DNA from: a virus
Virus record (IMG/VR): IMGVR_UViG_3300017756_000077
Span: 1-28,143 of that record
Length of the DNA stretch: 28,143 nucleotides
Strand: one strand, 5' to 3'
The position numbers were made by a program, and so were the translations under genes. Positions 1 through 28,143 of the stretch are shown piece by piece. Below the pieces are notes generated by a model, which saw only the letters and a program-made list of their open reading frames with translations, was not told the DNA's origin and made no database searches. How positions within the stretch are numbered: the first letter of the stretch is position 1; the number at the start of each line of letters is the position of its first letter.

Positions 1-44
1 ATTTAAAAACGGGGATATAATAGCCTAACCAGTAACCAATCAAC

Positions 45-98
45 GGGGCGCACACAAGATAGCTTTACTCTCCTTCCCCAAGTTAGCTATCGCGCCCC
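45..98. repeat. Two-part GC-rich inverted repeat with one-sided bulge
   Basis: Outer arms GGGGCGC (45-51) and GCGCCCC (92-98) pair perfectly. Inner arms GATAGCT (58-64) and AGCTATC (85-91) also pair perfectly. On the plus strand a 6-nt bulge (ACACAA, 52-57) lies on one side only, and the loop is 20 nt (65-84). This gives 14 paired positions, GC-rich on the outside, in an otherwise AT-rich genome. The stop codon of the HTH gene (83-85) sits at the loop edge, and on the minus strand the loop carries an AAGGAG sequence. It could be a transcript-end structure, a riboregulator of a gene beyond the window, or a DNA-level site. The function is not established. Confidence 0.6.
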
Positions 99-529
99 AC
101 CTGCTCGCGCAAGTGCGCACCTAGACCAACCAATAGAAAATGCTTCTTCCCACCCGCTTGCGATTTCCTCAACCGCTTGCGCTCACCCTCTAGCACACAC
201 CATAGAACTTCTTTCTCTAACAGCTCACTCATCCCCCGACTCGCGCTCGTTCTATGTACCCCTATCATCTTGCAATAATAACTAATGGCATCATGGCTAC
301 TCCAGGTTTGCCATCGATACCGCTCGCACACGCTCCAAAGTAACAGCTTCGCTACTGGCGATAAATCTTCTCGCCCCGCGTGCGTGCGATAGAGATTCCA
401 TATTTCTTTTTTTAACTTAGAATAATCGCGAAAGGTTTTATCGAACTCGATGGATATGAGTGCGCTCTCGCGCTCGCGCTCAATGTTCCCCGCGCTCACC
501 CACCAGGAATTTTTTAATTCTTCTCTCAT
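83..529 (-). CDS. Winged-helix (HTH_36-like) DNA-binding protein, possible replication initiator or regulator
   Basis: The protein has 148 residues from ATG 529, which has a strong AAGGAG ribosome site 5-6 nt upstream. A longer frame from a TTG at 559 lies inside a hairpin and is disfavoured. Residues about 56-115 (from LSPVAKLLLW to LLEKEVLW) follow the helix pattern of HTH_36 proteins: a conserved first helix, then a recognition segment around IGVHRTSASRGMSELL. Such domains occur in phage and plasmid replication initiators and in regulators. The C-terminus is basic (RKRLRKSQAGGKK). The N-terminal part is charged, and its codons are unusually GC-rich (GCGCTC repeats at 462-481). It lies downstream of four palindromic 22-bp repeats, so binding to them is a reasonable inference. 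Family membership is judged by eye. Confidence 0.7.
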   Translation of the reverse strand: MREELKNSWWVSAGNIERERESALISIEFDKTFRDYSKLKKEIWNLYRTHAGREDLSPVAKLLLWSVCERYRWQTWSSHDAISYYCKMIGVHRTSASRGMSELLEKEVLWCVLEGERKRLRKSQAGGKKHFLLVGLGAHLREQVGRDS

Positions 530-550
530 ACTTCTCCTTTCTTTCTTGAA

Positions 551-582
551 GAGACACAAAACCCCTTAAGGGTTTTTGTCTC
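551..582. other. Bulged 13-bp hairpin in the leader of the HTH gene
   Basis: GAGACA (551-556) pairs with TGTCTC (577-582), and AAAACCC (558-564) pairs with GGGTTTT (570-576). A single C bulge lies at 557 and the loop is CTTAA. Read leftwards it sits just upstream of the ribosome site and ATG of the HTH gene at 529, so it would be a 5'-UTR hairpin or a weak terminator/attenuator between the small-gene operon and that gene. Only four T residues follow the GC part on the minus strand, so intrinsic termination is uncertain. Confidence 0.45.
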
Positions 583-613
583 TATATATATATTTCATAT
601 ATATACGGATATT
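583..613. other. AT-rich stretch next to the repeat array
   Basis: This is a nearly pure alternating T/A tract (TATATATATATTTCATATATATA), broken only by a few C/G bases near its right end. It lies between the bulged hairpin and the 22-bp repeats. An AT-rich tract beside iterons is the usual layout of a DNA unwinding element. It could equally hold the promoter of the HTH gene, since several TATATA hexamers fit a -10 box, but no convincing -35 box was found. The whole interval 530-691 has no gene and holds only this tract, the hairpin and the repeats. Confidence 0.4.
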
Positions 614-696
614 TGTAGCGTTATGCTATAGTCGTTGCAGTGATTTGCTACAGTCGTTGTAGCGTTATGCTACAAGCATTGTAGCGCTTTGCTACA
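614..696. repeat. Four tandem 17-bp palindromes at an exact 22-bp period (iteron or operator array)
   Basis: Copies start at 614, 636, 658 and 680. Each has the form TGTAGC-N5-GCTACA: TGTAGCGTTATGCTATA, TGCAGTGATTTGCTACA, TGTAGCGTTATGCTACA and TGTAGCGCTTTGCTACA. Spacers are 5 nt (GTCGT, GTCGT, AGCAT). A 22-bp period is about two helical turns, so bound dimers would lie on one face of the DNA. The array is upstream of the winged-helix gene and next to an AT tract. Both replication iterons and repressor operators look like this, and the sequence alone does not decide between them. The repeat geometry is directly visible. Confidence 0.85.
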
Positions 697-766
697 AGCT
701 AACCAATACCACCAAGCAACATAACAAGCCGATTAAGGCTAATTTCATCATCATTTCATGGTTCAT
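692..766 (-). CDS. Tiny single-span membrane peptide (24 aa)
   Basis: ATG at 766 overlaps the stop of the preceding 59-aa gene as ATGA, and the frame ends in TAG at 692-694. The peptide reads MNHEMMMKL followed by a hydrophobic run (about residues 8-24, rich in Leu, Val and Cys) that could span a membrane once. The stop overlaps the last palindromic repeat by 5 nt. It has no family I recognise. The start-stop coupling and uninterrupted hydrophobicity favour a real product, but at this length chance is possible. Confidence 0.4.
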   Translation of the reverse strand: MNHEMMMKLALIGLLCCLVVLVSL

Positions 767-942
767 TCTTCTTTCTCCTCCTTGTCAAACCCAAAGGCTA
801 CTTGACTAATAATGTTCTCAATTCTTTTATAAGTATCTAAATCTTCTTTTGATTTGGTGGCCTGTCTATCTATCTCGGTGGCGTAATCACCGAGGACAGT
901 AACAATAATATGTTTATCTTTTTCGCTTAGAATCAGTCTCAT
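763..942 (-). CDS. Hypothetical 59-aa charged protein
   Basis: The start is ATG 942, with an AAGGAG ribosome site about 7 nt upstream. An in-frame TTG at 987 has no such support. The protein begins MRLILSEKDKHIIVTVLGDY, is mainly helical and charged in its second half (KSKEDLDTYKRIENIISQ) and ends in an acidic/basic tail (DKEEKEE). It overlaps the end of the upstream GKGD-type gene by 29 nt and is followed by the ATGA-coupled membrane peptide. No family is recognised. Confidence 0.6.
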   Translation of the reverse strand: MRLILSEKDKHIIVTVLGDYATEIDRQATKSKEDLDTYKRIENIISQVAFGFDKEEKEE

Positions 943-1048
943 TTTTTTGCTCCTTATTTGGTTTCTTCTTACCAAAGATTTTATCAAAATTATCTCTATA
1001 TTCTTGGCTATAGACTAAATCTCTTGGTTTATCACCTTTACCCGCCAT
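914..1048 (-). CDS. Small conserved phage protein of the MAGKGDKPR type (44 aa)
   Basis: The protein begins MAGKGDKPRDLVYSQEYRDN and continues with FDKIFGKKKPNK. The pattern GKGDxxR followed by Y/F-D-x-IFGKKK is common in very small proteins of many unrelated phages. The function is unknown, although the strong charge suggests nucleic acid or protein binding. The ATG at 1048 has an AGGTGA ribosome site, and the gene overlaps the zinc-ribbon gene upstream by 11 nt. It is too short for usual gene-length cut-offs, but the family pattern makes it convincing. Confidence 0.7.
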   Translation of the reverse strand: MAGKGDKPRDLVYSQEYRDNFDKIFGKKKPNKEQKNETDSKRKR

Positions 1049-1208
1049 GACTCACCTTTTGATTATCATCTTTGGGTGGATAGGCATTGGCTACCGCTCC
1101 ACATTCTTTACATTCAAAAGTAAGTTTTAGATTAAATAAATAGTTGTAATAACTAATATCTGTTTCTTTTATTACTTCCATATTGGCATTGCAATTAAAA
1201 CATTTCAT
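1038..1208 (-). CDS. Zinc-ribbon-like small protein (56 aa)
   Basis: Two CxxC knuckles are visible: C3-F-N-C6 at the N-terminus and C33-K-E-C36 after a beta-like stretch (NYLFNLKLTFE). This is the standard treble-clef or zinc-ribbon spacing. ATG 1208 has a GAGGTGA ribosome site and forms an ATGA overlap with the preceding 46-aa gene. Zinc-ribbon miniproteins in phage early regions often bind nucleic acid or host polymerase, but no specific role can be read here. Confidence 0.65.
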   Translation of the reverse strand: MKCFNCNANMEVIKETDISYYNYLFNLKLTFECKECGAVANAYPPKDDNQKVSHGG

Positions 1209-1345
1209 TGTTCACCTCTCGTTTGTATTTCAAAGTGATTGATTTCATTTCTCTCAACCGCTTCTTTAAACTTCTTTTTAAGTTCATCTTGACTTAGATT
1301 GATCGCATCATCAATGAAGACCACACCTTTAACTGCATCGCTCAT
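1205..1345 (-). CDS. Hypothetical 46-aa protein coupled to the methyltransferase gene
   Basis: ATG 1345 overlaps the methyltransferase stop as ATGA, and its own stop TGA overlaps the next ATG (1208) in the same way. The protein begins MSDAVKGVVFIDDAINLSQD and continues as a charged helix (ELKKKFKEAVER). No family is recognised. The double start-stop overlaps on both sides are the main support. The ribosome site is weak (TGGA), so translation probably depends on termination of the upstream gene. Confidence 0.55.
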   Translation of the reverse strand: MSDAVKGVVFIDDAINLSQDELKKKFKEAVERNEINHFEIQTRGEQ

Positions 1346-2481
1346 ATTTCCATGTTCTTTAAAATGTGTGCTATGACCTCTATAGTCCAGCCATTTCCGA
1401 GCATTTGGTAGCGTCTTGTATTTGATACATGGTTCGTGTAATTATCTGGTACTGTTTGCAAGCGCTCACATTCGATAGGTTTTAGCTTGCGCCAATAGAC
1501 TTCTTGTTCTTCGGTTATTTGCAATATATGTTGTTTGGTTAATGCGCTTGTAAGGGTGTTCATTTTCTCATCTTGCCTTTCAACCAAATGTCTCATATGC
1601 CTGGGCGACCAATCTTTTCCTGTTTTTCTTTTATGCTCATATCTTATTTGATTGGCTTCAGGTGTTCTTACTTCTGTCATAGCCCTAACATCAACTAACT
1701 TCTGCGGTATTCCTGTTGCGTGAAAAGTACCACTTCTTTCAAAGTTTGCTTTAGATGATTTGTAATACTGCGATTTAATTGTTTGCGACTTTTCTGGTAA
1801 GTCATTAGTATCGTCAACTAACTTTTGTGGCACTAAAATCATGCCATTGTTTCCAGAATCTTTAAAAACCATTTGCCTTCTACTTTTCTTTAAATAGTTT
1901 TCAACACTTGAACCTTTGTAATAGTTAGCATCCAGACAATGACTTTTATCTCTTTCGGTATTGAAGCCATCTTCGAGAACATCTTTCAGAACAACTCCTC
2001 TATCCTTAGGTTGCTCAACATTAGGAATGTTAGTCCAATAGTATCTCTGTCTTGATTGAGCGGAAACTAAAGAGCTATTAATAAAGATAGGTTCAACGCC
2101 CATATATTCAGATATAACATCCAAGTATTCTTTTTTCATCTTCACATTTTCTAGTAAAAAATATTTCGGCTGTAAATATGAGATAGCTTTGTGAAACTCA
2201 AAAAATAACATGGATCGAGGATCATCGAATGCAAGCTGCTTACCAGCAAAACTAAATCCTTGACATGGTGAACCACCCATCACCAAATCAATCTTTGGCA
2301 AAGTAGACAAATCTAACTTGGTAATATCACCCACTTGAATAATCTCTGGGTAATTAGCCGCGCTCACTTGCATGGCATACTTATCAATCTCACTTGCGTA
2401 ATACTTATCGACTTTAATGCCTAGCCTGTCCAAGGCTAACATTCCGCAAGACATACCATCAAACAGACTTAATACATTCAC
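1342..2481 (-). CDS. C5-cytosine DNA methyltransferase
   Basis: The protein has 379 residues. Motif I (SLFDGMSCGMLALD, residues 5-18) binds S-adenosylmethionine. Motif IV GGSPCQGFSFAG has the catalytic C73, motif VI is ENV (111-113), motif VIII is QSRQRYYW (142-149), and motif X is GNGWTIEVIAHIL near the C-terminus. The variable region between VIII and IX carries the target-recognition part. All catalytic motifs are intact, so the enzyme should methylate cytosine C5. No partner restriction enzyme is adjacent, so it is an orphan enzyme likely used against host restriction or for regulation. A GGAGG site lies 9 nt before ATG 2481. The target sequence cannot be read from the protein by eye. Confidence 0.92.
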   Translation of the reverse strand: MNVLSLFDGMSCGMLALDRLGIKVDKYYASEIDKYAMQVSAANYPEIIQVGDITKLDLSTLPKIDLVMGGSPCQGFSFAGKQLAFDDPRSMLFFEFHKAISYLQPKYFLLENVKMKKEYLDVISEYMGVEPIFINSSLVSAQSRQRYYWTNIPNVEQPKDRGVVLKDVLEDGFNTERDKSHCLDANYYKGSSVENYLKKSRRQMVFKDSGNNGMILVPQKLVDDTNDLPEKSQTIKSQYYKSSKANFERSGTFHATGIPQKLVDVRAMTEVRTPEANQIRYEHKRKTGKDWSPRHMRHLVERQDEKMNTLTSALTKQHILQITEEQEVYWRKLKPIECERLQTVPDNYTNHVSNTRRYQMLGNGWTIEVIAHILKNMEI

Positions 2482-2536
2482 GACTGCCTCCAGGTAATTG
2501 TTCTACATCAAACCATCCGCACGGGTAATTAATCAT
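2459..2536 (-). CDS. Possible 25-aa leader peptide before the methyltransferase
   Basis: An ATG at 2536, one base after the primase stop, opens a 25-codon frame (starts MINYPCGWFDVEQLPGG) that ends 22 nt inside the methyltransferase gene. Its codons contain the methyltransferase ribosome site (GGAGG), so translation of it could couple or gate methyltransferase synthesis. It has no ribosome site of its own. It may simply be chance reading through a short gap. Confidence 0.22.
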   Translation of the reverse strand: MINYPCGWFDVEQLPGGSRECIKSV

Positions 2537-2537
2537 A

Positions 2538-4370
2538 TTAAAAATCTCCAAAATTAAAGTTGCTCTCTTTGTAAGGCTCAAGCACGGCCTCTTTTCTAAA
2601 CAATGTCTTGATTGATACATCGACTTCGGATGAATTACTTTTCACCACCGCACCCTTCACCACGCGCAACCGCTCATAGTCCACTCCATTATCAATACAA
2701 ATTCTCTCCGCTTCTTCTTCATTCGCTAACCACAAGGCTATTGCTAACCTATGACCATCGACTAAAGAAGATGCGCCTCGTATCTTACTGCGCACATTCA
2801 TCGGATCGTCATCAGCTTGGAGAGCCGCTTTTGACATATGATGAATACTTAGGGTGCAACAGTTAAAGCGCGAGGAGATAGAGGCGCAAAGTTGACAGTA
2901 AAGTTGAGCAGCTTCATTAGATGAACTAATCGGCGCTCCACTCATGGCTTGGATTGGGTCAATGATAACCAGTTCTAAATTCGGTATGGTTTCTAATTCA
3001 GCTAAGAGTTCTCTAGCTTGATCGGTGATTTGTAAACCTTTGGAATCATCTCTAATGAGTATTAAAGGTTCAGGTTGATCGGGGATTGTATGGGTGAATA
3101 CATCGTAAGGTGCATCGAATCTTTTATTACCTTTATCCAAAGCATTGATTCGTCTATGGATTTCAACCAAGTCATCCTCGGCTGATAGTATCACCACATT
3201 ACCGCCTTTGAGTATGGGATGATCAAACCACATTCCAGAGCCTTGCGATACTTTAATGGCTAAATCTAATGCCATCATGGATTTACCTACCCCACCAATC
3301 GAGGCAAGGATACCAGGCTTGGATATTTCTAACAGTTTATCCACAAGCCAAACTTTTGGCGGCGGTTCTTTAACTAGGTTTCTAATGGGGTGTTTGGTTA
3401 GACCTAAACCTTGATTAAGTATTTCTAATCTAACTCTATCTAATCCATGAGTTTTAGCTAAATCGTTATAGTCTCCTCTCGCGCTCGGCACGCGCACGAA
3501 ACAGTTAGGAATGGCAGATGCTACCTCGTTAGCTTTCCTCTCTCCTACGCCGTTCTCATCGTTATCTAGGGCTATATATAATCTTGCCTGAGATATCTTC
3601 CTAATATTAGTAACAGCCTCCAGAGTAAAGTTCGCAGAAAATACGCAAACTGTCGGTATCTTCGTACTTTCATAAACTGTGGCTGCGGTTGAGTATCCCT
3701 CAACAATAATTAAGTTTTCTTGCGTGGCTAATGTTGATGGCTCGCACCCAATAAGAAAAACATTACCTTTAATTTCGCTCGCGCTCACAAATCTTTTCTG
3801 TCCTTTCTTATCGATATACTGTAAACTACGCACCTCTCCGCTTACTGCTGAGATAACAGGAACAATTAAACTTCCGTTCAGTTGTTTCAATCCATAGCTT
3901 TTAACATTTTTACTATTTAGATACTCATGCGAGATCACGGGCTGACAGTTCTTATATCTTTCTTTTACTTCTTTAGCTACTTCATCATGCCTAACTTTCT
4001 TCGCTACTTCGGCCCGCTCAATAGCTTCCTCCATTCTTTTTTGTAGTGCGACTCTATCAATGTTAGATAGTTGATTGGTGTTAATGCTTGACCACTTATG
4101 TTGTTCACCAGTTCGCCAGTTACCAAAAGTTGCAAAATAATTTCCGTCTAGCTCGTTGATAACATACCAACCGCTACGCTCATTGCCTTTGTCTGGTCTA
4201 ACACCAGGCGCAGACTTGACTGGAACTCGCGTAACCTTGCCTGTTAAATCTAATTGATTTACATACAAGCCTTGGTTATTCATCTCGTTTTGCAGATCAT
4301 AGATATTATTTCCTTGCTGGAAATTATGATCTTGATTGTTTGTAATTACCCTATATTTAGTCAGATCCAT
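2538..4370 (-). CDS. TOPRIM primase fused to RepA-like helicase
   Basis: The protein has 610 residues from ATG 4370, which overlaps the upstream stop by 14 nt with AAGG about 9 nt before it. An in-frame ATG at 4412 would add 14 residues but lacks a ribosome site. The N-terminal part has the YFATFGNWRTGE segment typical of phage TOPRIM primases. The TOPRIM domain follows: LIIVEGYS (Glu near residue 224) and ALDNDENG (the D-x-D near 269-271). The C-terminal part is a RecA-fold helicase of the RepA/AAA_25 type: Walker A SIGGVGKS (about 357-364), ILSAEDD, Walker B LVIIDP (about 467-472) and SIHHMSK. It should prime and unwind DNA at the phage fork. No DNA polymerase is seen in the window. Confidence 0.9.
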   Translation of the reverse strand: MDLTKYRVITNNQDHNFQQGNNIYDLQNEMNNQGLYVNQLDLTGKVTRVPVKSAPGVRPDKGNERSGWYVINELDGNYFATFGNWRTGEQHKWSSINTNQLSNIDRVALQKRMEEAIERAEVAKKVRHDEVAKEVKERYKNCQPVISHEYLNSKNVKSYGLKQLNGSLIVPVISAVSGEVRSLQYIDKKGQKRFVSASEIKGNVFLIGCEPSTLATQENLIIVEGYSTAATVYESTKIPTVCVFSANFTLEAVTNIRKISQARLYIALDNDENGVGERKANEVASAIPNCFVRVPSARGDYNDLAKTHGLDRVRLEILNQGLGLTKHPIRNLVKEPPPKVWLVDKLLEISKPGILASIGGVGKSMMALDLAIKVSQGSGMWFDHPILKGGNVVILSAEDDLVEIHRRINALDKGNKRFDAPYDVFTHTIPDQPEPLILIRDDSKGLQITDQARELLAELETIPNLELVIIDPIQAMSGAPISSSNEAAQLYCQLCASISSRFNCCTLSIHHMSKAALQADDDPMNVRSKIRGASSLVDGHRLAIALWLANEEEAERICIDNGVDYERLRVVKGAVVKSNSSEVDVSIKTLFRKEAVLEPYKESNFNFGDF

Positions 4371-4710
4371 CGCGTATAACCTTGTCCATATGACCAGTAC
4401 GGGCTTGTTCATTAGCCCAAGTCATATATTCATTTACCACGCGACCAAATAATAGTTCTCTGTCTGTTCTTTCCCACTCGTGCATGACAAATGTGCCACG
4501 CTTTTTTGATATATCTAAGTAAGTTTCTCTCGACTGTGTGATTGCATAATCTATCCCTTCATCACACACAACTGCTATTCTTTTCAACTTATTATCCTCG
4601 CGTAATAGTTTTAAATGTTCCATAGAGCAAGCTCCATGTATTGTGTTCTCTCCAATCTTCAGGAATGGCCCAGTCGGTATGCGACAATAGCCACATAACG
4701 CTGGGCGCAT
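4357..4710 (-). CDS. Putative zinc-finger protein of the replication module
   Basis: The protein has 117 residues from ATG 4710. The longer frame would need a GTG at 4755 inside the upstream gene. The start directly follows an A8 run and has no ribosome site, so it is probably coupled to the SSB-like gene ending at 4721. The N-terminus holds CGYC-x16-HGAC, then SMEHLKLL, a likely treble-clef zinc site made from C6, C9, a His and C28. The rest is alpha/beta with no recognised fold. It lies between the SSB-like and primase-helicase genes, so a role at the fork or as a loading factor is an inference. Confidence 0.7.
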   Translation of the reverse strand: MRPALCGYCRIPTGPFLKIGENTIHGACSMEHLKLLREDNKLKRIAVVCDEGIDYAITQSRETYLDISKKRGTFVMHEWERTDRELLFGRVVNEYMTWANEQARTGHMDKVIRDGSD

Positions 4711-4720
4711 TTTTTTTAGA

Positions 4721-5200
4721 TTAAAATGGAATTGCGTCTGTATCTGCTTTCGCACTTACAGTTTCCTGCGCTTTAACCTCAGCTTTGCTTTCTGTTACAG
4801 GTTTGTAATTGTTACCATAATCATCATCAATTCTAAGGTACTTGTTTCCATCTTTATCAATTTCGGTTATATCGCACATAACGCTTTTGCCCATTATCCC
4901 GTCTGTTTTCCAAGTTTCGCTAAACTTAGGTAGACCAGCTGCAACAAACAAACCATTAAGTTTTGATACACCAACATTAACTGCTTTGGGATTTCCGCTA
5001 CTAACTGTGTACCACTCTTTAACAGATGCAGAACCTTTGGGAAATATAAAGCTAAGTTCTACTTTAATAACATCTCCGTTTTTGTCTGTACCCTCAAAAA
5101 TTGTTTCTTCAACAACTTTTATTTCATGCACACCTGGTTTAATAGTAGATTCACCCATGTCCAATGAGAAATCATCATTCTTATATTGTTTTAAATCCAT
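4721..5200 (-). CDS. SSB-like single-stranded DNA-binding protein (DUF669-like)
   Basis: The protein has 159 residues, with a beta-rich first 115 residues resembling the OB-like phage proteins of the DUF669 type found beside recombinases. A flexible Lys/Ala/Glu linker follows, and the protein ends DTDAIPF. The tip I-P-F after acidic residues matches the C-terminal tail of bacterial SSB, which docks replication and repair proteins. No SSB OB-fold signature can be read directly, so the call rests on the tail, the length and the neighbours (RecA-fold ATPase and primase). ATG 5200 has an AAGG site 8 nt upstream. Confidence 0.72.
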   Translation of the reverse strand: MDLKQYKNDDFSLDMGESTIKPGVHEIKVVEETIFEGTDKNGDVIKVELSFIFPKGSASVKEWYTVSSGNPKAVNVGVSKLNGLFVAAGLPKFSETWKTDGIMGKSVMCDITEIDKDGNKYLRIDDDYGNNYKPVTESKAEVKAQETVSAKADTDAIPF

Positions 5201-5228
5201 ATTGATACCCTTTATATCTATATATTAA

Positions 5229-5429
5229 TTAACCTGGATCGTAAGAATCATAATCAGATAAGTATTTGATTAAATCCTCACAATCCGCCTGCATTGAAAT
5301 AAGCCAATGTAATCCGTCAAGAGGTAATGAGTTGTCCTCTGGATTGATAGAATCTATGTGTTTATTCAAGATCATATCAAACAGTTTTAAGGTTCTCTTT
5401 ACTCTTTCAACTTCTCCTAATCGGCTCAT
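5229..5429 (-). CDS. Hypothetical 66-aa acidic helical protein
   Basis: ATG 5429 overlaps the ATPase stop as ATGA, with a GAGG site about 9 nt upstream. The frame could be extended to a GTG at 5459, but this is less likely. The protein begins MSRLGEVERVKRTLKLFDMI and ends in an Asp/Tyr-rich tail (DYDSYDPG). It is predicted helical, with no recognised family. Its place between the Sak4-like ATPase and the SSB-like protein suggests an accessory role in recombination or replication. Confidence 0.6.
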   Translation of the reverse strand: MSRLGEVERVKRTLKLFDMILNKHIDSINPEDNSLPLDGLHWLISMQADCEDLIKYLSDYDSYDPG

Positions 5430-6154
5430 TTCAACATTTCCTCTCTTATGGTTGCCCACTCAAAAGGCATCTCACTGGGCAAGCCATATCTATTCTTGGC
5501 CATATAACCAGGTGCTTGCTCAGTAAAAATAGTTCTGTCGCCAGCAACAGTCTTGGTAGTCATACCCATCTTGCCTTTGACTTGTACAGTTCCAACTTTA
5601 TAGTTGGCAAAAAAGACTGCATCGCTATGTTCTACCAACAGGTCAGCAGCTTTACGATGTAGTTTGATTTCATGTCGATCATGTGGATCATTAGATGGGT
5701 CTTCATATCTGCGAATCTGATTGTGTGCAATCTGTATTACAGTCATAGACTTTTCATCTCTGAGTTTGTTAAGAACCTCAACATACTCTTTCCACTTATC
5801 AAGAGCTGCAACATAGCCTTTACCATATGCAGGTGTATCTATTTGCGCCCAGCCATTTTCATTACAAACATGATCCCATAACAAAGTTTCTAACCAGTCT
5901 AATGAATCAATACAGGCAACACGAAACTCGTGATCTTCTGTAAGTAAAGAATTTAAGTTAGTCATAAACTCTTCATAGCTTTTGGCTACTGGAAAGTGAT
6001 CGCACTCAATCTTACCGATACCATCTTCAGATTGTACGATTACACATTTATCCATGCTTGCAGCAAATGATGTTTTACCAATACCGCCTGGGCCATAACA
6101 TATAAGTCTTGGTGGTTTTACTTTACCTTTCTTTTGGATTGCAGCTAAACTCAT
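5426..6154 (-). CDS. RecA-fold ATPase, AAA_24 / Sak4-like recombinase
   Basis: The protein has 242 residues. Walker A is YGPGGIGKTSFAA (20-32) and Walker B is VACIDSLDWLE in the first half. MTVIQIAHNQIRRYEDPSNDP and LVEHSDAVFFANYK follow, as usual in phage AAA_24 ATPases. This short RecA-like core without the extra RecA domains is the form called Sak4, which promotes annealing or strand exchange, usually with a phage SSB partner; an SSB-like gene lies two genes on. The start ATG 6154 overlaps the preceding stop as ATGA. A plain DNA-binding ATPase loader is the alternative. Confidence 0.8.
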   Translation of the reverse strand: MSLAAIQKKGKVKPPRLICYGPGGIGKTSFAASMDKCVIVQSEDGIGKIECDHFPVAKSYEEFMTNLNSLLTEDHEFRVACIDSLDWLETLLWDHVCNENGWAQIDTPAYGKGYVAALDKWKEYVEVLNKLRDEKSMTVIQIAHNQIRRYEDPSNDPHDRHEIKLHRKAADLLVEHSDAVFFANYKVGTVQVKGKMGMTTKTVAGDRTIFTEQAPGYMAKNRYGLPSEMPFEWATIREEMLK

Positions 6155-6399
6155 TTAGCCACCTCAACCTTAGATTCATCACCCTCAACAGCTTCTTTCA
6201 AAGCGTTGCTGTAATGTTTGCCAAGTATCTCTAACTTCTCTACTTCAAAGTTAGCGTTAGCAATGACCTCTTGCCTTTGTTGGTTAACAAGGGTCACTTT
6301 GTTATATAGAATCTTGTTCTCTTCAGACAAATCATCTACCTTATATTCTTTACCATCCTCATTAAAGGTAAAGGTTAGTTCTTTAGTTTCTTCAACCAT
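6151..6399 (-). CDS. Small helical protein, DUF6447-like
   Basis: The protein has 82 residues. A short beta N-terminus (LTFTFNEDGKEYKVDDLSEE) is followed by one long helix (NKVTLVNQQRQEVIANANFE). This GKEY-x-DDLSEE plus helix layout fits the small DUF6447 proteins of aquatic phages, whose function is unknown; the match is from memory. AGGAG lies 6 nt before ATG 6399. The gene overlaps the nuclease gene by 8 nt and the ATPase gene by 4 nt, so it is made as part of the recombination module. Confidence 0.65.
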   Translation of the reverse strand: MVEETKELTFTFNEDGKEYKVDDLSEENKILYNKVTLVNQQRQEVIANANFEVEKLEILGKHYSNALKEAVEGDESKVEVAK

Positions 6400-7126
6400 A
6401 TTTCTCTCCTAGAGTAGTTTTATAAGTATCACAATTTGCCTTGGCATTACAAAATCTGCAATGATCTCCCGCAACATATTGTGGGTTTTCTTCGTCACAA
6501 GCATCCGTTGCTTGTTTCAAATCGTTGTAGCCCCAATCAACCAGATTGGTAGCTGAAATCTCGTATGTTCTTATAGGGCCATCCTTATGCCAACCGCGTG
6601 GTTGTACAATGCTCAGCTCCATGGTGGTATTCTCATCCCCATACCGCGCGAGCGCACCCAGACCATAAATCATTAACTGCTTATTCCTTTCGACATCGAC
6701 ACCCCACTTACCAGACTTTAAATCTATAACAGCGATGCGATCTTCACCAATTAATATTGTGTCAGCAGTACCAAAACACTTTGTTGATATCTCATCCATG
6801 TAGACTTTTTCTTCTATCAACATCTTGGCGTTAAGTTCTTCTTTTCTTTTATGTATGTACTCTACATAAGTCTCCGCGCACGCAATCATATCCTCATCAA
6901 CCTCTATCTCAAAGTCTTCAACCACCTGGACTTTACCTAACCAATAGTCACGCAATGTCATGTCCTTGAGCCTGCCTTTTAATAGCATCTCGCACATCTC
7001 ATGTATAAGCGTTCCTGTAGCCGCAGGGATGCCTACCTTGTATTCTGCTGAATAGTTTAGGTACGCGCTCGCTGGGCATTTAAACCAGCGATCTGAGGAT
7101 GAGGGGCTAAATATTGCGTGAGCCAT
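6392..7126 (-). CDS. Cas4-like PD-(D/E)XK exonuclease with Fe-S cysteines (DUF2800)
   Basis: The protein has 244 residues. The N-terminus SSSDRWFKCPAS carries C17, then TGTLIHEMCE gives the early His/Glu (H42, E43). The nuclease core is FGTADTILIG (D122) and VIDLKSGKW (D135, K137), followed by QLMIYG (Q150, Y154), the QxxxY motif of RecB-type nucleases. C223, C226 and C232 near the end together with C17 match the four-cysteine Fe-S lock of Cas4/AddB nucleases. It likely resects DNA ends to feed the Sak4-like ATPase two genes on. The start at 7126 has no clear ribosome site and overlaps the HTH gene by 20 nt. Confidence 0.85.
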   Translation of the reverse strand: MAHAIFSPSSSDRWFKCPASAYLNYSAEYKVGIPAATGTLIHEMCEMLLKGRLKDMTLRDYWLGKVQVVEDFEIEVDEDMIACAETYVEYIHKRKEELNAKMLIEEKVYMDEISTKCFGTADTILIGEDRIAVIDLKSGKWGVDVERNKQLMIYGLGALARYGDENTTMELSIVQPRGWHKDGPIRTYEISATNLVDWGYNDLKQATDACDEENPQYVAGDHCRFCNAKANCDTYKTTLGEKYG

Positions 7127-7310
7127 TGGAAACGTATGAGCTTTCTTCTAATTGCTTGATCTCTGATAGATCATAAAGAATTTTACCGCCAATCTTATAA
7201 TAGTTAGGGCCTCCGCCTTTGCGCCTTAAATTTGATAGCGCGTGTGGATTTTTGCCCCACCTTTTAGCTAGTTGCTTAGTGTCTATAAAGACTTTATCGG
7301 TGTCTGTCAT
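7107..7310 (-). CDS. MerR/excisionase-type helix-turn-helix protein
   Basis: The protein has 67 residues: KVFIDTKQLAKRWGKNPHAL forms the helix-turn-helix, then NLRRKGGGPNYYKIGGKILY forms the wing, and LSEIKQLEESS the last helix. This is the layout of small HTH_17/AlpA/excisionase-type DNA-binding proteins. No integrase is in the window, so a transcription regulator of the divergent region next door is as likely as an excisionase. GGGAG lies 9 nt before ATG 7310. It is the first gene of the leftward early unit, as expected for an autoregulated switch protein. Confidence 0.82.
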   Translation of the reverse strand: MTDTDKVFIDTKQLAKRWGKNPHALSNLRRKGGGPNYYKIGGKILYDLSEIKQLEESSYVSNGSRNI

Positions 7311-7340
7311 TTCCTAATACTCCCTTTTTGTATTTGAATG

Positions 7341-7369
7341 TTGTTAAATTTACACTAAAGTTATATGAT
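7341..7369 (+). promoter_or_regulatory. Sigma-70-like promoter for the plus-strand pair
   Basis: The -35 TTGTTA (7341-7346), a 17-bp spacer and the -10 TATGAT (7364-7369) match consensus at 4/6 and 5/6. They lie 33 nt before ATG 7402, which has an AAGGAG site at spacing 6. The position between divergent genes and the exact 17-bp spacing support it. Transcription has not been shown. Confidence 0.5.
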
Positions 7370-7375
7370 ATGCAA
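7347..7375 (-). promoter_or_regulatory. Weak candidate promoter for the leftward early unit
   Basis: On the minus strand, TTGCAT (7375-7370) and TAAATT (7352-7347) are 17 bp apart and would drive the HTH gene starting at 7310. Both hexamers match consensus poorly (3/6 and 4/6). They overlap the rightward promoter, which would make the two mutually exclusive. A leftward promoter is expected in this gap, but this exact placement is uncertain. Confidence 0.25.
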
Positions 7376-7401
7376 ATATATTTATAAAAAAGGAGAAGAA
7401 T

Positions 7402-7704
7402 ATGAGTATAGATAATGTAACCCCAGAGGAATGGGATCAAGCAATTGATATGCTTGCGATCAATAACCAGGTAGGTGGCAATCATTATAAAGGCAATGGC
7501 ATACAACCCATTGAGTATATTTACGCAAATGGATTGTCATGGTCAATGGGTAATGTGTTGAAACTTATTACCAGAGATAAGGTTGATAAGGTTGAAGACT
7601 TACTTAAAGCCAAGCATTACATTGACCTTGAACTACAGCTTGTACATGGTGTAGACGGAGAGGGTAACAAATTAGGCCAATATACCAAAGAGGTAAAGGT
7701 CTAG
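7402..7704 (+). CDS. DUF3310 protein
   Basis: The protein has 100 residues. The core reads VGGNHYKGNGIQPIEYIYAN, then SMGNVLKLITRDK and DLLKAKHYIDLEL. This matches the DUF3310 pattern (HYK, P-I-E-x-I, GNxxKxxxR, DLxKAxxYxD). The domain is widespread in phages, sometimes fused to nucleotide kinases, and has no settled function. It is one of only two plus-strand genes in the window, with its own likely promoter and a strong AAGGAG site. Being set apart from both large leftward units suggests separate timing. Confidence 0.85.
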   Translation: MSIDNVTPEEWDQAIDMLAINNQVGGNHYKGNGIQPIEYIYANGLSWSMGNVLKLITRDKVDKVEDLLKAKHYIDLELQLVHGVDGEGNKLGQYTKEVKV

Positions 7705-7714
7705 GAGTAAAGCA

Positions 7715-7930
7715 ATGAACTTGTTTGATTTTGAAGATCCAGTTTTAAATGAGAGGAACAACAATACGCCTGTTTATGTAAACAGACACATTGCGCGTTC
7801 TTTGATAGATGTAGCTGGGTTGGAAAACAAAGATCCTCAAGCATTAGCGGAGTATTTCCTGCAAGTAGGAATACACTCCGTTAAGCATTACAAGGATCAA
7901 GAGGTTGTATTTGATATTGATAATATCTAA
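7715..7930 (+). CDS. Hypothetical 71-aa protein
   Basis: The start has GGAG 8 nt upstream, ten bases after the DUF3310 stop, so it is the second gene of the plus-strand pair. The protein begins MNLFDFEDPVLNERNNNTPV and later has a helix (KDPQALAEYFLQVGIHSVKH) followed by an acidic end. No family is recognised. Its stop TAA overlaps, on the opposite strand, the TAG stop of the nuclease gene arriving from the right. Confidence 0.65.
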   Translation: MNLFDFEDPVLNERNNNTPVYVNRHIARSLIDVAGLENKDPQALAEYFLQVGIHSVKHYKDQEVVFDIDNI

Positions 7931-8325
7931 CTAAGATTTTTCAATATGTCTTTGATGTTTTTAACAGCATCATTGTTCTTCATGTGTTCATCAATGATGG
8001 TTAATTGAGCTTGGTCTAAAGGTTTAGAAAACACCACGTTTTTGTGCGGTACTGCCACAAAAGCAAACACATCTATTTCGTTATTTTTATATTGTCTGTT
8101 TTTTGCGTGTTGACCTTTACGCATATCAAACCGCCAGTTGCCTCTGCGTTCTTCTATTTGTGATTGGGTTTTGACCTGGCACTTATACAGCTTTAGGTTG
8201 TGTTCAAAGATGATGTCTGCGGATGCGTTGTGTGGAACGATGGTTACTGTGTCAGAAACTTGAGAAAGGATTGCTGCTGTGAGATATTCACCAAAACGAC
8301 CAACTCGTTCTGTTGCAAGGGGCAT
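7927..8325 (-). CDS. Small PD-(D/E)XK nuclease
   Basis: The protein has 132 residues. RVGRFGEYLTAAIL gives the first helix with a Glu, NASADIIFEH holds the catalytic Asp, and LYKCQVKTQS holds the Q-x-K that replaces E-x-K. This order is the small endonuclease fold of the PDDEXK_5/Holliday-resolvase group. The C-terminal half (FAFVAVPHKNVVF) is typical too. It is the last gene of the virion unit, 3 nt after the 668-aa protein, and its start lacks a clear ribosome site. It may cut incoming or branched DNA, or be a homing-type enzyme. The substrate cannot be inferred. Confidence 0.7.
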   Translation of the reverse strand: MPLATERVGRFGEYLTAAILSQVSDTVTIVPHNASADIIFEHNLKLYKCQVKTQSQIEERRGNWRFDMRKGQHAKNRQYKNNEIDVFAFVAVPHKNVVFSKPLDQAQLTIIDEHMKNNDAVKNIKDILKNLS

Positions 8326-8328
8326 GGG

Positions 8329-10335
8329 TTATTGTTGTTTATTCATCTTTTCTAAAAGATTTTCCATACTAGGAACTTGTAACACATCAAGAGGAGCGCC
8401 ACTTCCAGCAACAATATTAGATTCAGCGGCTAATACTTGTGGGCTAATTGGTGTTCTTGCAATATTCTCAAACCCTTTGGGTATGTAGTTTTTTAAAATA
8501 CCAGCAAATGTTTTTTTATCTGACAGCTCTCTTGCTATATTTTTTAAAGCTACTGGATTTGTTTCTATTAATATTCTTGATAGCTCGTTTGCTGCTGCTG
8601 TTGCCGCTCTTTCTTGCAGCTGAGGATTGTCGGCTTTTAACATACTATATATTAAACCAACTGGACTTAAATTTTGAAAATCAGATGGTTGAACCAGTCC
8701 CGTAACTGTTTTAACCGCTTGTGTTCTACCAGCTGTAGCACTGTTTCCAACAATCAAATTAGAAGTATCTTTTAACTCTATCTCATCTGTCAGATTTGAT
8801 ATAAATTTATTAAATTTTTGTTCTCCACTTTTGCCTGGCTCAAATGTACTTCTTAATAATTTTCTGCTTCTTGGAGTTTTTATAATATTAAAAGCTAAAT
8901 TTGCTCCTCTTCCACCGATAGCTACTGACTTTTCCATTTTTTCAGTAATGTTATTAAGGACTCCATTTCTAAATGCCTCTAATTCAGATTTAGACATTGA
9001 GGCTATTTCTTCGGCTATTTCTTCAATATTTTGACCTGGAGCATCAAACTTTCTTCCAAGCTCTAATTTATCCATTATGGCTGCTTTTTCAGACCATTCA
9101 TCCCTAGCTCTTTTATATGTTTTATTATTTTTATCCATATAATCTAAAAAATTATTCTTAGTAGATTTTTGTAAGTTTAATTGCGTTGAGCCAACTCCCC
9201 CAATGTTAGTTGGCGCTCTTCCTGTGTAAATAGCATCATCTAAACTTAACTTCATCCAGTGTAACAATTTGGTATCTATGGCTTTTACAGGATTACCCTT
9301 GCTTGTAAACATTTTTCCATTTTTTAAATTAATTCTTGGAAGATTAACACCATCTTCTGCCGCTAAAACATAAGCCTTTTTAAAAGCATTTTGAGCGCTA
9401 GGTCTTTTTAATATATCTACCAATTCTTCAGTAACAGGAATCTTTTTTTCCATGGCTTTGGCATATAAAATTTTTCCATTTGCAGATCTTGCAGATTCTA
9501 ATGCTTTATAAGTTTCAAAATATGATGCTTTTGATCCAAAAGCCTCTTGCAAGTCTCCAGTAATCCTGCTCAACATTCCTTCATTTCTTTTTTTTAAAAA
9601 TTCTTGAGCTTCTTTTTTTCCTTTGCCAGGCAAAACATTGACTGCATCTAAATAAGCTCTAGTGTTAGGACCTATATCAGCTAAAGCATATTGTTTTCCA
9701 GATCTATTGTTGATGAATTGAATAGCGCTGTTGATGTTTGTTTTATCGTAATCTAAAGCCTCTTTAACCAATTTTTGAGCAGCTTTTTTGCCTATCTTTT
9801 CTGGTTTTTCAAATGATGCTTTAATTTCTTTGCCTATTTTTGCTATAGGTCTTGCAGCTACCTGCAAAAGACTACCGCCAAGACCCGAAACAGCGCCAGT
9901 TGTTACAGCTGGCCCAATTCTTTCTGTTATTCCTTCAGCGCCACCAGCTCCATATGCTAAACCAGCGGGGATCGCTCTTAAACCAGCAGCTCCAATTGTA
10001 GTAGCCGAAACTGGAGTTGTAGCGCCTAAAGTTAATAGAGACGGAAGTGCTGCTCCAGCAATTTCTGCCCCAACAGCGGCAAGCGGCTGTTCTTTTTGCA
10101 CTTTTTCAAAAGACCTTCTTTCTAACTCTCTACCCTGTGCTGGCGTTACTCCGCCTGGAAGTATTCCTCTAGCAGTCCCAACAACTTCATCCACCCATCT
10201 AAAGGTAGCGCCTTGTAAACCAGCTGCGGTTAATCCAGATGTAATTGGTTTTTTATAGCTGGCTTCATCAGTTGTATCTCCGCCCATATATAGACGAGGA
10301 CCAACTGCTGTATCTATTATATCTCCTGGCTTCAT
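8329..10335 (-). CDS. Large internal virion / DNA-ejection protein candidate
   Basis: The protein has 668 residues. An Ala/Gly-rich, weakly hydrophobic region (about 86-165) is followed by a long charged helical body rich in Lys and Glu. Such a layout is common in podovirus ejection proteins, which leave the capsid and form a channel across the envelope. No lytic or peptidase motif was seen. It is the last of three consecutive large proteins of similar composition, the place held by gp7, gp20 and gp16 in P22-like phages. ATG 10335 overlaps the previous stop as ATGA. The role is inferred from position and composition, not from homology. Confidence 0.6.
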   Translation of the reverse strand: MKPGDIIDTAVGPRLYMGGDTTDEASYKKPITSGLTAAGLQGATFRWVDEVVGTARGILPGGVTPAQGRELERRSFEKVQKEQPLAAVGAEIAGAALPSLLTLGATTPVSATTIGAAGLRAIPAGLAYGAGGAEGITERIGPAVTTGAVSGLGGSLLQVAARPIAKIGKEIKASFEKPEKIGKKAAQKLVKEALDYDKTNINSAIQFINNRSGKQYALADIGPNTRAYLDAVNVLPGKGKKEAQEFLKKRNEGMLSRITGDLQEAFGSKASYFETYKALESARSANGKILYAKAMEKKIPVTEELVDILKRPSAQNAFKKAYVLAAEDGVNLPRINLKNGKMFTSKGNPVKAIDTKLLHWMKLSLDDAIYTGRAPTNIGGVGSTQLNLQKSTKNNFLDYMDKNNKTYKRARDEWSEKAAIMDKLELGRKFDAPGQNIEEIAEEIASMSKSELEAFRNGVLNNITEKMEKSVAIGGRGANLAFNIIKTPRSRKLLRSTFEPGKSGEQKFNKFISNLTDEIELKDTSNLIVGNSATAGRTQAVKTVTGLVQPSDFQNLSPVGLIYSMLKADNPQLQERAATAAANELSRILIETNPVALKNIARELSDKKTFAGILKNYIPKGFENIARTPISPQVLAAESNIVAGSGAPLDVLQVPSMENLLEKMNKQQ

Positions 10336-11423
10336 GGTTTAAATGCGTCTGGCAAATCTAAATTTTCTGTGCTAACAAAATCTTCGTCATTTAATTTTTG
10401 TATAGCCTCTCTTTCTAATAAATTATTATATTCCTCTATTAAAGGAGCAGAACTATAAATTTGTGGATTTTCTGCCATATGTATTTGAAAAGCTATGTTT
10501 CTATCTATTTCTGTTTTTCCTGCATTTTCAGGATTTACATAAAATGCATTATCAAAATTATGTTGATCTATAGCTCTTGCGTTAGAAATTTTTAATGCCT
10601 TTAACATTAATTTATTACCTTCAACAGATTTTCCTAGCTCTGGCGCTCCTTTTACAACAAAGTCTAAATCTTTATCTGTTGGGTTTACACCAAGCAGTTT
10701 AACCAAAGGGAGAATTAATTGATTCGTTCCAGCAAGAAATGACTCTGCTCCAGCAATTTTACCAGCCTTGTAATCTGGGCCAACTAAACGCTGACCAATT
10801 CTATTTAAAGTTAAACCAATTTCAGATCCAAAACCAGTTTCAACACCTTGGTCTAGCAAATTTTCTAAATTATCTAAATTTATATTAGAGGCTTGTGCTG
10901 ATGATGCTAAGTCAGATCTTTCTTCATATTTTTTAACGCCCAACGCTGCAAAACCTTTGTCTGTGCCAAGGTCAATTTTTGTAGCTTTTGATGTTTCTTT
11001 TTCTAACATCCATTCCGCGTACTCTTGAGGAGTCGGTGTTGAATCAGTCAATGCATATTCTTGATAACTAACTGGCGGTTTTACAGCTTTTGGCTGTCTC
11101 GCAGCCTCTTGCTGTTGCGCTATCTGCATCCTTGCTGGATCACCAGATAATTTAGCAGATGTCTGTGATAGTCTATAAGACAGCTCTTGCAATCCAGCCA
11201 TTCTAGCTTGTCTTCTTTCTTCAGCATTGCTTAGTTGCATGGGATCATAACCGCCCATTCTAGCTAGGTTATTAGATAATCTGCTACCAACTCTTGTTAA
11301 TGTACTTGGTTGCTCTAAACCTAGAGTGCCTGTTTTTGGAGAGGTTTGAAATTGCGGCGTTAAATCCAATGTTTCTGTTGGAGATGGGATGCCGAATACT
11401 TTTGATAAATCGTTTACTGCCAT
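10332..11423 (-). CDS. Second putative internal virion / ejection protein
   Basis: The protein has 363 residues. It has a disordered N-terminus (Thr/Pro/Ser-rich), a Gln/Arg/Ala helical stretch around residues 60-115 (AEERRQARMAGLQELSYRL) and a mixed alpha helical remainder. No motif of known function is visible. It lies 3 nt after the Gln-rich protein and overlaps the 668-aa protein by 4 nt, so the three are probably made in fixed ratio as one assembly. This is inferred from context. Confidence 0.55.
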   Translation of the reverse strand: MAVNDLSKVFGIPSPTETLDLTPQFQTSPKTGTLGLEQPSTLTRVGSRLSNNLARMGGYDPMQLSNAEERRQARMAGLQELSYRLSQTSAKLSGDPARMQIAQQQEAARQPKAVKPPVSYQEYALTDSTPTPQEYAEWMLEKETSKATKIDLGTDKGFAALGVKKYEERSDLASSAQASNINLDNLENLLDQGVETGFGSEIGLTLNRIGQRLVGPDYKAGKIAGAESFLAGTNQLILPLVKLLGVNPTDKDLDFVVKGAPELGKSVEGNKLMLKALKISNARAIDQHNFDNAFYVNPENAGKTEIDRNIAFQIHMAENPQIYSSAPLIEEYNNLLEREAIQKLNDEDFVSTENLDLPDAFKP

Positions 11424-11426
11424 GAT

Positions 11427-12611
11427 TTAAATTAATCCAGATAAAGTGCTATATAAATCCAATCCGCCACTTAATCTATCAAGCACAGACGGGCTAGTTC
11501 TGTCGGTTCTAGTAACATTTTCTGGTTGCCCAAACACAGCTTGCTTTAATAAACCAAATTGTTGCGGAGCATATCCCAAAGCTCTTTGGAACTCTTGATA
11601 AGGAACATCCAACGCGCCTTGTTGCAATCTTTGTTGTTGTAAACCAATTTGACCAAGCTGACCCAATCTTTGTTGCTGTATTGAACCTACGCCCCCAAGC
11701 AATCCTGCTTGTTGTTGTCTTGCGCGTAGCTCTAATTCTGGTTGCATCATAGCCATTCTTGCTTGAATATCTTGACCAGCAAGACCTGCTTGTTGGCCTA
11801 ATTCTGCTTGTCGCATGGCTCTTTGTTGTTGTGCTTCAAAGCCTGTTAATCCAGCTTGTTGGCCCAATCTTGCTTGTTCTAATGCGCGTTGTTGTTCTTG
11901 ACCTGCGCCAAAAATACCAAGTTGTTGTTGTCTTGCTAAGTCGGATAATGCAGCTTGTTGTGCTTGTTCAAATCCTGCCTGTCTTAATCCAGCAGATGTT
12001 CTAGCCATTTGTTCTATAAATGGTCTTTGTGATTCGCCCTCCAATAAAGCAGATCTTGAGCCACCAAAAGCACCAGCACCGATTGCTCGGGATTGTGCTT
12101 GACCCCTAGAAATATCAGCCTGTCTTTGGATGTCAGCCATAGATTGCTCGATGACTTGTTGTTGAAAAGGTGATTGATAGGCGCCAATATCAGCTCCTAA
12201 TAAGCCTCTAAACTGCGGGGTTGAAACGCCACCAATCTGTTCAGGTTGAGGACCTTGCAAACCTTGTATGGTTGGTGCTTGAAATCCTGTTACTGGTTGA
12301 ATGGTTGGAGTTGGAGCTTGTGCTAATTCTTGCAATCCAGCCAATGGATCATATTGCATACCACTTTCAAATAAACCGCGAGTGGCTTGAAATTGTCTAA
12401 GCTGATCTGGGTTAAATCCAGCAATTCTTGATCCTGTGTATGGAACGAATGGCTGTTGCGCAATACCTTTGGCTCTGCCATAAAGATCTTCGTACATAGC
12501 CATTTGTGCAGGATCGACTTGCGTAGATGATGTTTGTTTAGAGCCGCCACCGCCACTTGCGCCAAGCAAAGCCGCTCCTCCTGAAATTATTGCGCCCCAT
12601 GGTAATGCCAT
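11427..12611 (-). CDS. Gln-rich repeat virion protein, probable ejection protein
   Basis: The protein has 394 residues. A short hydrophobic Gly/Ala N-terminus (MALPWGAIISGGAALLGA) leads into a disordered part and then a Gln/Ala/Leu-rich helical region. The region has imperfect 22-residue repeats; one unit contains RALEQARLGQQAGLTGFEA and the next RAMRQAELGQQAGLAGQDI. Long Gln-rich helices with Gly hinges fit proteins packed in the capsid and threaded out through the tail. A GAGG site lies 8 nt before ATG 12611. The 57-nt gap before it has no clear promoter or terminator. The ejection role is inferred from position. Confidence 0.6.
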   Translation of the reverse strand: MALPWGAIISGGAALLGASGGGGSKQTSSTQVDPAQMAMYEDLYGRAKGIAQQPFVPYTGSRIAGFNPDQLRQFQATRGLFESGMQYDPLAGLQELAQAPTPTIQPVTGFQAPTIQGLQGPQPEQIGGVSTPQFRGLLGADIGAYQSPFQQQVIEQSMADIQRQADISRGQAQSRAIGAGAFGGSRSALLEGESQRPFIEQMARTSAGLRQAGFEQAQQAALSDLARQQQLGIFGAGQEQQRALEQARLGQQAGLTGFEAQQQRAMRQAELGQQAGLAGQDIQARMAMMQPELELRARQQQAGLLGGVGSIQQQRLGQLGQIGLQQQRLQQGALDVPYQEFQRALGYAPQQFGLLKQAVFGQPENVTRTDRTSPSVLDRLSGGLDLYSTLSGLI

Positions 12612-12668
12612 AATATAAACCTCTTAAATATCCTTTATTGTAAACATTTTATGATTAAATTTCATTAT

Positions 12669-13034
12669 CTAATCGCCTTTTCCATATTCAATAATACTTA
12701 AAATCAAATCAATGTTTGCATGATTTACTTGTGCTTTTATTATTTCACCTTGTTGAATAATTATTCCTGAACCAAGTACCAATTCATCTGTAGCGTATGC
12801 AGTTATATTGTGTTGTTTATAAAGAAAAAACTCATTAGAACTGGTATCGGTAATTGATACATCTAAGTTGGTTTGTTGATTACCATGGTCACAAGCTATG
12901 AAATCTTTAATAATCGCAAAATCAAAGTCACCGCCGCTAGGTGCTGTATAGATAGTTTGCTGCGTGGTAGCTGTAAAAGAATATTTAACATTGATTGCCC
13001 TTTGTATGTACTGTCTTTGTGAGGATAAATCCAT
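12669..13034 (-). CDS. Small beta-rich virion protein
   Basis: The protein has 121 residues with an all-beta look: YSFTATTQQTIYTAPSGGDF, then alternating strands and no long helix. Its stop is followed by the 57-nt gap before the Gln-rich gene. Its start shares one base with the stop of the 502-aa gene (TAATG), giving direct reinitiation. Small beta sandwiches at this place are often tail or head-decoration parts. No named family is recognised. Confidence 0.6.
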   Translation of the reverse strand: MDLSSQRQYIQRAINVKYSFTATTQQTIYTAPSGGDFDFAIIKDFIACDHGNQQTNLDVSITDTSSNEFFLYKQHNITAYATDELVLGSGIIIQQGEIIKAQVNHANIDLILSIIEYGKGD

Positions 13035-14542
13035 TATCTTCTACCTCTGTTACGTACATCTAATCTAATCTTTCCTACTTGAAAATCTTGTGTGGTACTG
13101 CCTGTGACTGTCATTGAGACTTGTCTTGCAGTAAACCTAGCATCGGTATAACCATCACTTTCAAAAGTAAATGATCCAAAGTCCGTTTCAGGGCCTAGTG
13201 GAGTAAATTTACCTTTGAAACTAAGGGTGACACCTGGAAGTGTATTAGCCTCTTCGTCTGGAAGTATTTGATTGCATTGGACATAATTGTCACCATTGCC
13301 TATTTCAATCGGCCCAGAGGTCGCATATGGAACAGCATCGCCTAAATTAGGTGAGTTACCCAATACAGTTGATTCATGCTGATAGATAAACCCGGAGTTA
13401 TCTGCTGAAGTTGGAAAATCAAAGACACCTTGGTCAACCCAACAACCTCTATCTAGTTCACCAACAGACCAAACATTTTCACCATAATTCCAAATCACAT
13501 ATTTGTTTGGTGCGTATTGTAGTTCACCGCTTGGGAATCCCCACCATATTTCATTAAAGCTAGAATTGTGTCCACCCCAACAAGCTTTTCTCCCTGGCAA
13601 ATTAAGTAAATCGTAAACATAATCATGCACTTCACATTGTATTTCTCTTACAGTGCCATCATAAATAAAGAAAGAATTTTCACCCATCCATGCTAGGAAA
13701 TTACCAGTAGAAACAATAGATCTTCTACTGACTGCTTTACAGTTAGTTCCAGCATCAGCAATACCATAAACAAAAGGTGAGCCTGCATAGAACATTCTAC
13801 TGATACCTGTATCGCTAAAGATAATAATATCATTGCCAAATGAAGCTGCCATGATTGCTCTACCACCTGTAGGTATTTGCAAATCACCTGCGGTGTTAGT
13901 AGCTTTAGATGTCCAGTTGGTATTGTCTTCTCTATCTGACCATGAGATTTTTCTTGGATCTCCGCCCGAACCAATAGCAACCAAATGTCTTTCGTTGGTC
14001 ACGATAATTGATTGACACCCTGTAGGTGCATTAGTCACGACTGTTCCTATAGTATCGGCTGTACCGCCTGAATTGGGTCGCCATTTATAAATCTTGCCAT
14101 CACCAGAGAAACAAAAGATTAAATGTTCGCCCCAGTTATCGAAAGAAAAATGACCTGTATCTAAAGGTAAGCTTGATTGTGAACGAGCATCACCATAGTC
14201 TTCTACGCCAAAATGATATGCACCATAACCAAGAGGATCGGCATCTCCATCATTAACAAAACCCGATGGTGTAATATCAGTCCAGGTGTTGTCGTATAAA
14301 ACATAAACCTTTTCTGTTGTACCAACCGCTAATATAGGCTCACCCAAGTTATCGTTGTAAGCATACATTCCAATGGGTGATCCGTCTAAGGCTGTTTGTC
14401 TTAGTTTTGTCCAGCCACCTATAGGTTTAAGGTAGCCATTTTCAAAGCGAACTAAATTTCCATCGACCCAACGACCTTTGTTGCCATAGTCAGTTCCATT
14501 TTTGACTATGCCTGCTGGGGGTGTTATTGGAAATAATGCCAT
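13034..14542 (-). CDS. Tail hub / nozzle-like protein (P22 gp10-type position)
   Basis: The protein has 502 residues, beta-rich throughout. The N-terminus has the segment GRWVDGNLVRFENGYLKPIGG, seen in podovirus tail proteins, and repeated W/G-rich strands (for example WGEHLIFCFSGDGKIYKW and NEIWWGFPSGELQY) suggest a beta-propeller. It lies immediately after the fibre gene and before the ejection proteins, like the nozzle proteins that extend the portal/adaptor channel in P22- and SU10-like tails. The propeller reading is an inference. The start at 14542 directly abuts the fibre stop (TAAATG). Confidence 0.65.
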   Translation of the reverse strand: MALFPITPPAGIVKNGTDYGNKGRWVDGNLVRFENGYLKPIGGWTKLRQTALDGSPIGMYAYNDNLGEPILAVGTTEKVYVLYDNTWTDITPSGFVNDGDADPLGYGAYHFGVEDYGDARSQSSLPLDTGHFSFDNWGEHLIFCFSGDGKIYKWRPNSGGTADTIGTVVTNAPTGCQSIIVTNERHLVAIGSGGDPRKISWSDREDNTNWTSKATNTAGDLQIPTGGRAIMAASFGNDIIIFSDTGISRMFYAGSPFVYGIADAGTNCKAVSRRSIVSTGNFLAWMGENSFFIYDGTVREIQCEVHDYVYDLLNLPGRKACWGGHNSSFNEIWWGFPSGELQYAPNKYVIWNYGENVWSVGELDRGCWVDQGVFDFPTSADNSGFIYQHESTVLGNSPNLGDAVPYATSGPIEIGNGDNYVQCNQILPDEEANTLPGVTLSFKGKFTPLGPETDFGSFTFESDGYTDARFTARQVSMTVTGSTTQDFQVGKIRLDVRNRGRR

Positions 14543-15574
14543 TTAGCTTTCTAAGGCTGTAATTCTTGCTTCTAGTTCTTGTATGGTTTTGACCAATAAT
14601 GGCACAAGCTTGGCTTGATCTATGCCCTGATATTCAGGATTACCATCATCATCGACTGCATCTTTTGTACCAGTAATGGCCTCGGGAACTATGTCTGAAA
14701 CCTCATGTGCAATAAAGCCATCAACCAATGTGTTGTCATCATCAGATATCCAGCTAAACCTTGCTGGCTTGAGTTGTTTTAGTCTTGAGGTTGCATCCCA
14801 TGTATAGTCTACATTTTGTTTTAGCCTGTAGTCTGAGGATGTGTTAAATGCTGTTGTGGTTGATGATCCAGTTGGTAGAGAAATACTACCTGCCAATGTG
14901 CCACTAGAATTGTAAAATGTCTGCACATAAGCATCGTTAATATTCCAATTGGTTACTTTAAATGCAGCTACCGCATTACCAGTTCCGCCACTACCACCAT
15001 TATTGTGAAAGTATGCAGCTTCGTTGTTAACACTTTGAACACTTAACTTGCCACCCAAAGTGCTAGATGTGCCTATGTTAACTTCTTGAGAGCTACTAGA
15101 AGAATCTGTTAAAAACACTTGATATCCATTTGTTAAGGTAATCATTGTGCTTGTAGAATTATCATCAATACCACCCGAAGTAAATCCTGTCAGCGTACCA
15201 ACGCTTGTAATGTTAGGTTGTGCTGCTGTTAAAACTGTTCCTGTAATATTGCCTGTGACATTACCCGTGACGCTGCCTGTTAAATCACCAGTGACATTGC
15301 CTGTAACATTACCTGTTAAATTACCAGTAACATTACCTGTAATAGATGTGCTTGCTGTTAGTGTTGTGAATGATCCAGCAGCAGGAGTAGTGCCACCAAT
15401 GACAGAACTATCAATGACTGCTCCGTCTAAGTTCATGGCCACCGAAGTACCAGTGGAACTAAATAATCCATCTACTGTATCGAGGTCAGTATTTATTTTT
15501 GTTCCCCAGGTATTGGTAGATGCACCTACCTCTGGTTTTGTTAAATTTAAGTTTGTTGTATATGTGTCTGCCAT
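14543..15574 (-). CDS. Tail fibre with S74 intramolecular chaperone (third copy)
   Basis: The protein has 343 residues. The N-terminus [19 protein letters not shown] is shared with the 714-aa fibre and probably attaches it to the tail. Residues 77-112 are nine tetrapeptide repeats (T-G-N-V type). The C-terminal S74 chaperone begins near S246/S247 ([10 protein letters not shown]252), contains [14 protein letters not shown], and ends in a leucine-rich helix ([18 protein letters not shown]). S74 domains trimerise the fibre and then cut themselves off next to the Ser. This is the shortest of three fibre genes. The receptor-binding part would be residues 113-245. A 97-nt gap before the start contains TATAAT but no matching -35 box. 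Confidence 0.85.
15239..15346 (-). repeat. Nine 12-bp tandem repeats coding for (T-G-N-V)n
   Basis: The repeats code for residues 77-112 of the 343-aa fibre, read as [15 protein letters not shown] and so on. On the plus strand the unit is close to ACATTACCTGTA. Position one of the tetrapeptide varies (N, D or S), as does position two (V, L or I). A short period with near-identical units is a natural site for slippage, so copy number may vary between relatives. The protein is likely a beta-helical or extended stalk. Confidence 0.8.
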
Positions 15575-15671
15575 AATATTCTATTTTGTTAATTTGGACT
15601 TAATTTAATCAATCCACTCTAGTTTCTTTCTATTAATTATAAAGCTAATAACCTCTATCAGGATAATTATT

Positions 15672-15923
15672 TCAAGAATTGTTAGAAATGTAATCCTTAC
15701 CAGTAGCAATCGCATCTGTGTAGCTAGACTTATCTGATGAGTCACCTGCTACATCTGGGTCTGTGTAAGCCAAGATAAGTTCAAGATGGTCTACATTTCT
15801 TTGTACCGTGTCATTTATCTCTGTTTGCTCCACGCCCTCTACATCATGTGAACCATTATCAATTGCATTAATTAAATCAACGCTATCGGTTGCTGCTGTT
15901 AGTACTTCTGATACTGTTTTCAT
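15672..15923 (-). CDS. Hypothetical 83-aa acidic protein among fibre genes
   Basis: The protein begins MKTVSEVLTAATDSVDLINA, is helical and strongly acidic, and ends in a Ser/Asp-rich stretch (DVAGDSSDKSSYTDAI). An AGGAG site lies 7 nt before ATG 15923, and the start comes 1 nt after the stop of the 600-aa fibre gene. It is followed by 97 non-coding nt. Small acidic proteins in fibre clusters can be assembly chaperones or attachment parts. No family is recognised. Confidence 0.55.
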   Translation of the reverse strand: MKTVSEVLTAATDSVDLINAIDNGSHDVEGVEQTEINDTVQRNVDHLELILAYTDPDVAGDSSDKSSYTDAIATGKDYISNNS

Positions 15924-15924
15924 T

Positions 15925-17727
15925 TTATTCTCCTAGTTGTGATTTAAGTGTTTCAACTTCTGCTGAAAGTTCTTGTATAGCTTTTACAAGCATTGGTAGC
16001 AATGCTGTTGGTGCAGCAGTGTAAATTCCATCGTCAGTTTCTTTATATATTTGGTGTCCTAAATCGCCTAAGTCTGAATAGTTTGCTACAGTGGCTTCTA
16101 ATTCTTGTGCAATAAAACCATGCATATCTATACCATCACCAGTATCTTGAACCCTGTCCTCTGAATCAGCTTCATGTATATTAGGAAACAAGGTTGAATC
16201 TACATCCTTTTTCTTTTTCCAATTGAATTTGACTGGTCTTAAATCATTTATAAAATCTAAACCCACTGGCTCATCTACAATGTTGGTTTTAAGTCTTTCG
16301 TCTGAAGTAGAACCCCAAGTTGTTGAACCCATAGAAACATAAGTTCTACTAGAACTTGAACCAAAAGTTGCATAACCTTGACCAACCCCTAAAACATTTC
16401 TGCCAATAACAACCTCACTATTAGTGCTTGTATTTGCAGGACTAGAATATGCACCCACAATAGTATGATAATTTCCTGTGGTTATATATCTTGCACCAAT
16501 TCCTATTTCAACATTTTCTGAGCCTGTGGTTATATTTTTACCTGCATCTGCTCCCACAGCAGTATTGCCTGTTCCAGAAGTATTTGCTGCTAAACAATCT
16601 GCTCCAACACCTGTATTATTATTAGCTGTCGTATTAGCTATCAATGCTCCATACCCTATCGCAGTGTTACTAGCACCTGTGGTACTTGCATACAAAGCAC
16701 TTCTTCCAACTGCTACATTATTTACAGCAGTGGTATTATTAGCTAAAGAATTAGAGCCTATTCCAACATTATCTGAGCCTGTAGTATTAGAGCCAATTGC
16801 ATTTACACCTATGGCTACATTTTCAGCTCCTGTTGAATTAGCATCTAAAGCATTTGAGCCAACTGCTGTGTTATAGGATGCTGTGGTGTTGGCATACAGT
16901 GCTGCATAACCTAAAGCTGTATTGTAATTACCTGTTGTGTTGGTGTCTAAAGCTTCATTACCTATTGCAGTATTTACTGCACCTGTGGTATTTGCTGTGA
17001 GTGCAAAATAACCAACTGCTGTATTTGTATGACCTGTTGTGTTTGCCGACAAAGAATCCTTACCAACTGATGTATTCTTAACGCCTGTGGTGTTTGCAAT
17101 CATTGCTTGATGTCCCAAAGCAGTATTATTATCACCTGTAGTATTAACTCGTAATGCCATACGACCAACTGCTGTGTTATTTCCTGCGGTGGTATTGGCT
17201 GATAGAGCTGAAGCACCTACAGCAGTGTTTTCTGCACCTGTGGTGTTTGCAAATAAAGCTGAGTAACCAATACCTACATTTTCAGAAGCAGTTGTGGTTG
17301 AGCCTACAGCATGTGTACCTATACCTACATTAAAACTTCCTGTGCTTACATCGTCTACAGCATTTACACCTATGCCAATATTGTGGCTTCCTGTTGTTAA
17401 AGTTTGACCTGCTGCAAAACCAATCATTACATTTTCATCACCACTTGTTAAAGCATTAAAAACACCAACACCTAAACCAGTGTTGTAATTAGCTGCATCA
17501 ATCGTGCCTGTGTCTGAGTCACCAACTAACAAAGATGAAGTACCAAAAGTTTTGCAATCTGATAGTCCATTAAGACTTGTAGCACCACTGCTTATTGTTG
17601 AAAAACTTAAAGTGCCTGCACCATTGGTAGTTAATGCCTGCCCATCAGAGCCATCGCTTACATTTAGAGCTGCTATTCCTACAGAGTTATCTGCTATAAG
17701 TTCACTTGGTATCTTTGTATTTGCCAT
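15925..17727 (-). CDS. Tail fibre with 17-residue YadA-like repeats and S74 chaperone
   Basis: The protein has 600 residues. The N-terminal block (about 12-46) contains NSVGIAALNVSDGSDGQALT, a segment also present inside the 714-aa fibre. Residues 82-404 are 19 repeats of 17 residues with consensus N-T-A-V/I-G-x-x-A-L-x-x-N-T-T-G-x-x, the type that forms trimeric left-handed beta-rolls in YadA-like adhesin heads. A linker and a C-terminal S74 chaperone follow: STSDERLKTN (S475, K480), GFIAQELEATV, ending in a coiled coil (LPMLVKAIQELSAEVETLKS). It is a stalked adhesive fibre, and the start abuts the previous stop (TAAATG). Confidence 0.88.
   Translation of the reverse strand: MANTKIPSELIADNSVGIAALNVSDGSDGQALTTNGAGTLSFSTISSGATSLNGLSDCKTFGTSSLLVGDSDTGTIDAANYNTGLGVGVFNALTSGDENVMIGFAAGQTLTTGSHNIGIGVNAVDDVSTGSFNVGIGTHAVGSTTTASENVGIGYSALFANTTGAENTAVGASALSANTTAGNNTAVGRMALRVNTTGDNNTALGHQAMIANTTGVKNTSVGKDSLSANTTGHTNTAVGYFALTANTTGAVNTAIGNEALDTNTTGNYNTALGYAALYANTTASYNTAVGSNALDANSTGAENVAIGVNAIGSNTTGSDNVGIGSNSLANNTTAVNNVAVGRSALYASTTGASNTAIGYGALIANTTANNNTGVGADCLAANTSGTGNTAVGADAGKNITTGSENVEIGIGARYITTGNYHTIVGAYSSPANTSTNSEVVIGRNVLGVGQGYATFGSSSSRTYVSMGSTTWGSTSDERLKTNIVDEPVGLDFINDLRPVKFNWKKKKDVDSTLFPNIHEADSEDRVQDTGDGIDMHGFIAQELEATVANYSDLGDLGHQIYKETDDGIYTAAPTALLPMLVKAIQELSAEVETLKSQLGE
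16516..17484 (-). repeat. Nineteen 51-bp tandem repeats (17 residues each)
   Basis: The units keep the frame N-T-A-V-G----A-L---N-T-T-G. Examples of unit starts are NTAVGYFALTANTTGAV, NTAIGNEALDTNTTGNY and NTALGYAALYANTTASY. The fixed Gly at unit position 5 and the NTTG turn recur in nearly every copy, while the four to six inner positions vary. Divergence between units argues for an old expansion, but neighbouring units still pair closely enough for recombination. A twentieth partial unit starts at residue 405. Confidence 0.9.
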
Positions 17728-19872
17728 TTATCCCTCTAGTGTTTCTATTCTTGATTCTAGTTGTTCAATTTTTGTTAATGCTTCTTGCAATGCTTTGGTT
17801 AAGAGTGGAACAAGTTTTGCTTGGTCTATGCCTTGATAAACATTTGCTGTATGAGAAGCTTCCCATGTTGAATCAGATGGATAAGTTTCATCTTCTTTAC
17901 CTGCTATCCAATCATCTTCTTCTATGTCTCTTGCAATGACATTACCAACATTATTAATTACTACATTTGTAAGTTCTTCTGTGGCATCTTTAGTTCCAGT
18001 GATAGCTTCTGGCACTATGTCTTCAACTTCGTGAGCTAAAAAGCCATCTACTGTAGTATTTGTGCTGTCTGCAATAAAATTAAATCTTGATGGCTTTAAT
18101 TGTTTAAGCCTAGTGGTTGCATCCCAGTCAGTGACTACATTTTCTTTAACCCTATAATCTGAAAGGTTGTTAAAAGAAACAGTGCCATTTGTTGCAAGAT
18201 AAATATTACCTTGGTTTGTTCCACCACTATCAAAAAATCTTTGTAAGTAACCATCGGCTGCTGTAGTTTTTAAAGCTATTCCAATAGAATTACCACCATT
18301 AAATTGAATACCTAATCTCTCAATTTGAATTGCAGAGGTTGTTCCACTAAGCAATCGTCCAGCACTATCAATTCTTGCACTTTCTGTGCCTTGCTGATAA
18401 AAAACAGTGTTATGACCCAATATCCCTATGTCTTTATAAGATGCTCCATTATCGCTAATAGCCATTAATCTTGCTTGCGAACCTCCTTCAAGTAAACGCC
18501 AATTAAAATCGGTTGCAAGATTAACTTCAAGTGGAGCAGCAGGACTGCATCCAATTCCAACATTTCCAGCACTATCTATCCTCATACGTTCTGTGCCTTT
18601 TGTTGCAAAAGCCAAAACACCTAATACACCACCAGAATCCCCTTGTGAATTTACAGTCCAAATTTGACCATTGGAAGATGATGAAAACTCTAACTGCCTG
18701 TGACCATCTTGAGAACCATCATCAATATATAGCACATCACTGTTTTGCGAACCTCTTAAATGTAGTTTGTATGATGGACTTACCCCAATCCCTACATTCT
18801 CTGAACTATCTATGGTTATAGCTGTAGCATCAGCAGAAGATGTAATTCCAGCAACGCCACCATCGGCAAAAGATAAAGTACCACTTCCATTAGTGGTAAG
18901 CACTTGACCATTAGTACCATCGCTTACATTAAGTTGAGTGATGCCAACTGAATTATCTGATGGAGTTCCAATTGAAACAGCTTTAGCATGATAAACAGTA
19001 ATAACTCTGCCATTTGCAGGAGCAGTTGAGAAAGTTAAGGTTGTACCTGAAACGCTGTAAGAGTCTTGTGCTTGGAATACACCATCAATGAAAACCATAA
19101 GATCGTTCTCATTACCAACGCTTGATGTGACTGTAAAGGTTGTATCAGAACCATCACCAGCAAAAATATCTGTGGTGAATGATCCACCGCCACCGCCAAT
19201 AGCACCCCACTCATTGGTGTAGCCTTCAAACTCACCAGTGGTTGTATTGTATCTGAACATACCTGCAACTGGAGTTCCATTTCTTTGAGCAGTTGTACCA
19301 CTAGAAATCTTAATTGAGTCAGTGCCACTTAAAGTCATGTTGGCAAAAGTAGGTGAATCAGAAGTAGCTACAGCTTGACCTATAGAGACTTGACCACTGC
19401 TAACTGTAACGCCAGTACCACCAGTAATTAGGCCCTGTACTTCTGCATCAGTTCTTTCAGTAAATGAGAATACGCCAGTGCTTGAGTTGTAAGCTAAATC
19501 ACCAGATGCACTAACAGCAGATCTTGCTCTAGCATTGGTAAAATAGAGGTTATTTGATCCCTCTGAAATATTATCGCTATCTTTTGTTGCAAGTCTTGTA
19601 TCAAATTTTGCATCTGTGTAATAGAGGTTAGACCCCTCTGTTATAGAACTTGTACTAACTCCGCTTAAAGTACCAGTAACATTTAATGTTCCAGCTACCG
19701 CTAAAGTTTTTCCAGATCCTACATTTAAACCTATGCTTGAGCCTGTGCCATCTGATTTAAAAATTGCATCAAGAGTATCAAGGTCTGCATTGAGGGAAAT
19801 ACCCCAAGTATCTTCTGCTTCACCTGGCTCTGGTTTAGTTAAATTTAGATTAGTTGTGTATGTATCTGCCAT
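17728..19872 (-). CDS. Large tail fibre with S74 chaperone (first copy)
   Basis: The protein has 714 residues. The N-terminus [19 protein letters not shown] matches the 343-aa fibre. A middle region carries a shared cassette around residue 300 (NSVGITQLNVSDGTNGQVLT), plus VGIGVSPSYKLHL and related repeats typical of collagen-like or beta stalks. The S74 chaperone starts near S571 (SDYRVKENV) and contains [21 protein letters not shown]. Unlike the paralogue, it then has an extra segment of about 45 residues before [13 protein letters not shown]. It ends in a coiled coil (IEQLESRIETLEG). It shares its N-terminus with copy three but a different middle, so the fibre cluster looks modular. Confidence 0.88.
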   Translation of the reverse strand: MADTYTTNLNLTKPEPGEAEDTWGISLNADLDTLDAIFKSDGTGSSIGLNVGSGKTLAVAGTLNVTGTLSGVSTSSITEGSNLYYTDAKFDTRLATKDSDNISEGSNNLYFTNARARSAVSASGDLAYNSSTGVFSFTERTDAEVQGLITGGTGVTVSSGQVSIGQAVATSDSPTFANMTLSGTDSIKISSGTTAQRNGTPVAGMFRYNTTTGEFEGYTNEWGAIGGGGGSFTTDIFAGDGSDTTFTVTSSVGNENDLMVFIDGVFQAQDSYSVSGTTLTFSTAPANGRVITVYHAKAVSIGTPSDNSVGITQLNVSDGTNGQVLTTNGSGTLSFADGGVAGITSSADATAITIDSSENVGIGVSPSYKLHLRGSQNSDVLYIDDGSQDGHRQLEFSSSSNGQIWTVNSQGDSGGVLGVLAFATKGTERMRIDSAGNVGIGCSPAAPLEVNLATDFNWRLLEGGSQARLMAISDNGASYKDIGILGHNTVFYQQGTESARIDSAGRLLSGTTSAIQIERLGIQFNGGNSIGIALKTTAADGYLQRFFDSGGTNQGNIYLATNGTVSFNNLSDYRVKENVVTDWDATTRLKQLKPSRFNFIADSTNTTVDGFLAHEVEDIVPEAITGTKDATEELTNVVINNVGNVIARDIEEDDWIAGKEDETYPSDSTWEASHTANVYQGIDQAKLVPLLTKALQEALTKIEQLESRIETLEG

Positions 19873-20415
19873 CTAAGCTGCCTCTTGTTTATCTAATACA
19901 GTCCAATTTGTTGATGGGTTTGTTTGATCTGTCCATGTTGCACCTGCAACATTTTGATCTGTCCATGTTTCGCCTGGAACAATTATATCTTCCCATTTTA
20001 AACCACCGATAGCGACAAGACTACTGGTTTGATTTATGGTTGATGCTCCGCCAAATGTTGCCCTACCTGTTGCATCAAAGTCTGATGTTCCTGCAATCGT
20101 TGCAACTCCATCAAGTATTACAAATCCTTGTGCGTTTAAGTCTGATACTGCTGCTATTGTTGCAGAACCACCATGAGTTTTTCTACCTGCTGCAATTACA
20201 TTAGAAACAGCAGCAATAACTGTTGTTCCTTTATCAATTTGTGTACCAGTAGCAGTAAACCCAGAAACAGCTTGTATAACTGCTGTGGTTCTATCTATTT
20301 GTGTTCCAGTAGCAGTAGCTCCTGAAACGCCTTGAATGGTTGCTTCGGCTTGTATAGCAAGATCGTTGTACCTTGATCTTGAGTAGTAGCCTTTGTTGTA
20401 GCCTATGCTGGCCAT
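19873..20415 (-). CDS. Beta-repeat virion protein with WTDQ-type C-terminus
   Basis: The protein has 180 residues. After a short N-terminus (MASIGYNKGYYSRSRYND), at least five units of roughly 21-23 residues follow the pattern A-T/V-I-x-x-V-S-x-x-x-A-x-G. Three short WT repeats end it (ETWTDQN, ATWTDQT, TNWTVLD). Regular hydrophobic/Gly repeats suggest a beta-solenoid or stacked sheet. It lies between the Gp80-like protein and the first fibre, so it is likely a tail or baseplate part linked to fibre attachment. No named family is recognised. ATG 20415 has no strong ribosome site. Confidence 0.65.
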   Translation of the reverse strand: MASIGYNKGYYSRSRYNDLAIQAEATIQGVSGATATGTQIDRTTAVIQAVSGFTATGTQIDKGTTVIAAVSNVIAAGRKTHGGSATIAAVSDLNAQGFVILDGVATIAGTSDFDATGRATFGGASTINQTSSLVAIGGLKWEDIIVPGETWTDQNVAGATWTDQTNPSTNWTVLDKQEAA

Positions 20416-20419
20416 GATG

Positions 20420-20812
20420 TTAAGCTAATGTTATGTCTAAATCACCAGCATTGAATCTGAACACGTCTCCTGTACTAACAACTTTTGATGCAGTTAAGTT
20501 TGCATATGCTAATAAGTTTCCTGATGATAGGGCATCAAAGATGCCAACTGCAACTACAGTTCCGTAATCGGCTGTAGCTGTTGGGTATTCAATTGCAGCA
20601 GAGTTTGTTGCTGTTGTTGGATTTGTTCCTGAAACAGTAAAAGCTGCGGTTTGTCTTGCATAAGCTCCACCGCTTACTTCAGTACCGCCACCAGTATCAG
20701 TAGGTGCTACTGTATATAAAGCAACATACAATGTTGTAGGTGCTGTATAAGCAGTGCCGCCAAATACATGGTCAAGCACTTTGTCTTCTAAATAATCGCT
20801 AAATCCAGCCAT
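20420..20812 (-). CDS. Gp80-like tail fibre/tip protein
   Basis: The protein has 130 residues. MAGFSDYLEDKVLDHVFGGT opens it, and LYVALYTVAPTDTGGGTEV with GGAYARQTAAF is the typical signature of small phage tail proteins annotated as Gp80 or 'phage tail fiber protein'. GIFDALSSGNLLAYANL and FRFNAGDLDITLA complete the family pattern. Such proteins are small beta barrels at the tail tip. It follows the adaptor gene after 11 nt and precedes the beta-repeat protein by 4 nt. Confidence 0.75.
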   Translation of the reverse strand: MAGFSDYLEDKVLDHVFGGTAYTAPTTLYVALYTVAPTDTGGGTEVSGGAYARQTAAFTVSGTNPTTATNSAAIEYPTATADYGTVVAVGIFDALSSGNLLAYANLTASKVVSTGDVFRFNAGDLDITLA

Positions 20813-20823
20813 GTTTTGTACTC

Positions 20824-21474
20824 CTAGTTATTACCAAAATAATAAATATCTTTTCTGCGTTTGCCATATGTTCTTCTTCTTTGCATTAAAGAACCTTTAG
20901 CAAACTCAGCTTTTTCTTGCTCTAGTCTCATTTCTTCTAAAGCTTTCTCGAACTGTGCTGTAAATAGTGGCACTCGTTCATCTTCCATTAAGTAAATAGA
21001 AGCGTGTTTTAGTGATCCATAAAGATAAGCATCTGGATATCCTGTGGATAAAAAATTGCTAGTATTAGAATCGCTTAACGCATCTATCTTGCTGTAGTAG
21101 GTTAATTGTACTGTATAACTTCCGTCTGGGGTAGGTGCAAATTCAATTGAATCATCTACCAATGCAAAGTAAATAGGTTGACCTGTGACGTTATCGTTTG
21201 ATTTTCTGTAGACATCTAGTGATTCTATAGATTGTTGAAACAAAGGTGAGAAATCACCACTATCAATTTGTATGTTTATAGCCTCTAACCAATCAGTTGG
21301 TACTGATATGTATTGTGAGTCTAATGTTGCAGTGGCACGTTTTATCATGCCTTTAACCCTTAATCTGCGGTTAAATTCTGATTCTGTGCTATCAATAAAT
21401 GTGTCAATTACATCTGTTAAATCAGAGCGATTTAAAAAGTTTGCAATGTTAGATTTTAATTCTGCATATGTCAT
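20824..21474 (-). CDS. Head-tail adaptor protein, SU10-adaptor type
   Basis: The protein has 216 residues. An N-terminal helical bundle (MTYAELKSNIANFLNRSDLT, then FIDSTESEFNRRLR) is followed by PTDWLEAINIQID, a beta domain, and a C-terminal helix ending in basic residues (RRRTYGKRRKDIYYFG). This is the order of the adaptor proteins that sit under the portal in SU10/P22-like podoviruses. ATG 21474 overlaps the previous stop as ATGA, with AAGG 7 nt upstream. The position just after the major capsid region fits. Confidence 0.78.
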   Translation of the reverse strand: MTYAELKSNIANFLNRSDLTDVIDTFIDSTESEFNRRLRVKGMIKRATATLDSQYISVPTDWLEAINIQIDSGDFSPLFQQSIESLDVYRKSNDNVTGQPIYFALVDDSIEFAPTPDGSYTVQLTYYSKIDALSDSNTSNFLSTGYPDAYLYGSLKHASIYLMEDERVPLFTAQFEKALEEMRLEQEKAEFAKGSLMQRRRTYGKRRKDIYYFGNN

Positions 21475-21764
21475 AGTTTACCTTGCCATGTTCTAAAGAC
21501 TTTATTGTCTGATTTGTTTAGCCATTTTCTCCATTCGCTCATATCATTGGCCCATCCTTCTCGGCAAGCTCTTTGATATACAACCAATGGTACTTCTGCC
21601 ACATGGCGAAGATCTTTACCTGGCTTAACGTATTCTGCAATGTTTTTACAATGTTCAATAACTGGGTTTAGATCTTGTGTTGTGTGATAAATGTCTTTAT
21701 CGCCCTCAGTAATAAACTCATTGGTAAAACCAGTCTTGTGATCTATAACAGTTCTTTTAGCCAT
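21471..21764 (-). CDS. Hypothetical 97-aa protein, possibly from a leaderless mRNA
   Basis: The protein begins MAKRTVIDHKTGFTNEFITE; its middle is helical (PVIEHCKNIAEYVKPGKDL) and its end Trp/Lys-rich. It lies between the capsid terminator and the adaptor gene. No ribosome site precedes ATG 21764, but TGGTAAAAT (21779-21771) looks like an extended -10 box that would start transcription near the ATG itself. No family is recognised, though the position beside the adaptor suggests a head-completion or regulatory role. Confidence 0.65.
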   Translation of the reverse strand: MAKRTVIDHKTGFTNEFITEGDKDIYHTTQDLNPVIEHCKNIAEYVKPGKDLRHVAEVPLVVYQRACREGWANDMSEWRKWLNKSDNKVFRTWQGKL

Positions 21765-21780
21765 GCAAGAATTTTACCAC

Positions 21781-21809
21781 AAAAAAAAGGGATGCCGAAA
21801 CATCCCTTT
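21781..21809 (-). terminator. Rho-independent terminator after the major capsid gene
   Basis: In minus-strand sense, AAAGGGATG (21809-21801) pairs perfectly with CATCCCTTT (21794-21786) around a 6-nt TTTCGG loop. A run of T residues continues to 21781 (eight T in all, the first three inside the stem). Stem, small loop and T-run are all textbook. It is 20 nt beyond the major capsid stop, so capsid mRNA would end here unless read through. Confidence 0.85.
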
Positions 21810-21828
21810 AAGGTTATTAACCTAGAAC

Positions 21829-22764
21829 TTAGCTAGTGCTAAGGTCAGCAACGATACCATGAGCAGCTTCGTTGGATACTTCTAATCCATACTCAACTAC
21901 GATCATTTTGGTGACTGCATCACCGATTGTTGCGATATCAACTGTTTTGAAATCACGCAAGTAAGCAACTTTTGCGAACTCAGGATCAACTAACAGTAAA
22001 GATCTTTCTCTTGATCTGTTTGATGGAACGATTTTGAGTTCACCAAAGTCAGAAGAGTAGATAGATACTGATGCTTCAACTGTGTTTGCATCAATCATTT
22101 GTCTTGCTTGAGATCTACCTGTGAAACCAGAGATAACTTGTTTGTTATGTGGGCCACAGATTGCCAATGAAGGCTCTCCACCATTAGAGAAACATAGTTC
22201 AAGAGTATCTTTTAACAAAGTTTCTGTTAAAGCTCTTTGAGTTCCGTCAGTTGGAGCAGCACCGCCACCTGTTGATGCACCATTAGTTCCTCTTGAATCG
22301 TTAGATGTAATCCAAGATTCGAAACCACCAGTTACACGAGCAGTTGTAGCATTACCAGTTGTTTTAGCACCTTTTTGACAAAGTGCTTCTTCCATATCTC
22401 TTTTAAGAGCTTTAGACATGATAGCTAGTTGGTGAGCCATTTCTGATCTCTTACCAGCTGGGTCTGAAGACTCTTGTGAGCCTGATACAGTTGCATCTCT
22501 TTTTGAAATCATAGCAACATTGCTTAGACGAGTTGTTGCAACTGAAGCTGATCTTGAAAGTTCAAAACCTTCTAGTTCACCTGTAGCAACTGGAGTTGCT
22601 AATACTTCTGTTTGCCAATCGAAGACAACATTGTTAATACTTCTTTTTCCAATTGATGACATAAACGGAGTTTGCATTGGAGAGATGTTGTAAATGATAT
22701 TACTTAAATCTTCTCTGTCTGAAGTCGCTGTATATGTATCAAATGCGTTTGTTACTTTAGCCAT
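21829..22764 (-). CDS. Major capsid protein, SU10 family (DUF5309)
   Basis: The protein has 311 residues. The N-terminus has the family run YNISPMQTPFMSSIGK and VVFDWQTEVLA, then ISKRDATVSGSQE. Later come FESWITSNDS, GGEPSLAICGPHNKQVIS, IVPSNRSRERSLLLVD and VVEYGLEVSNEAAHGIV, all typical of the HK97-fold SU10-type capsid proteins. It forms the icosahedral shell. The scaffold gene precedes it by 17 nt and a strong terminator follows it, so it is probably the most abundant transcript end. TAGGT lies 8 nt before ATG 22764. Confidence 0.92.
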   Translation of the reverse strand: MAKVTNAFDTYTATSDREDLSNIIYNISPMQTPFMSSIGKRSINNVVFDWQTEVLATPVATGELEGFELSRSASVATTRLSNVAMISKRDATVSGSQESSDPAGKRSEMAHQLAIMSKALKRDMEEALCQKGAKTTGNATTARVTGGFESWITSNDSRGTNGASTGGGAAPTDGTQRALTETLLKDTLELCFSNGGEPSLAICGPHNKQVISGFTGRSQARQMIDANTVEASVSIYSSDFGELKIVPSNRSRERSLLLVDPEFAKVAYLRDFKTVDIATIGDAVTKMIVVEYGLEVSNEAAHGIVADLSTS

Positions 22765-22781
22765 TATATTTACCTATAAAA

Positions 22782-23789
22782 TTATTTTAAAAATTGTTCA
22801 AAAACTTTAGCTGCATCTTGGACTTTTCCAGATTTAGCTAAAACCTGTTTTGCTCTTTTCGCTGGAGCTACCGATTTTTTTCTAGTAGTTGTTCCAGGTC
22901 GGGCCACTCTTGCAGGTGCTTTTTGTGTTGGTTTTTTCTTCGTGGCTTCAACTGTTTTAGAGTTTAACCAAGCGTTTCTTAAACCAAGTAAAGCACGATA
23001 GTCATAAATTGCATCCATTTCTTGAGGTAAATATCCCAAGACATTAATACCATAGTCGCGAATTGCTAGTTTCTCTTTTTGAGCAACTTCTGCATTTTTC
23101 CATTCTGGTATGATTTCAAGAATCTTTTGCTGGCCTTCTTGCACTTGTTGTGCAATTAGTTGTTGCTGTTGAGCGTATGACTCTTGTTGGAGTCTTTGCT
23201 TTTCAGCCTCAGCAGCTTTTAGCTTTTCTTTCTTCTCATCCCAGATTTGTTTTTCGCGTACAAATGCTATCGGATCATCATTGTATAAACTATCCCAATC
23301 TGGTTCGTTTACCAATTCGCCCTGTAATTGGGCTTCCATCTTCGGTAACAACTGTGCGTAAATCGCATCTCTTTGAGCAAGCTCTTGGGCTTGTTGCTCA
23401 ATCGTTTTTCTTTGATTGGCAAGTTCCTGTGTCTTCCTCGTATAATCTTGTTGGCGTGAATAACCATTAATGAGTTCGTCCTGCGTGACCTCTATCTCTT
23501 CGCCATCAACTGTGACTCTATAGACGGGTTGCTCTTCTACCTCTTCAACTTCCGTTTCTTCTTCACCATCTTCTTCATCATCAAATTCGAGTTCTTCTTC
23601 ATCGACAAGCTCTTCGGTATCTTCCTCGTCTTGTTCTTCTAATTCATCGATCTCAGGTTCAATGCTTTCAGCTTCCTCTATGACTGCTTCTTCTTGCGTA
23701 TCCTCTTCAGGGGCTAAGAAACTTTCAAACGCTGAGGTTGCCTTTTGACCTTCGGTTTGTAAAGCAGTCGGTTTTCCGTTATTGCTCAT
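22782..23789 (-). CDS. Scaffolding protein
   Basis: The protein has 335 residues. A very acidic N-terminal third (EEQDEEDTEELVDEEELEFD) is followed by a short beta segment (VYRVTVDGEEIEVTQDELIN), which is common in such scaffolds. A Gln/Glu/Lys coiled coil (about 125-215) and a basic C-terminus (KKPTQKAPARVARPG, then KKSVAPAKRAKQ) complete it. This acidic-to-coil-to-basic order and the place just before the capsid gene are characteristic. The basic end would contact the capsid shell. GGAG lies about 8 nt before ATG 23789. Confidence 0.85.
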   Translation of the reverse strand: MSNNGKPTALQTEGQKATSAFESFLAPEEDTQEEAVIEEAESIEPEIDELEEQDEEDTEELVDEEELEFDDEEDGEEETEVEEVEEQPVYRVTVDGEEIEVTQDELINGYSRQQDYTRKTQELANQRKTIEQQAQELAQRDAIYAQLLPKMEAQLQGELVNEPDWDSLYNDDPIAFVREKQIWDEKKEKLKAAEAEKQRLQQESYAQQQQLIAQQVQEGQQKILEIIPEWKNAEVAQKEKLAIRDYGINVLGYLPQEMDAIYDYRALLGLRNAWLNSKTVEATKKKPTQKAPARVARPGTTTRKKSVAPAKRAKQVLAKSGKVQDAAKVFEQFLK

Positions 23790-23851
23790 ATAAATACTCC
23801 TATATTGTATTTAGAGATATTTTAAACCAATAATGTATAAAAGGGAAAGTT

Positions 23852-24118
23852 TTAAGCTATGTTACGAATTTTGTTTATGTTGGCTTTTGTGAGTTTACCT
23901 TTCTCAGCCATGATGCGTAAGTGTCTTTCTACTTCGGGAAGAAGTAATAAGGATCTGTGGAAGTCTTCTCTAACTGCAACATCATCAATGCCACGAGAGT
24001 TTAACCAATAGGTTATGTATTCGTTTTTAAGATTTTCTATTGCTTCTTTAAAAACATCAGAATTTAAAATTTGTTGTGCCTGTTCGGCTTTTACCGCTTC
24101 TTCGTGTGTGACTGACAT
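23852..24118 (-). CDS. Hypothetical 88-aa helical protein
   Basis: The protein is helical throughout: HEEAVKAEQAQQILNSDVFK, then ENLKNEYITYWLNSRGIDD and a basic end (KGKLTKANINKIRN). Its start directly abuts the stop of the Pro-rich gene (TAAATG). About 60 non-coding nt separate it from the scaffold start. It occupies a place where small head proteins are common. No family is recognised. Confidence 0.6.
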   Translation of the reverse strand: MSVTHEEAVKAEQAQQILNSDVFKEAIENLKNEYITYWLNSRGIDDVAVREDFHRSLLLLPEVERHLRIMAEKGKLTKANINKIRNIA

Positions 24119-24880
24119 TTATAAACTAAATAATCCTCTTGGTAATATTCTTGTTTTGCCACGCATCATTGGAGAAACAATTTCTTCAACATTTGGCTGC
24201 GCAAATTCAGGGGCAGTTTGAGGTGTAGCTGGTATTTGAGATAATCCAGTAAAGTTCATAGGTGTTTGGGAAAAAATTGGCGCAACCGATGGTGTATTAA
24301 TACCAGTCAAATCTATGTCTTGTAATGCCTCTGTATCAATATCTTTAAGTATTTCTTCTACATCAAAATCAAAAAATGAGGGCGCAATGGGCGCAACATC
24401 TTTAATTTCTTCGTATCTTGGTAAGCTAGATATATCTAAATCTTGTAGAAATGGAATAATTTTTGTTGGTTGAGCTACACCTTGAGGCGCACTTGGCATT
24501 TGCACAAAACCTTCGTTGGGCGCAGATGGAGTTCCTTTTGTTGGGGCTTTAGGCATAACGGGTGCTGGGCCTTCACCTCTATATCCACTTAGTCTTTTTA
24601 AATCTGCTTGTGTATAACCCATTGGTTGATCTGGAGAAAAACTCATACCAGGTGCAACCACATCTTCAAAAGGCATACCACCAGCTATCGTTCGTGCGTA
24701 TTCAAACCCTGATCTATAAGTTGGATCTTCATATGGCATTTTGTAACTTCCATACGAAAAGTCTGGAGAGTAAAATCCGTATGATCCGTCTGGTACTTGT
24801 TGACCAGCTAAATTTAAACCGCCCATCTCTTGGAGTAAGCGTTGAATGTCTTCAGGTGTTGGAACGTAATTTTCTGCCAT
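24119..24880 (-). CDS. Pro/Gln-rich disordered virion-region protein
   Basis: The protein has 253 residues and is low-complexity, rich in Pro, Gln, Ser, Tyr and Phe. Tyr/Gly-rich parts (YGFYSPDFSYGSYKMPYED) and Pro-rich linkers (PAPVMPKAPTKGTPSAPNEG) dominate. The only folded-looking piece is near residues 170-195 (FFDFDVEEILKDIDTEALQD), and the C-terminus is basic (GKTRILPRGLFSL). It is probably disordered. It may be an internal or decoration-related protein. No known family is recognised. The start is 1 nt after the preceding stop. Confidence 0.55.
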   Translation of the reverse strand: MAENYVPTPEDIQRLLQEMGGLNLAGQQVPDGSYGFYSPDFSYGSYKMPYEDPTYRSGFEYARTIAGGMPFEDVVAPGMSFSPDQPMGYTQADLKRLSGYRGEGPAPVMPKAPTKGTPSAPNEGFVQMPSAPQGVAQPTKIIPFLQDLDISSLPRYEEIKDVAPIAPSFFDFDVEEILKDIDTEALQDIDLTGINTPSVAPIFSQTPMNFTGLSQIPATPQTAPEFAQPNVEEIVSPMMRGKTRILPRGLFSL

Positions 24881-24881
24881 A

Positions 24882-25121
24882 TTATTCAGTTATTAGTTTA
24901 TCTATTTTAGCATCAAGTTTGTCTAATTTGTCGAAAATTCTTTCTAACTCAATACCAAAGTCTTTTTTGCTTACATATTCTTTTGCAAGTTCTTCACGAG
25001 TTTTATTAATTAAAATGTTTTGTCTTTGCAATTCTGAGCCATGACTTTTAATAAAGTAAAAAATTGGAATAACAACCAATGGAATAATAATATCGAAAAT
25101 AAATTCTATATCATCCATCAC
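24882..25121 (-). CDS. Single-span membrane protein with coiled coil, possible lysis accessory
   Basis: The protein has 79 residues. The N-terminal membrane segment lies at about residues 5-24 (FIFDIIIPLVVIPIFYFIK), followed by charged coiled coil (ELQRQNILINKTREELAKEY and KLDKLDAKIDKLITE). It starts 3 nt after the endolysin stop. A small inner-membrane protein with a periplasmic coil next to holin and endolysin fits an i-spanin or a holin partner. A nested or adjacent outer-membrane spanin was not found, so this stays tentative. Confidence 0.6.
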   Translation of the reverse strand: MMDDIEFIFDIIIPLVVIPIFYFIKSHGSELQRQNILINKTREELAKEYVSKKDFGIELERIFDKLDKLDAKIDKLITE

Positions 25122-25124
25122 AAC

Positions 25125-25499
25125 TCAATAGCTCCATATATGAGGCCTTGGACGACCAGCTTCAGCCTTGCCGATATCGAGGTGTATAAATCTTCCATCG
25201 CCTTTTTGATTAACTCCTAATCCTGTAAATCCGTAACCCTCTGCCACAGATACTATTTGTAATGCTTGTTTATGACTGCAAGCTATATCAACAGCTATAC
25301 CTTCAGCATGAGTACCAGGTTTACTTTTTCTTGCTTCTATCGGATGTTCTTTACAACGATATCCTGATGAAATAATAAAAGGAAAACCTAAGTCCTCTCG
25401 AAGAGATTGTAGCTTATCTACCAACTCATGTTCAATCTTATTTTCACCGCAATGCTTGCAAGCAAACTCTTCTAGTCTAAAGTTTTTCCATGCACTCAT
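25125..25499 (-). CDS. Endolysin, peptidase M15 family (zinc)
   Basis: The protein has 124 residues. The zinc site is read as GTHAEGIAVDI (H64, D71) plus FIHLDIG (H106), the usual His-Asp-His triad of M15 peptidases, which cut cell-wall peptide crosslinks. ISSGYRC (residues 43-49) precedes it as in this family. C14 and C17 (ACKHC) near the N-terminus add a CxxC pair. There is no signal peptide, so release would depend on the holin-like protein. ATG 25499 overlaps the holin-like stop as ATGA. Confidence 0.88.
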   Translation of the reverse strand: MSAWKNFRLEEFACKHCGENKIEHELVDKLQSLREDLGFPFIISSGYRCKEHPIEARKSKPGTHAEGIAVDIACSHKQALQIVSVAEGYGFTGLGVNQKGDGRFIHLDIGKAEAGRPRPHIWSY

Positions 25500-25972
25500 T
25501 TTCTATCCTTATTACTTGATCCAAAGTAAAAAGATATAACTGCTGATGCTATACCTGACAGGTAGCCAAGAATCAACATAACAATATCATCTGAGGCATC
25601 ATCGATAGGATATGCAGTAATCATAAATATATAACCAATAAAACCAACAACAGTTAATGAACCCAAGAACTTAGGAGTCCAATCGCTACTAAACTTTTCT
25701 CTAGCGTGTTGTGTGTCTTGTGTTTCAAGAGAATAAATATCTATTTCATATTGTTTCATTTTTAATTGAAAATCTTTCTCAGCCTTTTTTAATTCCATCA
25801 TTTGTTCGGCTGTTAGATTGTTAATAGCTTTTTCTAGTTCTACTGGAGAATTTTTAACCCCCAATACTTGAGAAAGTATTTGACCAGCTTGTCCACCCAA
25901 TGGCCCACCTATAGCTGCACCAAGTGTTGGAGCAAGACTGCTTACTATGTTTTTAATTTTGCTTAGTTTCAT
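25496..25972 (-). CDS. Holin-like protein (GTA-holin/3TM type)
   Basis: The protein has 158 residues. An amphipathic Gly-rich N-terminus (GAAIGGPLGGQAGQILSQVL) is followed by a charged helical middle (ELKKAEKDFQLKMKQYEID) and two clear membrane spans (LGSLTVVGFIGYIFMITAY, about 102-120, and VMLILGYLSGIASAVISFYF, about 131-150). This is the shape of the three-segment holins associated with gene-transfer-agent and phage lysis. It would permeabilise the inner membrane and release the M15 endolysin coded immediately after it. Confidence 0.75.
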   Translation of the reverse strand: MKLSKIKNIVSSLAPTLGAAIGGPLGGQAGQILSQVLGVKNSPVELEKAINNLTAEQMMELKKAEKDFQLKMKQYEIDIYSLETQDTQHAREKFSSDWTPKFLGSLTVVGFIGYIFMITAYPIDDASDDIVMLILGYLSGIASAVISFYFGSSNKDRK

Positions 25973-26090
25973 TTTTCTTTTTTAGCTCCCTCTCTTTCAA
26001 GAGTAATTCTAATTCGTGCCAACGATACATTCGTTTATTTACATCATCCCAAAACCAACCTTTATAATCCCATATTTCATCCATCGACAT
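25953..26090 (-). CDS. Trp-rich 45-aa peptide between nuclease and holin genes
   Basis: ATG 26090 lies inside the end of the nuclease gene (14-nt overlap), and its stop at 25953 overlaps the holin start by 20 nt. AAGGA lies 8 nt upstream of the ATG. The sequence begins MSMDEIWDYKGWFWDDVNKR, with four Trp in 24 residues, and continues as a charged helix. Overlaps on both sides and the ribosome site support it. No family or function is recognised. Confidence 0.5.
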   Translation of the reverse strand: MSMDEIWDYKGWFWDDVNKRMYRWHELELLLKERELKKKNETKQN

Positions 26091-26430
26091 CTTTTAATTC
26101 CTTGCTATGAAGTTTAATAAAATACTCTGCATCGACTAATGCCAATGGTTTGGTATTGTTTCTCTTTATTATAACCAAAGGTTCGTAATCTTTACAGTTT
26201 GTACAAGACTGTTCATAAGCCTTCCACACATTAACTGCTTGTTGGTTTTTGCACTCGATTGAGTAGGGAAATTGTTTGCGTGATTGAACGCCCATAATGA
26301 CATCTTCACCAGAAGATCCCATAGGTCTTGATTCTAAATCTTCGGGATCAAAACCAAGCAAAGCAACGAGTTTATCAACAACCCATTGCTGTAGTTTTCT
26401 ACCCTTGGCTTTTGCCGAGGATGGTCGCAT
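26077..26430 (-). CDS. Small PD-(D/E)XK-like nuclease / resolvase candidate
   Basis: The protein has 117 residues. GRKLQQWVVDKLVALLGF (first helix), SRPMGSSGEDVIMGV (Asp), and FPYSIECKNQQ (E-x-K) follow the PD-(D/E)XK order, and an AYEQS segment comes later. This layout is common in small phage resolvases or packaging-linked nucleases. A Cys pair (SCTNCKDY) lies near residue 80. The gene follows the basic miniprotein directly (TAAATG). It could process branched DNA for packaging. The match is by motif only. Confidence 0.65.
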   Translation of the reverse strand: MRPSSAKAKGRKLQQWVVDKLVALLGFDPEDLESRPMGSSGEDVIMGVQSRKQFPYSIECKNQQAVNVWKAYEQSCTNCKDYEPLVIIKRNNTKPLALVDAEYFIKLHSKELKDVDG

Positions 26431-26538
26431 TTATTTTTTCTTATAAGAAACTTTTTTATTGCTTTTCTTAGCAGCAGCTTTTGCTTTTTTTATACCAGTT
26501 TTTGTATAGTTGAATTTTTGTTTTCCTACTTTTGGCAT
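26431..26538 (-). CDS. Basic 35-aa protein
   Basis: The sequence begins MPKVGKQKFNYTKTGIKKAK and continues with AAAKKSNKKVSYKKK, so 15 of 35 residues are Lys. ATG 26538 has GGAG 6 nt upstream, and its stop abuts the nuclease start. Small Lys-rich proteins with this 'MPKVGKKKF' beginning are frequent in aquatic phage genomes. Nucleic acid binding is likely from charge alone. The function is unknown. Confidence 0.65.
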   Translation of the reverse strand: MPKVGKQKFNYTKTGIKKAKAAAKKSNKKVSYKKK

Positions 26539-26549
26539 AATTATCTCCG

Positions 26550-26681
26550 TTATTTTTTATTTTTCTTTTTAGGAAAACCAGCTTTCATATTGGCATATGC
26601 TCTTGAACTAATAGTAGATTTTTTTTTGCTTCTACTTGTTCCAGCTTTTTTCCGTTTGTTTATATTATCATATAGTGACAT
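26550..26681 (-). CDS. Basic 43-aa protein
   Basis: The sequence begins MSLYDNINKRKKAGTSRSKK and ends in KAGFPKKKNKK. ATG 26681 has GGAG with spacing 6, as good as its neighbour. It follows the 83-aa Cys-containing gene after 10 nt and precedes the 35-aa basic gene by 11 nt. Lys/Arg/Ser-rich short proteins of this kind are common beside portal genes in aquatic podoviruses. The role is unknown. Confidence 0.65.
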   Translation of the reverse strand: MSLYDNINKRKKAGTSRSKKKSTISSRAYANMKAGFPKKKNKK

Positions 26682-26691
26682 ACCTATCTCC

Positions 26692-26943
26692 TTACCACAT
26701 TTTGCAAGACCAATATCTTGCGGTTAATTTACTAGGCGGATTAGTGTCGCATCTATGCCTAGCACGAAAAGATTTTCTTCTAGCTGGATTGCTTTTTTTG
26801 ATTGTCATGTTGGGATCACCAAAGCGTATAAGTTTGATGGTGTCACCAACTTTGGCTAAAACTGCAAACTTTTTATTTTTACCAGGCGTTCTTTTAGGTT
26901 TGTTATAACCGCTAAACCTTTCGCCTCTGTATGTAATAGCCAT
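26692..26943 (-). CDS. Small Cys-containing phage protein, DUF6321-like
   Basis: The protein has 83 residues. FGDPNMTIKKSNPARRKSF, RARHRCDTNPPSKLTARYW and SCKMW (Cys spaced along the end) match a small conserved protein of aquatic phages that I recall as DUF6321; this assignment is from memory. The residues look like a compact zinc- or DNA-binding unit. The start shares one base with the stop of the gene before it (TAATG), giving reinitiation. Confidence 0.65.
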   Translation of the reverse strand: MAITYRGERFSGYNKPKRTPGKNKKFAVLAKVGDTIKLIRFGDPNMTIKKSNPARRKSFRARHRCDTNPPSKLTARYWSCKMW

Positions 26944-27116
26944 TAGTGTAAAGTTTTCTCCTCACAGCTTAATACTTCTGAATCCTCGGTTACTTCACCA
27001 CCAGAGATAATACCAAGTATTCTAACTGCATCTTCTTGGCTTTTGGCTCTAATATCACTACCGACATAAACTAGATCGTCAACTAACACTTCTAGGTTAT
27101 ATAGTTTGATTGCCAT
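26943..27116 (-). CDS. Hypothetical 57-aa protein after the portal
   Basis: The start is taken at ATG 27116, which overlaps the portal end by 20 nt (stop 27097). An in-frame ATG at 27191 would run 25 more codons within the portal gene and is less likely. The protein begins MAIKLYNLEVLVDDLVYVGS and ends in an acidic stretch with a final basic residue. The ribosome site is weak (AAGGA 13 nt upstream). It seems a small alpha/beta protein with no family recognised. Confidence 0.5.
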   Translation of the reverse strand: MAIKLYNLEVLVDDLVYVGSDIRAKSQEDAVRILGIISGGEVTEDSEVLSCEEKTLH

Positions 27117-28143
27117 TGCCAGTAAATAGTCCTTGAGCTTGATCTTTTGCAGTTTGCCTAATGTTTTCTCTGTCACGCTCCATGATAGCATTTATCTCTG
27201 CAATATTAACTTGTGCGCCATATTTAGCAGTTAATTCTGCTGCTTTAAGTCTAATCTGTGCTTCAGTTTCATCTCTGCTTCTATCATCGTCCATAATGAT
27301 CTTCATACGATCAGTCTCAGCATCAATGATAGCTTTCTGTGCTTGGTTTTGCGCTTTCATAGCTTCTGCTTGTGCGAGCATGGTAGCTGCATCAGGTTGT
27401 TGTTGCTCTGGGGGTTGCGGTGGCATAGGCGGTACTTGAGTGTTAATAAAGGCTTGCGGATCTTTAAATCCAGCCATCTCAACCATGCGTGATATTGTAT
27501 TAGAGTATTGTTGCAAAGATACCAGTGGATTTTGTGGGCCTAGTGTTTGCATGATTTGTTCTTGTTTTTGTGCCAACATTCCCAATATACCAAACTTCTC
27601 TTCGTCAGAAGATTTAGAGATAGCTACATTAACCACCATGTCTTTATCTGATTCCCAGTATCTAGGATCAACAGGAATAAATTGACCTTCAAGTCTAAAG
27701 ACATCCTGTGCATTTTGATGTTTGATAATTAAGTTGTTAGTAACTTTAAACAGTTGTTTAAGTCCACCCTCTGCAAAATGTCTACAAATAATTTCTATTC
27801 GGCCTTGCGCTCCTGACATGGTAGCGGATACGGCTGCACTGGTGCTTGATTGCAAAGCATCTGCATTTAAGCCAGCAGAGGCTTTAGACACACCAGTCCT
27901 ATTCTCTTTTGCTTCATCGAGGTATCCAAGAACAGGGAAAGCCTCTTTACCAGCGAAGGGTACTGTAAAGGGTTGAATCATCCCAGGGGCGCGAACTCGA
28001 ATGGGCTGTCCGATATCAGTATTGAGTACATCGTCAATATTGACTTGACCTTCAACAACAGCCATACGAGGAAAGATAGAGTGTCCAAGCGAATCAAGGG
28101 TATCTCGCATAATTTGGGATTTTGCAGCTTGGATAGGCTTTAA
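27097..28143 (-). CDS. Portal protein, C-terminal part (cut by window edge)
   Basis: The reading frame is open to the right edge, continuing 11 codons past the first in-window Met at 28110, so the N-terminal portion is missing. The visible 348 residues contain ENRTGVSKASAGLNADALQS and AAVSATMSGAQGRIEIICR, which are typical of podovirus portal proteins of the P22/SU10 type. A Gln/Pro-rich stretch (PPMPPQPPEQQQPD) and a long Ala/Glu/Lys helical tail follow, like the portal barrel. It forms the dodecameric DNA entry ring. Terminase is expected just beyond the edge. Confidence 0.82.
   Translation of the reverse strand, partial: LKPIQAAKSQIMRDTLDSLGHSIFPRMAVVEGQVNIDDVLNTDIGQPIRVRAPGMIQPFTVPFAGKEAFPVLGYLDEAKENRTGVSKASAGLNADALQSSTSAAVSATMSGAQGRIEIICRHFAEGGLKQLFKVTNNLIIKHQNAQDVFRLEGQFIPVDPRYWESDKDMVVNVAISKSSDEEKFGILGMLAQKQEQIMQTLGPQNPLVSLQQYSNTISRMVEMAGFKDPQAFINTQVPPMPPQPPEQQQPDAATMLAQAEAMKAQNQAQKAIIDAETDRMKIIMDDDRSRDETEAQIRLKAAELTAKYGAQVNIAEINAIMERDRENIRQTAKDQAQGLFTGNGNQTI

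What the first reader, a model, noticed from the sequence alone, without database searches (positions are those of the whole stretch)
614..696. Four palindromes at an exact 22-bp period: iteron or operator array
Each unit is TGTAGC-N5-GCTACA and the starts are 614, 636, 658 and 680. Two helical turns per unit would set bound proteins on one face of DNA. The array lies upstream of a winged-helix gene and beside an AT tract, as in replication origins or strongly cooperative operators.
Basis: partly seen in the sequence, partly recalled or inferred. Interest (0 to 1): 0.75.

Follow-up and report, generated by a model that had tools for sequence, protein, structure and literature searches.

The report
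Phage replication-origin iteron array, 22-bp period
Four near-identical 22-base DNA repeats beside the gene for a small DNA-binding protein are very probably the site where a family of uncultured, mostly marine phages starts copying its genome, laid out much like the origin of IncQ plasmids such as RSF1010.

Summary
The array is real: four 22-bp blocks at 613-700, with dyads at 614, 636, 658 and 680. Only the last two dyads are perfect; the first two carry 1 and 2 mismatches. The window is an IMG/VR phage fragment. I compared 60 distinct upstream regions of homologues of the neighbouring winged-helix gene. Every one has a conserved ATATCC box, and nearly all show the same layout: 3-4 repeats at an exact 22-bp period (54 of 60 by autocorrelation), in fixed register to ATATCC, then an AT-rich inverted repeat, a bulged hairpin and the gene. 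Repeat sequence differs between clades and the dyad is not general; period and register are conserved. In ten long genomes the array occurs once. It always lies in the operon of a Toprim primase fused to a helicase homologous to RSF1010 RepA. IncQ oriV iterons, scanned as a control, also have a 22-bp period. The protein's only (weak) family matches are HTH_36 and phage 'replication initiation proteins'. Best reading: an iteron replication origin with its cognate initiator, a new variant of the IncQ/lambda kind. Autoregulatory operator is the main rival and is not excluded. Protein binding and origin activity are untested.

The parts
613..700 (-). Iteron array: four 22-bp blocks (613-634, 635-656, 657-678, 679-700), each with a 6-bp dyad around 5 bp in this clade; gene orientation is the minus strand
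607..612 (-). Conserved anchor box ATATCC (GGATAT on +), abutting the last block; present in all 60 distinct relatives
583..606 (-). HP1: AT-rich inverted repeat GTATATATAT-GAA-ATATATATAT; arms stay Watson-Crick complementary while their sequence changes across clades
550..583 (-). HP2: 15-bp hairpin with a one-base bulge in the 3' arm, loop TTAAG-like, no T-run after it; covarying across clades
83..529 (-). Winged-helix protein (148 aa), predicted initiator; ATG preceded by an AAGGAG ribosome-binding site, 20 bases after HP2
2538..4412 (-). Primase-helicase: Toprim_3 primase fused to an AAA_25 helicase homologous to RSF1010 RepA (PDB 1g8y)
5426..6154 (-). Sak4-like ssDNA annealing ATPase, same replication/recombination gene run
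6392..7126 (-). Phage exonuclease (phrog_69), same gene run
1342..2481 (-). C5 cytosine DNA methyltransferase lying between the helicase and the array here; not constant among relatives

Best explanation
613-700 plus the ATATCC box and the two hairpins (550-612) form the phage's replication origin, and the 148-aa winged-helix protein encoded just downstream (83-529) is its initiator. Proposed mechanism: (1) the protein binds the repeats, one site per 22 bp, so successive molecules lie on nearly the same face and build a cooperative complex [inferred]; (2) the complex strains the adjacent AT-rich stretch next to ATATCC and opens it [inferred; AT-richness and fixed register shown]; (3) the RepA-type helicase, fused to a Toprim primase and encoded in the same gene run, loads on the opened strand [homology and linkage shown, loading inferred]; (4) the exposed hairpins may serve as primase or assembly signals, as ssiA/ssiB do in RSF1010 [structure conservation shown, role speculative].
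For: In 60 distinct upstream regions of homologues an ATATCC box lies shortly before the gene, with repeats before it at lag 22 in 54, 21 in 2, 44 in 2, 43 in 1, and one unresolved because of an inverted segment. The block register to ATATCC is constant in nearly all of 14 sequence clusters, although unit sequences differ. The array is the strongest lag-22 repeat and essentially the only unit location in 10/10 long genomes. A RepA-type primase-helicase lies upstream in 40/40 loci with more than 3.5 kb upstream. The helicase matches PDB 1g8y RSF1010 RepA at E=1.9e-9 and 162 plasmid records, 157 of them mobilizable, with sampled rows annotated RepA-family helicase. IncQ plasmids scanned the same way give a 22-bp period, 38/40 and 40/40. 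HTH_36 matches 15/15 family members, and the five PHROGs matched are all replication initiation families. No sigma-70 promoter is predicted near the array on the gene strand, and only 20 bases separate HP2 from the ATG.
Against: No binding or replication experiment exists. The initiator assignment rests on weak profile scores (best HTH_36 8.9e-5, best PHROG 1.3e-4; the window protein itself is below the curated cut-off). Foldseek finds only generic MarR-like winged helices, which are mostly transcription regulators. GC skew has no minimum here; it follows gene direction. Array divergence tracks all parts of the protein about equally (r 0.73-0.85), so specific HTH-iteron co-evolution is not shown. 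Six named phages with similar helicases have no such array nearby.
Confidence: 0.78

Rival explanations
1. Autoregulatory operator: the winged-helix protein is a transcription regulator that binds the array to control its own gene or operon; HP1/HP2 act as a regulated leader or attenuator.
For: Array lies directly upstream of the gene for a MarR-like winged-helix fold; HP2 is scored terminator-like in the window; initiators often autoregulate, so this may hold in addition to the origin.
Against: No promoter-like site near the array on the gene strand. In clades where the array follows the helicase or methyltransferase directly, array, box and hairpins take up nearly all sequence between the upstream stop codon and the gene, and in the window only 20 bases follow HP2. 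No unit elsewhere in ten genomes, so no regulon. A fixed 22-bp 3-4-unit array with an AT-rich flank beside a replicative primase-helicase is origin anatomy.
Confidence: 0.12
2. RNA element: HP1 and HP2 are leader RNA structures (attenuator, processing or stability signals) and the repeats are incidental.
For: RNA fold z-score -4.6 for 535-612; hairpin arms covary across clades.
Against: Inner HP1 pairs show no G-T pair in 25 divergent sequences, where RNA would tolerate G-U; no T-run after HP2 in any of 25; no Rfam family reaches its threshold; does not explain the 22-bp DNA period or its register to ATATCC.
Confidence: 0.05
3. Partition (centromere-like) site bound by a TubR/ParR-like winged helix.
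For: A TubR fragment appears among the weak fold matches; centromeres are also iteron arrays.
Against: No tubulin- or actin-like motor or ParA-type gene was recognised among the neighbouring ORFs read in relatives; the records look like tailed phages with portal and capsid genes and a replication gene run, not plasmid prophages.
Confidence: 0.02

Closest known systems
IncQ plasmid oriV (RSF1010): RepC, RepA, RepB', ssiA/ssiB
   Same: Period of 22 bp measured here in two IncQ1 plasmids with about 3-3.5 repeats; homologous RepA-type helicase; separate iteron-binding initiator; literature describes RepC on iterons, RepA unwinding and stem-loops ssiA/ssiB primed by RepB' (PMC4234260).
   Different: Initiator is not related to RepC in sequence (hhalign probability 0.1%; RepC Pfam not hit) and is half its length; primase is Toprim_3, fused to the helicase, not RepB'; AT-rich HP1 and bulged HP2 lie right beside the array; carried by tailed phages.
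Phage lambda ori and O protein
   Same: Four repeats, each an imperfect inverted repeat in this clade, beside an AT-rich stretch, and an initiator encoded next to them; ori-lambda has four iterons of 19-bp imperfect inverted repeat plus an AT-rich region (PMC7466680).
   Different: Lambda iterons lie inside gene O and lambda uses P and host DnaB; here the array is intergenic, upstream of a shorter initiator gene, and the phage encodes its own helicase.
Phage P4 alpha protein and ori
   Same: Winged-helix origin binding, Toprim primase and helicase work together on repeats (PMC4234260).
   Different: P4 joins all three activities in one protein; here origin binding is a separate gene and the helicase is RepA-type.
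Vibrio cholerae PLE satellite RepA and iterons
   Same: Initiator DNA-binding domain and intergenic iterons differ together between relatives (PMC8263062).
   Different: [quoted passage not shown] a different initiator family by description (not compared in sequence here).

Membership tests
IncQ (RSF1010-type) replicon | Iteron array of about 3.5 repeats at 22-bp period | tested here: met
IncQ (RSF1010-type) replicon | RepA-family helicase | tested here: met
   (homology only; hexamer and activity not testable)
IncQ (RSF1010-type) replicon | RepC-family initiator (PF06504) | tested here: not met
   No PF06504 match to 15 members; hhalign to RepC probability 0.1%
IncQ (RSF1010-type) replicon | RepB' primase acting on ssiA/ssiB | tested here: not met
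   Primase is Toprim_3 fused to the helicase; conserved hairpins exist but their use is unknown
Lambda-type ori (O/P) | Iterons inside the initiator gene | tested here: not met
   Array is intergenic upstream of the gene
Lambda-type ori (O/P) | Four inverted-repeat iterons beside an AT-rich region | tested here: met
   In the window's clade only; dyad not general
HTH_36 phage replication initiators | HTH_36 domain and match to replication-initiation PHROGs | tested here: inconclusive
   HTH_36 in 15/15 members, best 8.9e-5 but 0.019 for the window protein; phrog_270 in 13/15, best 1.3e-4
Iteron-type origin | Initiator binds repeats and opens the adjacent AT-rich DNA | not testable with these tools
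   needs footprinting and an origin assay

The most novel reading that the evidence does not exclude
A tailed dsDNA phage lineage replicates by an IncQ-like route: a small HTH_36 protein opens the origin, and the conserved DNA hairpins HP1/HP2 are recognised as single-strand priming signals by a Toprim primase fused to a RepA-type helicase, giving strand-displacement synthesis without the host primosome.
Probability: 0.2. Interest if true: 0.7.

Novelty: new variant of a known kind. Interest (0 to 1): 0.5.

Why it matters
It gives a sequence-defined predicted origin and initiator for a phage group known here only from metagenomes; no homologue of the initiator was found in a 50,697-record phage collection. 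The module comes in about fourteen natural versions with the same geometry and different repeat sequences, so initiator-iteron specificity can be tested by swaps. The shared 22-bp period and RepA helicase with IncQ plasmids, but unrelated initiator and primase, suggests part exchange around a fixed origin geometry.

Tried and rejected
GC-skew minimum at the array: not found; skew follows gene direction and has only a local maximum just past the gene. Array near RepA-type helicases of six named phages: none found. Homologues of the winged-helix protein in INPHARED phages or PLSDB plasmids: none. Solved-structure sequence relatives of it: none. Foldseek gave only generic winged helices. HTH-specific co-evolution with the iterons: not separable from shared ancestry. 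Canonical terminator for HP2: rejected, no T-run after it in 25 sequences. An apparent in-frame TAG in three homologues lies upstream of the start codon. MAFFT alignment of the hairpins was out of register, so pairs were counted by script, anchored at the loop. In one search one genome (G001) was oriented with a wrong gene coordinate, corrected; the conclusion is unaffected.

Full report
OBSERVATION. The window is a 28,143-bp linear IMG/VR virus record. Four dyads start at 614, 636, 658 and 680. Units 3 and 4 are perfect TGTAGC-N5-GCTACA; units 1 and 2 have one and two mismatches. Tandem-repeat finding returns period 22 over 613-696. Lag-22 identity at the array is 35/44; the next best place in the window scores 24/44, and no shuffle of 200 reaches the observed value. 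Read in the gene's direction (minus strand) the region is: end of a small ORF, four 22-bp blocks, ATATCC (607-612), AT-rich inverted repeat HP1 (583-606), bulged hairpin HP2 (550-583), ribosome-binding site, winged-helix gene (83-529).

NEIGHBOURHOOD. On the same strand, upstream of the array, lie an exonuclease (phrog_69), a Sak4-like annealing ATPase, a primase-helicase, a C5 methyltransferase and small ORFs. The primase-helicase has Toprim_3 and AAA_25 domains and matches the RSF1010 RepA helicase structure 1g8y at E=1.9e-9. The gene order beyond the winged-helix gene is visible in relatives: a block of small opposite-strand genes, then what look like the terminase and portal genes (read from the sequences, not searched). 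The window's own portal and capsid are phrog_1216 and phrog_1328.

RELATIVES. Two scans of IMG/VR with the winged-helix protein gave 50 relatives and then 214, of which the best 80 were kept. A DNA-pattern scan for two adjacent perfect units found 11 stretches, all in contigs already listed by the protein scan. Sixty distinct upstream regions were read. Every one has ATATCC shortly before the gene, and the repeats before it have best autocorrelation lag 22 in 54, 21 in two, 44 (two periods) in two, 43 in one, and one, L022, is broken by an inverted segment.

WHAT IS CONSERVED. Unit sequence falls into 14 clusters below 72% identity. Across them the 22-bp register relative to ATATCC is constant, apart from L020/L021 with 21 bp and the irregular L022 and L053. 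In many clusters blocks end in CAA or CAT just as the last block does before ATATCC. The gene directly before the array changes (helicase in 16, methyltransferase in 6, others elsewhere), yet a primase-helicase is present upstream in all 40 loci with more than 3.5 kb of upstream sequence. So array and winged-helix gene keep together within a replication gene run.

HAIRPINS. In 25 diverse sequences HP1 is an inverted repeat of 6-10 pairs with up to four pair types per position and no G-T pair in the inner seven; HP2 has a stem with a single-base bulge after 7-9 pairs in 16 of 25 and other internal irregularities in most of the rest, and is never followed by a T-run. The longest perfect stems average 7.4 and 7.0 pairs against 4.1 and 3.8 in dinucleotide shuffles. 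The single strand 530-720 folds 7 SD better than shuffles with DNA energies, and 535-612 4.6 SD better with RNA energies. Pair counts come from loop-anchored stems found by the script, so they lean towards pairing; the shuffle comparison does not. The lack of wobble leans towards DNA-level selection but does not settle it.

PROTEIN. HTH_36 matches 15 of 15 members (best E 8.9e-5; 0.019 for the window protein, below the curated cut-off). All five PHROGs matched are replication initiation families, led by phrog_270 in 13 of 15 (best 1.3e-4). The AlphaFold model (mean pLDDT 74.7) has the helices and strands of a winged helix; Foldseek hits are generic MarR-like folds at E about 0.02, so fold does not discriminate initiator from regulator. 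The protein has no match in 50,697 phage or 72,556 plasmid records.

CONTROL AND COMPARISON. The same lag scan run on two IncQ1 plasmids found, as top hit, arrays with period 22 (38/40 and 40/40), which I take to be the oriV iterons. RSF1010 works by RepC binding iterons, RepA unwinding, and RepB' priming at stem-loops ssiA/ssiB (PMC4234260); RepA is loaded at oriV melted by RepC (PMC8965321). Ori-lambda has four 19-bp imperfect inverted-repeat iterons beside an AT-rich region (PMC7466680). The phage module therefore probably works like these, but is not an IncQ member: the initiator is not RepC and the primase is not RepB'. It is not lambda-type either, as the array is outside the initiator gene.

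AGAINST AND OPEN. There is no skew minimum; skew follows gene direction with a local maximum past the gene. Specific HTH-iteron co-evolution could not be separated from common descent; the natural pair L030/L038, with similar proteins, recognition-helix residues TAGRG versus TTGKG and units TGCGACAA versus TGCGAAGA, is only suggestive. Six named phages with similar helicases lack such an array nearby, so the link between helicase and array is a feature of this lineage. An autoregulatory operator, alone or in addition, is not excluded. All functional steps are inferred.

VERDICT. Real, conserved and most likely a replication origin with its cognate initiator; a new variant of the iteron-origin kind. 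Probability 0.78; interest 0.5.

Noticed in passing
L022, about 1063-1150 (upstream of the gene at 1249): Part of the iteron array is inverted relative to its near relatives L023/L025, apparently between inverted half-sites TGCGACA/TGTCGCA.
   Followed up: partly
window 692-766, minus strand: A 24-aa hydrophobic small ORF (MNHEMMMKLALIGLLCCLVVLVSL), kept in similar form in the window's clade, ends with its TAG stop inside the first iteron block.
   Followed up: no
window 14543-19872, minus strand: Three neighbouring tail-region ORFs share a similar C-terminal segment (RLK..KP.RF.., GFIAHE) reminiscent of the intramolecular chaperone of phage tail spikes; seen in the translations only.
   Followed up: no
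window 7402-7704, plus strand: An isolated plus-strand ORF (100 aa) in an otherwise mostly minus-strand window, where GC skew also changes sign.
   Followed up: no
L032, L038 upstream of the array: In these relatives the gene before the array looks like a different DNA methyltransferase (DPFGGSGTTG-type motif) instead of the C5 type: the slot between helicase and array is variable.
   Followed up: partly
window 7927-8325, minus strand: PD-(D/E)XK nuclease-like protein (PDDEXK_5, E=7.8e-7).
   Followed up: no
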